Both the position numbers and the translations under genes were made by a program. A stretch of DNA of 64,000 nt from Chloroflexota bacterium (GTDB taxonomy: Bacteria > Chloroflexota > Anaerolineae > Promineifilales > Promineifilaceae), in the NCBI GenBank assembly GCA_013112725.1, contig JABFFZ010000003.1:1-64000 (forward strand), in the 5' to 3' direction. The notes under the pieces were generated by a model. The model was not told where the DNA came from and ran no database searches. It saw only the letters and a list, made by a program, of their open reading frames with translations. Below are positions 1 through 64,000 of the stretch, in pieces (the stretch's first letter is position 1; the number at the start of each line of letters is the position of its first letter).

Positions 1-2
1 AT

Positions 3-113
3 TTCAAGCAGGCCATTGAAGACTGTTTGGCGGAGGTGTCAGGCAAGTTCAAGGAGCAGTTGTCCAGCTTGCTTACGCTTAATTTTCAGACTTTGGAAAA
101 TGTCAGTTTATGA
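3..113 (+). pseudogene. IS630-family transposase, C-terminal fragment
   Basis: The first bases are open in frame 3 up to a TGA at 111-113 and encode about 36 residues ending in LTLNFQTLENVSL. This resembles the tail of IS630-family (DDE_3) transposases, which commonly end in a helical segment followed by a SLLTLNF-like stretch. Only the 3' end is inside the window, so whether the full gene is intact cannot be judged. It abuts the first cassette and implies an insertion sequence at the left edge of the array. The assignment rests on memory of the family and on a short segment. Confidence 0.5.
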
Positions 114-268
114 CCTTTTTCAGTATAATTATTGTGCTTTCCAAAGAATACAGGCAGGAGCACGCCCAATACATCAAGTATCTGAGCGAGAGATATTTGT
201 AATTCGCAGGTTGTTGTAAAATTGGGCAAAACACTTTTAATAGCAAAAGAGTCTTCAAGTCCTACCGT
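114..268. other. Gene-less remainder between the transposase end and the first attC
   Basis: No credible coding region is visible here; the short open frames show no recognisable protein. It is AT-rich and probably contains the right end of the insertion sequence plus the tail of a disrupted cassette. The partner end of the insertion sequence lies outside the window, so terminal repeats cannot be matched. Confidence 0.4.
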
Positions 269-397
269 GCCTAACAAAGCGTGCAGTGGATTGGCGGGAT
301 TCGTCGCCATTTTCAAGCATTTTTCTGGCTTCGGGCTTTTCCTGCTCTCAAACATTTTCCAAGCCCGCCCGCCAACCACTAACGCAAGCCGTTAGAC
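269..397 (+). repeat. attC site 1 (129 bp)
   Basis: R'' core GCCTAAC at 269-275 and R' core GTTAGAC at 391-397 flank two imperfectly complementary arms (around 280-298 and 366-390). The spacing and 7-bp cores match integron attC sites, in which recombination occurs inside the R' core. It is closely similar in length and sequence to the site at 4363-4491, including the unpaired central part, so these two cassettes probably came from the same attC lineage. Confidence 0.85.
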
Positions 398-424
398 CAC
401 GCAAGGAACGGGAGTGCTGCACAC

Positions 425-1525
425 GTGACTTTGGACCAGCACATTGAGGATATTCGAGCCGGTCTTAGGGCAGGACGCTTCAGCAACGAGGCATCCGTAT
501 CGCAGGGAATCGTTCTGCGTCTGCTCCACGCTCTTTCATGGCCGGCGTATGACACACAGATCGTGTGCCCAGAATATGCCCTTGAAGGACGCCGTGTTGA
601 TTTCGCGCTCTGTCATCCGCCCGGAAAACCAATCGCTTTTGTCGAGGTGAAGCAGGTTGGACAAAGCGAAGGCGCAGAGCGCCAACTTTTTGAATATGCA
701 TTCCACACGGGTGTGCCTCTCGCGATACTGACGGATGGTCGCGAATGGAATTTCTTTCTTCCTGGGGAACAGGGCGACTACGGCGAACGTCGGGTTTACA
801 AACTCGATATCCTCGAACGTGACGTATCAGAGAGTGTGTCCCGGTTAACGCGCTATCTCAAGTACGACGCCATCGTTTCCGGCGCTGCGCTGAGCGCAGC
901 GCGCGAAGACTACCGAAACGTTTCGCGAGAACGACAAATTAAGGACACGCTTCCTGAAGCGTGGCGAAAACTCGTCGAAGAAGAGGACGATCTCCTGCTC
1001 GAAATCATAGCCGATCGGGTCGAAAACCTTTGTGGCTTCAAGCCTGACCCCGATACCGTCGCAAAATTCCTCAAGGACCAAGTCGCCACGAGGGCTCACG
1101 GAATACAACTGCCACCGATACAACCGCCGCGCCCAGAACCACAGCCATTGCCGCCACGTGGTCGTCCGATTGTGGCCCCCGGCCCGGTTGGATTCACTCT
1201 ACAGGGACAACATTTTCCTGCACGCAATGCGCGTGAAGTGCTGATAAGAGTGTTCGAAATTCTCAGTTCGCGTGACGCCACGTTCTTGGACCGCTTTGCT
1301 GCACTCCCGACACATGGTCGCAGGCGCCGGTACCTCGCTCAGAATCCAGAAGATCTTTACCCGGGTCGCCCCGACTTGGCGCGCGATCACTCAGCGAAAC
1401 TTAGTTCAGGTTGGTGGCTCGGGACTAACGTCAGCCGCGCTGCGATCAGCCGCATCATTGAAATGGCGTGCGATGTGGCTAGCTTGCGGTTTGGTCGAGA
1501 TTTACAGATTAGCCTCGGTGAATGA
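425..1525 (+). CDS. HsdR N-terminal-like PD-(D/E)XK nuclease (integron cassette)
   Basis: A 366-residue protein starting at GTG 425. Residues about 45-100 carry a PD-(D/E)XK-like core: RRVDFAL, then AFVEVKQVG, as in the N-terminal nuclease domain of type I restriction subunit R and its stand-alone relatives. A proline-rich linker follows at about 230-250, then a conserved-looking C-terminal domain of unknown function with GWWLGTNVSR. There is no helicase motor, so it is not a complete HsdR. It is the only gene in its cassette, between attC 1 and attC 2. A DNA-cleaving, possibly defensive, role is inferred; the substrate is unknown. Confidence 0.7.
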   Translation: MTLDQHIEDIRAGLRAGRFSNEASVSQGIVLRLLHALSWPAYDTQIVCPEYALEGRRVDFALCHPPGKPIAFVEVKQVGQSEGAERQLFEYAFHTGVPLAILTDGREWNFFLPGEQGDYGERRVYKLDILERDVSESVSRLTRYLKYDAIVSGAALSAAREDYRNVSRERQIKDTLPEAWRKLVEEEDDLLLEIIADRVENLCGFKPDPDTVAKFLKDQVATRAHGIQLPPIQPPRPEPQPLPPRGRPIVAPGPVGFTLQGQHFPARNAREVLIRVFEILSSRDATFLDRFAALPTHGRRRRYLAQNPEDLYPGRPDLARDHSAKLSSGWWLGTNVSRAAISRIIEMACDVASLRFGRDLQISLGE

Positions 1526-1531
1526 AGCGTG

Positions 1532-1592
1532 GTCTAACCCTTGCGTGCAGCCGACGCCCGCAAGCGGGCGCGGCTGACGCACGCCGTTCGGC
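1532..1592 (+). repeat. attC site 2 (61 bp)
   Basis: R'' core GTCTAAC at 1532-1538 and R' core GTTCGGC at 1586-1592. The arms between them (GCGTGCAGCCGACGCCCGC and its imperfect complement) meet at a tiny loop. It closes the HsdR-like cassette; the next cassette begins within the R' core. Confidence 0.85.
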
Positions 1593-1623
1593 GGCACGTT
1601 GCAAGCAGTAGTAAGGGAAATCA

Positions 1624-2913
1624 ATGTCAAGCAGAATCAAAATCCCTGAAACAGAAATAAAAATTCTTTTTGCAAAATCGGGTAATTTGTGTGCTTTTCC
1701 TTCGTGCCAAAACCCTATTATTGCTAATGAAGGAGATGGAGATAAGCCATTGGCAGAGATGGCTCATATCATTGCATATCAAGACAACGGTCCCCGCTCC
1801 GACCCAAGCATTCCAATATCTGAAAGAAATAAAGCATCTAACCTTATTCTCTTTTGTCCAACCCACCATACAATAGTTGACAAATTTGAATATCAATACA
1901 ACGCACAAGTGCTTCGAGAAATGAAACGATTGCATGAAGCACGCTTTATTCCACCAAAAGAAAAGCAGATTCAATCAGAGTTAAAAAGCGAATTTTTATA
2001 CGCCTCCTTTTTGCCAATTTCGCGTCTGCCTTTTTTTGTCTTTTCAGCGGTGACACCATACAGAAAGAGTAATATTCTTGAGTTGTTTGACATTCTCAAT
2101 ACACAAGAGCATAAGGGCGCACTTTATGCATTTGAATTAAGAGACCAACGCCTTTACACATTTTTTGATTTGCGAGAACCCAATAACCCATTTCGTGGAG
2201 CATACGACCAAACTACCGTAGAAGTATTAAAGGCAACTGATTTATGGGAAAACCCCGATTCTCATAGGCTTTATATTGCGTTGCTCAATAGGTCACTAAC
2301 CAGTTATCTAAAAAAACGCGGGGTTGCTTACGACGCAGAACATTTTAGGCATTACTTCTTGCCTGATAAGACAACCGTAGAACGGAAGTTTACTTACAAA
2401 AGTCTTTCTGGTAAAAATACGTCTAAATCTATTGTTCACAATCCAACAACAAAGTTAACAGGCTTACCAAAATCATATTGGATACACCTTGCTGCTAATT
2501 TATCATTTCAGCAAGTAGAAGAACGTCAGTGGGTTTTTACAATTCGCCCAGAACGCCACTTGACTAAAGACGGTTACGATACTTATACACACTCTTCAAT
2601 TGGAAGCAAGATTACCAGAATAAAATCGAAGATGTATAACTGGGAATATTTACAGGAAATTCAATTGTGGCGTGAATTCTTAACCAACGCAAAGCCTCGT
2701 TTGTATTTATCGTTTGGAAAACAATCTATCGTCATCGAAAATGTACTCCTAAAGGAAGAAATACGATGGATAGGCGTTCCTGATGACGAAAAAGATTTTG
2801 TTTCTCAACAACACCCCGAAGACCTCTTTAGTTTTGCTGAAAGCCAGTCTTTTGAGAATGCCGAAGATGATTTTGATGGCGATTTATTTCTAGGTGAATT
2901 TGAAGATGTCTAA
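1624..2913 (+). CDS. HNH nuclease-APAZ protein, partner of short Argonaute
   Basis: A 429-residue protein with a good ribosome binding site (AAGGGA) before ATG 1624. Residues about 20-90 are an HNH nuclease with zinc-binding pattern: C23, C28, the AH48 catalytic histidine, N73 and C78-x2-H81. Residues about 125-400 look like an APAZ domain, the N-terminal-like region that accompanies short prokaryotic Argonautes: a YFLP segment, FTYKSLSGKN, SYWIHLAANLSF, then TKDGYDTYTHSS and an MYNWEYLQEIQLW stretch. Its stop overlaps the start of the Argonaute gene, so the two are translationally coupled. By analogy with APAZ effectors, the HNH domain is probably a DNase switched on by guide-directed target recognition; recent literature calls HNH-type systems SPARHA. 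Confidence 0.85.
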   Translation: MSSRIKIPETEIKILFAKSGNLCAFPSCQNPIIANEGDGDKPLAEMAHIIAYQDNGPRSDPSIPISERNKASNLILFCPTHHTIVDKFEYQYNAQVLREMKRLHEARFIPPKEKQIQSELKSEFLYASFLPISRLPFFVFSAVTPYRKSNILELFDILNTQEHKGALYAFELRDQRLYTFFDLREPNNPFRGAYDQTTVEVLKATDLWENPDSHRLYIALLNRSLTSYLKKRGVAYDAEHFRHYFLPDKTTVERKFTYKSLSGKNTSKSIVHNPTTKLTGLPKSYWIHLAANLSFQQVEERQWVFTIRPERHLTKDGYDTYTHSSIGSKITRIKSKMYNWEYLQEIQLWREFLTNAKPRLYLSFGKQSIVIENVLLKEEIRWIGVPDDEKDFVSQQHPEDLFSFAESQSFENAEDDFDGDLFLGEFEDV

Positions 2914-4351
2914 CCACCTCCATAGAAATTCTTTTTTACACTCCCCTCAAATGACGCTTCAGTGGATTGAAGAGCCACAGTTATCTTTTGGCAATGGTCA
3001 AACTCACACCAATCCTAAAATTGGAATTCCGCTTTTTGGTCCAAAATCGCTTAATACATCAAGACATAAAAGCCAAGTACATATTGGTTTTGTCGGAGAG
3101 TCAGACGCAATAGAAAAAGTCAAGCGTTTCCTATCAGAATGTTCCAAAGGCATTCTTGCGATTGACATTGAAAACGGCTCGCAGTCATTTCCTGGAATCT
3201 CTACCGAGCAGGGATTTGGGTTTGAAATAGTATTGTCGGATTCCTTGGTACAAAAAATAACATCTTCCGAGAAAGAACGTATCAAGAGAAACGCATCCGC
3301 AGAATTTCAGTTTTCCGCCACATTAGACCTAATCGAAGAAAAAGTTAGCATACTTTGTGAACAAGACCATCCACTTGATTATATTTTCATTGTCTTGACA
3401 GAGAGCGTTTACAATGACATTAGAGTTGTAAAAACTTTCGACCCCATATCAGGTAAAGGGCGAGTTACAAGAAATTTCAGGCGGGCATTAAAAGCACGGT
3501 TGATGAAATATAACAAGCCCACACAAATTATTCGAGTTTCAACAACCGAACCTACCAGCGACGAGAGAGACATGCAAGATTTAGCAACCCGTGCTTGGAA
3601 TATCATTACAGGAATGTATTTCAAGGTAGGCAGGCTTCCTTGGGGTCCAACGGGGCTAGAACCAGCAACTTGCTTTGTTGGAATAAGTTTCTTTCGCCCA
3701 TTTGGCGAACCAAATTATATGAGAGCAAGCATTGCACAGGCATTTAACGAGCATGGCGATGGACTTGTCCTACGTGGACAAAAATTTAAATGGGATGATG
3801 AGATAGGCAAATCACCCCACCTAACTCAGACTTTAGCCAACCAACTGGTGACCGAAGTTCTACACCGCTATCAAATGGAACTCAAACAGAAGCCACGGCG
3901 AGTAGTTATCTATAAATCGTCACGCTTTGAACCTGCCGAGCGAGATGGTTTCAAAAACGCTCTCATGGAAGTCCCTGAATACGATTTGGTGACAGTTGGA
4001 ACATCAGGAAATTTTCGTTTATTCAGGTCGGGCGAATATCCACCACTTCGTGGAACAGTAATGAATGTCGGGAAAAACTATTTTCTTTACACAACTGGCT
4101 ATATTCCTGAATTAAAAAAATATCCGCATGGGCATGTACCAGCTCCGTTGCGGATTGTTGACCATTACGGCGATACTTCAAAAAATCAATTGCTACAAGA
4201 ACTTTTTGTATTGACAAAAATGAACTGGAATACAGCCAATGTTGATGGTGCATTCCCAATTACTTTACAATTTGCCCGTTTAGTAGGAGAAATACTAAAA
4301 GAGTTTCCCGAAGATGAAACACCGAATCCAAAATATATCTACTACATGTAA
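2906..4351 (+). CDS. Short prokaryotic Argonaute (MID-PIWI)
   Basis: About 481 residues from ATG 2906, which overlaps the HNH-APAZ stop by 8 bp; GTG 2894 and ATG 2951 are alternative starts. Residues about 60-245 form the MID part (NFRRALKARL, KPTQIIRVST), and about 255-481 the PIWI part. Where active Argonautes carry the first catalytic aspartate (GxD), this protein reads CFVGISFF, so PIWI is predicted to be slicing-inactive, as is usual for short Argonautes. The C-terminal half keeps RRVVIYKSSRFEPAE, a TKMNWNTANVDGAFPIT guide-binding segment and a YYM end. It lacks PAZ and N domains, which the upstream APAZ protein replaces. The predicted role is guide-directed recognition of invading nucleic acid followed by activation of the HNH partner. 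Confidence 0.88.
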   Translation: MSNHLHRNSFLHSPQMTLQWIEEPQLSFGNGQTHTNPKIGIPLFGPKSLNTSRHKSQVHIGFVGESDAIEKVKRFLSECSKGILAIDIENGSQSFPGISTEQGFGFEIVLSDSLVQKITSSEKERIKRNASAEFQFSATLDLIEEKVSILCEQDHPLDYIFIVLTESVYNDIRVVKTFDPISGKGRVTRNFRRALKARLMKYNKPTQIIRVSTTEPTSDERDMQDLATRAWNIITGMYFKVGRLPWGPTGLEPATCFVGISFFRPFGEPNYMRASIAQAFNEHGDGLVLRGQKFKWDDEIGKSPHLTQTLANQLVTEVLHRYQMELKQKPRRVVIYKSSRFEPAERDGFKNALMEVPEYDLVTVGTSGNFRLFRSGEYPPLRGTVMNVGKNYFLYTTGYIPELKKYPHGHVPAPLRIVDHYGDTSKNQLLQELFVLTKMNWNTANVDGAFPITLQFARLVGEILKEFPEDETPNPKYIYYM

Positions 4352-4362
4352 AGCAAAAAGCC

Positions 4363-4491
4363 GCCGAACAAAGCGTGCAGCCGACTGGTGGGATTCGTCC
4401 CGACTTACAAGCATCTTTCTGGCTTCGAGTTTTTTCTGCTCTCGGAGCGAATCCCAGCCCACCCACCAGCGGCTAACGCAAACCGTTAGGC
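4363..4491 (+). repeat. attC site 3 (129 bp)
   Basis: R'' core GCCGAAC at 4363-4369 and R' core GTTAGGC at 4485-4491, with complementary arms ending in GGTGGG and CCCACC. It is the same length as attC 1 and very similar to it, even across the central unpaired region. It follows the Argonaute stop by 11 bp, which places both Argonaute-system genes in one cassette (about 1587-4485). Confidence 0.88.
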
Positions 4492-4519
4492 CGACAGCCA
4501 AACATACGAGAGGAAACTC

Positions 4520-5158
4520 ATGAGCAAAGTATTCGTCAACATTTCACTTAGCCTCGATGGCTACATGGCGCCGGAAGGCATGACCTTGGAGAATTGGGAC
4601 AGACCCGATTACAACGACTGGGGCGCCAAGTGGGGCGCGCTGATGGGATGGATTTTCAATCAGCAGTACTTCCGCGAGAACCTAAAGCTCGGGCCAGGAG
4701 GAGAGACTGGTCCGGTCAATGACATGCTGCGCAGCACCACGGAGCGCATCGGCGCCAACATCATGGGCAAGCGAATGTTCGATGGCGGTGAGCGCGGTTG
4801 GCCGGAAGAAGCTCCGTTTCACACACCGGTATACGTTCTTACCCATGAGAAGCGCGAACCCTGGGTGCGCCCCGGCGGGACGACCTTTTACTTCATCAAT
4901 GACGGGCCGGAGCGTGCCCTAGATCTGGCTCGGGCGTCCGCAGGCAGTCGTGATATTCGTATCGCGGGTGGATCGGATGTGATCCAGCAGTACCTGAACT
5001 TGGGTGTCGTCGACGAGCTGGAGATCGCCTTAGCCCCCGTGTTGTTCGGTGGCGGGCGGCGTCTTTTCGAAAACCTACGCGAGCCCTTGCCGCAGTTTCG
5101 CATTGACAAGGTTCTTGATAGTCCAGCCGCAACACACTTGCGCTATGTGCGTCAGTGA
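4520..5158 (+). CDS. Dihydrofolate reductase-family (RibD C-terminal-like) protein
   Basis: A 212-residue protein with AGGAAA before ATG 4520. The start KVFVNISLSLDGYMA, the NIMGKRMFDGG segment and the end RIAGGSDVIQQYL ... PVLFGGGRRLF are hallmarks of the RibD C-terminal (YyaP/YwjB-like) reductase family, which binds NAD(P)H in a dihydrofolate-reductase fold. The substrate is unknown. This family is frequent among integron cassettes. It is the single gene of its cassette, between attC 3 and attC 4, and is GC-richer than the Argonaute cassette, suggesting a different donor. Confidence 0.85.
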   Translation: MSKVFVNISLSLDGYMAPEGMTLENWDRPDYNDWGAKWGALMGWIFNQQYFRENLKLGPGGETGPVNDMLRSTTERIGANIMGKRMFDGGERGWPEEAPFHTPVYVLTHEKREPWVRPGGTTFYFINDGPERALDLARASAGSRDIRIAGGSDVIQQYLNLGVVDELEIALAPVLFGGGRRLFENLREPLPQFRIDKVLDSPAATHLRYVRQ

Positions 5159-5163
5159 TTGCG

Positions 5164-5224
5164 GCCCAACGCTCAGCATGCAGCGGACGGCGCTGCGCGC
5201 CGCCGCTGATGCTGAGCGTTGGGC
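5164..5224 (+). repeat. attC site 4 (61 bp)
   Basis: R'' core GCCCAAC at 5164-5170 and R' core GTTGGGC at 5218-5224 are perfect complements. The inner arms around CAGCGGACGGCG and CGCCGCCGCTG fold over a short loop. It starts 5 bp after the reductase stop. Confidence 0.88.
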
Positions 5225-5273
5225 GGCTTCAAGCCCTCACTCGCAGGGCATTACAGATTTAGAAGGTTGAATT

Positions 5274-5978
5274 ATGGCTACTTTTGTTCTCATTCATGGC
5301 ATGTGGCATGGCGGTTGGTGCTGGAAAAAGGTTACGCCCCTCTTGCAGGACGCTGGGCATAAAGTCAACATCGTCACGCTAACGGGTGTTGGAGAGCGGG
5401 CGCATTTACATTATCCTGATATTGACATGAACACGCACATACAAGATGTTGTAGGTGTTTTGGAATACGAGAATCTTAATCAAGTGATTCTTGTTGGTCA
5501 TAGTTTGGCTGGATTTATGGCTCCCGCTGTGGCAGAACGTACCCCTGAGCGGATAGCGCATATCGTTAATCTCGATGGCGTAATCCCCACGAATGGCAAA
5601 GCATTCAAGGATTTAATGCCAAGTTTTTGGGATGATTTCCGACAGCGTGGACAGGCTGCTGGTGATGAATGGTGGTCCCCCCCAATTCGGGAGTGGACAT
5701 TTGGCGTAACCGGCGATGACCTTGAATGGATGATGTCGAAGTTAACCCCACATCCGCTTAAGTCATGGGAAACGCCTCTTTTCTTTACTAATCCTGCGGC
5801 AGGTTCCATACCACACACATTTATTCATTGTATTGAAGGGGCCTCGCCAGATGAAACAGAAAAACAAAAGAAGGAGTGTGTGAATATGGGCTGGCAATAT
5901 CGCACACTATCCACAGGACATGACGCAATGATAACTGCCCCAAAGGAATTAACCGAATTACTACTTGAGTTTGTATGA
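5274..5978 (+). CDS. Alpha/beta-fold hydrolase (EstC/hydroxynitrile lyase-like)
   Basis: A 234-residue protein with AGAAGG upstream of ATG 5274. The N-terminus LIHGMWHGGWCWKKVTPLL supplies the oxyanion strand, VGHSLAGF is the nucleophile elbow, and STGHDAMITAP near the C-terminus contains the catalytic histidine. This arrangement is typical of the small plant-esterase-like group (salicylate esterase, hydroxynitrile lyase, EstC, pyrethroid hydrolase). The substrate cannot be predicted. It is a single-gene cassette between attC 4 and attC 5 with no signal peptide, so a cytoplasmic enzyme. Confidence 0.88.
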   Translation: MATFVLIHGMWHGGWCWKKVTPLLQDAGHKVNIVTLTGVGERAHLHYPDIDMNTHIQDVVGVLEYENLNQVILVGHSLAGFMAPAVAERTPERIAHIVNLDGVIPTNGKAFKDLMPSFWDDFRQRGQAAGDEWWSPPIREWTFGVTGDDLEWMMSKLTPHPLKSWETPLFFTNPAAGSIPHTFIHCIEGASPDETEKQKKECVNMGWQYRTLSTGHDAMITAPKELTELLLEFV

Positions 5979-5995
5979 GTTCCCCCAAAACCGCC

Positions 5996-6066
5996 GCCCA
6001 ACGGTTTGCGTGCAGCCGACTCGCCTCCGCTGCGCTTCGGCGAGCGGCTGACGCAAACCGTTAGCC
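5996..6066 (+). repeat. attC site 5 (71 bp)
   Basis: R'' core GCCCAAC at 5996-6002 and R' core GTTAGCC at 6060-6066. The GGTTTGCGTGCAGCCGACTCGCC arm, quoted here in part, pairs with the GGCGAGCGGCTGACGCAAACC arm on the right. It separates the hydrolase cassette from the restriction-modification cassette. Confidence 0.87.
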
Positions 6067-6100
6067 CGCCCATCCAAATCCAAGATGGTACAATACAGCA

Positions 6101-6883
6101 ATGGATAAAAACGATTTTTTGAATGTGCTTCAGACAGAAGTAGCAACGTTTAATTCAGCGGTTTCCACTCCAAATGGCGACTGGATTATCAAGGGTTTTA
6201 TTGACATAGCCAAGAACATTTACACCATTTCGGTGGACACAAAAGTTATCTCAAAAATCATGGAACTTTTGTTGTTCCCAGAGCTTGCGCACTTCGCAGA
6301 AAAGCATGGCTTGAAAATGGTCTTATCGGAACAGCAGAACTTTTATCCAGACATAAGTTTTGTAGATGATGATGGTCACCGTTTTGCACTTGACTTGAAG
6401 AGTACTTACAGAGTTGATAGCAGCCGCGTGAATGGTATGACACTCGGGGCTTTTACTGGATACTTCCGAGAAAGGAATAGCACAAAGAACATAACTTTTC
6501 CCTACGGTTCTTATAGCGGACACTTTGTTCTGGGCGTGATTTATTCAAAGACTGATGACTTGATTGACGAGCGAAGAAGATACACTCTCGATGAACTTGA
6601 ACGGATTACATCTGTCATCAGAGACTTTCAATTCTTTGCTCAAGAAAAATATCGCATTGCGTCTGATCGTCCAGGGAGTGGCAATACCAAGAATATTGGT
6701 TCAGTCATGGAGATTGATAAGCTTGTAAATGGGTCTGGTCCGTTTGCTCCGTTAGGAGAAGATGTTTTTGATGACTACTGGATGTATTACTTGACCAAAG
6801 ATATGGCAAGAGCAGCGGAATTGAAGCGGCCGCCTTATACCAATTTGCGCAGTTATTTGAAATACAAAGGCTTGGCAAAGTGA
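6101..6883 (+). CDS. EcoRV-like type II restriction endonuclease
   Basis: A 260-residue protein that reads as a clear EcoRV relative along its length: SVDTKVISKIMELL, EKHGLKMVLSEQQNFYPD, ALDLKSTYR and GSGNTKNIGS, then a DYWMYY segment near the C-terminus. D84, D98 and K100 match the EcoRV catalytic D74, D90 and K92, and E55 falls at the EcoRV E45 position. It should act as a homodimeric DNase; recognition of GATATC is inferred from the family and from its methyltransferase. Its stop overlaps the methyltransferase start by 4 bp. It is AT-rich compared with the backbone and carried as a cassette between attC 5 and a bare core site. Confidence 0.92.
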   Translation: MDKNDFLNVLQTEVATFNSAVSTPNGDWIIKGFIDIAKNIYTISVDTKVISKIMELLLFPELAHFAEKHGLKMVLSEQQNFYPDISFVDDDGHRFALDLKSTYRVDSSRVNGMTLGAFTGYFRERNSTKNITFPYGSYSGHFVLGVIYSKTDDLIDERRRYTLDELERITSVIRDFQFFAQEKYRIASDRPGSGNTKNIGSVMEIDKLVNGSGPFAPLGEDVFDDYWMYYLTKDMARAAELKRPPYTNLRSYLKYKGLAK

Positions 6884-7824
6884 TTGTTCTTCAAGGTCTA
6901 CCGCGCACAGTGAAGCAAGTAATTGTCCCCCCGATAAAGTGTCAGGGGATTAAAACTAAACTCGTCAAATTCATCTTGGGCAATATCTCCTGGAATGGCA
7001 AAGGGCGATGGATAGAACCGTTTCTTGGGTCAGGTGTCGTTTTGTTCAATGTGCAGCCAGAACGTGCATTAGTCAATGATATCAATCCCCACATTATCAG
7101 ACTGTATCAGATGATTTATGATGGGAGTTTGTCGCCAGACGAAGTAAGAAAGTATTTAACAGCAGAAGGTAAGAAATTGCTAGTCAATGGCGAAGATTAC
7201 TATTATGCAGTAAGAGAACGCTTCAACAAGAGTGGAGATTCATTAGACTTCATTTTTCTCAACAGATCGTGTTTTAATGGGATAATGCGCTTTAATAGTA
7301 AAGGGGAGTTTAATGTTCCATTTTGTCGCAAACCTGACCGCTTTCGTCAGGCCTATGTGACCAAGATAGTTAATCAGATTTCACAGATACGTAAAATCAT
7401 GCAGGGCAAAGATTGGGAGTTTCGTGTTGGAGATTGGCGAGACGTTCTTGAGAATGTCACAGAAGACGATTTTGTATATCTTGACCCGCCTTACATTGGC
7501 AGACATACAGATTATTATCAGCAATGGTCGGAAGATGACGCGGCTGATTTGGCGATAATTGCTCGGAATTTGCTGTGCGGTTTTGCATTGTCTATGTGGA
7601 AGGAAAATAAATATCGCCTAAATCCACATATTGCTTACTATTGGGATGGATTAGTCGAAAGAACCTTCACTCATTTTTATCATGTAGGTTCGACCGAAAA
7701 TCTCAGAAACTCAATGGAAGAAGCTTTGTTGATAAAGCCTGGTTATGAAGCAGAGAAAATTAAAACTACGAAAGCTGCCAAGCCTGTCCAATTGACGTTT
7801 GCTTTACATGAACAGGCAGGCTAA
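6880..7824 (+). CDS. M.EcoRV-like DNA adenine-N6 methyltransferase
   Basis: A 314-residue protein starting at GTG 6880, overlapping the endonuclease stop (GTGA). It carries VPPIKCQGIKTKLV near residue 17, the SAM-binding motif EPFLGSGVV at 46-54, FLNRSCFNGIMRFNSKG near 126-142 and the catalytic DPPY at 202-205, followed by IGRHTDYY. These match the D12/Dam-like class and specifically M.EcoRV, which protects GATATC on adenine. With the upstream endonuclease it forms a complete restriction-modification unit within one cassette. The C-terminal end diverges and may be slightly extended. Confidence 0.92.
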   Translation: MIVLQGLPRTVKQVIVPPIKCQGIKTKLVKFILGNISWNGKGRWIEPFLGSGVVLFNVQPERALVNDINPHIIRLYQMIYDGSLSPDEVRKYLTAEGKKLLVNGEDYYYAVRERFNKSGDSLDFIFLNRSCFNGIMRFNSKGEFNVPFCRKPDRFRQAYVTKIVNQISQIRKIMQGKDWEFRVGDWRDVLENVTEDDFVYLDPPYIGRHTDYYQQWSEDDAADLAIIARNLLCGFALSMWKENKYRLNPHIAYYWDGLVERTFTHFYHVGSTENLRNSMEEALLIKPGYEAEKIKTTKAAKPVQLTFALHEQAG

Positions 7825-7830
7825 TAAATA

Positions 7831-7837
7831 GTTGGGC
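7831..7837 (+). repeat. Bare integron core site (R' without its attC arms)
   Basis: GTTGGGC sits 6 bp after the methyltransferase stop and matches the R' consensus GTTRRRY, but no R'' core or stem precedes it. The attC of the restriction-modification cassette seems to have been deleted, which would fix this cassette to its right-hand neighbour. Confidence 0.5.
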
Positions 7838-7855
7838 GGTCAAGAGCATAGCCCT

Positions 7856-8530
7856 ATGATTAGCCACGAGCACTACAACCGGATCGCCCGCGTCTTGCCT
7901 ATCTTACAGCGTGCCGACCCGCAACTGGTGCGCGAGTTCCAGCAGGCCGCCTTCTTTGCCCGCATCCCAACCGGCAAGGATGTGTTCGTCGAAGGCGACC
8001 GCACTGACGCAATTGCCTTATTGATTTCCGGGGTGGTGCGCGTCTATAAAATCGGTGAGACGGGCCGGGAGATTACCCTGTACCGCTTCGGCTTCGGCGA
8101 ATCCTGCATCCTGACCGCCAACGCCATTCTCAGCCAGCAGTCGTTTCCTGCAATTGCCACCGTCGAGCAGGAGGCCGAGGCGGTGATGATCCCTGCTGAT
8201 ACCTTTCGGGATTGGGTGCACCGCTACGACCTGTGGCGCGGCTTTGTCTTCGACCTGCTCTCACAACGCCTTACAAGCATAATGACTATCGTGGATGAGG
8301 TGGCCTTCCGCCGCGTGGACACGCGCGTCGCTTTGTTTCTACTGAATCGTAGCCGAATCCAGAACCCTATCCGCATCACCCATCAAGAAATCGCCGCTGA
8401 ACTGGGCAGTTCGCGTGAGGTCATCAGCCGCATCATTGAAGGCTTTGCCAATGAAGGACTGATTCGCCCGGCGCGCGGCATGGTCGAAATCCTAGATTTT
8501 GATTCCCTGCAAACTCGCTCCGTTATGTGA
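7856..8530 (+). CDS. Crp/Fnr-family transcriptional regulator
   Basis: About 224 residues from ATG 7856. Residues about 20-125 form a cyclic-nucleotide-binding-type beta barrel (VFVEGDRTDAIALLISG, TGREITLYRFGFGES). The C-terminal helix-turn-helix has HQEIAAELGSSREVISRIIEGF, the DNA-recognition segment typical of Crp/Fnr proteins. No N-terminal cysteine cluster is seen, so an oxygen-sensing Fe-S cluster is unlikely. The next gene encodes a YgaP-like membrane protein and is preceded by a palindrome (8532-8546) that may be its operator, so local control of that gene is likely. The ligand is unknown. Confidence 0.87.
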   Translation: MISHEHYNRIARVLPILQRADPQLVREFQQAAFFARIPTGKDVFVEGDRTDAIALLISGVVRVYKIGETGREITLYRFGFGESCILTANAILSQQSFPAIATVEQEAEAVMIPADTFRDWVHRYDLWRGFVFDLLSQRLTSIMTIVDEVAFRRVDTRVALFLLNRSRIQNPIRITHQEIAAELGSSREVISRIIEGFANEGLIRPARGMVEILDFDSLQTRSVM

Positions 8531-8531
8531 C

Positions 8532-8567
8532 TTTGTCACTGACAAAAATCTGACCATCTCCTATAAA
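8532..8567 (+). promoter_or_regulatory. Promoter with Crp/Fnr-like palindrome before the YgaP-like gene
   Basis: TTTGTC-ACT-GACAAA (8532-8546) is a perfect 6-bp dyad with a 3-nt centre. It overlaps a plausible -35 CTGACA (8539-8544), placed 17 bp before a -10 TATAAA (8562-8567). The geometry suggests repression or ligand-dependent control by the adjacent Crp/Fnr protein. Confidence 0.5.
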
Positions 8568-8608
8568 AGGGTCAAGATACAAACCCATTACCTAAAGGAG
8601 ATATTGAA

Positions 8609-8836
8609 ATGAACCCCTTCATCACATTCATGGCTTCCACCACTGGCCGCATCGTTCGCATTGCAGCGGGCGTCGCCTTGATCGCCTGGGGCTTGTTGGG
8701 CCTCGGCGGCACTACCGGCATTATCGTGGCTGTCGTCGGCGCAGTGCCGTTGCTGGCCGGACTATTCGACTTCTGCGTGTTCGCTCCGCTGTTTGGTTGC
8801 CCGTTAAGAGGCCCAAAGATTCGCGCGGGAAAGTAG
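8609..8836 (+). CDS. YgaP-like (DUF2892) small membrane protein
   Basis: A 75-residue protein with AAGGAG before ATG 8609. Two hydrophobic segments (about residues 15-32 and 36-56) are joined by a glycine-rich turn (GLLGLGGTTG). The C-terminus FDFCVFAPLFGCPLRG has two cysteines in the arrangement common in DUF2892 proteins, which often accompany rhodaneses or redox regulators. It follows the Crp/Fnr gene with its own promoter and a strong terminator downstream. The molecular role is unknown; a link to sulfur or redox stress is inferred from the family. Confidence 0.8.
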   Translation: MNPFITFMASTTGRIVRIAAGVALIAWGLLGLGGTTGIIVAVVGAVPLLAGLFDFCVFAPLFGCPLRGPKIRAGK

Positions 8837-8854
8837 CCACTTTCCTTCGCAACA

Positions 8855-8890
8855 AAAGGCATCACGCGGCAGCAAGCGTGGTGCCTTTTT
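8855..8890 (+). terminator. Rho-independent terminator after the YgaP-like gene
   Basis: The arms AAAGGCATCACGC (8855-8867) and GCGTGGTGCCTTTT (8876-8889) form a stem of about 13 bp with an 8-nt loop, followed by a T run. Confidence 0.85.
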
Positions 8891-8965
8891 TCTTTATGGA
8901 TACGCTCTTCTCTTTCACAACCATGCTATACTGCGAAATATTGAGCAGGCAAACCAGCAAACACC

Positions 8966-9093
8966 GTCCAACCACCGTTTGCATCCGACTCGGCTACCGC
9001 CGCGCCCTCGCGGGGTTTCGAGTAATTCCGGCGGGTCTTCCCCGCGAAGGAGTTTTTACTTCACCGCCGAGCGGGTGAAGCGAACCTTTGGGC
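8966..9093 (+). repeat. Degenerate attC-like site 6, end of the array
   Basis: GTCCAAC (8966-8972) fits the R'' consensus. The arm CCGTTTGCATCCGACTCGGC pairs imperfectly with the GCCGAGCGGGTGAAGCGAAC stretch at 9067-9086. The right core reads TTTGGGC (9087-9093), one base off GTTRRRY, so the site is probably decayed. The first ACGGCCGT of the backbone appears 40 bp later, marking the array boundary. Confidence 0.55.
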
Positions 9094-9167
9094 AATAGAT
9101 AAACCGGCAATAGGAAGTGATTCCCCTGCTAAACGGCCGTACCCCCAATCCCCTGGCCCCGCATCCG

Positions 9168-9611
9168 TCACCATGCCCCGATCCTATTAATCTCAAAACT
9201 ATGGGTCAGGTTGGCCACGCAGCGGATGGTGGCGGCGACGGAGCAGTATTTTTCCTCAGACAGGGCGATGGCGCGCTCCACTTTTTGCGGGTCTAGCTCC
9301 TCCCCTTCCACAATGTAATGCAGATGGATATCGGTGAACATGTATGGTGGCTCGGAGAGCTGCTTGCCCTCTACCTGCACGTACAGGTTTGTCAGCTTTT
9401 GCCGCTGCCGACCCAAAATCATCACCACATCATGTGACGAACAAGAGGCCAGGCTCAAAAGCAGCAGGTCAGACGGTTTCACCGCCTTCCATTCCTGCCA
9501 CTCTGGGTCATCATCCGGCCATGAACCGGCCATAATGACGTGACCGAAGGAGTCACGGCCGTAAAACAACTTGCTATCGGGGCCCGCCCATTTCAAGGCA
9601 ACATTACTCAT
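9168..9611 (-). CDS. OsmC-family peroxiredoxin-like protein
   Basis: A 147-residue cytoplasmic protein with AGGAG before its ATG at 9611. The two family cysteines are visible, C57 in [10 protein letters not shown] and C123 in KYCSVAATI, with the conserved [10 protein letters not shown] segment before the first. OsmC proteins reduce organic hydroperoxides as dimers using this cysteine pair. It is the first backbone gene to the right of the cassette array, on the opposite strand to the cassettes, and is followed by a hairpin of the tandem-word type at its 5' side. Confidence 0.88.
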
Positions 9612-9632
9612 ATTGGAACTCCTAAATAATCA

Positions 9633-9677
9633 GTAAGCAGTGAGCAGTGAGCAGACTGCTCACTGCTCACTGCTCAC
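9633..9677. repeat. Tandem-word hairpin H1 (GTGAGCA type)
   Basis: The left arm has three copies of AGCAGTG-like 7-mers and the right arm three copies of the complement, with almost no loop. It lies between two minus-strand genes and could terminate transcription. Confidence 0.75.
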
Positions 9678-10002
9678 ACGTGCCCAGCGCCGCTCCGGTA
9701 ACCGGATCACTACATTGGCAATACGTCACATTTTGGTTCTGCCCGTCGCTTTCCCACAGCAGATAGGTGACGCTGGTTTTGGCACAGGTGGATTGGCCGG
9801 ACAACGGCCGTGTCCACTCCACCCCTATGCCATCCGCATTCTTTTCCTGCACCATAAAAAAGCGCAGGTGGTTGCGCGGATTGCTGCCCACCTCAATCTG
9901 CCCATTCCGCGCCAGCGTAAAGGCAAATGTGGGAAAACACATCACCATTAGCCAGCTGATGACAATCAGCACATAACTAAATCGCCGCGGCCATCTTTTC
10001 AT
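9667..10002 (-). CDS. Hypothetical small secreted or anchored protein
   Basis: A 111-residue protein. Residues 1-30 (basic start, then YVLIVISWLMVMCFPTFAF) form a signal peptide or membrane anchor. The remainder is hydrophilic with a cysteine cluster near the end (CQCSDPVTGAALGTC). The final codons overlap hairpin H1. No family was recognised. It lies between osmC-like and glgP on the same strand, separated from each by a tandem-word hairpin, so it is probably a single transcription unit. Confidence 0.55.
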   Translation of the reverse strand: MKRWPRRFSYVLIVISWLMVMCFPTFAFTLARNGQIEVGSNPRNHLRFFMVQEKNADGIGVEWTRPLSGQSTCAKTSVTYLLWESDGQNQNVTYCQCSDPVTGAALGTCEQ

Positions 10003-10004
10003 AG

Positions 10005-10074
10005 TCAGCAGTTAGCAGTAGACAGTGAACAGTGAGTAACTTTACTGCTCACTGCTTACCGCTCACTATTCACA
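10005..10074. repeat. Tandem-word hairpin H2 (GTGAGCA/CAGTGAAC type)
   Basis: Copies of CAGTTAGCAGTAGACAGTG-like words on the left face TACTGCTCACTGCTTACC-like words on the right. It sits immediately 3' of glgP and uses a word close to that of H1. Confidence 0.7.
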
Positions 10075-10076
10075 AT

Positions 10077-12209
10077 TTACTTGCCCCCATTCATCGCCTT
10101 CACATACATCTCCGTCGTATACTCTTTCACCATGCGGCGGGTGCTAAAGAGTGGAGCGTTGGAGCGAATGGTTTCCCGCATAATCTCCACCCACCCCCGC
10201 GGAATACTATCCCGATCCCGGCTGTAGTAAAGGGGGACAATCTCATCTTCTAACAATTGGTACAGCGCATTGGCGTCGAACTCATCCTGCTCGTGTTCGT
10301 TATTAAACTCTCGCTCGTCGCCAATGGCCCAGCCATTGGCCCCGTTGTACCCTTCTACCCACCACCCATCCAAAATGCTCAGGTTAGGCACACCATTCAG
10401 CGCCGTTTTCATACCGCTGGTGCCGCTGGCTTCGCGGGGACGGCGCGGATTATTCAGCCACACATCCACCCCCTGCGTCAGATAACGGGCCATGTGCATA
10501 TCATAATCCTCAATGAAAGCCACCCGGCCACCCAACTGATTGTGTTTCGCCAGGTTATACACCTGTTGGATGAGCGCCTTGCCCGGCTCATCAGCCGGAT
10601 GGGCCTTACCGGCGAAGATAAGCTGCACCGGGCGATGAGTATTCAGCAGCATCCGTTGCAACCGCTCCAGATCACGGAAAATAAGCGCCGCCCGTTTATA
10701 CGTAGCAAAACGCCGGGCAAAACCAATGGTTAGCGTTTCCGGGTCTAACAACGTGCCGCTGGTAAGTACCTGTGTGGGGTCGTTCGCGCCGCTGATCCAC
10801 CGCCGCCGCACCAAATGGCGAAAGTGGTTGAGCATTTTTTGCTTGAGATACTGGTGCAACTGCCATAATTCTTCGTCAGGCACGTTTGCCAGACGTTTCC
10901 AAATGGCCGGGTCATCGTGATGGGTGCGCCAGTTTGCGTCCAGGTACTTGTCCAGCAAGAGGCTCAATTCACTGGAAATCCAGGTGGGCAAATGTACGCC
11001 ATTGGTGATAGAGCCAATGGGCACATCCTCTACAGCTTTGTCCGGCCACACCTCCTGCCACATTTCACGGGAGACACGGCCGTGCAGCGCACTCACCCCA
11101 TTACTTTGCCCCGCCTGCCGCAAGGCAAATACCGTCATGTTAAAGGCCATCCCCCACGGTTCCTGGTGCCCCCCCAGGCTTAAAAACTGTTCCCGGCTAA
11201 TACCCATCTTATCCCAGAAGCCCTGGAAGTATTGTTCCACCATGTGCAAGCCAAAGGCATCGTGCCCGGCCGGCACCGGCGTGTGCGTGGTGAAAATGGT
11301 TTGTGCCCGCACTTTCTGGCTGGCTGTTTCAAAACTATCACCCTGCGCCACATATTCTCGGATGAGTTCCAGAATAAGAAAGGCGGAGTGCCCCTCATTC
11401 ATATGCCATACCGCCGGATGGATACCCAACTGGCGCAGCAGGCGCACACCCCCAACACCCAGCAGCATCTCCTGGCGAATACGAGTTTCACTATCTCCGG
11501 CATATAATCGGGCCGAAAGTTCCCGATCCCAGGGATCATTTTCATCCACATCCGTATCCAACATATAGAGCGGGTTGCGCCCCACATTGATGTGCCAGAC
11601 GCGGGCGTAAACCTGGCGGCCGGCCAGATTCACGCTTACTTTCAACATCTGCCCCTGATCATCTGTCACCACTTGCAGCGGGGCGGAACTCATGTCTAGC
11701 TGGTGGTAAATGGCTTCCTGCCAGCCATGAGAGGGAATACGCTGGCGAAAGTACCCTTGCGGGTACATGAAACCAACACTGACAAAAGGCAGCCCTAGAT
11801 CGCTGGCCTCTTTGGTATGGTCGCCGGAGAGAATACCCAGACCACCTGAATAAATGGGCAGTGAACTGTGCAGCCCAAATTCAAAAGAAAAATAGGCGAT
11901 AGTTTTATCTTTTAGCTCTGGATAGGTGGTATGAAACCAGGAAGTGCCATTTTGCATTTCCCTGTCAAAGAGCATCATCACCTTTTCATAGGCGCGGATG
12001 AAGGCGCTATCATGGCTGACTTCTTGCAAGCGCGCCGGGCTGATTTCTTGCAACATTTGCACCGGGTTGTGCAGGGTGCGCCGCCAGAGCGGGTAATCCA
12101 AACGGCGGAATAACTCGCGGGCGTCGGTATTCCAACTCCACCAGAGATTGTAAGCGAGTTCGTCCAGGCGTTGAATCCTGGTAGGAAGTTTGTCACGTAA
12201 TGGGGTCAT
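10077..12209 (-). CDS. glgP: Alpha-glucan (glycogen) phosphorylase
   Basis: A 710-residue enzyme of the shorter bacterial/archaeal alpha-glucan phosphorylase family, which releases glucose-1-phosphate from alpha-1,4-glucans using pyridoxal phosphate. The N-terminus RLDELAYNLWWSWN, the segments SGGLGILSGDHTKEASDLG and WHMNEGHSAF, and the cofactor site EASGTSGMK (the lysine that binds PLP) are clear. It starts at ATG 12209 with AAGGAAAGG upstream. It is long and unbroken and carries only one ACGGCCGT, fewer than its neighbours. An 18-bp perfect palindrome lies about 90 bp upstream. Confidence 0.95.
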   Translation of the reverse strand: MTPLRDKLPTRIQRLDELAYNLWWSWNTDARELFRRLDYPLWRRTLHNPVQMLQEISPARLQEVSHDSAFIRAYEKVMMLFDREMQNGTSWFHTTYPELKDKTIAYFSFEFGLHSSLPIYSGGLGILSGDHTKEASDLGLPFVSVGFMYPQGYFRQRIPSHGWQEAIYHQLDMSSAPLQVVTDDQGQMLKVSVNLAGRQVYARVWHINVGRNPLYMLDTDVDENDPWDRELSARLYAGDSETRIRQEMLLGVGGVRLLRQLGIHPAVWHMNEGHSAFLILELIREYVAQGDSFETASQKVRAQTIFTTHTPVPAGHDAFGLHMVEQYFQGFWDKMGISREQFLSLGGHQEPWGMAFNMTVFALRQAGQSNGVSALHGRVSREMWQEVWPDKAVEDVPIGSITNGVHLPTWISSELSLLLDKYLDANWRTHHDDPAIWKRLANVPDEELWQLHQYLKQKMLNHFRHLVRRRWISGANDPTQVLTSGTLLDPETLTIGFARRFATYKRAALIFRDLERLQRMLLNTHRPVQLIFAGKAHPADEPGKALIQQVYNLAKHNQLGGRVAFIEDYDMHMARYLTQGVDVWLNNPRRPREASGTSGMKTALNGVPNLSILDGWWVEGYNGANGWAIGDEREFNNEHEQDEFDANALYQLLEDEIVPLYYSRDRDSIPRGWVEIMRETIRSNAPLFSTRRMVKEYTTEMYVKAMNGGK

Positions 12210-12300
12210 AGTTGTATCCCTTTCCTTTTACTCGTGTGTGCATATTGTAGAGGTGGGCCGGCTAAAAACCGGCCACATTGCCTATAGCACCACATCTATA

Positions 12301-12318
12301 TGGTTGATGCATCAACCA
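12301..12318. promoter_or_regulatory. Perfect 18-bp palindrome upstream of glgP
   Basis: TGGTTGATGCATCAACCA is fully self-complementary with no loop. It lies between the start of glgP and the end of the ATP-grasp-like gene, so it may be an operator for glgP. No T run follows, which argues against a terminator. Confidence 0.45.
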
Positions 12319-12351
12319 ATTGATGGCGGTATTATATGCAAATGAGGGGAA

Positions 12352-13281
12352 TCAATCAACCGAGAAGGAAGTAAATGGGGTGACGGTGGGCAACGGCCGT
12401 TGCACTCGCTCAATGGCTATTGCTACCATTTGATTCACACACCAGTTAAACTGTTCGGCCGTCATCAGTTGGCGGTCAATATCCGGGGCGGGATTGCTGG
12501 CGGCAATCACATACACATCGTTTGCCTGCACCACAAACTCCACCATATTCATATCGTACCGGTACAGCCGGGTAATGCGCCGGGCATCTTCGGCTAACTG
12601 TTGGCCCCACCCCTCTTCTTTGGACAACACGCCGGGCAAGTAGGCGCCACTAGCCTGAGAATACCGCAAGATCATCACCGCTTCCTGGCCCACCACAAAG
12701 GCGTGTAAATGGTCATCGGAATCAATAATCTGCTGCAAAATGGTGGTGCGGAATCCGCTCTCATCATACCGCTGGATAAGTTCATCTACATTGTGGACAC
12801 GGGCAGCAAACTGACGACCACCGCTGTGAATGTCTTTGAAAATGGCCGGCACGCCGACGTATTCAATTATTGCTTCCCAATCCATTGGATATTTCAGATT
12901 GCGAAACGTGTCGGGAGAAGTTTCACATTCGACCTGTTTGTTGGGCAGCGCCACCGTGCGTGGGCTTTTAAGGCCTAACTGGTTGATCACGGCCGTGCCC
13001 AAAAACTTACTATCCGCCCCCCATAAAAAAGGGTTGTTGATAATGGCGACGCCTTGCAGGGCGGCGTGTTTCACATAGGCGCGATAATACGGTATTTTGT
13101 GGGACATCCGGTCTACAATGACAGCATACGGCGATGGCTCATCCATCTGCGTGCCGCCCAACTTGACAAATTCGGCGGTGATGCCGGTATTGCTGTTATT
13201 CACGGCCGTTATAAACGCTTCCGGCCAATCATATTCCGCGCCAACAATTAGACCTATTTTCGTGCGCTCGTTCTGGCTCAT
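12352..13281 (-). CDS. ATP-grasp-like (RimK/glutathione-synthetase-type) protein
   Basis: About 309 residues from ATG 13281 with a GGAGG further upstream. It has the layout of RimK-like ATP-grasp proteins: an N-terminal pre-ATP-grasp region (YAVIVDRMSHKIPYYRAYVKHAAL), IINNPFLWGADSKFLGTAVINQLG, then PAIFKDIHSGGRQ as the central nucleotide-binding lysine strand, and MNMVEFVVQANDVYVIAASNPAPDID toward the end. The reaction is unknown. An upstream in-frame ATG at 13338 is possible but less well supported. It is on the same strand as glgP. Confidence 0.65.
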   Translation of the reverse strand: MSQNERTKIGLIVGAEYDWPEAFITAVNNSNTGITAEFVKLGGTQMDEPSPYAVIVDRMSHKIPYYRAYVKHAALQGVAIINNPFLWGADSKFLGTAVINQLGLKSPRTVALPNKQVECETSPDTFRNLKYPMDWEAIIEYVGVPAIFKDIHSGGRQFAARVHNVDELIQRYDESGFRTTILQQIIDSDDHLHAFVVGQEAVMILRYSQASGAYLPGVLSKEEGWGQQLAEDARRITRLYRYDMNMVEFVVQANDVYVIAASNPAPDIDRQLMTAEQFNWCVNQMVAIAIERVQRPLPTVTPFTSFSVD

Positions 13282-13364
13282 ATGTGCTTCATTCCTCCAA
13301 TTCTCAGGGTTCAGTGGGTGAGGCGGATAATACCTCATTCAGGGGCGGGAGACTACTTGTTTGA

Positions 13365-13559
13365 GGATCCATCAGCAATTCTCAATTTACCAAGAGCCAG
13401 CGATTCAAATCGCGCCTACAGAGAGCAAAGCCCGCCCTTCAACAGGTTCAGGGCAGGCTCTGCGTGGGCTGGGCGCCAGTTCGGCGAAGGCCGACTTTGC
13501 CTTCTGTTGGTGCAGATTTATCTGCCGGAGCCAGCCAAATTGAGAATTGCTGGGGATCC
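13365..13559. mobile_element. MITE-like element copy 1 with terminal inverted repeats
   Basis: The ends are inverted repeats: GGATCCATCAGCAATTCTCA continuing to 13388 on the left, and AAATTGAGAATTGCTG plus GGGATCC at 13537-13559 on the right. Inside is a segment related to 13618-13730 and to about 28380-28500. It has no coding capacity. The last 16 bases of the right arm recur exactly at 28502-28517. Confidence 0.65.
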
Positions 13560-13617
13560 ATGCATACTCACCCCCCGGCGATTAAAATGTCGCTCAGGCG
13601 ACGCTTTGCCCTGCGGC

Positions 13618-13730
13618 TACAGAGGGCAAAGCCCACCCTTCAACAGGTTCAGGGCAGGCTCTGCATGGGCTGAGTTCCAGTCGGCGAAGGCTGCCTTCGC
13701 TTTCTGTTGGTGCAGATTTATCTGCCGCAT
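13618..13730. repeat. Related repeat copy 2, without terminal repeats
   Basis: It shares with copy 1 a GGGCAAAGCCCACCC-like stem, TTCAACAGGTTCAGGGCAGG, then CGGCGAAGGC and the ending GTTGGTGCAGATTTATCTGC. It lies just upstream of the PucC-like gene. The whole 13282-13802 stretch holds only these repeats; the long open frames across it follow the repeats and show no recognisable protein. Confidence 0.65.
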
Positions 13731-13802
13731 TGCGGAATATACGATTGCCCTGGCTCACGGATTACGGTAGTCGCCTACGCCGCAATTTGCTATAGTCTGG
13801 GC

Positions 13803-15218
13803 ATGGAAAGTGATCTAAACCAACCAACTAACATCCTGCAACCGGCAGCAGGGGGCACGGCCGTATCTTTTAACATCTGGCGCACGCTGCGGCTGAGTTC
13901 TTTTCAAATTGGCTCGGCTACGGCCGATATTCTTACCGCTAGTGTGTGGAACCGGGTGATGATTGCCGAATTGGGCATGCCCGCCACCTGGGTGGGGCTG
14001 CTGCTGGCGCTGCAATACCTGCTCATGCCCATCAGTTTTTGGGCCGGGCATCGCTCCGACACACGGCCGTTAGCCGGGCGGCGGCGCGTCTCCTACATCT
14101 GGCTGGGGCGCGGGCTGGTTGTCCTCTCTTTCCCGCTCTTAGGCCTGAGCATCGCCCTGTTTGAAGATGGCGACATCACGCAGGGGTGGCTGGTGGCGCT
14201 GGTCTGTTTTTTGCTGTTTGGCGCGGGCAAGCTCTTTTCCGGCAGTGTCTACCTGGCGCTGGTACGCGAATCGGCGCCGCCAAGCAAACATGGCATCGCC
14301 ATCGGCATGGCGGAAACGGTATTGATTGCCTTTTTCCCCATCATGGCCATTGCCTACGGCCGCTGGATGGAGCATTATGATCCCCGCACCTTTGCCACGA
14401 TGATTGTGTTCACGGCCGTCTACTGCGCATTCTGGTGGTTTTTTGCCACCATCAAAAGCGAACGCCCCCTGGCTGTACCGGCTGTTGCCAGCCGCAGCGG
14501 TGGTTGGGGCGAGACGGTGGGCAAGTTTAAGAATGTGTGGGCGGACGGCCGTGTGCGCCGCTTTTTCCTTTTCCTCTTCGTAGCCACCTTCGCCGCCTGG
14601 ATGCAAGACAACATCCTGGAACCTTTCGGCGCCAACGTCTTTGGCCTCTCCACCGGCCAGACCACTCGTTTCACCAGCTACTGGGGCGGCGCTACCCTCC
14701 TGGTCCTCATCACCTCCTTTGTTATCTGGCGCAAACGCTACCCGGAAACGCTTGCCAACTTTGCCAAAGTGGGCCTGAGCATCATGGCCGTCGGGATGCT
14801 CCTGCTGGCGGTAACATCATTTGGCGAACAGAGGCATCTGATAGAGCTATCCCTGCTCGTTTTTGGCAGTGGTTTTGGTCTTTATACCTTTGGCGGCGTC
14901 AGTCTTATGGCTGCCATGTCGCCGGACAAAGACGCCGGGGCCTACCTGGGCTTGTGGACGGTGTGTATCCTTGTGTCTAAAGGGCTGGGCACATTTAGCG
15001 GCGGCGTTCTGCGCGATCTGTTCCATTTAGGTTTCAACTGGTCATTTGCCGCCAGTTATGGCCTCATCTTTGTCATCACCGCCGTTGGCCTGGTGTCGGC
15101 AGCGATGTTGTTGCACGGCCGTCAGGTCATCTCCTTCGTTCACGAACACAAGCAGCGCCAGGCACGACCAATCCACCTACCCTCCCCCGCCAAAACGGGT
15201 AAAATTGGCGAAATATAG
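13803..15218 (+). CDS. PucC-like major facilitator superfamily transporter
   Basis: A 471-residue polytopic membrane protein from ATG 13803. The N-terminal LRLSSFQIGSATADILTASV and WVGLLLALQYLLMPISFWAG ... SDTRPLAGRRRVSYIWLGRG strongly resemble PucC/BCH2 proteins, the MFS branch tied to bacteriochlorophyll and light-harvesting assembly in phototrophs. About 12 hydrophobic segments are visible. No pigment-biosynthesis gene lies nearby, so a photosynthetic role cannot be assumed; PucC-like proteins also occur in non-phototrophs. It is followed by tpiA on the same strand. Confidence 0.78.
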   Translation: MESDLNQPTNILQPAAGGTAVSFNIWRTLRLSSFQIGSATADILTASVWNRVMIAELGMPATWVGLLLALQYLLMPISFWAGHRSDTRPLAGRRRVSYIWLGRGLVVLSFPLLGLSIALFEDGDITQGWLVALVCFLLFGAGKLFSGSVYLALVRESAPPSKHGIAIGMAETVLIAFFPIMAIAYGRWMEHYDPRTFATMIVFTAVYCAFWWFFATIKSERPLAVPAVASRSGGWGETVGKFKNVWADGRVRRFFLFLFVATFAAWMQDNILEPFGANVFGLSTGQTTRFTSYWGGATLLVLITSFVIWRKRYPETLANFAKVGLSIMAVGMLLLAVTSFGEQRHLIELSLLVFGSGFGLYTFGGVSLMAAMSPDKDAGAYLGLWTVCILVSKGLGTFSGGVLRDLFHLGFNWSFAASYGLIFVITAVGLVSAAMLLHGRQVISFVHEHKQRQARPIHLPSPAKTGKIGEI

Positions 15219-15283
15219 GACACATTTTTCTCATTTATCTGCGTCACCCGCGTTAATCCGCGTCCTATTACAAGGAGAAACCC

Positions 15284-16039
15284 ATGCGAACCCCAATTAT
15301 TGCCGGTAACTGGAAGATGAACAAAACGGCCGTGCAAGCCGTTGAATTTGTGCGTGAAATCCGCCACGCCCTGCAAAACATCAAAGGCATAGATCGCGTC
15401 GTCTGCCCACCCTTTTTGGCCATTCCCGCCGTGTATGAAGCCTTGCAAGCCACCGACATCGGCGTCGGCGCACAAAATATGTACTTCGCCGAAAAAGGGG
15501 CCTACACCGGCGAAATTGCCCCTGACATGCTCACCCCCTACTGCCAATACGTCATCCTGGGCCATTCCGAACGGCGCGCTTTCTTTGGCGAGACGGACGA
15601 CAGCGTGAACAAAAAAGTCCACGCTGCCCTGTCTCACGGCCTGACGCCTATCATCTGCGTCGGCGAGAGCCTGGAACAGAACGAAGCCGGCGAAACACAC
15701 GTGTTTGTCAGTGGGCAGGTAAAGGCGGCGTTTGCCGGCTTAACGGCCGTGCAAGCCCCCGCCTGCGTCATCGCCTACGAACCCATCTGGGCCATCGGCA
15801 CCGGCAAATCGGCCAGCGCCGCCGAGGCCGGCAGCATCATCGGCCTCAGCGTGCGCGGCGCGCTGGCCGAACTGTTCGGCGAAGACGCCGCCCAACAGGT
15901 GCGCATCCAATACGGCGGCAGCGTCACCGTAGAAAACATCGCCGACTACATGGCCCACCCAGACATTGACGGCGCCCTCGTCGGCGGCGCCAGTCTGAAA
16001 GCAGACTTTGTAGATTTGGTAAGAAATGCGATTGTTTGA
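15284..16039 (+). CDS. tpiA: Triosephosphate isomerase
   Basis: A 251-residue enzyme with AAGGAG before ATG 15284. It interconverts dihydroxyacetone phosphate and glyceraldehyde 3-phosphate in glycolysis. The catalytic lysine (AGNWKMNKT), histidine (ILGHSERR) and glutamate (IAYEPIWAIGTG) are all present, as are the phosphate-binding IQYGGSV and GALVGGASL segments. Length and motif spacing are normal. A GAGATTG-type hairpin begins exactly at its 3' end and probably ends the transcript. Confidence 0.97.
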   Translation: MRTPIIAGNWKMNKTAVQAVEFVREIRHALQNIKGIDRVVCPPFLAIPAVYEALQATDIGVGAQNMYFAEKGAYTGEIAPDMLTPYCQYVILGHSERRAFFGETDDSVNKKVHAALSHGLTPIICVGESLEQNEAGETHVFVSGQVKAAFAGLTAVQAPACVIAYEPIWAIGTGKSASAAEAGSIIGLSVRGALAELFGEDAAQQVRIQYGGSVTVENIADYMAHPDIDGALVGGASLKADFVDLVRNAIV

Positions 16040-16093
16040 GATTAGAGATTAGAGATTGGAGATTTGTTAATCTCCAATCTCTAATCTCCGATT
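16039..16093. repeat. Tandem-word hairpin H3 (GAGATTA/GAGATTG type)
   Basis: Three GATTAGA/GATTGGA words on the left are faced by AATCTCC/AATCTCT words on the right, separated by TTGTT. It starts at the tpiA stop codon and ends shortly before the next gene. Confidence 0.78.
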
Positions 16094-16111
16094 ACCGTTT
16101 ACCGAATCTCT

Positions 16112-16900
16112 ATGAACGACTCCCTCATGCCCTTCTTCTGGGTACTGGTGACAGTGCCCATCTTGTTGGTAATGCAGCGCTGGATTCATCAGCATTTGCA
16201 CGGCATTGCCTTCCTGCTGATGAGCCAGCCGGGGCGGGCGGTGGTGTTGTACGCCATCATTTTGCTGCCCGGCGTCTTTTTACACGAGGCCAGCCATTGG
16301 CTGGCAGCCACGCTGCTAGGCGTGCGCACCGGCACATTTTCTGTCATCCCCCGCCAACAACCAGATGGCAGCATCCAGTTAGGGTATGTGGAGTATTACA
16401 AAAGCCGCTCCCTGGACCCGCTGCGGGAAAGTATCATTGGCGGCGCACCGTTAATCGCGGGCACGGCCGTGATCCTGCTCATCAGCTACCACATCTTCAA
16501 CTACCCGGCGCTGGCCGCCCTGGTGCAAACGGGCGAAATCCGCGCCCTGACCATTGCCCTGGAACAGCTACTGCAAACCCCTGACTTTTTCCTCTGGCTC
16601 TACCTGATTTTTGCCGTCGCCACCGCCATGATGCCCAGCCAATCTGACCGCCGCGCCTGGCCCGCCTTCGCCATTGCTCTGCTTACCTTTGCCCTGATTC
16701 TCAGCGTATTGGGATTATTTCACGTGGTCGCCGCCACTCTGGCCCGGCCGGCGGCCGTTATGTTCGGCTACCTGGGGCTGGCCTTCTCCCTGGCCATCGG
16801 CGTTAATATCTTTTTTATGGTCGTCATCAGCTTTCTGGAATGGCTACTGAGCCGGTTAAAAGGGGTGTCGGTGTTGTATAACCAGGCGCCGGAAGCGTGA
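16112..16900 (+). CDS. Integral membrane zinc-metalloprotease-like protein
   Basis: A 262-residue polytopic membrane protein. The second hydrophobic segment ends in VFLHEASHWLAA, an HExxH zinc site at H58-E59-H62, in the position expected for membrane-embedded M50-like proteases. At least six membrane spans are visible. A clear C-terminal third zinc ligand could not be picked out by eye, so the family assignment is partial. It overlaps no neighbour and is followed 10 bp later by a glycosyltransferase, suggesting co-transcription. Confidence 0.6.
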   Translation: MNDSLMPFFWVLVTVPILLVMQRWIHQHLHGIAFLLMSQPGRAVVLYAIILLPGVFLHEASHWLAATLLGVRTGTFSVIPRQQPDGSIQLGYVEYYKSRSLDPLRESIIGGAPLIAGTAVILLISYHIFNYPALAALVQTGEIRALTIALEQLLQTPDFFLWLYLIFAVATAMMPSQSDRRAWPAFAIALLTFALILSVLGLFHVVAATLARPAAVMFGYLGLAFSLAIGVNIFFMVVISFLEWLLSRLKGVSVLYNQAPEA

Positions 16901-16910
16901 CACCTGGCAC

Positions 16911-17792
16911 ATGCTTTCCATCCTCATCACCACTTACCGGGAAGCGCAGACCATTGGCCGGGCGTTGGCGGCATTTCTGCCGCAGTTGCCCGCCGACGGG
17001 GAGATGGTGGTGGTGTGCCCGGATGCGGAAACAACGGCCGTTATCCAGCAATACGCCACCCATTACCCCCAAATCCGCCACATCCCCGACCCCGGCCTGG
17101 GCAAACCGACGGCCGTCAACATCGGTCTGCAAGCAGCGCGTGGCGACCTGATTGTGTTTAGCGATGGTGATGTGGTAGTGAGCGCGCAGGCATTAACACC
17201 CCTGTTGGCACCCTTTGCCGACCCACAGGTGGGCGCGGTGACGGGCCGGCCGGTTAGCATTTCGCCACGTCATACCAAACTCGGTTACTGGTCACATTTG
17301 TTGGTGGAAGGGGCACACCGGGCGCGGTTGGCGCGGAACGCCGCCGGTCAATTTTTGCTCTGCTCCGGCTACCTCTTCGCCGCCCGCAAAGCACTTATTC
17401 CGCCGCTGCCCACCGATGCTCTGGCCGAGGACGCCGCCATTTCCCACCGCATCGCCGAGCAGGGTTACGCCATCCGTTACGCTCCCGCAGCCGAAGTGTA
17501 CGTGAAGTATCCCACCACGTATGCTGATTGGCGGCGGCAAAAGACACGCTCCACCGGTGGCTACGCGCAAGATTATGTGCGGCGCTCCCCCTACCGGATG
17601 CGCTCGGCACGACGGGAAGTGCAGCATGGCTTTTGGCACGCCCTCACTTTTGCCCAGACACCCCGTGAATTTTGGTGGACGCTGCAATTGTTTGCTGCCC
17701 GGCTGCATTTGTGGGTGTCGGTGTGGTGGCAGGTGCGGGTGCGGCAACGGCCGTTGCCCGACCTCTGGCAGCGCGTGGAAAGCACAAAATAG
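16911..17792 (+). CDS. Family 2 glycosyltransferase
   Basis: A 293-residue protein with the GT-A fold signature: LSILITTYREAQTIGRAL at the start, GLGKPTAVNIGLQAARGDLIVFSDGDVVV with the metal-binding DGD, and later LAEDAAISHRIAEQGY as the catalytic-base region. The C-terminal 80 residues are aromatic and basic (FWWTLQLFAARLHLWVSVWW), suggesting peripheral or single-span membrane association. It probably transfers a sugar in exopolysaccharide or envelope glycan synthesis. The donor and acceptor are unknown. Confidence 0.85.
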   Translation: MLSILITTYREAQTIGRALAAFLPQLPADGEMVVVCPDAETTAVIQQYATHYPQIRHIPDPGLGKPTAVNIGLQAARGDLIVFSDGDVVVSAQALTPLLAPFADPQVGAVTGRPVSISPRHTKLGYWSHLLVEGAHRARLARNAAGQFLLCSGYLFAARKALIPPLPTDALAEDAAISHRIAEQGYAIRYAPAAEVYVKYPTTYADWRRQKTRSTGGYAQDYVRRSPYRMRSARREVQHGFWHALTFAQTPREFWWTLQLFAARLHLWVSVWWQVRVRQRPLPDLWQRVESTK

Positions 17793-17812
17793 GGTGGTAC
17801 AATACGGCCGTT

Positions 17813-19309
17813 ATGCGCCAATTAACTTTGCCTTTTACGACGGCCGTTACCCTAAAACCCGATCCTGTTCCTCATCCATTCTCCCATGACGGCTTATGCT
17901 GCGAAGACGCCCGCCTGGACATGGAAATCCGCTACGCCCATTTGCTGGAAGAGACCGATCTATTTAGTCGTCGTGTGGTCAGCTTTCAGGCAAATAAGAC
18001 AGAAACGCTGCATAGTTGGATTAAATATCGGGAAGGGTTTTCGGCACAACTGGTAGAGACATTGCTTGCTGAATTGGGCATACAGCCGGGGCAGACTATT
18101 CTAGACCCCTTTGCCGGTTCTTGTACTACTTTGCTGGAAGCAAAAATGTGGGGCATTCATGCCGTTGGTATTGAACTTCTGCCCCACTGCCATCTAGCCT
18201 GGCAAGTCAAAGCAAATGCCTTTGAGTACAACGTAGATGAATTGGTGCAAATTCGCCAACAGGTGCAGCAGCAAACGCCACCGCCCACAACCACCACTTT
18301 TCCCCACCTAACCATCACTGAAAGTGCCTTTCCGCTGGACACGGAACGAGAGTTAATGGCCTATAGCCACTGGTTTGCCGAACAAGACATGAGTGCCAAC
18401 GCTCGGTTGTTATGCCAGGCCATTTTGATGAGCTTGCTGGAAGAGGTCAGTTACACGCGCAAGGATGGGCAGTATTTACGGTGGGACGGCCGTGCGGCAA
18501 AAATCAAACAGCGCAATGAGCAGCGTCTACAACAAGGCAAAGACCCCATTCAGGGCATCCACAAAGGCAGCCTGCCCACCGTCAAACAAGCCTTTCTGCG
18601 CCATCTCAATCGTGTAATTCAGGATGTCAGCGAACTGCAAAAACAGCCGCCGCCAGCCAGCCAACAAACTGTTTTAGAAGGTAGCGCCCTGAACATTTTA
18701 CCCGCGCTCGAACCCGACCAGTTTGAGGGGGTTATCACCTCACCCCCCTACGCCAATCGCTATGATTACACCCGCACCTATGCCCTGGAACTGGCTTACT
18801 TGAACGTCGGCGATGCTATCTTTCACCTGCGCCAGCAAATGCTTTCCTGCACTGTAGAAAACAAGCCAAAGCTCAACCCGTTGCAAGAGTTTTATTCATC
18901 GCTCGACCGCGAGGCTGAATACATCGAAATCCTAAACCTTGTCCAAACAAATTCCGTTCTGAATGAGATCAACCAGGCTCTCCACATCCGAAACCAGGAA
19001 GGAGATGTAAACAATCAGGGCGTGTTGGGCATGATAGACCAGTATTTCACCGAGTTAACCTTTATCTTTGCCGAACTTTTCCGCGTTTGCCGTTCAGGTG
19101 CGCATGTGGCCATCGTCAACGATAACGTGCGTTATGCCGGGGAAGTGATTCCGGTAGATTTCCTGAGTACCAATCTGGCCGAGACACTAGGGTTTGAACC
19201 GGTGAAAGTGTACGTGCTGCCTCAACAAAAAGGCAACAGCAGCCAGCAAATGGGCAAATTTGGTCGCCGCCCGTTGCGCAAAAGCATCACCATCTGGAGA
19301 AAACCGTAA
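17813..19309 (+). CDS. DNA methyltransferase (N4-cytosine type) of an AvaI/BsoBI-like system
   Basis: About 498 residues from ATG 17813. SAM-binding motif I is at about 98-110 (LDPFAGSCTTLLEA), and the catalytic motif SPPYANRYDYTRTYALE is near residue 309. SPPY with this order points to the beta-class amino-methyltransferases, often N4-cytosine. The next gene is an AvaI/BsoBI-type endonuclease remnant starting 7 bp later, so the expected site is CYCGRG, an inference from the neighbour. The gene contains backbone-type ACGGCCGT motifs, suggesting long residence in this chromosome. It appears intact. Confidence 0.82.
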   Translation: MRQLTLPFTTAVTLKPDPVPHPFSHDGLCCEDARLDMEIRYAHLLEETDLFSRRVVSFQANKTETLHSWIKYREGFSAQLVETLLAELGIQPGQTILDPFAGSCTTLLEAKMWGIHAVGIELLPHCHLAWQVKANAFEYNVDELVQIRQQVQQQTPPPTTTTFPHLTITESAFPLDTERELMAYSHWFAEQDMSANARLLCQAILMSLLEEVSYTRKDGQYLRWDGRAAKIKQRNEQRLQQGKDPIQGIHKGSLPTVKQAFLRHLNRVIQDVSELQKQPPPASQQTVLEGSALNILPALEPDQFEGVITSPPYANRYDYTRTYALELAYLNVGDAIFHLRQQMLSCTVENKPKLNPLQEFYSSLDREAEYIEILNLVQTNSVLNEINQALHIRNQEGDVNNQGVLGMIDQYFTELTFIFAELFRVCRSGAHVAIVNDNVRYAGEVIPVDFLSTNLAETLGFEPVKVYVLPQQKGNSSQQMGKFGRRPLRKSITIWRKP

Positions 19310-19315
19310 CCGCCT

Positions 19316-20125
19316 ATGAACTACCAAACCCATCTGGCCTCGGCCGACTCCCTTATCACCCCCTACGCCCAGGTTCGCACCGGTTTTATCAGCATGGCAT
19401 TGGAGAAGAATCGCAAAGCAACACCCTTAGCGATTCGGGGGTTAATTGATAACTTCCTGGAGCCTGCTGGACTGGACTTTGTAGACGAATTGGTCTACCG
19501 CTTTTTGTTGACCCGAGGCGATTCTCTAGGCGGCAGTATGCGAAATTTGGCCGGTATCCTGGCTGAACAAAAATTAAGTCGTACCATCATCGCCACACTT
19601 TCTGTACAAGGCAAGACATTTTCATGGCTAGACGGCCGTTCTCGTCAATGGTTTCCTGGCAAAAATCAAGATACTGACCTGGGCTATACCCTTCGTGGAC
19701 TACATTGGTAGAATCCATTGGGCCACCGCATCCTCATTTTCAACCCGATTGTCTCGCTGGTACAGAAAAACGTTGACCTGTGTCTGTTTGACAGCGTACC
19801 TGCTCATTTCCAGTTTGGCAGACGCCAGTCCTCTTGCCATTATAAGCCAGACAAATACATCGCCTTAGGTGAGTTGAAGGGGGGCATTGATCCCGCTGGC
19901 GCTGATGAACACTGGAAAACGGCAAACTCGGCTTTGCAAAGGGTAAGAACAGCTTTTGATGGGAAGCACTTATCGCCCCAAACCTTCTTTATTGGCGCCG
20001 CCATTCAAAAAGCGATGGCTATTGAAATTTATCATCAGCTTGAGACTGGCTCACTTACCAATGCCGCCAATTTGACCATTGACGAGCAACTGGTTTCTAT
20101 CTGCCAATGGCTTATCGCGTTATAA
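19316..20125 (+). pseudogene. AvaI/BsoBI-family restriction endonuclease, interrupted
   Basis: Two open stretches in one reading frame (19316-19711 and 19718-20125) are separated by a single in-frame TAG at 19709. Together they give about 269 residues matching the AvaI/BsoBI family: MNYQTHLASADSLITPY, NFLEPAGLDFVDELVYRFLL, GDSLGGSMRNLAG, VQKNVDLCLF, then ALGELKGGIDPAGADEHWKT and NAANLTIDEQLVS. The family is usually longer by about 50 residues; the missing part seems to fall after ALEKNRKATP, so an internal deletion is likely as well. Restriction activity is therefore probably lost while the methyltransferase remains. Translational readthrough or a base error at 19709 are alternatives. Confidence 0.82.
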
Positions 20126-20143
20126 GAGCAGAAATCATATCAC

Positions 20144-21394
20144 CTACCCCTCTGGCGTTGGGTTTTCTGGGGGAATGAAGATGGGCAGCGGCGAGGGGGT
20201 GGGTAAGGGCGTGGGAATGGGCGTGGCGGTGGGGAAAAAGTCGAAATTGTCGGAAATCAGGACAAAACTGGTCTGGCCAGGATAGACCGTTACCATCCGC
20301 CGGTAGCGATGAATGCCATCGTTCAGGTCTATCAACAGTTCATACTGGCCGGCGGGCACGTCACCAAAAACAAAGTTTTCCTGCCACACCGGGTCTGAGG
20401 CCACGCCACTGTAGTAGTAGGTGCGCTGCTCGCGTACCTGTTCATCATCAAGCAGGGGCAACGGCCGTAACGTCAACAACGCACTGCTCACCAACCGCCC
20501 CCGCCGGTCTACAAAACGCCCGGCAATCGTGCCCCAGCCCTCATACGGCGCCAACCACAACGCGGGGTTCACGGCCGTATTGTAATTGTTCTGACCCAAC
20601 CGCACCTCAAAATGTAAATGCGGCCCCGTCACTTCGCCGGAACTGCCTACCCCGGCAATCAACTGCCCCTGGGACACATGATCCCCCACCTGCACAAATA
20701 ATTCTAACGTGTGGGCATAGAGGGTATAAACATCCTGGCCCTGCCACTGCCAGTCGTGAAGGATGACCACTGTATTCCCGTAATAGTTCACCCCGTCACG
20801 GGGGCTGGGCAACGGCCCGGCGTGTATCACCGTGCCGCTGCTGGCTGCCAGCACCGGTGTGCCCGATTCGTTAGGAAAATCCATGCCATGATGCACCCGG
20901 TAGGGCAGCAAACCAGGCGCCAGCACATCATTGCCAAAGGGGTACCATTCTAGATCGTAGTTACGTTTCCCGGAGGGGATGGGACGAATCAAAAAGTAAT
21001 GATCATCAGGATGGAAGGAAAGGGGCACGGCATAAGGGGGCGGTCGCCAGTTGGTGGGTGGCTCCGGGCCGGCATCCGGCAGGTATTTCTGTTCGGCGTC
21101 TCGCGGGCGCACACCATTGCCTTCTGGCGTAGGGGGCGCAGCTGTCCCTGAGCTTGCCGAAACACCCGGCACCCGGCCATCGGCCACGCGCTGGCTGACC
21201 GGTAATGGGGACACGGCCGTTGGCGTAGCCGTCTCTCCTGGCGCAAACAACACCGGAATTAACGTTGGCAGTGCCGGCGTGGTGGTTTGGCCGCAGGCGG
21301 TGAGGAAAATGATGATCGGTAAATAGTAAACGGTAATCGGTAATCGGTGCAGCAACCGATTACCGATTACCGATAACCGATTACCGGATTTCAT
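20144..21394 (-). CDS. M23-family peptidase lipoprotein
   Basis: A 416-residue protein. IIIFLTACGQ is a lipobox, so the mature protein should be anchored by its cysteine. After a proline- and threonine-rich linker, residues about 155-290 are an M23 (LytM) domain: HHGMDFPNESGTPV, VVILHDWQWQGQDVYTLYAHTL, GQLIAGVGSSGEVTG and HLHFEVRLG supply the zinc-binding and catalytic histidines. The likely role is cell-wall peptide cleavage or envelope scaffolding. The first 20 residues are encoded by tandem-word hairpin H4, so the start at 21394, overlapping the preceding gene's stop, may be inflated by repeat DNA. Confidence 0.85.
   Translation of the reverse strand: MKSGNRLSVIGNRLLHRLPITVYYLPIIIFLTACGQTTTPALPTLIPVLFAPGETATPTAVSPLPVSQRVADGRVPGVSASSGTAAPPTPEGNGVRPRDAEQKYLPDAGPEPPTNWRPPPYAVPLSFHPDDHYFLIRPIPSGKRNYDLEWYPFGNDVLAPGLLPYRVHHGMDFPNESGTPVLAASSGTVIHAGPLPSPRDGVNYYGNTVVILHDWQWQGQDVYTLYAHTLELFVQVGDHVSQGQLIAGVGSSGEVTGPHLHFEVRLGQNNYNTAVNPALWLAPYEGWGTIAGRFVDRRGRLVSSALLTLRPLPLLDDEQVREQRTYYYSGVASDPVWQENFVFGDVPAGQYELLIDLNDGIHRYRRMVTVYPGQTSFVLISDNFDFFPTATPIPTPLPTPSPLPIFIPPENPTPEG
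21317..21387. repeat. Tandem-word hairpin H4 (GGTAATC type) overlapping two gene ends
   Basis: CGGTAATCGGTAATCGGT on the left faces ACCGATTACCGATTACCG plus further copies on the right, with a 6-nt loop. It supplies the first codons of the M23 lipoprotein and the last codons of the upstream beta-propeller gene. Confidence 0.78.
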
Positions 21395-23705
21395 TCAGTT
21401 CCGCCTCCGTGTAAAGCTGTTGCATGGCTTCCAGCCAGGTGAGGTCCTGGCGGTTTTCAAAGCGCCAGAAAAGGATGTCGGGGAAATAAGTACGCCAGCG
21501 GGTGTTCGCCGGGACGCGCTGCCATCCATAACTGGCCGCCAGCGCCGTAAAATCAATGTAATACCCGGTAGGCACATTGTCTGCCAGTTTGCCGCCCTGT
21601 TCATAATACTGTGGGTCGTCGCCGCTGCGCGCCTGGAAATTCCAATTGCGGCTGGTCATCGGTTCACCCAGGCTGCCGTCTTGCACGGCCGTGCGCACAT
21701 ACAACCGCCAAAACGTTTGCGCCCCAATATCCTCCCGCACCACCATGATTTGCGGCTCTAGCCCCAACGCTTTGCGGTAATAAATATCAAAGGCTCGCCC
21801 CGCCTTGCTCCACGATTCCACCGATTGGCCCGGCAACGGCCGTGCCTCTAACGGCTCAAACATGCCGTCCAACTGCCCCAGGAAATCCCATCCCGCCTCC
21901 GCCATCAGCCGTTCCCGCAGCGCGGTAAACGATTGGTCTACCTGGTCGCTCAGGTAAGGCGAAGGAGCACTGACCGGCATTTCAAACAACGTTACCGGCG
22001 GACGCCCTCGTTCCGGTCGGGCCAATGCCTCCACAAATAATGGTTTTTCGGCCACCAGACCGTCTATATTTTTCAAACTCTCCAACAAGGCTGGCGATAA
22101 ATCCACCGCCGCCCAGGATAAGCCATCTAACGGGCCGTCGGGCACATACATTTGGGGGGCAATGCCCCAGGCAACGGCGCTGCCCGCCACCAGATAACTA
22201 CGGCCGTCCTTTTCATGTGCATACACCAACGAGCGGCTGTCCGGCGACCAGGCCGCTTGGCTGCCCTGATGCCCCAGGCTGACGGGCAGGCCATCTGGCT
22301 CATTATCTTCGGTAAGGGGCTGCCCCATGATCACCAGGAAACCGGCGCTGTCGTCCTGGTAGGCCAGGGTACGGCCGTCCGGCGAAAACGCCGCGCCATC
22401 TTCATGCACCCCCGGCGTATTGGTCAGATTGACCACCGTCTGGCCGGTGGTGTCATCTAGCGATTGCAGGAAAATATCCTGGTTGCCGGTGCGCCAGCTT
22501 GTGTAGGCAATGTGCCGCCCGCGCGGCGACCAGGCCGGGTTAAAGTCCGGCGCGGGATCATAGGTGAGGCGATAGGTCCCTTCACGGCCGTCGGCGCGCA
22601 CCAGGTAAATATCCAGATTGTTGTCCCGGTATGATTCATAGGCCAGCCATTGCCCATCAGGCGACCAGGCAGGCTTACCATCATAGGCCAACCCGCGCGT
22701 CACCCGCAACAAGTGGCCGGTGGGCACATCGTACACATAAATATCCCAATTGCCGTCACGCCGCGATGAAAATGCCAGTTGTGAACCATCGGGACTCCAG
22801 GCCGGGTCGCGGTCTGGCGCCGGGTCGGTGGTCAGGCGCACCGGTTCGGCCTGGCCTACCGGCAGCACGTAAATATCGGTATTGCCGTTTACCGTCTGGG
22901 CAAAAGCTACCGCGCCACCCCGCGTAGTGGGATCGGGTGTGGCCCAGGGGGTCAGTTTGATGGCCACGGTAGGCACGGGCGTGGGTGTGGGTGGCAAGGG
23001 CGTGGGCGTGAGGATGATGGTAACGGGGGCGGCATCAGCCACGGCCGTACCGGGCCGGTCTTGTAAACTGAGCAGCGCCACCACAATCAGCAAGGAGACG
23101 GCGGCAATGGCCGTAGCCAGCCGCACGCGGCGGGTATGTTGGCTGTAGGCTGCCAGGCGCGGACGGGCGGGGGCGATTTCGGCTTTTTCAGGGGGGGACG
23201 GCCGTTTGAACACAAGCCGCCATCGCGCCCAACGCACCAGCCAGCGGGAACGATAGCGGCGGCGCAGCAGCGCCCGGCGCCCGGCCGTGCGTTCCATCAG
23301 CGCCAGCCACAGCCGGTATAATTGCCGCCCCACCCACTGCGCCTGTCGCCCCAACCAACGCATAAAGGCCCAAACGAAGTGCCGCCAATACCAGACGATG
23401 GGGGAAATGATCAATTTGTGGAAGGGGCGCCACAGCAGCAGGCTTAACATCCGGCGCGCCGCCTGCCCCACCTGGCCCATAAAGCGCCAGATGGGCGGCG
23501 CGATCTCTTTCATGTAATCCCAAAAGAGCCAGCGCAGCGGCAGCCAGAGCGGGAGAGTCAGCAAAATGAGGGGCTTCCAGACAAACAGGATGAGAATGCG
23601 GCGACAGGCCAGACCCATCCGACCAATAAAACGCCAACAGCCCAGAATAACGGCCGTGACCCAATGCCACAACTTCCCTGCAATGCGTGTAAATAGTTTA
23701 CGCAT
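21381..23705 (-). CDS. Membrane-anchored TolB-like beta-propeller protein
   Basis: About 774 residues from ATG 23705. The first 180 residues are tryptophan- and arginine-rich with amphipathic hydrophobic stretches. A single membrane span (TAIAAVSLLIVVALL) precedes a threonine/proline linker. From about 270 to 530 there are at least five PD40-type repeats with DPAWSPDGSQLAFSS-like cores, forming a TolB-like propeller outside the membrane. The C-terminal 230 residues are unassigned. It may sense or scaffold envelope components. It overlaps the M23 lipoprotein gene by 14 bp, suggesting a two-gene operon. Confidence 0.75.
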   Translation of the reverse strand: MRKLFTRIAGKLWHWVTAVILGCWRFIGRMGLACRRILILFVWKPLILLTLPLWLPLRWLFWDYMKEIAPPIWRFMGQVGQAARRMLSLLLWRPFHKLIISPIVWYWRHFVWAFMRWLGRQAQWVGRQLYRLWLALMERTAGRRALLRRRYRSRWLVRWARWRLVFKRPSPPEKAEIAPARPRLAAYSQHTRRVRLATAIAAVSLLIVVALLSLQDRPGTAVADAAPVTIILTPTPLPPTPTPVPTVAIKLTPWATPDPTTRGGAVAFAQTVNGNTDIYVLPVGQAEPVRLTTDPAPDRDPAWSPDGSQLAFSSRRDGNWDIYVYDVPTGHLLRVTRGLAYDGKPAWSPDGQWLAYESYRDNNLDIYLVRADGREGTYRLTYDPAPDFNPAWSPRGRHIAYTSWRTGNQDIFLQSLDDTTGQTVVNLTNTPGVHEDGAAFSPDGRTLAYQDDSAGFLVIMGQPLTEDNEPDGLPVSLGHQGSQAAWSPDSRSLVYAHEKDGRSYLVAGSAVAWGIAPQMYVPDGPLDGLSWAAVDLSPALLESLKNIDGLVAEKPLFVEALARPERGRPPVTLFEMPVSAPSPYLSDQVDQSFTALRERLMAEAGWDFLGQLDGMFEPLEARPLPGQSVESWSKAGRAFDIYYRKALGLEPQIMVVREDIGAQTFWRLYVRTAVQDGSLGEPMTSRNWNFQARSGDDPQYYEQGGKLADNVPTGYYIDFTALAASYGWQRVPANTRWRTYFPDILFWRFENRQDLTWLEAMQQLYTEAELNEIR

Positions 23706-23712
23706 ATGCGCC

Positions 23713-23740
23713 AGTGTAACACGAGACAAGACTATGTCAA
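23713..23740 (-). promoter_or_regulatory. Sigma70-type promoter giving a nearly leaderless transcript
   Basis: On the minus strand TTGACA (23735-23740) is followed after 16 bp by TACACT (23713-23718). The ATG of the beta-propeller gene lies only 7 bp beyond, so transcription would start almost at the start codon. Confidence 0.5.
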
Positions 23741-23838
23741 GTTATTTTTGTCCTATTTGTTGTATTCATACAACAGGTAACTGGTAATTGACTAATCGGG
23801 TCATTTGCTCCCAACTACCCAATTAGCCAATTACTCAA

Positions 23839-24534
23839 TCACTGCCACCACTGTCGTAAATGGCGCAAGATGGTGACGGCGCGGGTGATGCGCTGGCGGT
23901 TTTCTGGTTTGTTGGGCCACAGGCTGGCGCCGGAGGGGTGAGGCAAGGGCACGATGAAACGGCCGTCTCCCGCCGCCGTCTCTAAAAATGAGGGCAGTTG
24001 TTCGTTCGTTAAGGGCACGGCCGTAGCCAGATCAAAATTGAGCGGGCTGGTTAGGGATTCTGGGGGGAAGTAGACGGCCGTACCGATCACATCTTCCAGA
24101 TGGGTGCTGGTGGGGTAGACCAGTTTCATCGCCAGCCCACCCACCAGGATGATCAGGCGGGGCCTGACCAGGGTGATCTCTTGTTCCAAAAAGGGACGGC
24201 ACAGCGTTTGTTCGGCCTTGGAGGGCACGCGGTCGCCTTTGCCATTAGCCGCCTTACCGGGGTAGCATTTGGTGACGGCCGTCATGTACTGCTCGGCCCG
24301 GAACGTCTCTTCATCCCAACCCGCCTCCCCCAACCACTGGAACAGACGACGACCACTGCCGGCATTGAACGGCCGTTTCACCTGCGCCTCCGTCACCCCT
24401 GGCGCCTGCCCAATCAACATCACCCGGCGCGCCGAACCGCTGCTAAACACCGCCCCTGACGCAATGCTAAACCCGCCATCCAGGCAACGACGGCAGGCGC
24501 GCATGTCGGCATGTAAAACTGCAAGGGAATCCAT
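23839..24534 (-). CDS. Uracil-DNA glycosylase superfamily protein
   Basis: About 231 residues from ATG 24534. MLIGQAPG is the active-site motif I, and PLPHPSGAS near the C-terminus is motif II of the UDG superfamily. C14 and C17 (RACRRC), with later cysteines in VTKCYP and TLCRPF, fit the four-cysteine Fe-S cluster of family 4/5 enzymes. It would remove uracil from DNA in base-excision repair. The reading frame continues upstream into repeat sequence; the start after the hairpin fits the family better. It is on the minus strand 3' of an M3 peptidase gene. Confidence 0.83.
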   Translation of the reverse strand: MDSLAVLHADMRACRRCLDGGFSIASGAVFSSGSARRVMLIGQAPGVTEAQVKRPFNAGSGRRLFQWLGEAGWDEETFRAEQYMTAVTKCYPGKAANGKGDRVPSKAEQTLCRPFLEQEITLVRPRLIILVGGLAMKLVYPTSTHLEDVIGTAVYFPPESLTSPLNFDLATAVPLTNEQLPSFLETAAGDGRFIVPLPHPSGASLWPNKPENRQRITRAVTILRHLRQWWQ

Positions 24535-24537
24535 GGT

Positions 24538-24640
24538 TAAGAGCGGAGATTGGAGATTAAGAGATTGGGAAATTGCCCGAAACAGCGTCCCCACGGCCAA
24601 TCGCCCAATCGCCCAATCACTCAATTGTCAATTGTTCAAA
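24538..24640. repeat. Tandem-word hairpin H5 (GAGATT/CAATCGCC type, imperfect)
   Basis: GGAGATTGGAGATTAAGAGA words on the left face CGCCCAATCGCCCAATCACT words on the right, with a longer unpaired centre containing CACGGCC. It overlaps the 3' end of the M3 peptidase gene. Confidence 0.6.
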
Positions 24641-26416
24641 GCGATCCACATCCACCCGCAGCACGTCCAGGCTGGCCTGCCAGAATGCCTTTTGGCGGAT
24701 GTCCAGGCCAAAACGGGCAGCCAGATCGGCGGCGGCGCCTAGACCGGTGGAAGAAAGCAGGTCGTCATATCCGGCCTGGAAGCCGGTGGGGTCGGTCTGG
24801 TATTGGGCATACAGGCCCAGGCCAAAAAGCAGGCCAAAGATATAGGGAAAGTTGTAATATGTGGTGATGTAGTAATGGGGCACGTAGGCCCAGCGGTAGG
24901 GGTGGAAATGGTCGGGATGGATGGCGTCGCCACGTGTTGCCTTTTGCGCTTCAATTTCCAGGGCGCAAAATTCGGCGGCGGAGAGTTCGCGCTGTGTCCG
25001 CTTTTCAAAAACGGATTGTTCAAAGAGGAAATTGCTGGTAGCGCCCAACACGACGCGGGTGGCATATTCCAGCAGGCCGTCCAGAATGATGCGTTGGTCT
25101 TGGGGCACGGCCGTTTGCAGCGCCGCATTTTCCACAATTTTCTGGCAAAAGGTGCTGGCCGTTTCCGCCAATGTCATCGGTAGATATTTTTGCAACGGGG
25201 TGCGCTGCGCCAGGGCCACATTGTGATAAGCATGGCCCAATTCATGCGCCAGCGTGCCTACGCTGGTAAAGGAAGATTCAAAATTCATCAGAATGCGCGA
25301 TTCATCTTCGCGCAGCGACATGCAAAATGCGCCACCGCTCTTACCGGCACGGGGTTCGGCGTCAATCCAGTTTTCGGCAAAGGCACGCTGCGCCAATCCC
25401 GCCATTTGCGGCGAGTAAGAAGCGAATTGGCGGGTCACAAACGCGGTCGCATCGGCATAGGAATAGCTCTGGCTACCCTGCCCCATCGGCGCCAACTGGT
25501 CATACCAGGCCAGCACCGGCAGCCCCATCAACCGCGCCCGCGCCTTAAGGTACCGCTGGAAATGGGGGAAGGCATCCTGGCAGGCAGACATCATAGCGTC
25601 CAGAGTAGGGCGATCCAGGGCATTATCAAACAAGGCCATATCTAGCGGCGTCTCCCACCCCCGGCGGCGACAAAGCGCCAGCGTCTCACCTTTGATGGCG
25701 TTTAGCGCCGCTGCCAGAGGGACACTGGCTTCTTCCAGGGTATGCAAAACCGCTTGATGTGCCCGTTCGCGCACGTCGCGCTCCGGCCGAAAGGCCAGAT
25801 TTTGGGCAGCCGTGAGCGGCATCGTTTGTGTCTCGCCATCCAATTCCAACGTCACCTTGAGTTGGGAGGTGAAATCGGTAAACATGCGCTGCCAGCTTAA
25901 AGAGCCGGTGAGGCCCAATTCGCTGGCGAGCGCCTCTTCGCTGGGCGACATGAGATGCAGCGATCCCAGGCGTGCTTTGTGCAGTACATAAGCGTGGGCG
26001 GCGGCTACTTCTGACCGGGCAATCAGACCATCCACATCCAATGAACCAATCCAGGCGGTGAAGCGTGTGCCTAGCAGGTCTAGTTTGGAAAAATAGGGTT
26101 GTAGCTGGCTAAAACGCGCCTGGGCAATCTCATTGCGGGAATCGGTGGTGAGGAAGCTGAACAGATACGAGCGCACCGTATTCACCGCTTCCAGGGTTTC
26201 ATTCATACGGCCAACGATGGCGTCAAATGTGGCCATGGTGGCATCATCCAAAGGGCTGGCTTCAACGCGATTGATGCCGTGTGCGTCAAATAAGGCCACC
26301 AGATCGGTGATCGCCTGAATAAGAGATTGAAATGCAGTCGTAAACTCGTCTGATTCCAGGCTGGGGAAAACGGTTTGCATGTCCCAATAGGGTAATACAT
26401 CTTGTGGTTTGCTCAT
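24617..26416 (-). CDS. M3-family oligoendopeptidase
   Basis: A 599-residue cytoplasmic metallopeptidase with GGAGG before ATG 26416. The zinc motif HELGH is at about residue 390 ([13 protein letters not shown]), and the downstream ligand glutamate lies in TLAETASTFCQK, as in thimet/PepF peptidases. The segment HYYITTYYNFPYIFGLLFGLGLY is typical of the M3B PepF-like group. It degrades oligopeptides. A second, divergent M3 peptidase is encoded at 36884-38701. Confidence 0.92.
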   Translation of the reverse strand: MSKPQDVLPYWDMQTVFPSLESDEFTTAFQSLIQAITDLVALFDAHGINRVEASPLDDATMATFDAIVGRMNETLEAVNTVRSYLFSFLTTDSRNEIAQARFSQLQPYFSKLDLLGTRFTAWIGSLDVDGLIARSEVAAAHAYVLHKARLGSLHLMSPSEEALASELGLTGSLSWQRMFTDFTSQLKVTLELDGETQTMPLTAAQNLAFRPERDVRERAHQAVLHTLEEASVPLAAALNAIKGETLALCRRRGWETPLDMALFDNALDRPTLDAMMSACQDAFPHFQRYLKARARLMGLPVLAWYDQLAPMGQGSQSYSYADATAFVTRQFASYSPQMAGLAQRAFAENWIDAEPRAGKSGGAFCMSLREDESRILMNFESSFTSVGTLAHELGHAYHNVALAQRTPLQKYLPMTLAETASTFCQKIVENAALQTAVPQDQRIILDGLLEYATRVVLGATSNFLFEQSVFEKRTQRELSAAEFCALEIEAQKATRGDAIHPDHFHPYRWAYVPHYYITTYYNFPYIFGLLFGLGLYAQYQTDPTGFQAGYDDLLSSTGLGAAADLAARFGLDIRQKAFWQASLDVLRVDVDRFEQLTIE

Positions 26417-26685
26417 CTTAGCCTCCGATGAAAAAGAGTGGATTTCGGCGTCATGCTGGCTATTGCCCGTTTGCCGATATAAGCAAGTCTAGCAACGAAT
26501 AAACGATGGGCAAATTAGCCGCTTTACCTATATGATTGTGAGATGTGTTGTCATGTACACAAGTAAAATAATGGATGTGCAAAATATGGGCTATTGCCCA
26601 CCACGAAGGATGGAAATGGTTGCCAGTTACGCGGTCAGGCAGCCGACCGCCAACCACTATTTTCAGGACAGATTTTGTAATAACG

Positions 26686-27069
26686 ATGACAGTACCTGAT
26701 GTAAGCCAATTGGTGCTCATTATTGATGATGAAGAAGCGGTGCGGGAAGCAGTTTCCGATATTTTGGGGTTTACGGGGATCGGGGTGCTAACGGCCGTTG
26801 ATGGCGTCTCTGGTATTGATTTATTCCGCGCCAATCACCACGACATTGATCTGGTGCTGTTGGATCTTTCCATGCCGGGCTTGAATGGAGCAGACACTTT
26901 TCAGGAATTACGCAAAATTGATCCCACTGTTAAGGTCATTCTTTCCTCAGGATTTGATGAGGCCGAAGCAACGCGCCCGTTTGTGGGGCAAGGGTTGGCC
27001 GGTTTTTTGCAAAAACCATACAACATGAAGGATTTGGTGGTAAAGGTAAGCGAGTATATGGGACGGTAA
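26686..27069 (+). CDS. Stand-alone response-regulator receiver (REC) protein
   Basis: About 127 residues from ATG 26686. VLIIDDEEAV gives the acidic pair, LVLLDLSMPG the phospho-acceptor aspartate, LSSGFDE the threonine/serine switch region and FLQKPYNM the conserved lysine. It has no output domain, so it probably relays phosphate or acts by protein contact, like CheY or Spo0F. No kinase lies next to it; the nearest is at 34662-36725. Longer in-frame starts exist upstream but give no recognisable sequence. Confidence 0.85.
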   Translation: MTVPDVSQLVLIIDDEEAVREAVSDILGFTGIGVLTAVDGVSGIDLFRANHHDIDLVLLDLSMPGLNGADTFQELRKIDPTVKVILSSGFDEAEATRPFVGQGLAGFLQKPYNMKDLVVKVSEYMGR

Positions 27070-27073
27070 TCGG

Positions 27074-28087
27074 TCATCGGTGATCGGTCTTGGGGTCTAG
27101 CGAATACGGCAGGTTGTGGTGGCGTACGGCCGTGTCCGCCGCCAACGATATCAGCCAACGGGCCAGGCAGGCAATGGCCAATTGTACGCCAGGGGTTGGC
27201 CAGGGGAATCCCATTTCAGACAAACCAATCAAATAATGTCCATCGGCCCGCCGCTTGATGAGCAGGCCCACCCGCTGCGAAATCGGCTCTTCGTTGATGT
27301 ATGCCTCTACCAGCAGCAAATGTTCTTGCTGCGATTTGAAGAGCATGGGTAGCCGCACGTGAATGTCTGCGGCGGTATCGTGCAACGGTGTGAAACGGTT
27401 GGCAATTTCGAGCAGGCTGAGGGGGGAGTACAATATGGCATGGGGCATAGGCGTCTCCTGGGGGATGGGGAATTCATCGGCAGCGGGCACAGCATTACGC
27501 TGCCAGGTGAAGTAGTGGCAGGTGGAACCGGCGACCAGGGCCAGTTGTTCGTATTTGGTGCGGACACGGCCGTCCGCCTGTGTCACAAACGGCGTCTCAA
27601 ACAGGCTTTCAAAATAGGGGGATTGGACCAGGTCGGCGGCAATGGCCTGAGCATAATCGGCCACATCGGTGGCAATGTGTAACAAACCGCCGGCAGACAA
27701 TCGCGCCGCCAGCAGCGCCAGGAAACGGGGATTGATCAGGCGGCGGTGGGTTTGTTTACCTTTGGGCCAGGGATCGGGGAAGTTGATAAACACCTCACGC
27801 ACCACACCAGGAGCGCAGCAGGCCCATAACAGGTATTCGGCGGAGGCTTGCAGGACACGGCCGTTTGTCACCCCCGCTGCCTGCAGCTTTTTCAGCCCGC
27901 GCCGGATGGAGGGCCGGGTAATTTCCACGCCCAGCACATTGGCCTCCGACCGCTGCTGCGCCAACCCGGCCAGAAAATGCCCTCCGCCAAACCCAATTTC
28001 GAGGAGGAGAGGGGCCGGGCGGTGGTATACGGCCGTCCAGTCCACCGGCCATGCCAATTCTCTGGCATACAGTTCAAAGTTTGTCAC
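27074..28087 (-). CDS. trmB: tRNA (guanine-46-N7)-methyltransferase with C-terminal extension
   Basis: A 337-residue protein. Residues about 28-215 carry the TrmB signature: LLEIGFGGGHFLAGLAQ, VLGVEITRPSIRRGLKKL, EVFINFPDPWPKGKQTHRRL and HIATDVADYA. This enzyme makes m7G46 in the tRNA variable loop. About 115 additional residues follow the usual end of the family (from about 220), with no family recognised. It ends 4 bp after the convergent REC gene. Confidence 0.9.
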   Translation of the reverse strand: MTNFELYARELAWPVDWTAVYHRPAPLLLEIGFGGGHFLAGLAQQRSEANVLGVEITRPSIRRGLKKLQAAGVTNGRVLQASAEYLLWACCAPGVVREVFINFPDPWPKGKQTHRRLINPRFLALLAARLSAGGLLHIATDVADYAQAIAADLVQSPYFESLFETPFVTQADGRVRTKYEQLALVAGSTCHYFTWQRNAVPAADEFPIPQETPMPHAILYSPLSLLEIANRFTPLHDTAADIHVRLPMLFKSQQEHLLLVEAYINEEPISQRVGLLIKRRADGHYLIGLSEMGFPWPTPGVQLAIACLARWLISLAADTAVRHHNLPYSLDPKTDHR

Positions 28088-28361
28088 ACGACTTCTCCGT
28101 TTCCAACATTTTGCTCCTCTACCTTCTCACTTTTTTGCACGTTTGGCAACGGCCGTTGGCAGGTAAACGGCCCAGAAGCCATGGTTGCCCACTTAAAATG
28201 GTAGGATACCATCCCTAACGAAAGGATTCCCGGCAATAGATAACGCATGATTCTCCCCAAAGAACGTGACCCGTGTTTCGTCACGTTTCGCCGTGGGGGC
28301 GACCTCTCCGATTCAAACCACCAACTCCTGGCTTTGTGACCGCGCCGCGCACGAGCTGAGT

Positions 28362-28517
28362 GCGGCAATTCGAAATATGACGCAAGCCGGCGATTAAAAT
28401 CGCGGTAACGAAAGGCAAAGCCCATCTTCGTGGGCTGTATGCCGGCCAGTCGGCAAAGGCCGACTTTGCCTCTTGTTGGTGCAGGTTTATCTGCCGAAGC
28501 CAAATTGAGAATTGCTG
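28362..28517. mobile_element. MITE-like element copy 3
   Basis: It shares GGCGATTAAAATCGCGG, the GGCAAAGCCCATC stem, CGGCAAAGGCCGACTTTGCC and GTTGGTGCAGGTTTATCTGC with the 13.4-13.7 kb copies, and ends in the same 16-mer AAATTGAGAATTGCTG (28502-28517). The left end near GCAATTCGAAAT is degenerate. The gap 28088-28699 otherwise holds no gene that can be supported. Confidence 0.6.
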
Positions 28518-28699
28518 AATTGCTGACAGGATTCTTGCCTTCATACACTGGGCCTGATAACATTGGCGCATCGTACTAGTTGCCACATCGTAGTTAATCA
28601 ATCTCAAAAAATGTTTACGGCCGTGAACCGCTGTAGCGATTCGTTGATCGTTTGTAGTTACGGCGGAAACGGTTATGACAAACGCATTGGGAGGGCAAG

Positions 28700-31600
28700 A
28701 TGATGCACATCTGGCGCAATTACCGGCAGCCGGTTGCTTTTATCTGGACACTGGGCCTGGGGTTGGGAATGGTCATGTTTGTGCTGAATTCAGCCGAAGC
28801 GGCCAACCGCTTCTCCCCTCTCCTGGCTCAATCTGTTGAGCATCATCCGTATCCCGTTATCCGTCAGCCGGCCGAGCACCGTTCACCGATTACCGATTAC
28901 CAAACACCGATGGATCACATCGTCATCAACGAAGTGCGTGTGGATCAGACCGGCGCGGACAATGACGAGTATTTTGAACTGGCGGGGCCGCCAGGAAACA
29001 GCCTGGCTGGCCTCACCTATCTGGTCATTGGCGATGGCATGGCCGCTCAGGGCAGCGGCGTCATTGAGGCCGCCGTGCCGCTAACCGGAAACATCCCGGC
29101 GCGGGGTTATTTCCTGGTGGTGGAAGCCACCTTTAGCCTGACCAACACGGCCGATCTGACCACCAGCCTCAACTTTGAGAACACGGATAACGTCACCCAC
29201 CTGCTCGTCAGCGACTTCAGCGGCAGCAATGGGCAAGACCTGGATACAAACGATGACGGGGTGCTGGACGTGACGCCCTGGACGGCCGTACACGACCTGA
29301 TCGCCCTCATCCGCGAAGAAAATCCACCCATCACCACCGAATACCACTACGGCCCGCCCACGGTGGGGCCGGGCGGCGCCAATTGGCCCGGCCACGCCTT
29401 CCGCTGCCCGGAACAGTGGGAGATGGGCCATTTCAACGCCGGGGTGAACGACACGCCTGGCGCGGCCAATAGTTGCCCCATCGCCGACCTGAGCCTGGAC
29501 AAAAGTGGCCCCACGTTCACACAGGCAGGCGGCGTCATTCAGTACACCCTGAGTTATGCCAATGAGGGCACGGCCGTAGCCGCCACCATCACCCTCAGCG
29601 ACACCCTGCCCGGCGGTCTTACCTACCTGAGCGACGGCAGCGACCTACCCTGCACCGGCTGTATGCCCGGCAGCGATCAGATGGTTTGGGAATTGGGCAA
29701 CCTGTCTCCCGGCGGTAGCGGCAATTTTGTCCTCACCGCCCTGGTGAGCGACACGGTTGCTTATGGTGCGGTGCTGACGAACACGGCCGTGATCGCCACT
29801 GCCAGCCCGGATAATAACCCTAACAATAACCAGTCCCAATGGGCGACCACCATCAGCCCACTTGACCTGGCAGTGACGGCGAGTGGTCCCTCCGTCAACT
29901 TTGCCACAGAGCCGTTGGTCTACACCATCACCGTGCAAACCAGCGGCATTGCCACCGCCACCCAGGTGGTGCTGACCGACGTGATCCCGCTGGAAACAAG
30001 TTATGTGGCCGACTCCGCTCCCTGGCCGGTAACGGTCGCCGGGCAGACCCTCGCCTGGGCAGCGGGCGATCTGCCACCCGGCCTGCAAACCAGTTTTCAA
30101 CTTACAGTCACGGCCGTACCATCCATCCCCAACGGCACGATAGCAATGAATCTGGTGACGGCCGTGACCAGCGCCCCTGGCGACGACCCGGCCAACAACA
30201 GCGCCCAGACCAGCACCACCCTGTACGCTCTCGTCCCCATTGCCCAGGCCCGCGCCGGGAACAGCGGCGACCTGTTTGCCACTGAAGGGCAGATTATCTA
30301 CACGCCAGGCACATATCATCCCAATGGCTGGGGGCTGCAAGATAGCAGCGGCGGCATTGCCGTCTTTTACGCGCCGCCGCCCCTACTGCAATTGGGTGAT
30401 ACGGTGCGCCTGGTGGCTACACGGGGCAGTTTTCAAAACGAGGAGCAGTTAATGGCCCCCGTTCACTACTTTGCCAACCTGGGAGCAGGCCCAGAAGTGA
30501 CGCCGCTGCCCTTCAACACCGGGCAAATTGCCGGCGGCAGCAGCGAAGGCTGGCTGGCGATTATCAGCGGCACGGTCTCCAATTTGTACTGCCCCACCCA
30601 GTTTTATCTGGATGATGGCACGGGAGCGGCGCTGGTTTATGTGGACGCGGACACGGGAATTGATGTGTGTGGCGGCGGGCTGCGCCATGGCATGACGGCC
30701 GTTGTCACCGGTTACAGCACCCAATATCAAGACGAATACGAGATTAAACCACGCCGCCCCGCGGACGTGCAATTTATGGCCAATGCCCCCAGCCTGAGCA
30801 AAGCCGCACCGATATGGGTAGGGCCGGGCCAGTTGTTCACCTACACCCTCACTGTCTTCAACAACCTGGGCTACACGCTAACCAATGTGGTCATCACGGA
30901 TGCCGTGCCCGCACTGGCCGATTTTGCCTATGCCCTGGACGGGGGCAGTTATACGGGTGGGGTGGTCTCCTGGACACGGCCGTCCCTCCCCTACCAGAGC
31001 AGCGTTACCGTTCGTTTTGCCGTGAATGCGCCGCCGGACACGGCCGTCATTGAAAACCACAACTACACCATTACTGCCGCCAATTTTGTGACGCCCACCG
31101 TCGGCCCGCCGGTATTCACAATGGTCATCAGCGGGCCGGTGGCCATCCACCACATTCAGGGGGCGCGGCACAGTTCGCTGCTGGCGGGTGAGGTGGTGAC
31201 GGGGGTGCAGGGGGTGGTCACGGCCGTGTCCGGCACTGGCTTCTTCTTGCAGGCCCCACAACCGGACAACGATGAGGCCACATCTGAAGGCATCTTTGTC
31301 TACACGGCCAACACGCCATCCGTCACGGTGGGTGATCTAATCTCCGTCACCGGCCTGGTGGACGAGTTCACCAGCGAAGGAATCGGCTCTGGCAATCTGT
31401 CCAACACCCAACTGCGGAATGTGATCATGGAAGTGCTGGCGACCGACCAACCTTTGCCCGCGCCGGTGATCGTGGGGGCGAACGGCCGTGTGCCGCCCAA
31501 CCAGATCATTGACAACGACGCCAACGGCGATGTGAATCAGACGCCCCATTTTGACCCAGATGAGGATGGCATTGATTTTTACGAAAGCCTGGAAGGAATG

Positions 31601-33196
31601 TTGGTGCAGGTAAACGACGCAGTCGTAATAGGAACCACCTTCTTCAACGAAGTGATTGTGGTCGGCGACGGCGGCGCAAATGGCGGCCTGTTCAGTTCGC
31701 GCGGCGCGTTAGTCGTTCGCGCCGATGATTTTAACCCGGAGCGCATTTTTATTGACGATACCCTGACGCCCGCACCGGCCAATTACACAGTGGGTGACGC
31801 TTTCACTGCCCCCATTACGGGCGTATTGGATTACAACTTTGGCAACTTCAAACTGCTCAACGTGAACCCCCTGCCACCGGTCGCGCCTGGTGGGCTGACC
31901 GCCGAAACCACCGCGCTCAGCAGCGCCGCTGACCGGCTGACCATTGCCACTTTTAACGTGGAAAACCTGAGCGCCCAGAGTGACCCGGCCCGTGTGGAGG
32001 CGCTGGCGGCCATTATCGTGGACAATCTGGGCGCGCCGGACATTGTTGCCCTGGTGGAGATTCAGGACAACAACGGCCCGGCGGATAATGGTGTGGTGGA
32101 CGCCAGCGAAACGTACCAATTGTTGCTGGGAGCAATTGTGGACGCGGGCGGGCCACTGTATGCGTTCCGGGACATTGCGCCAGAGGATAATCAGGATGGT
32201 GGCCAAGTGGGCGGCAATATCCGGGTGGGTTTCATCTTCCAACCGGCGCGGGTGACATTTGTGGACAGGCCAGGGGGCACGGCCGTGTCCCCTACCACCG
32301 TTTCATGGGGCAGCCAGGGCGTGGAATTGAGCTACAGCCCGGGGCGCATTGCGCCACAGCATCCCGCCTTTAGCAACAGCCGCAAGCCACTGGCGGGCGA
32401 GTTCCTCTTCAACGGCTACAAGTTGATCCTGATTGCCAACCATTTCAATTCCAAAGGAGGGGATGGGCCGCTGTTCGGCCGCGAACAGCCACCACTGTTG
32501 GTGACGGAGGCGAAGCGAGTGGCGCAGGCGCAGGTGGTGGCGGATTTTGTGCAGCAGATTTTGGCGTTGGACAAGCAGGCGCATGTGGTGGTCTTGGGTG
32601 ACTTGAATGACTTCCCCTTTGCGCCGCCGCTGTTGGCGCTGGAGGAGGGTGGGTTGAACAATTTGCACAACTTACTGCCGCAAGCAGAGCAGTACACCTA
32701 TATTTATCAGGGGAATGCGCAGGTGCTAGACCATATTTTGGTAAGTGAATACCTGGCGGCACACACGGCCGTAGCCGCCGATATTGTCCACGTGAATACC
32801 GAATTTCGCCTGAATGAACAGGCCAGCGACCATGATCCGGTCATAGCCCAGTTCACCATGCCACCATTAGCCGCTGCCTTCAGCAGTAATTCGCCCGTGC
32901 GGTTAGGGGAACCCTCTACTTTCAACAATCTGTCGGTGGGGGCAACTTCGTATGTGTGGGATTTTGGCGATGGGGTAGGGACGAGTACGGCCGTGAGCCC
33001 CAGTTATTTATACGCTGCCCAGGGCGCTTACACCGTCACCCTCACCGCTATCAACACCCTGGGCCGGGCCGTCTTCACCTCCCCCCACATCATCGGCCCA
33101 CCCCTTTACCGCGTTTACCTGCCGCTGGTCATCAAACCGGCGACGGCCGTGAGCCGCAACCCCTTATCCGTGAACCGTCATCCAATTACCGATTAG
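28700..33196 (+). CDS. Large secreted endonuclease/exonuclease/phosphatase-fold protein with DUF11 and PKD domains
   Basis: A 1498-residue exported protein with GGGAGGG before ATG 28700 and a signal peptide of about 36 residues. Domains in order: a lamin-tail-like domain (about 70-150), DUF11-type repeats (about 255-500), an OB-like strand region (about 505-690), another DUF11 repeat, and an extracellular nuclease domain at about 1070-1400 (TIATFNVEN, VALVEIQDN, ANHFNSKG, LGDLNDF, SDHDPV). A PKD domain (YVWDFGDG) follows, then a C-terminal YLPLVIKP motif. The layout resembles ExeM/NucH-like nucleases that scavenge extracellular DNA. Repeat words encode part of residues 50-75 and the last 15 residues. 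Confidence 0.85.
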   Translation: MMHIWRNYRQPVAFIWTLGLGLGMVMFVLNSAEAANRFSPLLAQSVEHHPYPVIRQPAEHRSPITDYQTPMDHIVINEVRVDQTGADNDEYFELAGPPGNSLAGLTYLVIGDGMAAQGSGVIEAAVPLTGNIPARGYFLVVEATFSLTNTADLTTSLNFENTDNVTHLLVSDFSGSNGQDLDTNDDGVLDVTPWTAVHDLIALIREENPPITTEYHYGPPTVGPGGANWPGHAFRCPEQWEMGHFNAGVNDTPGAANSCPIADLSLDKSGPTFTQAGGVIQYTLSYANEGTAVAATITLSDTLPGGLTYLSDGSDLPCTGCMPGSDQMVWELGNLSPGGSGNFVLTALVSDTVAYGAVLTNTAVIATASPDNNPNNNQSQWATTISPLDLAVTASGPSVNFATEPLVYTITVQTSGIATATQVVLTDVIPLETSYVADSAPWPVTVAGQTLAWAAGDLPPGLQTSFQLTVTAVPSIPNGTIAMNLVTAVTSAPGDDPANNSAQTSTTLYALVPIAQARAGNSGDLFATEGQIIYTPGTYHPNGWGLQDSSGGIAVFYAPPPLLQLGDTVRLVATRGSFQNEEQLMAPVHYFANLGAGPEVTPLPFNTGQIAGGSSEGWLAIISGTVSNLYCPTQFYLDDGTGAALVYVDADTGIDVCGGGLRHGMTAVVTGYSTQYQDEYEIKPRRPADVQFMANAPSLSKAAPIWVGPGQLFTYTLTVFNNLGYTLTNVVITDAVPALADFAYALDGGSYTGGVVSWTRPSLPYQSSVTVRFAVNAPPDTAVIENHNYTITAANFVTPTVGPPVFTMVISGPVAIHHIQGARHSSLLAGEVVTGVQGVVTAVSGTGFFLQAPQPDNDEATSEGIFVYTANTPSVTVGDLISVTGLVDEFTSEGIGSGNLSNTQLRNVIMEVLATDQPLPAPVIVGANGRVPPNQIIDNDANGDVNQTPHFDPDEDGIDFYESLEGMLVQVNDAVVIGTTFFNEVIVVGDGGANGGLFSSRGALVVRADDFNPERIFIDDTLTPAPANYTVGDAFTAPITGVLDYNFGNFKLLNVNPLPPVAPGGLTAETTALSSAADRLTIATFNVENLSAQSDPARVEALAAIIVDNLGAPDIVALVEIQDNNGPADNGVVDASETYQLLLGAIVDAGGPLYAFRDIAPEDNQDGGQVGGNIRVGFIFQPARVTFVDRPGGTAVSPTTVSWGSQGVELSYSPGRIAPQHPAFSNSRKPLAGEFLFNGYKLILIANHFNSKGGDGPLFGREQPPLLVTEAKRVAQAQVVADFVQQILALDKQAHVVVLGDLNDFPFAPPLLALEEGGLNNLHNLLPQAEQYTYIYQGNAQVLDHILVSEYLAAHTAVAADIVHVNTEFRLNEQASDHDPVIAQFTMPPLAAAFSSNSPVRLGEPSTFNNLSVGATSYVWDFGDGVGTSTAVSPSYLYAAQGAYTVTLTAINTLGRAVFTSPHIIGPPLYRVYLPLVIKPATAVSRNPLSVNRHPITD

Positions 33197-33206
33197 GAGT
33201 CACGGA

Positions 33207-33884
33207 TTACTCTTCCACTATCAACTCCTGCGCCTTTTTCTCCAGGTAGCCCGCCAGCAGTCGCAGCCGTTTCCATTGTTGGCGAAAGACGTAAATGATA
33301 GCCAGGGCGCGCAGATAGCGAATGTCACAATTCGGTGTATTAGCCAACTCTTCAAAAACAGCCATCGCTTTGGCATCGGTGCGCCGGGTACGCATAAATT
33401 CTTCGGCCAACTGTTTTAGCTCTCCTTCCCGTTCCTGCTTCCGTTTGCGATTTTGCAGCTCAGTCCACTGGCTGCCAAAGACTTGTTCACGGACACGCTG
33501 CATCACGGCCAACAGTTGATCCGAGGTAAATGGTTTGATCAGATAGTCATGGACGCCCAATTTCATGGCCTCATCTACCGTTTTCTGGCTGCGTTCGGCA
33601 GAGAGGATGATGCACACGATGTTGGGCCGGTGCTGGCGAATGAGTTTCACCGCGTGCAACCCATCCATTTCCGGCATGTTCAAATCCATCAGTACCACAT
33701 GGGGGCGGTGTTGGCGCACCATTTCCAGGGCTTGACGGCCATTTTCGGCCACGGCCACCACCCGCGCTTCCGGCACCAACGTCATCATCAGCCGGGTACT
33801 GCGGCGCGTTTCCATCACATCATCCGCAATCAACACACGCATCAGTTCCGGGGGCTGGCCTGACCTGTTTGCGTTGTCCGACAT
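33207..33884 (-). CDS. Response regulator with helical C-terminal domain
   Basis: A 225-residue protein. Residues about 15-130 are a receiver domain: LIADDVMETR, VVLMDLNMPEMDG with the phospho-acceptor aspartate, CIILSAERSQ and YLIKPFTSDQ with the conserved lysine. The C-terminal 90 residues are charged and helical with no recognised DNA-binding motif, ending in a leucine-rich helix. It faces the secreted nuclease gene convergently. Together with the REC protein at 34076 and the kinase at 34662 it forms a local signalling cluster. Confidence 0.85.
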   Translation of the reverse strand: MSDNANRSGQPPELMRVLIADDVMETRRSTRLMMTLVPEARVVAVAENGRQALEMVRQHRPHVVLMDLNMPEMDGLHAVKLIRQHRPNIVCIILSAERSQKTVDEAMKLGVHDYLIKPFTSDQLLAVMQRVREQVFGSQWTELQNRKRKQEREGELKQLAEEFMRTRRTDAKAMAVFEELANTPNCDIRYLRALAIIYVFRQQWKRLRLLAGYLEKKAQELIVEE

Positions 33885-34075
33885 GAAAAACCTCTTTCTC
33901 TCAAGCTGGGGCTAAATTCGCACAATGGCTATTGCCACACATCACCGTAAATTATACACAAAACGGTTTATGACGATAGAGGCTTGATGGTCGGGCTATA
34001 GTTGTTATACTAGCAAACGAGTTGCCGCCGCTTACAACCATTTTTCCATCATCGCCAGTGGCCAGGCAGCAGGAG

Positions 34076-34549
34076 ATGATTTTGGCAAATTCGCGCAAAC
34101 CTATCATCATATTGATGGCTGATGACGATTCCGACGATTGCTTGCTGGCGCAGGAAGCGCTGGCACACATTAACATGGAACACGAGGTTCATACCGTCTC
34201 CGACGGAATGGCTTTGATGGATTACTTACACCGGCATGGTTTGTATGAATCATTCAAAAACAAACCGCTGCCAGGTCTTATCCTGCTGGACCTGAACATG
34301 CCGCGTATGTCTGGGCTGGATGCGCTGCGCCAGATTAAATCAGACCCTTTGTTGCGCCGTATTCCTACCGTCATTCTCACCACATCAGAATTGGAAGAAG
34401 ATGTTCAACAAAGTTATGATCTTGGCGCAAATTCTTTTGTCACCAAATCTGTGAGCTTTAGCAGTTTGGTCGAGACAGTAGAAGAAATCGGTAAGTATTG
34501 GTTAGAAGTTGTGCAGCTTCCCCCAGAATCATCTCCGCCATGTTCTTGA
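34076..34549 (+). CDS. Rcp1-like stand-alone receiver protein
   Basis: About 157 residues. MADDDSDDCLLAQEAL, a long YLHRHGLYESFKN loop, LILLDLNMPRMSGLDAL, IPTVILTTSEL and the FVTKSVSF segment form the extended receiver typical of Rcp1-like partners of phytochrome and GAF-type kinases. The start is uncertain: AGGAG directly abuts ATG 34076, so the TTG at 34082, six bases further on, may be used instead. It is transcribed toward the histidine kinase gene encoded convergently at 34662, its likely partner. Confidence 0.85.
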   Translation: MILANSRKPIIILMADDDSDDCLLAQEALAHINMEHEVHTVSDGMALMDYLHRHGLYESFKNKPLPGLILLDLNMPRMSGLDALRQIKSDPLLRRIPTVILTTSELEEDVQQSYDLGANSFVTKSVSFSSLVETVEEIGKYWLEVVQLPPESSPPCS

Positions 34550-34661
34550 GAAAAGGTTGGCTGGGGAATGGGAGGTGATTGACAGATGCTCGTTCCATAT
34601 TCCAATTCTTCGACAAGCTCAAGACAAGTCTCCCCATCGCTAATCTTCAATCTCCCATGTT

Positions 34662-36725
34662 TCACACGGTTAGGGTTTTTGTGGCTATCGGCGGCAATGG
34701 CTCTGCTCCTATGGAGAGTTCGCCAGTTTCGGATGGGTACGATTGGCGGAGGGGCAGGACAACGTGAAAAGCGCTGCCGGGGCACTCGGTTTCGTTATAA
34801 CCGGCGCTTTCTACCCAGATACGGCCGTTGTGCGCTTCCACAATCCCCCGGGCAATAGCCAATCCAATCCCCGACCCCCCCCCCTTAAATGAGGTTTTGC
34901 CCGATGAATGTTGATTGACCTTGCCCGTCTGAAAAAATTTCTCAAACACCAGTTCCTGCACTTCCGGGGCAATACCAATGCCCGTATCCGAGACGATAAT
35001 TTCCACACCGATTACTTCCCCACTGCCATCGCCAGAAGCGCCATTGCTGGAAACTGTGTAGGCACGGCCATCCACCCGAATAAATCCCCCATCCGGTGTA
35101 TATTTCACCGCATTCACCAGCAAATGCGTAAATAACTTTTCCATCGCTTCTGCGTCCGCTTCCACGTCCGGCAGACCAGGCATATCAGCCACCGTAATCA
35201 CCAACTGGCGGCCGGCCCACTCCCGCTCCAGGCGGCGCACCACCTGCTGCACCAGAAAACGCATATTCAACGGCGACATGAACAAATCCAGCGAACGGCT
35301 GTCAATCTTGGCTACATCCAGAATGTTCTCCACCACCTCTTCCATGCGCTGCACGCCCCGGTAGATGCCTTCCGCCCACTTCAAATAGTCGCTATGCTGT
35401 TCGTTGCGTGCTTCTTCCAGGATCATCTGGCTGTTGAAATTCACAATCGTCAGCGGCGTGCGCAGTTCGTGAGAGGCGATGGTGATGAAGTCAGCTTTTG
35501 TTTTGTCCAGCCGTTCCAACCGGGCATAGGCCGCCAGCAAATCCTGGGTACGCTCGGCCACTTTTTGTTCCAACTCCTGATTAAACTGCTTCACTTCACC
35601 ATACAACCGCGCATTTTCCAAAGCAATAACCACTTGATCGGCCAGTAGTTGGTAAGCGGGAATCTCCTCTTCAGCAAAAGCGGCCGAACGATTACTTTGC
35701 AAATCCAGCACACCCCACATCTGGTCGCCAATTTTCAGGGGCAGCAACAGTTGCGATTGGGTACGTGGGGTCGCTTCTTCTGATTTGAAGCGGTTGTGTT
35801 GCAGCACGTTGTCCACGCGCAGGGCACGGCCGTGCTGCATCACCCAACCCGCCAACCCATTTGGCCCCACCTTCATAGGCGTGGTTTGGGCGTCCATGTT
35901 GGCGCCTGATTGGGCAACGGCCGTCAACCCCTCCCCGTTTTGATCTGGCAACAACAGCCCCACATAACAGACCTGGTACTGCTGCCGGATAAGCTCCGCC
36001 ACCTGGGGCATAAGGGTTTCTTGATCTAAAATGGAGGTGATGCGCTGGCCAACGGCAACGGCCGTGTGCAATTGCAGCGTCAACATTTGCAGCGCCTGCC
36101 GCTGGTCTCGCTCCACAATCCGTAAAATAACCGTATGCCGGTACGCCCGCACCCGAACCACATGCGCCAGCAAGCCCGTGGCCATAGCTGCCAGCGTCAC
36201 CACCACAAAATAGGGCCAATCCGCCGAAGGGGGAAAGGTGTAAATTGCCAACACCAGCGCCGCCAGCGTCAGCAGCGCAAACAGACCATACCAAAACGGC
36301 GAGATGAAGATGATGGCGATGGCAAACAAAAAAAGCGCCAGATTCGCCGCCTGGTTGGGATTCATGGTCAGTTGCGCCCGCAGCACAATGCTCGCCAACA
36401 CCAATGCCGCGCCAAACGCCGTCAGCGGCTCCGCCCACGTATCGGGCAGGCCACCCTGCCGCAGAACATAGACGATGGCAAACATCAAGACGGCGCTGCC
36501 CAAAGCGGCAGTAGCCATCAACCCTGCCTGGTTTTCGCGCAGCACCGTCAATTGCAGCCCGGCATAAGCCACAAAGAAAAAGCCGACCACGCCATACATA
36601 AATGGCAAATACCGCATCAGCGAATGATTGATCGCCGCCTGTACCTGGTCAGCAGGGATACCGTAGCTGTCCAGCGACAACAGATCACTCAGGTAATATC
36701 GTTTGCTGCCGGAAGATGATTTCAT
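34662..36725 (-). CDS. Membrane sensor histidine kinase with GAF domain
   Basis: A 687-residue kinase. Six hydrophobic segments (about residues 40-200) form the membrane sensor. A coiled stretch precedes a GAF domain (about 225-390, QVCYVGLLLPD ... VGPNGLAGWVMQHGRALRVD), then the phospho-acceptor helix SHELRTPLT near 425. The ATPase region follows, with LLVNAVKYTPDGG (N box), VSDTGIGIAPE (G1) and GSGIGLAIARGI (G2). The C-terminal 35 residues are an unassigned tail. It probably phosphorylates the adjacent receiver proteins. The stimulus is unknown. Confidence 0.93.
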   Translation of the reverse strand: MKSSSGSKRYYLSDLLSLDSYGIPADQVQAAINHSLMRYLPFMYGVVGFFFVAYAGLQLTVLRENQAGLMATAALGSAVLMFAIVYVLRQGGLPDTWAEPLTAFGAALVLASIVLRAQLTMNPNQAANLALFLFAIAIIFISPFWYGLFALLTLAALVLAIYTFPPSADWPYFVVVTLAAMATGLLAHVVRVRAYRHTVILRIVERDQRQALQMLTLQLHTAVAVGQRITSILDQETLMPQVAELIRQQYQVCYVGLLLPDQNGEGLTAVAQSGANMDAQTTPMKVGPNGLAGWVMQHGRALRVDNVLQHNRFKSEEATPRTQSQLLLPLKIGDQMWGVLDLQSNRSAAFAEEEIPAYQLLADQVVIALENARLYGEVKQFNQELEQKVAERTQDLLAAYARLERLDKTKADFITIASHELRTPLTIVNFNSQMILEEARNEQHSDYLKWAEGIYRGVQRMEEVVENILDVAKIDSRSLDLFMSPLNMRFLVQQVVRRLEREWAGRQLVITVADMPGLPDVEADAEAMEKLFTHLLVNAVKYTPDGGFIRVDGRAYTVSSNGASGDGSGEVIGVEIIVSDTGIGIAPEVQELVFEKFFQTGKVNQHSSGKTSFKGGGSGIGLAIARGIVEAHNGRIWVESAGYNETECPGSAFHVVLPLRQSYPSETGELSIGAEPLPPIATKTLTV

Positions 36726-36883
36726 ATGGTTTTCTCTACTGCCAATGGATTTGCGCCTATTTTATTACACCTGCCCCAAATTCTCAATCTTTGTACCTGG
36801 GATAGATACGGGGATACAATCCGCAGCTAAATGAAAATTCATAATTCATCCTTCATAATTCATAATTTCCAGAGGAGACAGCT

Positions 36884-38701
36884 ATGGCGCAGGTCACTAA
36901 ATTACGCAGTGAAATTCCAGTGCAATACACCTGGGATACGGATTCTATTTTTGCTTCCGTGGCGGATTGGGAGGCCGCCATGGTGGAAGTGGGGACACAG
37001 TTAGAGGAATTGGGGAAGTATCACGGCCGTCTCCACGAATCCCCGGCTACCCTGGCCAACTTTATGGCCGGGTTGGAACTGATGCAGCGCCACCTGAGCC
37101 ACATCTTCAACTACGCCGGCCTCAACTACAGTGTAGACACCAACAACCAGGAGTGGGCCGCCCGCCAGGATCAGGCGCGCGGGTTACTCAGCCGCGCCAC
37201 CGCCGCCGTTGCCTTTGCCGAGCCGGAACTGCTGCAAATTGGTTTTGACACCTTACGCCAATGGCTGGCAGCCGAAGAACGGCTGGCGGTATACGCCCAT
37301 TATCTGGATCGGCTGGAAAAGCGGCAGGCGCATGTGCGTTCCGCCGAGGTAGAGCAGCTATTGGGCCAGGTACAAGACCCGCTGGGCACGGCCAACAGCA
37401 CCCACAGCGTACTGGCGAACGCCGACCTGAAATTTATCCCTGCTACCGACAGCCGGGGCGAGAGCTACGACATCACCCAGGGCAGCATTGGCAGCCTGAC
37501 CACCCATCCTGACCGTGAAGTACGGCGTACAGCCTGGGAAAATTACGCCGACGCCCACCTCTCTTTCAAAAACACGATGGCCAATGCAATGGCCGGCGGC
37601 ATCAAACGAGATGTCTTTTTTGCCCGCGCCCGCCGCTATCAAAATTCGCTAGACGCCGCCTTGAGTAACACCTTTATTCCCCCGGCCGTCTTTCATAATC
37701 TCCTTGACACCTTCAAAGCCAACCTGCCCACGTGGCATCGTTATTGGGCCATTCGCCGCCGGGCCATGGGCGTGGAGACGCTACATCCTTACGACGTGAA
37801 AGCGCCGCTGTCTCGCCAATCGCCGGTGGTACCGTATGAAACGGCCGTCCACTGGATTGCCGCCGGGATGCAGCCGTTGGGCGACGAGTATGTTTCCGTG
37901 CTACGGCGCGGCTGTCTGGAAGAACGGTGGGTGGATGTGTACCCCAACCAGGGCAAACGGATGGGCGCTTTTTCGTCGGGGTCGCCGGGCACACGGCCGT
38001 TCATTATGATGAGCTACAGTGATGACTTGTTCGGCCTCAGCACCCTGGCCCACGAATTGGGCCATTCCCTGCACTCTTACTTCACCTGGCAAAATCAGCC
38101 GATCATGGCCTATGCCCGCTATGGCCTCTTTGTGGCCGAGGTAGCATCTAACTTCAATCAGGCCATGGTGCGCGCCCATTTGCTGGCAACCCAGCCTGAC
38201 CCGGAATTCCAGATCGCCGTCATCGAGGAAGCGATGGCCAACTTCCACCGCTACTTTTTCATCATGCCCACACTGGCCCGCTTTGAACTGGAAATCCACG
38301 AACGGGTAGAACGGGGCCAGGCATTGACGGCCAATGGCCTCATTGACCTGATGGCCGACCTGTTCGCCGAAGGTTTTGGCGAGGAAGTGGAGATGGATCG
38401 GGCGCGGGTAGGCATTACCTGGGCGGAATTCCACACGCACCTGTACAGCAATTTTTATGTGTACCAATACGCCACGGGCATTTCCGCTGCCCATGCGCTG
38501 GCAGATGGCATTCTGGCGGGTCAACCGGGCGCGGCCGAAAATTATCTGGCGTTTTTGAAAGCGGGCGGTTCAGTCTACCCGCTGGAAGCGCTGCAACTGG
38601 CAGGGGTGGATATGACAAAACCCACGGCCGTAGAAACCACATTCAGCACCCTGGCCGGTTACGTAGATCGGCTGGAACAGCTAATTTCAGCCAGAGGATA
38701 A
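36884..38701 (+). CDS. pepF: Oligoendopeptidase F
   Basis: A 605-residue M3 metallopeptidase with GAGGAGA before ATG 36884. [11 protein letters not shown] near residue 389 is the zinc site, and [19 protein letters not shown] supplies the third ligand glutamate. The N-terminal [26 protein letters not shown] and the C-terminal [18 protein letters not shown] are typical of PepF. It cleaves cytoplasmic oligopeptides. It is followed 12 bp later by a secreted metalloprotease gene with its own strong ribosome binding site. It is distinct from the M3 peptidase at 24617. Confidence 0.94.
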
Positions 38702-38713
38702 GGAGTTAAAGGA

Positions 38714-41422
38714 ATGAAATTGCCCGATTTGTCTCAGAATGTTCTACTGCGGGTTGTGGGCATAAGCCTGTTACTGTTCGCGGTAATGATTCTCATTTCA
38801 CGGCAGGCAGCCGCCAGCGTCACCACCACCCCATCACCCGATGGCGTCTGGCAAGAGGTAGATGAAGCCACCATCAGCAATCGGGCGGAGCGCTTACTGC
38901 ATCCTGATCGCTACCGGGTCATGGCCCTCGACGGTGCCGCCTTGCAAGTAGTATTGGCACAGGCGCCCCTGGAATTTTCAGAAGCGGCACAAAGCCAGGA
39001 AGTTGTCCTATATTTACCATTGCCAGATGGAGGTTACGGCCGTTTCCGCATTGTGGAATCCCCCATCATGGCGGCCGAACTGGCAGCCAAATTCCCCTGG
39101 ATGAAAACCTATGCCGGTCGCGGCCTGGATGACACTACCACGACTGTTCGTTTCGGCTGGACGCAGTTTGGCTTTCACGCCACCATATGGTCAACTGACG
39201 GCGCCATTTACATTGACCCCTACAGCCGGGCCGATACTACCCATTACCTGGTTTATAACAAACGGGACTACACCCGGCCCAGCGGCCCCTTCGTCGAATA
39301 TCCGCCGCAGGGTGATAACAGCGAAGTAGAAGCACTGGTAGCTGACTTACAGGCCAGCGGTATCGTCCTCTCCTCTGGAGAGGAATTACGCACGTACCGG
39401 TTGGCGATGGCGGCTACCGGCGAATACACCATTTACCACGGTGGCACTGTGGGTGACGGTATGGCTGCCATAGTCGTGGCCATGAACCGCGTGAACGGCA
39501 TTTACGAACGTGACGTGGCCGTGCGCATGGTCTTGATCGCCAACAATGACCTCATCGTATACACCGATCCGAACACCGATCCCTATACCAATGACAGCGG
39601 TACGATAATGTTGGGGCAGAATCAGGCAAATCTGGATACGGTTATCGGCAACGATAATTATGATGTTGGGCACGTTTTCAGCACCGGCGGCGGCGGCGTC
39701 GCTTCTCTTGGTGTGCCCTGCCGCACCGGGGTGAAAGCACGCGGCGTGACCGGTCTGACCAATCCAATTGGCGATCCGTTTTATGTGGATTATGTGGCTC
39801 ATGAAATCGGGCACCAATATGGCGCCAACCACACCTTCAACGGCAATGCTGGAGCCTGCGCCGGTGGCAATCGTCACGGACCCGCTGCTTACGAGCCAGG
39901 CAGCGGCACCACCATCATGGCCTACGCCGGTATCTGCGGTAATCAAAACATCCAGGCCAACAGCGATGATGATTTTCACACCAAGAGCTTCGACGAAATT
40001 CGGGCTTACACCGTTGCCGGCGCGGGAAATACCTGCGCTGTGATCACCCAAACGGGCAATAGCGGCCCCACAGTTGACGCCGGTGGCGACTATATCATTC
40101 CGCTGAACACCCCCTTTATTCTGACCGGTTCAGCGACAGACGCGGATGGCGACCCCCTGACATATGATTGGGAACAGTTTGATCTGGGGCCGGCGGGTCA
40201 TCCAGATAACCCGGTAGGCAATGCCCCTATCTTCCGCTCGTTTGTGCCTGTTACCGTTCCCTATCGCATCTTTCCCCAGATTTCAGACATCGTGAACAAC
40301 ATACACACGATTGGCGAATTGCTGCCCAGTTATGCCCGTGTTATGAATTTCCGCCTGACTGTGCGTGACAATAACATAGCGCCCAGCGCCGGTGGGGTGA
40401 ACTATGATGCCATACAAGTAACGGCCGTTGAGGAGACAGGCCCATTTGCCGTTACATACCCGAACACGGCCGTTATCTGGCAAACGGGTGATTTTGAAAC
40501 CGTTACCTGGGACGTGGCAAACACCGACCAGCCACCCATCAATTGCACCCACGTAGACATCAATCTCTCCACAGATGGTGGTTACACCTACCCCTACACC
40601 ATTGAGGCCAACAGACCCAATGATGGCGCTGAAAGTATCATCGTCCCGTTCATCCCAACCACCCAGGCGCGGGTGCAGGTGATGTGTGCCGATAATATCT
40701 TTTTTGACATTTCCAATGCCAATTTCACGATTCTGAGTGTAGACCAGGCCGTCTTATTGGTAGACAAAACTGTGTCAGCCCCAGCCCCCGTGCTGCCAGG
40801 CGATCCACTGACCTATACCATTACCATCAGCAATGTGGGTAACATCGCCGCCACAACGGCCGTTACCGACGTTTTCCCCATCGGTATCAGCAATCCGGTT
40901 TGCAATGGCGTCCCCGGCGATCTGATTACAACGGTGAACATCAACCCAGACGACCAGATCTTGTTTGAATGTACGGCGATGGTTGACCCTGCGCTGGCTG
41001 TAGCCATTGAGAAATCGGTTGATCAGGCGGAGGTTGTCAGCGGCACGGCCGTGACTTATACCATCACCATTAGCAATCCCAACCCCATCACTTTAACAAA
41101 CGTCCTGGTTAGTGATCCCGGCATTGCTGGCTGCACTTTTACGCCCATTACCCTGGCCCCGGCTGCCAACTACACCTACCTATGTGCCAACAACATCATC
41201 ACCAACACCATCACCAACACGGCTACCGTCTCCGCTGAAATCCTGGTCATCAACACGGCCACTGCCGACGCACCTGAGGCGCTTAACTCGCCTGTTACCA
41301 GCGATCCCGTTCCTGTCACGGTCAATCTGGCGGCCAACGCCACGGCAACCGTAACGGTCATCACCATACCACCGGAACCGCAGTACATGCTTTATTTGCC
41401 CGTCATCTTGAAAGAAGAGTAG
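38714..41422 (+). CDS. Secreted reprolysin-like metalloprotease with DUF11 repeats
   Basis: A 902-residue exported protein with AAGGAG before ATG 38714 and an N-terminal hydrophobic export segment. Residues about 225-445 are a metzincin-type peptidase: zinc motif HEIGHQYGANH at about 363, and TIMAYAGICG as the Met-turn. A PKD-like region follows (PTVDAGGDYIIPLNTPF). Two DUF11-type repeats (about 675-850) end in a C-terminal YLPVILKEE. It should degrade extracellular protein. The shared YLPLV/YLPVI ending with the 28.7 kb nuclease suggests a common surface-retention or export signal. Confidence 0.88.
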   Translation: MKLPDLSQNVLLRVVGISLLLFAVMILISRQAAASVTTTPSPDGVWQEVDEATISNRAERLLHPDRYRVMALDGAALQVVLAQAPLEFSEAAQSQEVVLYLPLPDGGYGRFRIVESPIMAAELAAKFPWMKTYAGRGLDDTTTTVRFGWTQFGFHATIWSTDGAIYIDPYSRADTTHYLVYNKRDYTRPSGPFVEYPPQGDNSEVEALVADLQASGIVLSSGEELRTYRLAMAATGEYTIYHGGTVGDGMAAIVVAMNRVNGIYERDVAVRMVLIANNDLIVYTDPNTDPYTNDSGTIMLGQNQANLDTVIGNDNYDVGHVFSTGGGGVASLGVPCRTGVKARGVTGLTNPIGDPFYVDYVAHEIGHQYGANHTFNGNAGACAGGNRHGPAAYEPGSGTTIMAYAGICGNQNIQANSDDDFHTKSFDEIRAYTVAGAGNTCAVITQTGNSGPTVDAGGDYIIPLNTPFILTGSATDADGDPLTYDWEQFDLGPAGHPDNPVGNAPIFRSFVPVTVPYRIFPQISDIVNNIHTIGELLPSYARVMNFRLTVRDNNIAPSAGGVNYDAIQVTAVEETGPFAVTYPNTAVIWQTGDFETVTWDVANTDQPPINCTHVDINLSTDGGYTYPYTIEANRPNDGAESIIVPFIPTTQARVQVMCADNIFFDISNANFTILSVDQAVLLVDKTVSAPAPVLPGDPLTYTITISNVGNIAATTAVTDVFPIGISNPVCNGVPGDLITTVNINPDDQILFECTAMVDPALAVAIEKSVDQAEVVSGTAVTYTITISNPNPITLTNVLVSDPGIAGCTFTPITLAPAANYTYLCANNIITNTITNTATVSAEILVINTATADAPEALNSPVTSDPVPVTVNLAANATATVTVITIPPEPQYMLYLPVILKEE

Positions 41423-41442
41423 CCGTTTTCAGACCAGGCTTG

Positions 41443-41877
41443 ATGGAAATACGACCGTTTCATCCCAGCGACCAGCCCGCCGCCAAAGCCCTCATTTTGG
41501 CCGGGCTGGTTGAGCATTGGGGTTGGCTGGACCCAACGTTAAACTCTGATCTGGATGATATTGCCGCCAGTTATGCCGATGGCATATTCCTTGTGGTTTA
41601 TGAAGGGGAGCGGCTGGTGGGAACAGGGGCATTGCTGCCCGAAGGTGAAAATGGGGGGCGGATTGTGCGTATGTCGGTAGATAGGGGTGAGAGGAAGAAA
41701 GGATACGGCCGTGAACTGCTTCACGTCTTGTTACAAGCGGCCAAAGACACAGGGTACAACCAGGTGGTATTAGAAACCACCGCTACCTGGGTGGACGCCA
41801 TCCGTTTTTATGAAGCCAACGGCTTCCACCGCACCCATGAAACGGATGGGGACGTCCATTTCATACGGGCCATATAA
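41443..41877 (+). CDS. GNAT-family N-acetyltransferase
   Basis: About 144 residues from ATG 41443. The acetyl-CoA binding segment reads VRMSVDRGERKKGYGRELLHVLL (the R/QxxGxG/A equivalent is KKGYGR), with LVVYEGERLVGTGALL before it and YEANGFHRTHE near the end. The acceptor is unknown. It is convergent with a DUF4342 gene and separated from it by a perfect 36-bp palindrome. No operon partner is evident. Confidence 0.88.
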   Translation: MEIRPFHPSDQPAAKALILAGLVEHWGWLDPTLNSDLDDIAASYADGIFLVVYEGERLVGTGALLPEGENGGRIVRMSVDRGERKKGYGRELLHVLLQAAKDTGYNQVVLETTATWVDAIRFYEANGFHRTHETDGDVHFIRAI

Positions 41878-41881
41878 AACT

Positions 41882-41917
41882 CAGGCCTGATGGGTTTCCG
41901 GAAACCCATCAGGCCTG
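41882..41917. terminator. Perfect 36-bp palindrome, likely bidirectional terminator
   Basis: The arms CAGGCCTGATGGGTTTCC and GGAAACCCATCAGGCCTG are exact complements with no spacer. It lies in the gap between two convergent genes. T runs are weak, so the terminator call is by position and stem strength. Confidence 0.65.
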
Positions 41918-41945
41918 TTGTCTTGGCTGAAGTCTCTATTAGCTC

Positions 41946-42314
41946 TTAAGCAGCCGCGATTTCGGTGTCTTCGGGGGATTTTTCGGCGGGGACCTGCTCC
42001 ACGCGCACCACACGAATGGTGCAGTCCGTGACCATGGCGGCGATGAGGGCGACGACGGCCAGCCAACCCATGCCGATGAGACCTAATACGGCGATGCCGC
42101 CTACGCCCACGGGCAGGGGCACTTTGAAGTGGATGTTGTGCTTTTCGTTGATGATTTCCACGTGACGCACGGAAGATTCTTTGACCAGCTTCTTGACGGT
42201 GCCGACCAATTCTTCACCGGCTACCACAAACTCTTCCGTCCACGAATTTTTCTCTTCGCCGGTTTCTTCTTTCACTTCATCTTCATCAATCTTGATTCTT
42301 TCTTCGTTACTCAT
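41946..42314 (-). CDS. DUF4342 domain-containing protein
   Basis: A 122-residue protein. The acidic N-terminus is followed by WTEEFVVAGEELVGTVKKLVKESSVRHVEI and KHNIHFKVPLPVGVGG, then a hydrophobic segment (IAVLGLIGMGWLAVVALIAAMV) that may span the membrane, and an acidic tail. This order is characteristic of DUF4342, a family of unknown function sometimes fused to UBA-like domains. It stands alone, with a tandem-word hairpin before its start. Confidence 0.8.
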   Translation of the reverse strand: MSNEERIKIDEDEVKEETGEEKNSWTEEFVVAGEELVGTVKKLVKESSVRHVEIINEKHNIHFKVPLPVGVGGIAVLGLIGMGWLAVVALIAAMVTDCTIRVVRVEQVPAEKSPEDTEIAAA

Positions 42315-42333
42315 AGTTACATGCTCCTATTCT

Positions 42334-42489
42334 GATATTGGAGATTAGAGATGGAATATGGTCACAATCTCCAATCTCAAATCTCTAGTCTCCCTAGATT
42401 ATGCCCCCTAATACGGGCTTACGGGCGTGCGGTTGCAAACTACATCGAGAGATTAAGAGATTGGGAAGTCCAATCTCCCAATCTCCTAA
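42334..42489. repeat. Two adjacent GAGATTG-type tandem-word hairpins (H9, H10)
   Basis: The first pairs GATATTGGAGATTAGAGA with CAATCTCCAATCTCAAATCT at 42334-42395. The second pairs GAGAGATTAAGAGATTGGGA with CAATCTCCCAATCTCCTAAT at 42447-42489. They use the same word as H3, H17 and the insertion at 57.6 kb. Confidence 0.7.
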
Positions 42490-43262
42490 TCCCCCCATTC
42501 CACCAACACATTATCAAACGCGCCGGTAATGCCCTGATTTTGCAGGCCTACCGTGCCCCGCTGCACAGTGGTGCTGGCGGTCAGCCGGGAGTCTGGGTAG
42601 CCGATGATTTCGCAGGTGAGAGCAGAACCGACGGCCGTTACCCGCAACCGGTACGCTTCCCCGGTGACAAAATGGAACGAGGTAGACACCAACTGGCCTT
42701 CCGGTGTTACCAGTTCCAACTGGCGCTGCCCGTTGGCGCGCGTCCGCAGGCGGCACTGCCCGCCAACCCCATTCTCCTGGTAGCGAAACAGCAGCCCGGC
42801 GCTGGACGGGGCCACCGTGCCGGTAGCCGTCACATCGGCTTCAAGGTGGTAATCGGCCCATTGGTAGCCACGGCCGTACACCGCCTCTGACCGCGCATCA
42901 GCCCGTGTGTTGGTGCCGTAATAGATACCGTTTTGCACGTCCCAGCCGTCGCTGAAGGTATGCCAGTCTGGCAGGGCACGGCCGTCAAACGACTGCCGGT
43001 AGAGAAAATCATTTGGAACCGGGGGCGGTGGGGCAATCTGGTTGACGCGGTAAGAGGCGATCATGTGCGGTACGGCCGTGCTGCCCGGCGGCGACAAAGG
43101 CCAGACATGCCCCAGAGCAATGCCCGCGGCAAAAAAGGTGAAGTTCACAGCCGCACACAAAAAGACCAGCGTCGCCGCGCCCAACAACAACAACATCAAC
43201 CGGCGTCGCTTATAACGAGCGTATTTCAGATCGTAGATTTCTGATTCCGGGGATTTTTCCAT
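42486..43262 (-). CDS. Membrane-anchored protein with LamG/concanavalin-like domain
   Basis: A 258-residue protein with a cytoplasmic basic start, one membrane span (about 21-50, LMLLLLGAATLVFLCAAVNF), and an external domain from about 85. The SFDGRALPDWHTFSDGWDVQNGIYYG segment, ADYHLEADVTA, LLFRYQENG and the final GAFDNVLVEW are typical of the jelly-roll DUF1080/LamG-like superfamily. It may bind glycans at the cell surface. There is no catalytic evidence. It stands alone on the minus strand. Confidence 0.65.
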   Translation of the reverse strand: MEKSPESEIYDLKYARYKRRRLMLLLLGAATLVFLCAAVNFTFFAAGIALGHVWPLSPPGSTAVPHMIASYRVNQIAPPPPVPNDFLYRQSFDGRALPDWHTFSDGWDVQNGIYYGTNTRADARSEAVYGRGYQWADYHLEADVTATGTVAPSSAGLLFRYQENGVGGQCRLRTRANGQRQLELVTPEGQLVSTSFHFVTGEAYRLRVTAVGSALTCEIIGYPDSRLTASTTVQRGTVGLQNQGITGAFDNVLVEWGD

Positions 43263-43487
43263 CTCGACGTTCTCCTATTATTCAACGCAAAGGTGCAAAG
43301 GGCGAAAAGAGCCTTTTCTTTTCATCAGGAAAACGTCAGGCAGTTCCCAAAAGTTCCATGAGCAGGCACAGCGTACCTCATCTCATACAGGAGCAAAATA
43401 CGCTGCGGCGAATGGCAGAGAGAAAAATCTGCGCAATCTGCGCAATCTTTGATTGTTTTGCTTGCGGCTCTGCCTTATCAAAAGGCA

Positions 43488-43525
43488 CAAAAAAGCCGCT
43501 GCTCACCAGATTGATGAGCAACGGC
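43488..43525 (-). terminator. Rho-independent terminator of the mevalonate cluster
   Basis: Read on the minus strand, GCCGTTGCTCA (43514-43524) pairs with TGAGCAGCGGC across a short loop, followed by a T run (the A run at 43488-43493). It lies about 30 bp after the DUF35 gene. The rest of 43263-43554 holds no supportable gene. Confidence 0.75.
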
Positions 43526-43554
43526 GCGGCAACTGATATTTTTATTGTGTGCGA

Positions 43555-43965
43555 CTATTTCACGGCCATCTCAAACTGCACGGGGCGGAATTTGTAGCCG
43601 TAGACAATCATGCCTTCGTCGCCATCGGTACGAAGTTTGCGTGTGACCATTTCCACGGGCATCCCAATATACATTTCATCTTCATCCATATCGGTCAACT
43701 GCGCCGTGACAATCGGGCCCTCTTCCAGCTTCACCAGCGCCACGCTGTACGGCGCTTGCTGCTCAAAACCGGCCGGGGCATCATAAATTGTCGTGTATGA
43801 ATAAACTTCACCCAGGCCGGTAAACGTATACAGCTCCTTCGCCGGGGCCGCACATTCCAAACAAACATCACGCGGCGGGAATAACTTAACGCCGCAATTG
43901 TCGCAGGTCTCCCCTACTAATTTGTACCGCTGTTCCTGTAAACGCCAATGACGTGACACTTCCAT
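43555..43965 (-). CDS. DUF35 Zn-ribbon/OB-fold protein of the HMG-CoA synthase complex
   Basis: A 136-residue protein. The N-terminal zinc ribbon has C-x2-C pairs in GETCDNCGVKLFPPRDVCLECAAP, followed by an OB-fold (GEVYSYTTIYDAPAGFEQQAPY, PIVTAQLTDMDEDEMYIGMPVE). In archaea a DUF35 protein bridges acetoacetyl-CoA thiolase and HMG-CoA synthase and channels acetoacetyl-CoA between them. The gene follows HMG-CoA reductase, HMG-CoA synthase and thiolase on the same strand. A 20-bp motif shared with the region upstream of the reductase lies about 115 bp before its start. Confidence 0.87.
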   Translation of the reverse strand: MEVSRHWRLQEQRYKLVGETCDNCGVKLFPPRDVCLECAAPAKELYTFTGLGEVYSYTTIYDAPAGFEQQAPYSVALVKLEEGPIVTAQLTDMDEDEMYIGMPVEMVTRKLRTDGDEGMIVYGYKFRPVQFEMAVK

Positions 43966-44079
43966 TTTTTTATCCTCCGGTTTTTTATCTCCGGTTCTAG
44001 TGGGTTATTAAAACCAAAATTTCCTATTTGTAATTATCTACGGAAACCCTATCATCTACTGCCAGTGTCGCTCGTATCG

Positions 44080-44099
44080 CTGTCAAAAGCTGTCAGGAA
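44080..44099 (-). promoter_or_regulatory. Shared 20-bp motif, copy upstream of the DUF35 gene
   Basis: On the minus strand it reads TTCCTGACAGCTTTTGACAG, two TGACAG half-sites in direct repeat. An identical copy lies at 47877-47896 upstream of HMG-CoA reductase. Exact identity over 20 bp at two positions in one cluster suggests a regulator site. Confidence 0.5.
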
Positions 44100-44125
44100 T
44101 GGGAATATAACGATTCTTGGAATCG

Positions 44126-45277
44126 TTATACCCCCAAAATATGCGTCACGGCCGTAGCCCCCGCCCCCCCCAAATTCTGCACCATGCCAATTTTGGCGTC
44201 AGGCACCTGGCACGCTTCCGCCTGCCCACGCAGTTGTCGCGCCACTTCCACGATCTGGTACACGCCCGTGGCCCCGCCAGGGTTGCCACGCGCTTTCAGG
44301 CCGCCAAAAGTACTGATGGGGATACGGCCGTCCCGCCCAATCTGCCCATCCCGCGCCAACTGCCAGCCTGCACCCGGCGCTGCAAAACCTGCCGCTTCCA
44401 ACGAGAGCGCCGCCAGCACCGTAAACGCGTCATGCAGTTCAAACAAATCCACATCATCCGGCGTTACCCCCGCCATGGCCATCGCTTTTTGGGCGCTGCG
44501 TTCCGCCGCCCCCAGCCATAGCGGGTTCTTGCGGTCATGCAGCGCCAGCGTGTCCGTAGCCAGCGCCGACCCCAAAATGCGAATCGGCTGCGGCGACATG
44601 TCCATTGCCTTTTCGCTGTTCACCACAATCACCGCCGCCGCGCCATCCCCTGCCGGGGCCGCATCGAACAAACTCACCGGTGTGGCAATGGGGGATGCTT
44701 TGGCAAATGCCTCCGCCTTCAACCGGTTGCGGAACATCGCCAGCGGATTGTCTGCGCCGTTGGCATGAGCATTCACACTAAACCCGGCAAAATCGGACAC
44801 ACTCACGCCATACTCGTGCATGTAGCGGCGCATCAGCAGTGCACCCGCCCCCGCCGCCGTCAGCCCATGCATCGCTTCATAATCCGCATCCAGCCCGGTA
44901 GCCAGCGCCGCCGTAATGGGCGAACCTGTCTGGTCGGTCATCTTTTCCACGCCCACCACCAGCGCCGTTTCTACCAGGCCGCTTTGCACCGCCAGCACCG
45001 CCTGCCGCAACGCCACGCCGCCGGAAGCGTCTGCCGCCTCTACCGTCACCGCTTCAATACCGCGCAGCCCGGCAAAGTCGGCCACCAGCGCCCCCAAATG
45101 GTTTTGCTGGCTCAATTGCCCCGCCAGCATATTGCCCACATACAGGGCATCTACCTTACTAATATCCGCATCATCCAACGCCGCTTCAATGGCATACCAG
45201 GCCAAATGGCGGATGGAGGTATCCCAATGTTCGTTTACGGCCGTACAGCCAATTCCGATGATCGAAACATTTGTCAT
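44126..45277 (-). CDS. Thiolase-like protein of the mevalonate cluster
   Basis: A 383-residue thiolase-fold protein: VSIIGIGCTAVNEHWDTS, VVGVEKMTDQTG, FELHDAFTVLAALSLE and GLKARGNPGGATGVYQ. Its place between HMG-CoA synthase and DUF35 implies acetoacetyl-CoA formation as in archaea. The usual nucleophile context (AACASGG) reads VEAADASGGVAL, with aspartate in place of cysteine, and the usual GHPxGATG reads GNPGGATG. Either this subfamily uses other residues or the protein is a non-catalytic scaffold. HDAF is retained. Confidence 0.82.
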   Translation of the reverse strand: MTNVSIIGIGCTAVNEHWDTSIRHLAWYAIEAALDDADISKVDALYVGNMLAGQLSQQNHLGALVADFAGLRGIEAVTVEAADASGGVALRQAVLAVQSGLVETALVVGVEKMTDQTGSPITAALATGLDADYEAMHGLTAAGAGALLMRRYMHEYGVSVSDFAGFSVNAHANGADNPLAMFRNRLKAEAFAKASPIATPVSLFDAAPAGDGAAAVIVVNSEKAMDMSPQPIRILGSALATDTLALHDRKNPLWLGAAERSAQKAMAMAGVTPDDVDLFELHDAFTVLAALSLEAAGFAAPGAGWQLARDGQIGRDGRIPISTFGGLKARGNPGGATGVYQIVEVARQLRGQAEACQVPDAKIGMVQNLGGAGATAVTHILGV

Positions 45278-45297
45278 TGTGTTAGATTCCTACTGGC

Positions 45298-45355
45298 ATG
45301 AAACGTGAAACGTGATGCGTGAAAAGAATTCACGTTTCACGCATCACGCATCACT
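45298..45355. repeat. Tandem-word hairpin H11 (CGTGAAA type)
   Basis: AAACGTGAAACGTGATGCGT faces ATTCACGTTTCACGCATCAC and a further copy, separated by a few bases. It lies between the thiolase and HMG-CoA synthase genes. Confidence 0.78.
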
Positions 45356-45357
45356 CC

Positions 45358-46425
45358 CTACGACATCTTCAACTTATCCCGATACCGCGTATACGTGGCG
45401 TAATTGATTTCCTTACGCCGGGCAATATAGGCTTCAGTCGTGGGGGCATTCGCCCGCACCTCCGGCAGTTTGTCCGTCACCGTCAGATCAAAGGCATCGG
45501 AACCAGAGCCAGAACCATAGCTGACCATCAAAATCCGGTCGCCCGGTTCGGCCACGTCCAAAATGGCCGTCAGGCCAATCATGGATGAGCCAGAGTAGGT
45601 ATTGCCAATGCGTGGGCTGAGCAACCCCGGTTTGATCTGCTCCATCGAAAAGCCCAACTGTTTACCCACCCGTTCCGGGAACTTGGCGTTCGGTTGATGG
45701 AACACGGCCCAGTCATAATCGGCCGCCGTCGTGCCCATCTCACTCATCAACGCCTCAGCCGCGCCTAAAATATGCTTAAAGTAGGCCGGTTCGCCCGTAA
45801 AACGGTCGCCGTGCGACGGATACTCGGCATGCGCCCGCCGCCAGAAATCCGGCGTATCCGTCACAAAGGAGTAGGAGGCGTTGATAATCGCCACCGCCTC
45901 GTCAGCCGGGCCAAGCAGGATAGCCGCGCCGCCGGCCGCGGCCGTGTATTCCAGGGCATCGCCGGGCCGCCCCTGCGCCGTGTCCATGCCAATGGTCAGG
46001 GCATACCGGGCCATACCGGACCCCACAAAGCCAATCCCGGCCTGCATCGCTTCCGTGCCCGCTTTGCAGGCGAATTCCCAATCGGCCGCCAATGTGTTGG
46101 GCACCGCGCCAATGGCCTCGGCCACAATGGTGCTGGTGGGCTTGACGGCATAGGGGTGGCTTTCGCTGCCCACCCAGACGGCGCGGATGTCCTGGGGATC
46201 AACTTGCCCGCGCAACAACGCATTGCGCGCCGCTTCCACGGACATGGTGGCTACGTCTTCGTCCAGCCCATTGACGGCCTTTTCCTGAATGGGCACACCG
46301 CCCACGCCGTTGGTCCACATTTGCGAAATTTCCTTGGCCGGTATGCGGAAACGGGGCACATACGCCCCATAGCCCACAATGCCTACGGGCCGGTCTGGTT
46401 TCATGAGTTTATTGAAGTCTGTCAT
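45358..46425 (-). CDS. mvaS: Hydroxymethylglutaryl-CoA synthase, archaeal-type
   Basis: A 355-residue protein: [20 protein letters not shown] at the start, [15 protein letters not shown], the catalytic cysteine at C120 in [13 protein letters not shown], and [17 protein letters not shown] with the catalytic histidine. It condenses acetyl-CoA with acetoacetyl-CoA. Length and motifs fit the archaeal and bacterial thiolase-linked type rather than the staphylococcal enzyme. It sits between HMG-CoA reductase and the thiolase gene, all minus strand, each gap holding a tandem-word hairpin. Confidence 0.92.
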
Positions 46426-46438
46426 TGTTCCTCTTTTC

Positions 46439-46507
46439 GATAATCGGTTATCGGTGAATCGTAACCCGTAACCCGTAATCGGATAACGGATAACGCATTA
46501 CGGGTTA
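46439..46507. repeat. Tandem-word hairpin H12 (CGGTTATC/GTAACCCG type)
   Basis: GATAATCGGTTATCGGTGAA and CGTAACCCGTAACCCGTAAT words face GGATAACGGATAACGCATTA and GGGTTAC. It ends inside the stop region of the reductase gene. Confidence 0.7.
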
Positions 46508-47791
46508 CAAATTTCCAATTACCAATAACAGTTCTTTTGCGCGTTCGACGCGGATGTTTTGTTCTTTAACGAGCAGGTCGGCAATGGTTTGCACCTGGCC
46601 ATCCGTGGCGCCGGCGGCCAAAGCTACCTGGCGGGCATGCATACGCATGTGCCCTTGCTGAATGCCAACGGTGGCCAGGGCTTTAATCGCCGCCAGGTTT
46701 TGGGCCAGGCCAACGGCGGCCATCACCTGGGCCAGTTCGGCGGCGGATTGCACATTGAGAATCTTCAGCGCCACCTGAGCAGTGGGGTGTACTTTGGTGG
46801 CCCCGCCGACCACGCCCACGGAAAGGGGCAGGGTGATTTCGCCGTACAGGTCGCCGCTGGGGGTGACGTGCCAGTCGGTGAGGGATTGGTAACGGCCGTA
46901 CCGCGCCGCATACGCATGTGCCCCTGATTCTACCGCCCGCCAATCGTTGCCGGTGGCAATACAAACGGCGTCAATGCCGTTCATAATGCCTTTGTTGTGG
47001 GTAGCGGCCCGGTAGGGGTCTACTACAGCAAAGGCGTTGGCTTCGGCGATGAATTGCGCTACTTCGTGGCCGGTGTAGGTGGTGCGCTGCGCCAGAGCGT
47101 CGGCGGGGATGGTGCAGCGGGCGGTAGCAGTACGCCGGTCGGTGAGGTTGGAGAGGATGCGCAAATTGGTGCGCCCACCAGTCAGTTCAGTCACCAGCGG
47201 AGCGATGCTCTCTACGGCCGTGTTGATGGCATTGGCCCCCATGGCATCGCGGCAGTCATAGAGCAGGTGGATGATGAGCATAGGGCCGACGGGGGTGTCC
47301 CCAAACGGCCGTATCTCAATATCCCGTGCCCCACCGCCCCGTTTGACAATGTTCTGGCTGCATTCATTGGCAGCGTCCATGAGGTCTTGTTTGTGGGCGG
47401 CGATGGCTGACATGGCCACGTTCATATCGGGGATGTCCAACAGTTGAATTTGCCCGATCATCACCGGGTCAGACGATTCGGTGTGGAAGCCGCCGCCTTC
47501 CCGGATGAGTTTGGCGGCGTGGCTGACAGCGGCTAAGACGCTCGGCTCTTCCACGGCCATGGGGATGAGGTAGTCACGGCCGTTGATCAAAAAGTTGGCG
47601 GCCACCCCCAACGGCAGGGCAAAGGTGCCCAGCGCGTTTTCGATCATCTTGTCGGCCTGGGTGGGGGGCAGGCCACGGCCGTGCAGCACCGCTTTGTCCT
47701 CTTCCGTCAAGTCGGCCCATTGGGCCACCATCTCAATCCGTTCTTCCAACGACAGCTTATAAAAGCCGGGTAGTCGTGAAGATTTGTCCAT
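46505..47791 (-). CDS. mvaA: Hydroxymethylglutaryl-CoA reductase, class II (degradative type)
   Basis: About 428 residues from ATG 47791, with GAGGA upstream. Class II features are clear: SRLPGFYKLSLEERIEMVAQ at the N-terminus, ENALGTFALPLGVAANF, MAVEEPSVLAAVSHAAKLIRE, TATARCTIPADAL, THNKGIMNGIDAVCIATGNDWRAVE with the catalytic lysine/aspartate region, and HMRMHARQVALAAGA toward the end. It interconverts HMG-CoA and mevalonate. Here the adjacent HMG-CoA synthase suggests a biosynthetic role despite the class II sequence type. An upstream in-frame extension is encoded by hairpin DNA and is unlikely to be translated. Confidence 0.94.
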   Translation of the reverse strand: MDKSSRLPGFYKLSLEERIEMVAQWADLTEEDKAVLHGRGLPPTQADKMIENALGTFALPLGVAANFLINGRDYLIPMAVEEPSVLAAVSHAAKLIREGGGFHTESSDPVMIGQIQLLDIPDMNVAMSAIAAHKQDLMDAANECSQNIVKRGGGARDIEIRPFGDTPVGPMLIIHLLYDCRDAMGANAINTAVESIAPLVTELTGGRTNLRILSNLTDRRTATARCTIPADALAQRTTYTGHEVAQFIAEANAFAVVDPYRAATHNKGIMNGIDAVCIATGNDWRAVESGAHAYAARYGRYQSLTDWHVTPSGDLYGEITLPLSVGVVGGATKVHPTAQVALKILNVQSAAELAQVMAAVGLAQNLAAIKALATVGIQQGHMRMHARQVALAAGATDGQVQTIADLLVKEQNIRVERAKELLLVIGNL

Positions 47792-47823
47792 ATTTCCTCG
47801 ACACAGACTCCGTGTTACAAAAT

Positions 47824-47849
47824 GAGAGATTGGGCACACACCCAATCTC
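47824..47849. repeat. Short GAGATTGGG hairpin upstream of mvaA
   Basis: GAGATTGGG and CCCAATCTC flank a short loop in the 5' region of the reductase gene. It uses the same word as H3 and H10 in single copy. Confidence 0.55.
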
Positions 47850-47876
47850 AATAACCCGGACTATAGCGTTGGTTTT

Positions 47877-47896
47877 CTGTCAAAAGCTGTCAGGAA
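47877..47896 (-). promoter_or_regulatory. Shared 20-bp motif, copy upstream of mvaA
   Basis: TTCCTGACAGCTTTTGACAG on the minus strand, identical to 44080-44099. A TATAGT follows 12 bp after the TTGACA, too close for a standard promoter, so a regulator site is more likely than a -35 element. The rest of 47897-48205 shows only a 34-codon open frame at 48074-48178 with AAGGAG before it, which is not firmly supported. Confidence 0.5.
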
Positions 47897-48205
47897 CGGT
47901 TTTAGGAAGAAATTGACGGGGAATAAGAGAATGCCACACAGGGGAGTAATTATTGCCTCCCCAAGATTGATACAAACACCGGCCAACAATTGCTCACCAA
48001 CAGACACATAGTCTCAAATTTATAGAACTGGGCGATATTGAGTTTTGTCACATGTGTAGCGTGTAAGGAGCATATGAGCCTTGCGTTAAGCCCTTGCCTT
48101 TTTCTTTGGCGGCAAGGTGGCGGCAGGCTAAACTATTTTGTGGCTGCCGGAAATGAAACCGGCGACCGGTATGTCTGAACCGTGTGTAGGAATTTGGAAG
48201 ATAAT

Positions 48206-49168
48206 ATGGTGGATGTAGCCGTCATGATTGTAAGCTGGAACGTGCGCGATTACCTGATCAAATGCTTGCGTTCCGTCTTCGCCGAGTTTAAGCGGTCCGG
48301 CTTAACGGGGGAAGTGTGGGTGGTGGACAATGCGTCCACCGATGGCACCGTTGAACTCCTAGGTGATCTGTTTCCCCAAATTCATTTACTGGCAAATGAG
48401 CATAATGTGGGGTTTGGCGCAGCCAATAACCAGGCGATGCGGGCCGCCGCCGCACACCAACCACGATATTATTTTTTGCTCAACCCTGACACGGTGTTGA
48501 ATCCGGGCGCATTGAAAGAGTTGGTACGCTGCCTGGATGAACGGCCAGATGGAGGCATGGCCGGGGCGCGATTGGTGTATGGCGACGGCCGTTTCCAACA
48601 CAGCGCCTTCAATTTTCCGGGATTAGGCCAACTGGCGTTTGACCTCTATCCACTACCCTCCCGTCTGTATGAAAGCCGCTTGAACGGCCGTTATCGCCGC
48701 TCTCTCTACCAGCGCAACGGTAAACCATTTGCCATTGACCATCCATTGGGAGCCACCATGCTGGTGCGCGCTGAAGTGGCCGAAGCCACCAAAGGGTTTG
48801 ACGAATCCTACCATATGTACTGCGAAGAGATTGATTGGAGCTGGCGCGTACAGGCTGCCGGCTGGAAAATTTATGCCGTGCCCACCGCCGAAATTGTGCA
48901 TTACGGCGGTGAAAGCACCCAGCAGGTACCGGCGCGTTCGCTGGTAAACCTGTGGCGCAGCCGGGCGCAGTTGTATGAACAGCATCACGGCCGTGTCAAA
49001 CGCAGCATCGCCCGCCAACTGGTCATTCGCGGTATGCGCCGCAAAGCCGCCCACACCACCGACCCCGAACTCAAATGCGCCTATGAAGAGATCATCTCCA
49101 TCTGGCAAAACGGCCACCAACCAATAGAAGGGCAAGCGGCAGAGTTGCAAGTGGCGGGTGGAAAGTAA
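48206..49168 (+). CDS. Family 2 glycosyltransferase (rhamnosyltransferase-like)
   Basis: About 320 residues from ATG 48206 with GGAAG upstream. DVAVMIVSWNVRDYLIKCLRSV, WVVDNASTDGTVELL, NVGFGAANNQAM and YYFLLNPDTVL form the GT-A core with the metal-binding site at NPD. HPLGATMLVRAEVAE and FDESYHMYCEEIDWSWR are the acceptor-side motifs common in rhamnosyltransferase-like GT2 enzymes. It probably acts on surface polysaccharide. A second GT2 gene follows after a hairpin. Confidence 0.88.
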   Translation: MVDVAVMIVSWNVRDYLIKCLRSVFAEFKRSGLTGEVWVVDNASTDGTVELLGDLFPQIHLLANEHNVGFGAANNQAMRAAAAHQPRYYFLLNPDTVLNPGALKELVRCLDERPDGGMAGARLVYGDGRFQHSAFNFPGLGQLAFDLYPLPSRLYESRLNGRYRRSLYQRNGKPFAIDHPLGATMLVRAEVAEATKGFDESYHMYCEEIDWSWRVQAAGWKIYAVPTAEIVHYGGESTQQVPARSLVNLWRSRAQLYEQHHGRVKRSIARQLVIRGMRRKAAHTTDPELKCAYEEIISIWQNGHQPIEGQAAELQVAGGK

Positions 49169-49170
49169 TG

Positions 49171-49222
49171 ATGTAATTGAGTAAATGGGTAATTGGGCAA
49201 TTACCCATTTACCTAATTACCC
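49171..49222. repeat. Tandem-word hairpin H13 (GGTAATTG type)
   Basis: GAGTAAATGGGTAATTGGGC faces AATTACCCATTTACCTAATT and a further copy. It lies between the two glycosyltransferase genes and ends 3 bp before the second start codon. Confidence 0.78.
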
Positions 49223-49224
49223 AT

Positions 49225-49965
49225 ATGTCTCCCCAATTAACCGCCGTCATCCTCACCCTTAACGAAGAAGCGCATATTCAACCGTGTATTGAGAGCCTTT
49301 CCTGGGCGGACCGGGTGGCGGTGTTTGACTCGTTCAGTCAGGATAAGACCGTGCCGCTAGCACAGGGGGCAGGGGCAGAAATTCACCAATCAAAGTTTGA
49401 AAATTACGCCCAGCAACGCAACGCGGCGTTGGCGGCTATCAGCACCGACTGGATTTTTTTTGTGGACGCCGACGAGCGGGGAACGCCGGAATTGGCGACC
49501 GAAATTCGACAGGTGATGGTAAATCGGCCGGAAAATGGCTGGTATGTACCCCGACATAATTACATTTTTGGCAAACTGACACGCGGCGCAGGTTGGTATC
49601 CTGATTACCAGTTGCGGCTGTTTCGTCACGGCCGTGTCCATTACGAGCGCCCCGTGCATGAAATCGCCATTGTGGACGGGGAAATGGGCTATCTACAAAA
49701 TCCGCTCATCCACCACAATTACCGCGACCTGGCCCACTTCCGCGCCAAACAGCAGGCATATACCGCCTATGACGCCTCCATCCTCAAAGCCAACGGCATC
49801 CGCCCCAAACCACACAACTATATCTTGCAGCCGCTCCGCCAATTCTATTGGCGATTTATCACCCTGCACGGCTGCCGCGATGGCTTACATGGCCTGCGCC
49901 TCAGCCTGTACATGGCTTATTACGAATGGGTAAAATACCATAAACTGGCGGCGCTGTGGCGCTAA
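49225..49965 (+). CDS. Family 2 glycosyltransferase (WaaE/KdtX-like)
   Basis: About 246 residues from ATG 49225. LTAVILTLNEEAHIQPCIESLSWADRVAVFDSFSQD, FENYAQQRNAAL and WIFFVDADERGTPEL match the WaaE/KdtX-like GT2 group that adds sugars to lipopolysaccharide core or capsule. YQLRLFRHGRVHYERPVHE follows the core. A longer in-frame start at 49177 would be encoded by hairpin H13 and is rejected. The lineage need not have LPS, so the acceptor is open. Confidence 0.87.
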   Translation: MSPQLTAVILTLNEEAHIQPCIESLSWADRVAVFDSFSQDKTVPLAQGAGAEIHQSKFENYAQQRNAALAAISTDWIFFVDADERGTPELATEIRQVMVNRPENGWYVPRHNYIFGKLTRGAGWYPDYQLRLFRHGRVHYERPVHEIAIVDGEMGYLQNPLIHHNYRDLAHFRAKQQAYTAYDASILKANGIRPKPHNYILQPLRQFYWRFITLHGCRDGLHGLRLSLYMAYYEWVKYHKLAALWR

Positions 49966-49966
49966 T

Positions 49967-50034
49967 CCGTGATTCGTCACCCGTAATCAGATTACGGCTC
50001 ACGGATTACGGTTCACGGTTTACGACTCACGATT
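49967..50034. repeat. Tandem-word hairpin H14 (GGATTACGG/GTTCACGG type)
   Basis: CGTGATTCGTCACCCGTAAT faces ATTACGGCTCACGGATTACG and further GGTTCACGG-like copies. It fills the gap before the next gene. Confidence 0.7.
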
Positions 50035-50670
50035 ATGATCAACTCGCTCATGCTCAACATCCTCCTCTTCGCCCTGCTGTTTGTCAGTTGGGCCGTACTG
50101 CACTCGTTGGCGGCAGCAGTGGGTTTGAAGCGGCTGTTTCGGGGACGGTTTGGGGAAGCGGCATATGCCGGTTGGTACCGGCTGTTGTATAACCTGTTTG
50201 CCCTGATCACATTTTTGCCCCTTTACCTGCTGATCCCAGTGCTGCTGCCGCAGACAGTAGTGTGGAGTTGGTCACGGCCGTATCTCTACCTGGCCTACCT
50301 CTTTCAACTCATCGGGTTGGCAGGGCTGGCCTATTCACTCTGGTTAACCGATATGTGGGAGTTTTTAGGCGTGCGGCAGGCGCTCTGGTATGTGCGGCAA
50401 AAGGGCGCCGGCCAGATGCCCACGCCGCGATTTATCACCAGCGGCCCCTATGCCCTGGTGCGCCATCCGCTCTACTTTTTTTCGTTAGTGGTGCTTTGGT
50501 TCAACCCGGTGATGACGGTGGGTAGTCTGGCGTTTTATACGGCCGTTACCTTTTATTTCTGGCTTGGTTCCATCTACGAAGAAAGAAAACTCGCTGCCGG
50601 TTATGGCGCCGAATACCAGGCTTACCAGCAGCGCGTTCCTCGCCTTTTCCCTATAAAGAAACCATTTTAG
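50035..50670 (+). CDS. Isoprenylcysteine carboxyl methyltransferase/NnrU-like membrane protein
   Basis: A 211-residue integral membrane protein with about five spans. The C-terminal half carries the ICMT/PEMT signature: TSGPYALVRHPLYFFSLVVLW and SIYEERKLAAGYGAEYQAYQQRVPRLFP, which bind S-adenosylmethionine and a lipid substrate. The N-terminal half (SWAVLHSLAAAVGLKRLFRG) resembles NnrU-like proteins. The substrate is unknown and is probably a membrane lipid or isoprenoid. It is convergent with a LysM lipoprotein gene. Confidence 0.8.
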   Translation: MINSLMLNILLFALLFVSWAVLHSLAAAVGLKRLFRGRFGEAAYAGWYRLLYNLFALITFLPLYLLIPVLLPQTVVWSWSRPYLYLAYLFQLIGLAGLAYSLWLTDMWEFLGVRQALWYVRQKGAGQMPTPRFITSGPYALVRHPLYFFSLVVLWFNPVMTVGSLAFYTAVTFYFWLGSIYEERKLAAGYGAEYQAYQQRVPRLFPIKKPF

Positions 50671-50680
50671 CTTCAGCCAT

Positions 50681-51421
50681 CTACCGCAGCCCGGCATTTG
50701 CCGGTGTAACCGGGATGACCAGCAAATCCCCCACGTAAATGGTTGGGTAGCCGTTGTAATAACAACCGCCTAAATAGCCATAGCCATAATAGGGGGGACC
50801 ACCCGGCACATAATCATAATGGGCGTTGTAGCCATAGCAGCCGTAGTTGGCAAACAGCAGCACCTCTAAAGGCACACTGTAGGTGCGGGAAATGGAAAGC
50901 AGTGTGTCGCCCGCTTTGACGTTGTAATAAATGAGGCAGGGCGGGCCGATGGGTGTATCCACACTGCCCACGTTGGGGATTTGCCACACTTCCCCAGCCA
51001 TAATCCAGCCAGGATGAGGCAACTTGTTAGCGACCACAATCTCGGAAGCAGAAGCGCCATAACAACGGGCAATCTGGTGCAGCCACTCACGTTCCCGCAC
51101 GGTGTGTTGGGTTAGCACTCCGGCCATGGCTGACTCCGGCGTGCCGCCGCTGGCAGTATCGGTTGGTGGCGGTTCGGGCGTAGGTGTAGGCTCTACGGCC
51201 GTGACTTCCGCTGCGGGTGATGTAGCCGTGGGGGCTATTCCTTCTCCTGTAACTTGATCTTGGGGGGGTTGGGGCTGGCTCTCGTTAATGGGTATTACCT
51301 CAGCGCCTGGATAGGCGGTATCGGTTGTTGTGGGGGTTTGCGCATCATTGTTGCGGCAGGCGGCAAACAAAGTCGCCAGAACAACCATGGCCAGCCATAT
51401 TAAAATCTGTTGTCGTTTCAT
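50681..51421 (-). CDS. LysM-domain lipoprotein
   Basis: A 246-residue protein. The signal peptide ends in the lipobox LFAACRN, so it is lipid-anchored. A threonine/proline linker precedes two LysM-type regions: HTVREREWLHQIARCYGASASEIVVANKL near residue 115, and YNVKAGDTLLSISRTYSVPLEVLLFANYG near 175. The second is interrupted by a glycine/tyrosine-rich insertion (HYDYVPGGPPYYGYGYLGG) before DLLVIPV. LysM binds peptidoglycan or other GlcNAc polymers. It probably helps organise the cell surface. Confidence 0.85.
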   Translation of the reverse strand: MKRQQILIWLAMVVLATLFAACRNNDAQTPTTTDTAYPGAEVIPINESQPQPPQDQVTGEGIAPTATSPAAEVTAVEPTPTPEPPPTDTASGGTPESAMAGVLTQHTVREREWLHQIARCYGASASEIVVANKLPHPGWIMAGEVWQIPNVGSVDTPIGPPCLIYYNVKAGDTLLSISRTYSVPLEVLLFANYGCYGYNAHYDYVPGGPPYYGYGYLGGCYYNGYPTIYVGDLLVIPVTPANAGLR

Positions 51422-51521
51422 GGGAATCCTCCTGTTTCAGATACGCCAGATAACATTATGTCACCTTTATAGACTATACGATAATCTAAAAATGTCAATC
51501 TGGTAAAAACAGGAAGAGAAG

Positions 51522-51564
51522 AGGTAATTGGGTAATTGGGTAATTATCCAATTACCCAATTACT
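51522..51564. repeat. Tandem-word hairpin H15 (GGTAATTG type)
   Basis: GGTAATTGGGTAATTGGGTA faces ATCCAATTACCCAATTACTT. It lies just 3' of the HtrA-like gene, in the gap before the LysM lipoprotein start. Confidence 0.8.
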
Positions 51565-51567
51565 TGA

Positions 51568-52461
51568 CTACGGCCGTTCCCCCACCACCACCTCTTGTGT
51601 CTGCACCTGACCCCCCCGGAGGATAGTAAGCGGTACGGCCGTGCCGATTTTGTCGCCGGACAGCGCCGCCAGCAGATCGTCGTGGTTTTGTACGGCAATA
51701 CCCGCTACAGCCACAATGGTATCCCCCAACGTCAGGCCGCCTTTTTCCGCCGGGCTGTCTGTCTCCACGCTGACCACCAGCAGCCCCCGCTTCTGCCCCA
51801 CCGTGCCCCGCAGCGCCTCCGGCAAATGCACGCGCTGGGTGCTGACGCCCAGATAACCACGCCGGATACGGCCGTGCGCCAGCAGCGTATCGGCCACCCG
51901 CGCCAGTGTCATGGTGGGCGCGGCCACACTCACGCCCCGCGCCAGCGCCGACGTATTCAGCCCCAGCAACGAACCATCAGCGCCCACCAGTGGCCCGCCG
52001 GAAAAGCCAGGGTACATCACCAGGTCAGTTTGCACATACCGGTCTATGATGCCGCCGCCACCAGTACGCCAGCTATCACCCAGGGCACTGATGATACCCC
52101 AGGCTACCTGTACGCTGCGTCCGGGCCGGGCCAACGCCAGCACCAGGTTGCCCACGGCCACATCCTGTTTGTTGGCTTCGGCCAGAGGTGTCAGGGTGGC
52201 GTCTACGCGCAGCACGGCCAGATCGGTGCTGGGATCACGACCAACCAGGGCGGCGTCCAGGCTGTTGCCATCGGCCAACCCCACGCGGATGCCCTCATCG
52301 CGCGCGACCACATGGCTGGCGGTGATAATGAGGCCATCCGCCGACCAGACAATACCGCTGGCGGGGATGCGCCGCCGCCCTTCCACACGCACCACACTTT
52401 GCCCGGCGCTTTTCACCACTTCGGCAAATTGATTGGACAGGTCAACAAGTACATTACTCAT
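51568..52461 (-). CDS. HtrA/DegP-like serine protease with PDZ domain, apparently not exported
   Basis: A 297-residue protein. The trypsin-like triad is H50 (IITASHVV), D80 (RDPSTDLAVLRV) and S154 (YPGFSGGPLV). A PDZ domain fills about residues 205-290 (RGYLGVSTQRV, GLLVVSVETDSPAEKGGLTLGD). Unusually for the family, the start MSNVLVDLSNQFAEVVKSAG has no signal peptide or membrane span, so it is predicted cytoplasmic unless the start lies elsewhere. It would degrade or refold damaged proteins. Hairpins flank it on both sides. Confidence 0.87.
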   Translation of the reverse strand: MSNVLVDLSNQFAEVVKSAGQSVVRVEGRRRIPASGIVWSADGLIITASHVVARDEGIRVGLADGNSLDAALVGRDPSTDLAVLRVDATLTPLAEANKQDVAVGNLVLALARPGRSVQVAWGIISALGDSWRTGGGGIIDRYVQTDLVMYPGFSGGPLVGADGSLLGLNTSALARGVSVAAPTMTLARVADTLLAHGRIRRGYLGVSTQRVHLPEALRGTVGQKRGLLVVSVETDSPAEKGGLTLGDTIVAVAGIAVQNHDDLLAALSGDKIGTAVPLTILRGGQVQTQEVVVGERP

Positions 52462-52672
52462 GGTTTATCCTCCATAATGAAATTGGTTGTTGGTGGCTAG
52501 TTGCCTGTACCAGCCACCAACCGCTAAGGGTTCGTTCAAAATTAAGTTTTGACTTTTGGTTTGCGAGCGAACCCTAAGTATTACTGCACCAAGTGTAAAT
52601 GGTGCGCAATACCAGGGGTATTGGCGATATGGTGGGGATGCACCTGGAAATTTGGGTAGGGGAAAAGGGGAT

Positions 52673-52714
52673 GGGTAATTGGGTAATTGCGTAATTGCCC
52701 AATTACCAATTACA
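52673..52714. repeat. Tandem-word hairpin H16 (GGTAATTG type)
   Basis: GGGTAATTGGGTAATTGCGT faces AATTGCCCAATTACCAATTA. It marks the 3' end of the flavin reductase gene. Confidence 0.75.
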
Positions 52715-52717
52715 GCT

Positions 52718-53335
52718 TCATTCCGGCGGGGGGATGCGCGGCATCTCGAAGAGATTGTTGATGTGGGCATAGGTGGCGCCGGCCAGTCGGCCAATGGGTT
52801 GCAGCACTTCGGGCAGGATACGGCCGTTAACCATCACGTCATCGCGCACATAAATGGACTGCACTTCGCCGAACACGGCCGTGCCGCCCCCCGGCCCTTC
52901 ATGCACCACCACAATTTGTTGCAGCTTGCACTCAAAGGCAATGGGCGCTTCGGCCACACGCGGCACCCGCACCACCTGGCTGGGAACGGGAGTCAAACCG
53001 GCCCATTCAAACTCATTCACATCCGCTTCAAATTCGGTGGCGGTCTGGTTCATGGCTTCTTTGGTGGCTTCATTGGTGATGTTGATCACAAATTCGGGCA
53101 CTTCGCGGATGTTGTAGAGGGTGTCTTTCATCCGTCCCCGGTGGCCGCTCCAGCCAGGGCAAAAGAGCAGCGTCATGGGGTCAGAGGCGACGGCCGTGAA
53201 AAAACTAAACGGCGCCAGGTTCAAATCTCCGGCCTTGTTCATGCTGCTCACCCAGGCGATGGGGCGTGGCACCACCGCGCCGATGATGAGTTTGTAACGG
53301 TCATTGTAGTGGAGGTCTTGGGGGTTGATAATCAT
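52718..53335 (-). CDS. Flavin reductase family (FMN-binding split-barrel) protein
   Basis: About 205 residues from ATG 53335. LIIGAVVPRPIAWVSSMNKAGDLNLAPFSFFTAVASDPM is the hallmark N-terminal segment, followed by KDTLYNIREVPEFVINI and later HGGGTAVFGEVQSIYV-like strands and a QPIGRLAGATYAHI end. These proteins bind FMN and either reduce free flavin or act as oxidoreductases. Its gene lies downstream of the tyrosine-catabolism genes on the same strand, so a role in aromatic breakdown is possible but not shown. Confidence 0.87.
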   Translation of the reverse strand: MIINPQDLHYNDRYKLIIGAVVPRPIAWVSSMNKAGDLNLAPFSFFTAVASDPMTLLFCPGWSGHRGRMKDTLYNIREVPEFVINITNEATKEAMNQTATEFEADVNEFEWAGLTPVPSQVVRVPRVAEAPIAFECKLQQIVVVHEGPGGGTAVFGEVQSIYVRDDVMVNGRILPEVLQPIGRLAGATYAHINNLFEMPRIPPPE

Positions 53336-53339
53336 AGTT

Positions 53340-53996
53340 CTACCAGTCTTTGGCCATTTCATCCCAGGTTTGTTCCTGGACGATTTCCAGTAGATCTTCA
53401 TCGTAGTTGAGCATGTCGTTGATACTGGACACGGCCGTGAGCAAAATGTCATCGTCATACGGCCGTTGGCCCATCTTGTCCATTTGCTTCTTCAACTGTG
53501 TCACCGTCACCCGCAGCCGCCCGCCTCGTTTGGGTCTCTGGCTTTTTAGCGCGCCAACCAACACTTCAGAGAGCCGGATCGCCAGTTGCTTCATCTCCGT
53601 TTCATTCATACTCGTGTTAATGTCATCATCCGCGTCAAAATCCCAATAGATGGCGTTCGCCATTTCGTAGCGAAACCAAGCTTCATTGGTCTTTTGCGCT
53701 TCCGATTTATAGAATCGCTGTGTTGGAATCGGCGACGGCTCGTCTTCAACCGGGGGTGGGAAATAGGGTGCAGATGCAGGCGCCGTCACATTGGTCGTCA
53801 TTATTTTGATAGCGCCATAACCAATGACGATAGAAGCAATCATCACCAGTAATGTGGCTTCAAACAGCGTAAATGGCGTTACCTTGATCAGCAGCCAGCC
53901 CACCCCCACCGACCAACCCATGATCACCGCCAGACACAAAAGCCCTACCAAGAAGATCACCAATAACAACAATAGAAAACTGAAAACGGCTCTCAT
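53340..53996 (-). CDS. Hypothetical two-span membrane protein
   Basis: About 218 residues from ATG 53996. Two hydrophobic segments (VFSFLLLLLVIFLVGLLCLAV and EATLLVMIASIVIGYGAI) are followed by a proline-rich linker and a charged, mostly helical cytoplasmic domain (about 80-218) ending in EQTWDEMAKDW. No family was recognised. It lies 5 bp from the flavin reductase gene and downstream of homogentisate dioxygenase on the same strand. Longer starts read into a hairpin region and are unlikely. Confidence 0.6.
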   Translation of the reverse strand: MRAVFSFLLLLLVIFLVGLLCLAVIMGWSVGVGWLLIKVTPFTLFEATLLVMIASIVIGYGAIKIMTTNVTAPASAPYFPPPVEDEPSPIPTQRFYKSEAQKTNEAWFRYEMANAIYWDFDADDDINTSMNETEMKQLAIRLSEVLVGALKSQRPKRGGRLRVTVTQLKKQMDKMGQRPYDDDILLTAVSSINDMLNYDEDLLEIVQEQTWDEMAKDW

Positions 53997-54080
53997 GTGG
54001 AATTGCCTGCCTTTTATTTTCTCAGGCAGTAAAGATAACAAACAATCTATGCGGCTACAAAAACTACAGAGAGAACAGAG

Positions 54081-54116
54081 ATCGGAGATTGATGAATCTC
54101 CAATCTCTAATCCTCT
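54081..54116. repeat. Tandem-word hairpin H17 (GAGATTG type)
   Basis: CGGAGATTGATG faces AATCTCCAATCTCTAATCCT. It overlaps the last codons of the homogentisate dioxygenase gene. Confidence 0.6.
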
Positions 54117-55267
54117 AGCCAACTATAGGCGTAATGTGCATCTTCCATTTCCAACGCCTGTTTCGTCAGTTTTAGGGGTGCAAAGGTGTCTACCATAACG
54201 GCCAATTCGTGGGTCTCTTTTTTGCCGATGGAGCCTTCATACGTGCCAGGATGGGGGCCGTGCGGGATGCCGTTGGGGTGAATGGTCAGCGAGGCACGTT
54301 CGATCCCCTTGCGGGACATGAAGTTGCCTTCTACATAATACAACACCTCGTCAGAGTCTACATTGGAATGGTTGTAAGGCGCGGGGATGGCCTGAGGATG
54401 GTAATCAAACAGACGGGGCACAAAGGAACACAACACGTAACCGGGGCCATCAAAAGTCTGGTGAACAGGCGGGGGTTGGTGAATACGGCCGGTAATCGGT
54501 TCAAAATCTTCAATGTTGAAAGCGAACGGCCAGAGATGGCCGTCCCAGCCGACCACATCCAGCGGGTGGTGGTCGTAGATAAAACGGGTGATCAGGTTGC
54601 GCGCCTTGACGCGAATTTCAAACTCGCCTTTTTCGTTGTGTGTTACCAGCCGTTCCGGGGTACGGATATCCCGCTCACAGTATGGGGAATGTTCCAGGAA
54701 TTGGCCGTAGTTGTTGATGTACCGTTTGGGTGGGGTGACATGGCCATAACTTTCCACCACTAACATGCGCTGTTCCACGCCGGCATCGGGTAACAGCCGC
54801 CAGATGACGCCGGTGGGGATAACCAGGTAATCGCCGGGGCGATACGGTAACAGGCCAAACTGGCTTTCCAGGACGCCGGTGCCGTCGTGAATAAAGAGGA
54901 CGTCATCGCCGTGTGCGAATTTGTACCAGTAATCCATTGCTTTGTTGGGACGGGCCACATACAGCACCACGTCGTTATTGCCCATAAGGGGCACACGGCC
55001 GTCCACCGCATCTCCCCCTTCTGGCAATAACGCAGACTTTAAGTGGCGGTGTTTGAGGGGATGGCCGTCCACATATTCAATACAGGTGGAGATGCCGGCT
55101 TCAATGCGGCGCACGGCCGTCGGTGGATAGATGTGATACAAAATAGACTGAATCCCGGCAAAACCATGAATCCCCATCACCTCCTCGTGATACAACGAGC
55201 CATCCCCCTGCCGAAACTGCACGTGCCGCTTCTGCGGCACCTCTCCCAACTTATAATAGTACGTCAT
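54107..55267 (-). CDS. hmgA: Homogentisate 1,2-dioxygenase
   Basis: About 386 residues from ATG 55267 with AAGGAG upstream. It opens homogentisate to maleylacetoacetate in tyrosine breakdown. The cupin-type iron ligands are visible late in the protein, in VPRLFDYHPQAIPAPYNHSNVDSDEVLYYVEG and the NGIPHGPHPGTYEGS segment, typical of the bacterial family. The upstream genes encode 4-hydroxyphenylpyruvate dioxygenase and an aromatic-type aminotransferase. A later pathway gene (maleylacetoacetate isomerase or fumarylacetoacetase) was not seen here. Confidence 0.9.
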   Translation of the reverse strand: MTYYYKLGEVPQKRHVQFRQGDGSLYHEEVMGIHGFAGIQSILYHIYPPTAVRRIEAGISTCIEYVDGHPLKHRHLKSALLPEGGDAVDGRVPLMGNNDVVLYVARPNKAMDYWYKFAHGDDVLFIHDGTGVLESQFGLLPYRPGDYLVIPTGVIWRLLPDAGVEQRMLVVESYGHVTPPKRYINNYGQFLEHSPYCERDIRTPERLVTHNEKGEFEIRVKARNLITRFIYDHHPLDVVGWDGHLWPFAFNIEDFEPITGRIHQPPPVHQTFDGPGYVLCSFVPRLFDYHPQAIPAPYNHSNVDSDEVLYYVEGNFMSRKGIERASLTIHPNGIPHGPHPGTYEGSIGKKETHELAVMVDTFAPLKLTKQALEMEDAHYAYSWLED

Positions 55268-55315
55268 TTTCTGCTCCTTCAATAGATACACGGATGACAC
55301 AGATTTGACGGGTTT

Positions 55316-55711
55316 TTACGGATTCATTTTTAGATGCGGTTTTTTGTTGTTCGTGAGAATACGGCGCTTGAAGTCAGGTTCAGGACCGAAATTTAAGAGT
55401 AGACCAACTTCGACGGCCGTTGCCCTCAAATAGTTGTCCAGTTGAGAGATATGTGCCTGGGAAATAGATTCGGCCACCTTCAATTCAACAATGACCAATC
55501 CCCCAACCAACAAATCAGCAAAATACTCACCAACAATAACCCCAGCATAATGAACTTTAATTGGATGCTGTGGAAACACTTCAAGCCCTGAAGATCGCAG
55601 TTCATGGAGTAGTGCATTCTCATAGACCTTTTCCAAGAAGCCATAACCTAATGTGTTATAGACCAAATAAAAAGCCTGGAGAATCTGCCCTGTTAACGCC
55701 TCATGTAACAT
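55316..55711 (-). CDS. GxxExxY-family protein (PD-(D/E)XK fold)
   Basis: A 131-residue protein. The family motif GFLEKVYENAL is near residue 24, followed by HYAGVIVGEYFADLLVGGLVIVELKVAE, which carries the D and ExK residues of a PD-(D/E)XK-like core, then HISQLDNYLRATAVEVGLLLNFG. Family members are small, widespread in environmental bacteria and of unknown function, with a nuclease fold. Its position between two tyrosine-catabolism genes suggests a later insertion. It contains one ACGGCCGT. Confidence 0.85.
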   Translation of the reverse strand: MLHEALTGQILQAFYLVYNTLGYGFLEKVYENALLHELRSSGLEVFPQHPIKVHYAGVIVGEYFADLLVGGLVIVELKVAESISQAHISQLDNYLRATAVEVGLLLNFGPEPDFKRRILTNNKKPHLKMNP

Positions 55712-55772
55712 ACTCTTTCCTCAAAAAAATCCGTGAAAATCCGTCAAACCCGCGTCATCCGTGTATCCATTG

Positions 55773-56870
55773 CTACAAATTGCCGCGTAGGGCTTGTTCG
55801 CGTTCGATGGATTCAAAGAGGGCCTTGAAATTGCCTTTGCCGAAGCCCCGCGAACCGTGGCGTTCGATGATCTCATAAAAGACGGTGGGGCGATCTTCCA
55901 CCGGTTTGGTAAAAATTTGCAGCAGGTAGCCCTCCTCGTCCCGGTCTACCAGGATGCCCAGTTCCGCCAGCTTATCTACCGGCTCATTGATTTTACCCAC
56001 GCGCTCTTCCAGGACTTCGTAATAGGTGGTAGGCACGCGCAGGAACTCGATGCCATTCTTTTGAAGCTGCGTCACCGTTTCGATGATATTGCCGGTGCTG
56101 CAAGCGATGTGCTGTACGCCGGGGCCGTAGTAATAATCCAGATACTCTTGAATCTGAGACTTTTTCTTGCCTTCGGCCGGTTCGTTGATGGGGAATTTAA
56201 TCTTGCCATTGCCGTTTTGCATCACTTTAGACATGAGGGCGGAGTATTCGGTGGAGATGTCTTTGTCATCAAAATGCAAAAGCTGGCTGAAGCCCATGGT
56301 GTGCGCAAAAAATTCCACCCAACGGTTCATCGCGCCCAGTTCCACATTGCCCACCATATGGTCAATGGAGGCAAGGCCGACGCCTTTATGCCGCCCTGTG
56401 CCCCCATTCTTGGCCATATACCCAGGCGCAAACGGCCCGTTGTAATCCTGGCGATCCACAAATTTAATGATCGTGTCCCCGTAGCAGCGAATGGCTGAAT
56501 AACGGAAAACGCCATGTTCATCTTCAACGGCCGTTGGCGCAATAGCCCCCGTCGCCCCCCGTTTGGTAGATTCGGCATAGGCGCTGGCGGCGTCTGGCAC
56601 TTCCATGGCAATCACCGCCACCCCGTCCCCGTGCAGGTAGGTGTGGCGGCTTACCGGGTGGTCTGGCCCCAGCGCTGTAGTGAGAACCAGGCGAATTTTG
56701 CCCTGCTCCATCACATAAGACGCCGTTTGCCGGTTGCCTGTTTCCAGCCCGCTGTAAGCGGTGTGGGTAAACCCAAACCCGGTGCGGTAATAATGCGCGG
56801 CTTGTTTGGCATTGCCCACGTAAAACTCCACGTGATCCATGCCTTTAATAGGTAAAAAATCTTCAGACAT
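55773..56870 (-). CDS. hppD: 4-hydroxyphenylpyruvate dioxygenase
   Basis: A 365-residue enzyme converting 4-hydroxyphenylpyruvate to homogentisate. GMDHVEFYVGNAKQAAHYYRTGFGF and HMVGNVELGAMNRWVEFFAHTMGF are the two glyoxalase-fold halves with the first iron histidine in DHMVGNV. GPGVQHIACSTGNI holds the second histidine, and GYLLQIFTKPVEDRPTVFYEIIERHG the third ligand glutamate. GFGKGNFKALFESIEREQ is the conserved C-terminal helix. It stands between an aminotransferase and hmgA, forming a tyrosine-degradation run. Confidence 0.95.
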   Translation of the reverse strand: MSEDFLPIKGMDHVEFYVGNAKQAAHYYRTGFGFTHTAYSGLETGNRQTASYVMEQGKIRLVLTTALGPDHPVSRHTYLHGDGVAVIAMEVPDAASAYAESTKRGATGAIAPTAVEDEHGVFRYSAIRCYGDTIIKFVDRQDYNGPFAPGYMAKNGGTGRHKGVGLASIDHMVGNVELGAMNRWVEFFAHTMGFSQLLHFDDKDISTEYSALMSKVMQNGNGKIKFPINEPAEGKKKSQIQEYLDYYYGPGVQHIACSTGNIIETVTQLQKNGIEFLRVPTTYYEVLEERVGKINEPVDKLAELGILVDRDEEGYLLQIFTKPVEDRPTVFYEIIERHGSRGFGKGNFKALFESIEREQALRGNL

Positions 56871-56885
56871 CGTGATCTCCTTGGG

Positions 56886-57040
56886 GAATTATGAATTAGG
56901 AAGTAACCGTTCAGACCTGACAGGTTTTTTACCAGTTCAACTTGAAACTTTGCAGGCCAAAAACCTGTCAGGTCTCTTGAGGGACTGAACACTTACATTA
57001 GGAAACAGGCGTTCGCTTCATAATTCCTAATTCATAATTC
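56886..57040. repeat. Nested palindrome between hppD and the aminotransferase gene (H18)
   Basis: The outer arms GAATTATGAATTAGGAA (56886-56902) and TTCCTAATTCATAATTC (57024-57040) are exact complements. Inner arms CAGACCTGACAGGTTTTT and AAAACCTGTCAGGTCTC face each other inside them. The whole folds into a two-level structure of about 155 bp. Confidence 0.75.
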
Positions 57041-58288
57041 ACAATTGATTATCTTTGCCAGCCGTTTAATGCCGTCTTCAATCATCTCCTCCGAACAGTT
57101 GGAGAAGTTAAGGCGCATACAGTTGTGGATGTGGCGACCGGGCACAGTGAAGGCGTGTCCGGGAATGAAAACGATGTTTTCCTGGGCAATGGCCGTTTCC
57201 AACAAAACCGCTGCGTCCATTTCTTCCGGCAGTTCCACCCAGATAAACATGCCGCCTTGCGGTTCTGTCCAGCGGGCTTCGGCGGGGAAGTAGCGGTAAA
57301 GGGCGGCCAGCATGGCATCCCGGCGACGGCCGTACTCCCGCCGCAGTGTCGCCAGATGCCCCGGCAAATGGCCGGCATCCAGATAGGCCGCTACCGCCCG
57401 CTGCGTCAGCGCCGATGATTCCAGATCGGCTGCTTCCTTCACCACCCCAATCTTGGTCACAAGCGCCGCCGGGGCCACAATCCAGCCCAGCCGCAAAGCC
57501 GGGGCCATGATTTTGGAAAACGAACCGAGGTAAAAGACGTGGGAATCGTTGAGAGCGCGGAGGGGAAGAGATTGGGATATTGGGAGATTAGGAGATTGGA
57601 ATCTTTCAATCTCCCACTCTCCATACTGCAACAACCCATAGGGATCATCCTCAATCAACGGCACATTGTAAGCCAGCGCCAGTTCCACCAGCCGTTCGCG
57701 GCGCGTCTGGCTCATACTCACCCCCAGCGGGTTGTGGGCGTCGGGGATGGTGTAGATGAAGGCCGGAGAAGCTCCGGATGGCCGTGCCCCCCCGGCCAGA
57801 TACGCTTCCACCTCATCTACATTCATCCCTTCCACCAGATCAGTGGAAACGGGGAGAATATGGGGCAAAAATGGGGCCACCACCTGCTGCGCCCCGGTAT
57901 AAACCAATTCCTCAAACATCACCTCACCGCCGGGGTCCAGCAGCAGCCGGGCCAGCACATCCAATCCCTGCTGCGCCCCGGTGGTGAGGAAAATTTGCTC
58001 TGCGGTACAGGTGACGCCGCGCAGCGCCATCAACTGCACAATGTGCTGTTTCAGCGGGGCAAAGGGCATGCCATATTGCAGGGCTTTGGGATCAGTCGCC
58101 AGCACATGGGCCAGCGCCGCCGCATAATCGGTTGTGGGAAACAACGCCGGATCAGGCAGCCCTCCGGCAAAGGACAAAATACCGGGGCGCGATACCACCG
58201 CAATCATCTGCCGCAAAACAGAACGCTGCATGGTCTGCGTCCATCCGGCTAAGGGGATTTCTTGGGTGTGGGGAAGTTGGGCTAACAT
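57032..58288 (-). CDS. PLP-dependent aminotransferase (aromatic/2-aminoadipate type)
   Basis: About 418 residues from ATG 58288. ISRPGILSFAGG-like start (VVSRPGILSFAGGLPDPALFP), TTGAQQGLDVLARLLLDPGG, YTIPDAHNPLGVSMS and LGSFSKIMAPALRLGW with the cofactor lysine mark the fold-type I LysN/MocR-like family. The gene order with hppD and hmgA suggests tyrosine as substrate. Between the DDPYGLLQYG and the lysine segment there is an additional stretch (EIERFQSPNLPISQS) encoded by a GAGATTG tandem-word hairpin, an in-frame insertion of repeat DNA. Confidence 0.88.
   Translation of the reverse strand: MLAQLPHTQEIPLAGWTQTMQRSVLRQMIAVVSRPGILSFAGGLPDPALFPTTDYAAALAHVLATDPKALQYGMPFAPLKQHIVQLMALRGVTCTAEQIFLTTGAQQGLDVLARLLLDPGGEVMFEELVYTGAQQVVAPFLPHILPVSTDLVEGMNVDEVEAYLAGGARPSGASPAFIYTIPDAHNPLGVSMSQTRRERLVELALAYNVPLIEDDPYGLLQYGEWEIERFQSPNLPISQSLPLRALNDSHVFYLGSFSKIMAPALRLGWIVAPAALVTKIGVVKEAADLESSALTQRAVAAYLDAGHLPGHLATLRREYGRRRDAMLAALYRYFPAEARWTEPQGGMFIWVELPEEMDAAVLLETAIAQENIVFIPGHAFTVPGRHIHNCMRLNFSNCSEEMIEDGIKRLAKIINCEL
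57564..57623. repeat. Tandem-word hairpin H19 inside the aminotransferase coding sequence
   Basis: GGGAAGAGATTGGGATATTG, then GGAGATTAGGAGATTGGA, face AATCTTTCAATCTCCCACTC. This is the intergenic GAGATTG type, but placed in frame within a coding region. Confidence 0.7.
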
Positions 58289-58299
58289 GGGGTCTCCGT

Positions 58300-58338
58300 C
58301 ATTGGGCAATTACGTAATTACCTAATTACTCAATTACC
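58300..58338. repeat. Tandem-word hairpin H20 (GGTAATTG/AATTACCT type)
   Basis: TTGGGCAATTACGTAATTAC faces CTAATTACTCAATTACC, between the aminotransferase start and the regulator's 3' end. Confidence 0.65.
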
Positions 58339-58805
58339 CCGTTGAGTGGCACGGCCGTTGTCGTTTTGATCTCACTCAGCACCAGGCTGGTGCGAATTTT
58401 GTCCATGCCGGGCACGGGGGTCAGTGTTTCCAGTAAAAATTGTTCCAGGTGGCGGCGGTTACGCACAATCACTTTGAGCAGGTAATCGTATTCACCCGTC
58501 AGGTGGTAACATTCCAGCACTTCGGGCATACGCTGGACGGCCTCACGGAAATGGGACACGGCCGTAGGTTCATGCCGCTGCAACGTCACCTGCACAAAAC
58601 AGAGCATATCAAAACCCAGCGCCTCCCGGTTCACCAGGGTCACATACTGCGCAATTACACCGGACTCTTCCAGCTTTTTTAGTCGTTTTTGCAGGCCAGG
58701 GGGGGAAAGTTCAACGCGGCGGGCCAGTTCCGTATTGGTGATGCGCGCGTCCGCTTGTAATGAAGCCAGCAACGCCCGATCAACATCATCCAATTCGATT
58801 TCCAT
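58326..58805 (-). CDS. Lrp/AsnC-family transcriptional regulator
   Basis: A 159-residue protein. LDDVDRALLASLQADARITNTELARRVELSPPGLQKRLKKLEESGVI is the N-terminal winged helix-turn-helix with linker, followed by the RAM ligand-binding domain (FCFVQVTLQRH-like strand, VLECYHLTGEYDYLLKVIVRNRRHLEQFL). Such proteins sense amino acids. It lies directly upstream of the aminotransferase, hppD and hmgA genes on the same strand, so control of tyrosine catabolism is a reasonable inference. Confidence 0.92.
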   Translation of the reverse strand: MEIELDDVDRALLASLQADARITNTELARRVELSPPGLQKRLKKLEESGVIAQYVTLVNREALGFDMLCFVQVTLQRHEPTAVSHFREAVQRMPEVLECYHLTGEYDYLLKVIVRNRRHLEQFLLETLTPVPGMDKIRTSLVLSEIKTTTAVPLNGVIE

Positions 58806-59035
58806 TTTATAACCACTTTTGCGAATCAGGTTGTAATAATTAACTAATTATAGGCTGCACAGCTTTTTATTTCAACCCATTTTTGCAAAATTATTGTGCG
58901 CCGGGCCGCCTTTCGTTTACAGATTGTAAGCAAAAGAAAATACAGGTAGAACGGATTTTCGCGGATAAAATGGTAACAATCCGCGTAAATCCACCACCTC
59001 CGTGAAAATCCGTGTCCGATTCTCTAATCGTGCCT

Positions 59036-59944
59036 TTAACTCTTGCGCAGCCCCTTGGCCATGAAGTCCCCATTGGTGATGAGGGCTTGCTGGCGGGTCA
59101 TCAGGTGGGTGGTGGCAAAGTTGAACAGTTTATTGACCGGGCCGGGGATGACCAGATGTTTTTTGCCCAACCCATCCAGTGGCTTCTGTCACCACCGGAT
59201 CTACTTCCATGAGCATAATCTGGGGGTAATCGGCCAGGGCGTCTCCTTGCGTATTGGTCAGGCCGGGGGCCAGCACCAACATGTCCACATTTGTGTTCCG
59301 CAATTCATACCACAACGATTCGCCCAGCACCATCTGGAACGCCTTGTTGGCCGAGTAGGCGCCGGTATAAGGCGTGCCGCGCAGCCCGGCCTGGGAGGAG
59401 ACGATGATAATACCGCCATGATTTTGGGCCACCATCTGACGGCCGTACCCGTGCATCAATGTCGTATAAGCGCGGGCGTTAATATCCAGCATGGCGTGAT
59501 GGGTATCTAAATCCATTTGCAAGATGGGCAGCGTCTCTTTGGGCGTGAACATATGGTTACACACCAGCAAGCCAATTTCCAGTTTGTCGGCGACGGCCTG
59601 CAACGCCGGTAAAAAGTCCGGTTTGCCTAAATCCAGCGTCACGGTTTCCACCTTCACATGGTATTTCTGGCGCAGTTCGGCGGCGCGGGCCGCCAGTTCC
59701 TCCTCTAGCACATCCACCAGCACCAGATTGAGATGCCGCCCCGCCAGATGCCGGGCAAAGCCATAGCCGATGCCCTCTTTGCGGGCCGCGCCGGTAACAA
59801 TGGCCCAGGGGCCATACTGTTGGCTAAAGGGCGGGCGTACGGCCGTTTCCACCCGTTTTGGTTTATGCTGCCACAAATACACGGCCGTCGCCCCCACCAC
59901 CGTACCCGCTATCACCAATGGCTTCTAATTTTTGCTCATCATGC
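59036..59944 (-). pseudogene. Short-chain dehydrogenase, disrupted by a stop and a frameshift
   Basis: The core (AIVTGAARKEGIGYGFARHLAG, LLVCNHMF, IIIVSSQAG and YSANKAFQMVLGES) is a classical SDR with N-terminal membrane-anchor-like residues. The natural start is probably an ATG overlapping the cytochrome P450 stop (ATGA), reading MMSKN and then an in-frame TAG. A second defect is one additional base near 59181: reading past it restores LDGLGKKHLVIPGPVNKLFNF and a normal tail to a stop at 59036-59038. The continuous open frame is only 59130-59918. It is probably inactive, unless these are base errors. Confidence 0.75.
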
Positions 59945-60790
59945 ACCTGCCCATACCATTGCGGGCGTCACGGCCGTCGCCGCCGCCTGCTTACGGCGAT
60001 AACAAACAACCGTCTCAGAAGGATGGTTCGCACCCATGCCCTGCACCACATGGGGGTCTGGCGCTAGCAGCTCCAGATCAAATGCGCGGAAAAGCAGCGC
60101 CGTAATCAACGTCATCTCATTGTTGGCAAAATTCATACCCGTGCATTTGTGCGTACCGCCGCCAAACCCAAAGAGCAGGAAACGATCCTGTTTATCCTCT
60201 TCACGGCCGGGGGCATAGCGCAGCGGATCAAACTGCTCGGGGCGCTCAAAATAAGCGGGCAGCTTGTGGCCCACACCTTGTGTCACCTGCACCAGCCAGC
60301 CGGCGGGGATGACGTAATCACCAAATTGCACCTCTTCCTTCACCGTGCGCATGAGCATGTCGGCCGACGGCCGTAGCCGTTCCACCTCGCGCACCGCCCA
60401 CTCAATATGGTGCAACTGGATCATACGCCGGGGATCAATATGTTCAAGATAGGGCGCCACCTGCGCCAGTTCCGCCTGCACCCGTTCCAGATAAGCCGGA
60501 TGTTGCAGCAGCAGAATAATCGTCCAGGCGGCCTGCCCGGCCGTGGTTTCATGCCCGGCAAACATGAAGCCGATCAGCAGATTCAGCGCCGTCTCCTCTT
60601 CAATCAGATTACCTGCCCAGTCTTCTTTCATAATAAATAATGTCTTGTTGTAAAAAGTCATCATACGCGGCCGGGTTCTAGCAGCGGCGGGCAATAATCG
60701 GCTGCAAAATTTGCAACATGCGCGTTTTGGCGCGGTCGCGGCGGATAAATTGGGGATGGGGCAAATTATGAACAACGTAGTCTCCACTAA
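59939..60790 (-). pseudogene. Cytochrome P450, 5'-truncated and frameshifted
   Basis: The C-terminal half is well preserved: I-helix FMFAGHETTAGQ, ExxR in REVERLRPS, and the heme-binding FGFGGGTHKCTG. The N-terminal half (about 150-200 residues) is absent. Just upstream of the good segment the homology (PHPQFIRRDRAKTRMLQILQ) sits in another frame from the rest, ending at a TAG, so a frameshift near 60665 is required. The family normally has about 400-450 residues. Its 5' part is replaced at about 60785 by the divergent fragment described next. Confidence 0.78.
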
Positions 60791-61446
60791 CCCCATCAGC
60801 CCGCCCCCCCCCAACCGCGCCTCAACCACCAGCAGAGGCCCCGGCTAAAGCCGCACCCACCGGCCCCAACCGGCTGCTCAACGCCTCCTTTGAAGAGGAC
60901 TGGTACTTTTTCCAGAATGCATCTGAGTGGCAGGGCCCTATTCATTGGCAGTTAGCTGTTGACAAAGGCCCCAATACACTCACACCGGAAGAAGGGGATG
61001 TTTTTATCCGCCCCGAAGTGCGGGTGGTGCCTGAAAGTGACCTGCCGGCGGTGGAACACAGCATGTTTGTCTTTGATGGTAACAAAACCATCAAATCATT
61101 CAAAGGGGGGCTGCCCATCCACTTTACCGTTTTTACCGACATCCCGCTTCCCGCCGGCTCTTACCGCTTTACCATCCGCTTTTTCCCCGATGGCGTTATT
61201 ACGTACAACCAGGGTCAAAAAGTGTGGGCCTATGATCCATTGGCCGCCGAAGCGCGGGTGATCGTTAGCGCCGGGGGCACCGGCTGGATTCCCGTCACTC
61301 CCGGCCAACGGGGCGCTCAGTTTCGATTTTACGCTTGAGGAACCGGCTACCGTGCGCCTGGGCGGCGACTTCCGCAATCGCTTCATCAATAACAACAACG
61401 GCTGGTTTTTAGACGACTGGTCTTTGCAGCGACTGGAAATTCCGTA
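60781..61446 (+). pseudogene. Secreted-protein fragment lacking its 5' end, frameshifted
   Basis: An open frame without a start begins after a TAG at 60778 with a proline-rich linker (PTAPQPPAEAPAKAAP), then a beta-rich domain (NRLLNASFEEDWYFFQNASEW ... IRFFPDGVITYNQGQKVWAYD), stopping at 61338. Shifting frame near 61320 continues as DFTLEEPATVRLGGDFRNRF and DDWSLQRLEIP to a stop at 61446. It looks like a C-terminal carbohydrate-binding-type domain of an exported protein. No family is certain. The 5' end is missing at the same junction that truncates the P450. Confidence 0.65.
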
Positions 61447-61528
61447 AGCCGTAGGCCCTAATCCGTAAACCGTAATCCGGCATCGAACTTCGGATTACGG
61501 TTCACGGTTCACGGATTACGATTCACGG
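61445..61528. repeat. Tandem-word hairpin H21 (GGATTACGG/GTTCACGG type)
   Basis: CTAATCCGTAAACCGTAATC faces CGGATTACGGTTCACGGTTC and CACGGATTACG. It uses the same words as H14 and lies between the secreted fragment and the S10 peptidase gene. Confidence 0.72.
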
Positions 61529-63025
61529 GGCAGGCACGGCCGTAGCCAGCCAGCCCGCCAAATCCTGCTTCAACTGCGCCAGGGCGGGATGGTGTACATA
61601 CATCATGTGCCCCGCTTCATAATAAGTCATGGCGATGTTGCCCAGCAGGTCGGTGGGCAGGTCAATATGGTTGAAGGTGTACTCCGTGGCCAGGAAAGGG
61701 GTGGCTAAATCATAGTAGCCATTCGCCACAAACACCTTGAGGAAGGGATTGCCGGTGATGGCTTTACGCAGCGTTTCGGCCACATTCACAAACTCATTCT
61801 GGTGGGGTTCATAGTTCCAGGGCCAGACGCGCCCGGTGAGAATTTCATAGGGCAGATCGCTTTCAAATTTCAGGTCACGGCGCACGTAATCGTTGAACAC
61901 GGCCGTGTACGGCCCCATAATCGCCGCCATACTGGGATCATATTCAAAAAACTCACCCGCCGCATCCCGGTCATACCCCGTAAATCGGCTGTCCAGCCGC
62001 CCCACCGTTTTGCCCTCGTCCCGCAGCAGTTCCTTGCAAAAACGCATGTAGTGAAGGCGCAAGTTGCACCGCTGCACATAGGCCAACGAAAGACCGGTAT
62101 ACCGCGCCAGCTTCTTCTCAATCTGGGCGCGTTTTGCTGCCGAAAGCGCCGATCCCTGCATGAGCGCCAGCGTGTAATCAGTGAGGGCAAATTGGCGCAC
62201 CTCGTCCAACGTCTTCTGCAAATCCGCCTGCAAATCAGCCGCCAGTTTTTGGTGATACCAGGCTGTCGCCGTCAGCGAGGGCAGGTAAAGAATGTAGGGC
62301 AAATCATTGCCCACCGGATAGCGAATGGTCTGGAAATTAAGGACAACAGAAACAAGCATAATGCCGTTCAGATACAGGCCGTGTCGCTCTTGCAAGTAGC
62401 CAGACAACCCGGCGGCGCGGGTCGTGCCATAGCTCTCGCCGATCAAAAACTTGGGCGAAGTCCAACGGCCGTACCGGCTCACATACAGCCGGATAAAATC
62501 CCCCACCGACTCAATGTCCTTCTTAAAAGCATGAAAATCCTTTGGCTTTTCGCCGGGCACGGCACGGCTGAAGCCGGTGCTGACCGGATCAATAAAGACC
62601 AGGTCGCTTTGGTCCAGCAGCGAAAAGTCGTTGTTGACCATCTTGTAGGGCGGCGGCAGCTGCTGCCCACCGTCCATCGTCTCCACCCGGCGCGGCCCCA
62701 GCAGCCCCAGATGCAGCCACACGGAGGAAGAGCCAGGGCCGCCATTGAAGGAAAAGGTCAACGGCCGTGACCCCACCTCCTCCACCCCATCCAGCGTATA
62801 GGCAATGAAAAAGACGCTGGCCTTCGCCTTTTCCCCCTCCGACTTGCCCTCCTTTTCCGCCTCCTCCTTCAGCACAATGGTGCCGCAGGTGACGGTGTAG
62901 GAAAGTTCACGGCCGTCAATCACGGCCGTGTGCTGCGTCACCGAAATTTTGTCCTCCGGCGTCGGGTATTTCTCGTCCTTCTCTTTCTCTTTATCGTTAC
63001 CGTTCTTCTTTTCGTCTTCAGCCAT
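61523..63025 (-). CDS. S10-family serine carboxypeptidase
   Basis: About 500 residues from ATG 63025. FSFNGGPGSSSVWLHLGLLGPR is the oxyanion region, LIGESYGTTRAAGLSGYL the serine nucleophile, NGYYDLATPFLATEY the aspartate and YEAGHMMYVH the histidine. The N-terminal 25 residues are highly charged (K/E-rich) with no signal peptide, unlike secreted eukaryotic S10 enzymes, so a cytoplasmic or differently exported enzyme is likely. It removes C-terminal residues from peptides. Bacterial S10 enzymes are fairly common in this phylum's relatives. Confidence 0.9.
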   Translation of the reverse strand: MAEDEKKNGNDKEKEKDEKYPTPEDKISVTQHTAVIDGRELSYTVTCGTIVLKEEAEKEGKSEGEKAKASVFFIAYTLDGVEEVGSRPLTFSFNGGPGSSSVWLHLGLLGPRRVETMDGGQQLPPPYKMVNNDFSLLDQSDLVFIDPVSTGFSRAVPGEKPKDFHAFKKDIESVGDFIRLYVSRYGRWTSPKFLIGESYGTTRAAGLSGYLQERHGLYLNGIMLVSVVLNFQTIRYPVGNDLPYILYLPSLTATAWYHQKLAADLQADLQKTLDEVRQFALTDYTLALMQGSALSAAKRAQIEKKLARYTGLSLAYVQRCNLRLHYMRFCKELLRDEGKTVGRLDSRFTGYDRDAAGEFFEYDPSMAAIMGPYTAVFNDYVRRDLKFESDLPYEILTGRVWPWNYEPHQNEFVNVAETLRKAITGNPFLKVFVANGYYDLATPFLATEYTFNHIDLPTDLLGNIAMTYYEAGHMMYVHHPALAQLKQDLAGWLATAVPAP

Positions 63026-63046
63026 CATGCCTTGCCTTTCACGTTC

Positions 63047-63093
63047 GTAGTAGGCGATTTATCGCCGTCAGAGGGCGATAAATCGCCTACTAC
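63047..63093. repeat. Perfect 20-bp inverted repeat (H22)
   Basis: GTAGTAGGCGATTTATCGCC and GGCGATAAATCGCCTACTAC are exact complements around a 7-nt loop. It lies between the NifU-like and S10 genes, both minus strand, and may act as terminator or processing site. Confidence 0.8.
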
Positions 63094-63106
63094 AAACACA
63101 CGCGGA

Positions 63107-63403
63107 TCACACCGCCACCACCGCCTTCACCTGCGGAAAAAACTGCTTCACCGTGCCCTCTACCCAGCCGTGCAGCGTCACCGGAGCCAGATTACACCCC
63201 TCACACGCGCCAGACAAATGCACCGTGACCACATCATCCACATACCCAACCATTTCCACCTCGCCGCCATGATAATGCTCAATATAGCTGCTGATGGTCT
63301 TGATCAGGGCTTCCATACGTTCTGTTTCCGTCGCTTCCTGGGGAATGCGCTGCATTTCGCTGTTAAACCCGCGCACGCCCGCCGGTCTGTTCATGGTCGT
63401 CAT
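63107..63403 (-). CDS. NifU-like C-terminal domain protein (Fe-S scaffold)
   Basis: A 98-residue protein. ALIKTISSYIEHYHGGEVEMVGYVDDVVTVHLSGACEGCNLAPVTL contains the CxxC scaffold site, and GWVEGTVKQFFPQVKAVVAV completes the domain. Stand-alone NifU C-terminal proteins carry Fe-S clusters for transfer to apo-enzymes. The 20 N-terminal residues are less conserved. It precedes the S10 peptidase gene on the same strand. Confidence 0.9.
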   Translation of the reverse strand: MTTMNRPAGVRGFNSEMQRIPQEATETERMEALIKTISSYIEHYHGGEVEMVGYVDDVVTVHLSGACEGCNLAPVTLHGWVEGTVKQFFPQVKAVVAV

Positions 63404-63435
63404 GGGAATTCTCCTTCACCGAAGGGCGATTTAGC

Positions 63436-63576
63436 AAAGGGTGTGTTTCAAACGAGTTGAATCGTCACTAGAACACAGATTTACAGGATTTACGGATTAG
63501 GGTAAGTCAAAAAGCAAATCCGCAAACCCTGCCCATCCCTTGTTCTATTACCAACCGAAATGAAACACACCCTTTA
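63436..63576. mobile_element. Short element with 15-bp terminal inverted repeats
   Basis: AAAGGGTGTGTTTCA (63436-63450) and TGAAACACACCCTTT (63562-63576) are exact complements 141 bp end to end with no coding capacity. It resembles a MITE or a large stem-loop. No target duplication was identified. Confidence 0.5.
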
Positions 63577-63690
63577 GCAACTCACCCTACGACAATCAAT
63601 CATAGTGACATGGTATCATAATCCCTTTATCGTTGCCACGTGGTTAATTACCAGGGTGATCAGATTTTTAGATGATATGTGGGCGGCGTC

Positions 63691-63744
63691 AGGCAAGGGG
63701 CTGTACAACATTGGTCAATCAAAATGGTTCTGCCCCTTGCCTGG
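63691..63744. repeat. Inverted repeat in the right-hand intergenic region
   Basis: CAGGCAAGGGGC (63691-63702) and GCCCCTTGCCTG (63733-63744) face each other over a 30-nt centre. The stretch 63577-64000 shows no other supportable feature; its short open frame has no recognisable product. Confidence 0.5.
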
Positions 63745-64000
63745 CACGACTTGTCACCAGACCTCCGCACACCTTTCTGACATTGTTCAGTTGTTTTTAA
63801 TTACAACCGTCTGTTACACTTCCCCTATGTAATACGACATACCACGTAGGGCTGTACCGTGTGATTGTGATGTATTCGCAGCCTGGCCGTTGGCTTCCAA
63901 CACATACGCAATTCACGATAATGGAACAGCATCCAATAAAACGGTTAACAACAAACAGGTTGTCTTGATGAGGGGCCAGGTAGATAGATGACAGGGAACA

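Follow-up and report, generated by a model that had tools for sequence, protein, structure and literature searches.

The left part of the window (the whole 64,000-nucleotide stretch of a Chloroflexota genome analysed here, on contig C3) raises the question of whether a fused HNH-APAZ protein and a short Argonaute, encoded side by side, form a guided defence system, and whether an integron integrase could move them together. The whole operon lies on the + strand within one integron cassette of 2,899 bp (positions 1587–4485). Our preferred reading, to which we assign a probability of roughly 80%, is that this cassette encodes a SPARHA-type complex whose HNH nuclease is switched on by guided target pairing, and that it is a unit movable by the integrase.

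The first gene (1624..2913, + strand) codes for a protein of 429 aa identified by Pfam, PADLOC and PDB sequence matches, with the HNH domain at about residues 6–108 and the APAZ region at about 115–400. Its N-terminus matches Pfam HNH_2 (E 1.1e-4; 22.4 bits against a cut-off of 21) and the PADLOC models PDC-M68A (E 3.3e-32, residues 6–108) and SAVED_HNH (E 2.5e-22, residues 4–108). The rest is covered by the Argonaute-associated “Aga” models of PADLOC (best E 1.7e-30, residues 87–391; another spans 126–403); no profile in the libraries used labels this C-terminal part APAZ by name. Residues 192–356 match the DREN-APAZ chain of SPARDA (E 7.8e-4), and a sequence search aligned residues 13–423 of 429 with a chain of PDB 9om4 (E 3.3e-77), an entry whose title describes the Acidithiobacillus caldus SPARHA filament. 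The predicted model (pLDDT 84) has 9om4_A as its top PDB match, with 34% identity in the structural alignment and a TM score of 0.58 by query length; only 273 residues of 9om4_A are resolved, so that this match of a predicted fold is limited to them and the HNH fold itself is unmatched structurally. Residues C23, C28, H48, N73, C78, H81 and H82 are kept in all 44 sequences of an alignment of the window protein with 43 others chosen from 84 further matches. We take H48, N73 and H82 to be the catalytic residues of the HNH domain, and C23, C28, C78 and H81 those binding zinc.

The second gene was listed as an ORF of 485 residues (2894-4351). Its start is more likely the ATG at position 2906, which overlaps the HNH-APAZ stop codon and yields a short prokaryotic Argonaute (MID-PIWI) of 481 aa (2906..4351, + strand). 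Pfam gave no match for this ORF and its identity was settled with PADLOC and with PDB sequence and structure matches. The profile pAgo_I matches residues 20–485 (E 5e-151), residues 22–485 of 485 align with the second 9om4 chain in a sequence search (E 1.2e-125), and the predicted model (pLDDT 86) has 9om4_B as its top PDB match (TM 0.89/0.91, 40% identity in the structural alignment). The first-pass annotation had named both proteins from the letters and their translations; the nearly full-length matches to solved SPARHA chains, the HNH and Argonaute profiles and the predicted models, both with 9om4 as top structural match, uphold these assignments. The same annotation had singled out a serine in the place of the first catalytic PIWI aspartate. 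The serine is present, at the motif position, but it is not a distinguishing mark: with the register set by the motif only, 35 of 36 aligned Argonautes carry it (the window protein and 35 taken from 120 listed matches). Short pAgos are described as a catalytically inactive class in excerpts of PMC10810196. The serine therefore does not set this Argonaute apart, and the idea that it reflects a special inactivation of this PIWI domain was rejected.

The cassette is part of an array of five attC sites and a degenerate sixth. Under the G|TT cut rule the cassette starts where attC2 would be cut and stops where its own attC3 would be, and we take the attC core consensus to be GTTRRRY (R′) and RYYYAAC (R″). 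The left border attC2 (1532..1592, + strand) belongs to the upstream cassette, while attC3 (4363..4491, + strand) is the attC of the Argonaute cassette and its right border; both were identified by covariance model and fold. Model R2, trained without these two sites but on attC4 and attC5, recovered both of them on the + strand in a search of the whole 64 kb, with E values of 2.5e-10 for attC2 and 1.4e-5 for attC3. In a covariance search of 9.5 kb, attC3, which is in no training set, had an E value of 1.7e-5; it is 78% identical to attC1. Bottom-strand folding is better than that of shuffled sequences on both flanks (z −3.2 at 1528-1602 for attC2 and −2.2 at 4362-4493 for attC3). The outer cores of attC2 are unpaired with each other in its minimum-energy fold. 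Each border has one core mismatch to the consensus, in the R′ core of attC2 (GTTCGGC) and in the R″ core of attC3 (GCCGAAC). A scan based on cores and arm pairing missed attC3 and gave intragenic matches, and was dropped in favour of covariance models; an Rfam search of the whole window returned nothing at gathering thresholds. The earlier proposal that both genes share a single attC-bounded cassette thus holds, and its span of 1587-4491 is almost exactly the one defined by the cut rule. The GC content of the cassette is 40.4%, against 55.7% for window positions 9100-64000.

The other sites, all on the + strand, are attC1 (269..397; E 0.0016 in 64 kb, fold z −2.9), which is the weakest of the array, attC4 (5164..5224; fold z −8.6), attC5 (5996..6066; fold z −6.6) and the degenerate attC6 (8966..9093; E 1.4e-6 in 64 kb), whose R′ core lacks the cut-site G. 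Sites attC4 and attC5 served for training of models R1, R2 and R3, while attC1 and attC6 are in no training set. For every site of the array the + strand scored higher or was the only one to score in the covariance search. The genes of the array are likewise read from the + strand. The upstream cassette encodes an HsdR N-terminal-like protein of 366 aa (425..1525; PF04313, E 1.4e-7), and the Argonaute cassette is followed by genes for a RibD C-terminal-domain protein of 212 aa (4520..5158; PF01872, E 2.5e-12) and an alpha/beta hydrolase (5274..5978; PF12697, E 8.8e-18). An EcoRV-type restriction enzyme (6101-6883; PF09233, E 3.5e-111) and a D12 methyltransferase (6880-7824; PF02086, E 2.5e-45) share the next cassette (6101..7824), at whose end an 18-base attI-type core (7822..7839, + strand) replaces the attC. 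This core is identical to the one next to intI on contig C106 of the same genome, and its 14-base form occurs four times in the genome.

No integron integrase was matched on C3, but the genome has an intact one on C106 (positions 1855-2802; 454.2 bits against a cut-off of 265) and, on C22, a second copy whose coding sequence is divided between two frames. Such integrases were found in 19 of 40 genomes, this one included. The array on C106 runs into the RibD_C cassette, the one that follows the Argonaute cassette in the window. The 127 bases at 4484..4610 (+ strand), which form the head of this cassette, are identical to the end of C106; the identity starts at the base immediately preceding the attC3 core GTTAGGC, and a different cassette, of HigB type, lies before it on C106. 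Because the shared bases begin at the attC3 core, the integrase has probably made a junction at this border. C3 begins in a repeat common to nine other contigs, and its link to the C106 integron is drawn from the assembly.

That the operon could be excised, as the first-pass annotation had supposed, gains support from this junction and from the intact integrase. The junction might nevertheless record no excision if the RibD_C cassette is simply present twice in the genome, an explanation that comes close to even odds. Assembly graphs would leave just such an exact 127-base overlap at any repeat, and matches of this length are found at the left end of the window too; a second copy starting from an attC core would, however, itself be a product of the integrase, which leaves the cassette reading intact. 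A more conservative view, which we consider unlikely, is that the two genes are an ordinary defence pair of the chromosome, in a cassette once mobile and now sedentary, with the hairpins as fixed relics. The lack of an integrase match on C3 and the core mismatches of attC2, attC3 and attC6 fit this view, as does the related L179 copy, which lies without attC between hsdM- and hsdS-type genes. Likewise, no integron integrase was matched in genome G198 or in the genomes of loci L031 and L032, where the search gave zero matches overall with a model that did match elsewhere. Against it stand the intact integrase of the genome and the C106 end, which matches from the attC3 core onwards after another cassette, so that in the sampled genome or population the border has probably been a junction.

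Carriage by integrons is seen in more than this genome. A second SPARHA cassette lineage, 62–63% identical, was found in three other genomes. One of its copies has attC on both sides together with decayed genes, another has attC on one side and the third has remnants only; the heads of the three copies are alike and begin at G|TTGGG. A model whose training set included none of the three copies detected attC in two of them. The copy of G198 is decayed, with a stop in the HNH-APAZ gene and a split Argonaute gene, so cassette carriage does not ensure upkeep. A survey of attC sites around HNH-APAZ genes had been suggested in the first-pass annotation. At E < 0.01, attC was found at 3 of 12 SPARHA loci (the window, L156 and L031) with a model trained on three L156 and three window sites, L156 and L031 being confirmed with R3, a model trained without the L156 sites. 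Eight of the 12 loci (L033-L039 and L179) show no attC, the contig of L033 ending within the Argonaute gene with its right flank unseen. Cassette carriage is not general among SPARHA loci. At the same threshold attC was found at two (L072 and L106, both recovered again in a further scan) of the 71 genome loci that match only the HNH part (L040-L110) and at none of nine viral loci; L072 looks like a real cassette. An enrichment of attC at SPARHA loci was rejected, given L072 and the choice of the window for its attC, and what we claim is recurrence. The Argonaute itself was found in one of 59 genomes searched, its own. Phage records had no DNA match to the operon; 140 plasmid records had a protein match, none with a single place covering 80% of HNH-APAZ; and the nine loci on viral contigs aligned with no more than the HNH part of the protein, its first 135 residues.

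By analogy with their relatives, HNH-APAZ and the short Argonaute likely form a SPARHA-type complex with a defence function. The PIWI protein, presumably catalytically dead, would load short guide RNAs, and pairing with an invading DNA target would drive assembly of a filament in which the clustered HNH domains could cut DNA without sequence choice, leading to growth stop or cell death ahead of the spread of the invader. Alternatively, the pair may cleave the guided target alone, plasmid or phage DNA, like a targeted restriction system and without killing the cell. This is quite unlikely in our estimate, even though the HNH residues are conserved and sections of PMC10810196 report RNA-guided target cleavage by a SMEK-APAZ short Argonaute: once a target is recognised, DUF4365/DREN relatives break down DNA regardless of its sequence, according to parts of PMC12205087 and PMC10810196, and the nearest structure, 9om4, is a filament by its title. 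For the favoured SPARHA-type complex, what is known of integrons suggests that the integrase would take the bottom strand of attC3, in its folded form, as substrate and could excise, insert or reorder both genes as a unit. Only 37 bases separate the attC cut point from the HNH-APAZ start codon. This leader has no sigma-70-like match, and expression therefore probably depends on read-through from upstream; the position in the array would then set the output of a self-damaging system.

Short Argonautes with an HNH partner already have a name, SPARHA, as the title of 9om4 attests, and integrons are already known carriers of defence genes (PMC12409362). Within a limited literature search, which included parts of PMC12409362 and PMC12342005, no report of this combination, an Argonaute as an integron cassette, was found. 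A nucleic-acid-guided system of two genes and 2.9 kb in one cassette would show that programmable immunity, too, can be moved by integrons, and that two cassette lineages or more carry it; bacteria could likely gain, lose or reorder the pair as a single unit. We put forward tentatively, at somewhat below even odds, a broader proposal: integrons would package, trade and shuffle guide-programmed Argonaute immunity, with two or more independent SPARHA cassette lineages in circulation, the present cassette being retained by part of the cells and lost by excision from the rest, and the place in the array acting as volume control of a suicidal nuclease. Since its leader hardly seems long enough to hold an ordinary promoter, the Argonaute cassette could serve to test directly whether a self-harming defence is tuned by its place in the integron.

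Among known systems the closest is SPARHA (9om4), which has the same two kinds of protein. The window shows its traits, an HNH fused to APAZ with intact HNH residues and an adjacent Argonaute with MID and PIWI only; its proteins share 34% and 40% identity with those of 9om4 in the structural alignments, and the window pair is carried as an integron cassette. SPARDA, whose filaments activate a collateral nuclease (PMC12205087, in part), has a homologous Argonaute (E 2e-68 to 8e-59), an APAZ region and a nuclease-type effector, but this effector is DREN/DUF4365 instead of HNH and its partner proteins align with only residues 134–356 of the window HNH-APAZ. The restriction-modification cassette of the window has the attC-ORF-delta-attI layout of the Delta-attI-type cassettes of class 1 and 2 integrons described in excerpts of PMC12901181, although its attI is not of class 1 or 2 and its cargo is a restriction-modification pair and not a resistance gene. 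The integron-borne anti-phage cassettes of Vibrio chromosomal integrons and of mobile integrons resemble the window in that defence genes are bordered by attC and, as stated in passages of PMC12409362, expressed according to position; the window array also holds, as those arrays do, a defence-type cassette, the EcoRV restriction-modification one. The same passages describe known integron defence cassettes as small and streamlined, and report the absence of anything with three or more genes, CRISPR-Cas and BREX being examples. The two genes of the window fall inside this reported limit but, unlike the small cassettes known, they make up a 2.9-kb Argonaute system in one cassette of a Chloroflexota genome.

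The cassette that carries the short Argonaute genes spans positions 1587–4485 (2,899 bp) when its borders are set by the G|TT cut rule at attC2 and attC3. Its GC content is 40.4%, compared to 55.7% in segment 9100–64000 of the window. Six attC-like sites were identified: attC1 (269–397), attC2 (1532–1592), attC3 (4363–4491), attC4 (5164–5224), attC5 (5996–6066) and the degenerate attC6 (8966–9093). All were recovered in segment 1–9500 by a covariance model built from ten training sites, three of them from the window (attC2, attC4, attC5), and each scored higher, or matched exclusively, on the plus strand. A second model, whose training set left out attC2 and kept attC4 and attC5, was run over the whole 64 kb and detected attC2 (E = 2.5e-10), attC6 (E = 1.4e-6), attC3 (E = 1.4e-5) and attC1 (E = 0.0016), while its best matches elsewhere had E-values of 0.0096 and 0.011.

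The cassette encodes two proteins from the plus strand. The HNH-APAZ ORF (1624–2913; 429 aa) carries an HNH domain at its N-terminus, followed by a C-terminal APAZ region. Its stop codon is overlapped by the start of the short Argonaute ORF (2906–4351; 481 aa if the ATG at 2906 is used). Both proteins have the same first match, by sequence among solved structures and by predicted fold: 9om4, by its title a filament form of the short Argonaute, HNH-associated (SPARHA) system of Acidithiobacillus caldus. Sequence E-values are 3.3e-77 for HNH-APAZ and 1.2e-125 for the Argonaute. The Argonaute model (pLDDT 86) aligns with E = 3.6e-50 and TM-scores of 0.89/0.91. The HNH-APAZ model (pLDDT 84; Foldseek E = 2.9e-24) has TM-scores of 0.58 by query and 0.90 by target; the latter has 273 resolved residues, which leave the HNH domain outside the comparison, and the fold match therefore says nothing about that domain. 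The first-pass annotation had pointed to a serine replacing the expected first aspartate of the PIWI motif. The serine is real, yet it is a family-wide trait, as it is found in 35 of 36 aligned sequences (the window protein and 35 of 120 listed matches), the remaining one having asparagine. In HNH-APAZ, residues H48, N73 and H82 together with C23, C28, C78 and H81, which we take to be catalytic and zinc-binding, are kept in all 44 aligned sequences (the window protein and 43 picked among 84 other matches).

Neighbouring cassettes code for an HsdR_N-like protein, a RibD_C protein, an alpha/beta hydrolase and an EcoRV-type restriction enzyme with its methyltransferase. The HsdR N-terminal-like protein (425–1525) stands alone. 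The left end of the contig (1–131) is a repeat found with 99–100% identity in nine other contigs and may be the end of a transposon lying within the first cassette. The restriction-modification cassette (6101–7839), whose gene pair has a 65% paralogue on contig C32, lacks an attC and ends with an 18-base sequence (7822–7839) identical to the attI-type core of contig C106. A 14-base form of this core has four genomic copies, the other three being near an integrase gene or fragment. The same layout is described for delta-attI cassettes of class 1 and 2 integrons (PMC12901181). Beyond it, a Crp-type regulator and a YgaP-like membrane-domain ORF (7832–9093) lie between the attI-type core and degenerate attC6, and may thus be a further, now fixed, cassette.

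The leader from the cut point to the HNH-APAZ ATG is 37 bases long, and no sigma-70-like match was found on the plus strand of 130–2049. The Argonaute cassette therefore looks promoterless, though this phylum may have promoters of another kind. By extension from integron biology, as presented in PMC12409362, it might be stored silent and woken by reshuffling.

The window is the first 64 kb of contig C3 in an assembly of 158 contigs, which has an intact integron integrase on C106 (454.2 bits versus a cut-off of 265) and a second one, split across two frames, on C22. Moving away from the C106 integrase, the attI-type core is followed by a cassette for a 202-aa protein that matched nothing in Pfam; next come genes for a HigB-like toxin (PF05015, E = 7.6e-18) and a helix-turn-helix protein and the attC belonging to them, after which the contig ends. 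C106 ends in 127 bases that recur without mismatch at window positions 4484–4610, the identity starting one base 5′ of the attC3 core GTTAGGC. The RibD_C cassette thus has two distinct left neighbours in the assembly, switching at the integrase cut site. Other genome matches of 132–7850 at E = 1e-6 were limited to itself, the C32 paralogue and a palindromic self-match of attC4. Either some of the population lacks the Argonaute cassette, along with others, or there are two copies of the RibD_C cassette; each would be an integrase product.

HNH-APAZ gave 85 matches at E = 1e-10, counting the window protein itself and a few partial matches, from 3,813 candidates among 5.8 billion proteins. Of 400 genomes in the phylum, 2 have a full-length version (its own and G198), and four more matches there cover the HNH part only. 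The full-length counts are 1 of 158 for G198's class (just G198) and 2 of 396 for the window's class (its own and G718, whose protein is identical to P0024 of Caldilineaceae bacterium SB0668_bin_21). As Caldilineaceae belong to Chloroflexota, the window's genome very probably does so too. The Argonaute was found in its own genome only among 59, being absent from all five congeners, and integron integrases in 19 of 40 genomes, its own included.

Twelve SPARHA loci were compared (the window, L031–L039, L156 and L179). Sites on both sides were found in the window and in L156 (contig C36 of G198), whose borders have E-values of 1.7e-8 and 6.9e-7 with a third model that excluded all L156 sites. L031, on a metagenome-assembled (MAG) contig labelled Brevinema andersonii, has a left attC (E = 5.3e-5, same model), and L032, on a MAG contig labelled Anaerolinea sp., keeps no more than the shared head and the remnant of an attC, which scored E = 0.077 when 4 kb were searched. 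No attC was detected at the other eight, including L033, whose contig stops within the Argonaute. L156, L031 and L032 are 84–89% identical to each other (62–63% to the window) and align from G|TTGGG on, with unrelated upstream sequences; judged by sequence, they are therefore a second SPARHA cassette lineage, across three genomes. The integron integrase search that covered these three genomes gave no match at all, the same model being positive in other searches. The G198 copy is decayed; its surroundings (79–9857 of L156) hold about six attC sites and a DNA methylase gene (PF01555). The Caldilineaceae pair of L179 (4842–14212) is flanked by hsdM- and hsdS-type genes. Among control loci, attC sites at E < 0.01 were present in 2 of 71 genome loci matching the HNH part only and in none of nine viral loci. 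A Desulfobacterales HNH and Shedu SduA_C gene (L072, 5987–7025), adjoining an hsdM-type gene, has an attC right behind and a GTTAGGC core just ahead, and is likely another defence cassette. A Thiocapsa locus also encoding an HNH protein has a strong attC (L106, 1651–1710) and two weaker candidates beyond.

SPARHA is already a known system, and so are integron defence cassettes; no report of an Argonaute as an integron cassette was found in the literature searched, whose reach excluded the primary integron-defence papers. Filaments of the related SPARDA turn on a collateral nuclease (PMC12205087). By homology to SPARDA and the SPARHA filament, the window Argonaute would find invader DNA with a short guide, recognition would lead to assembly that switches on the HNH nuclease, and this activation would result in killing or dormancy.
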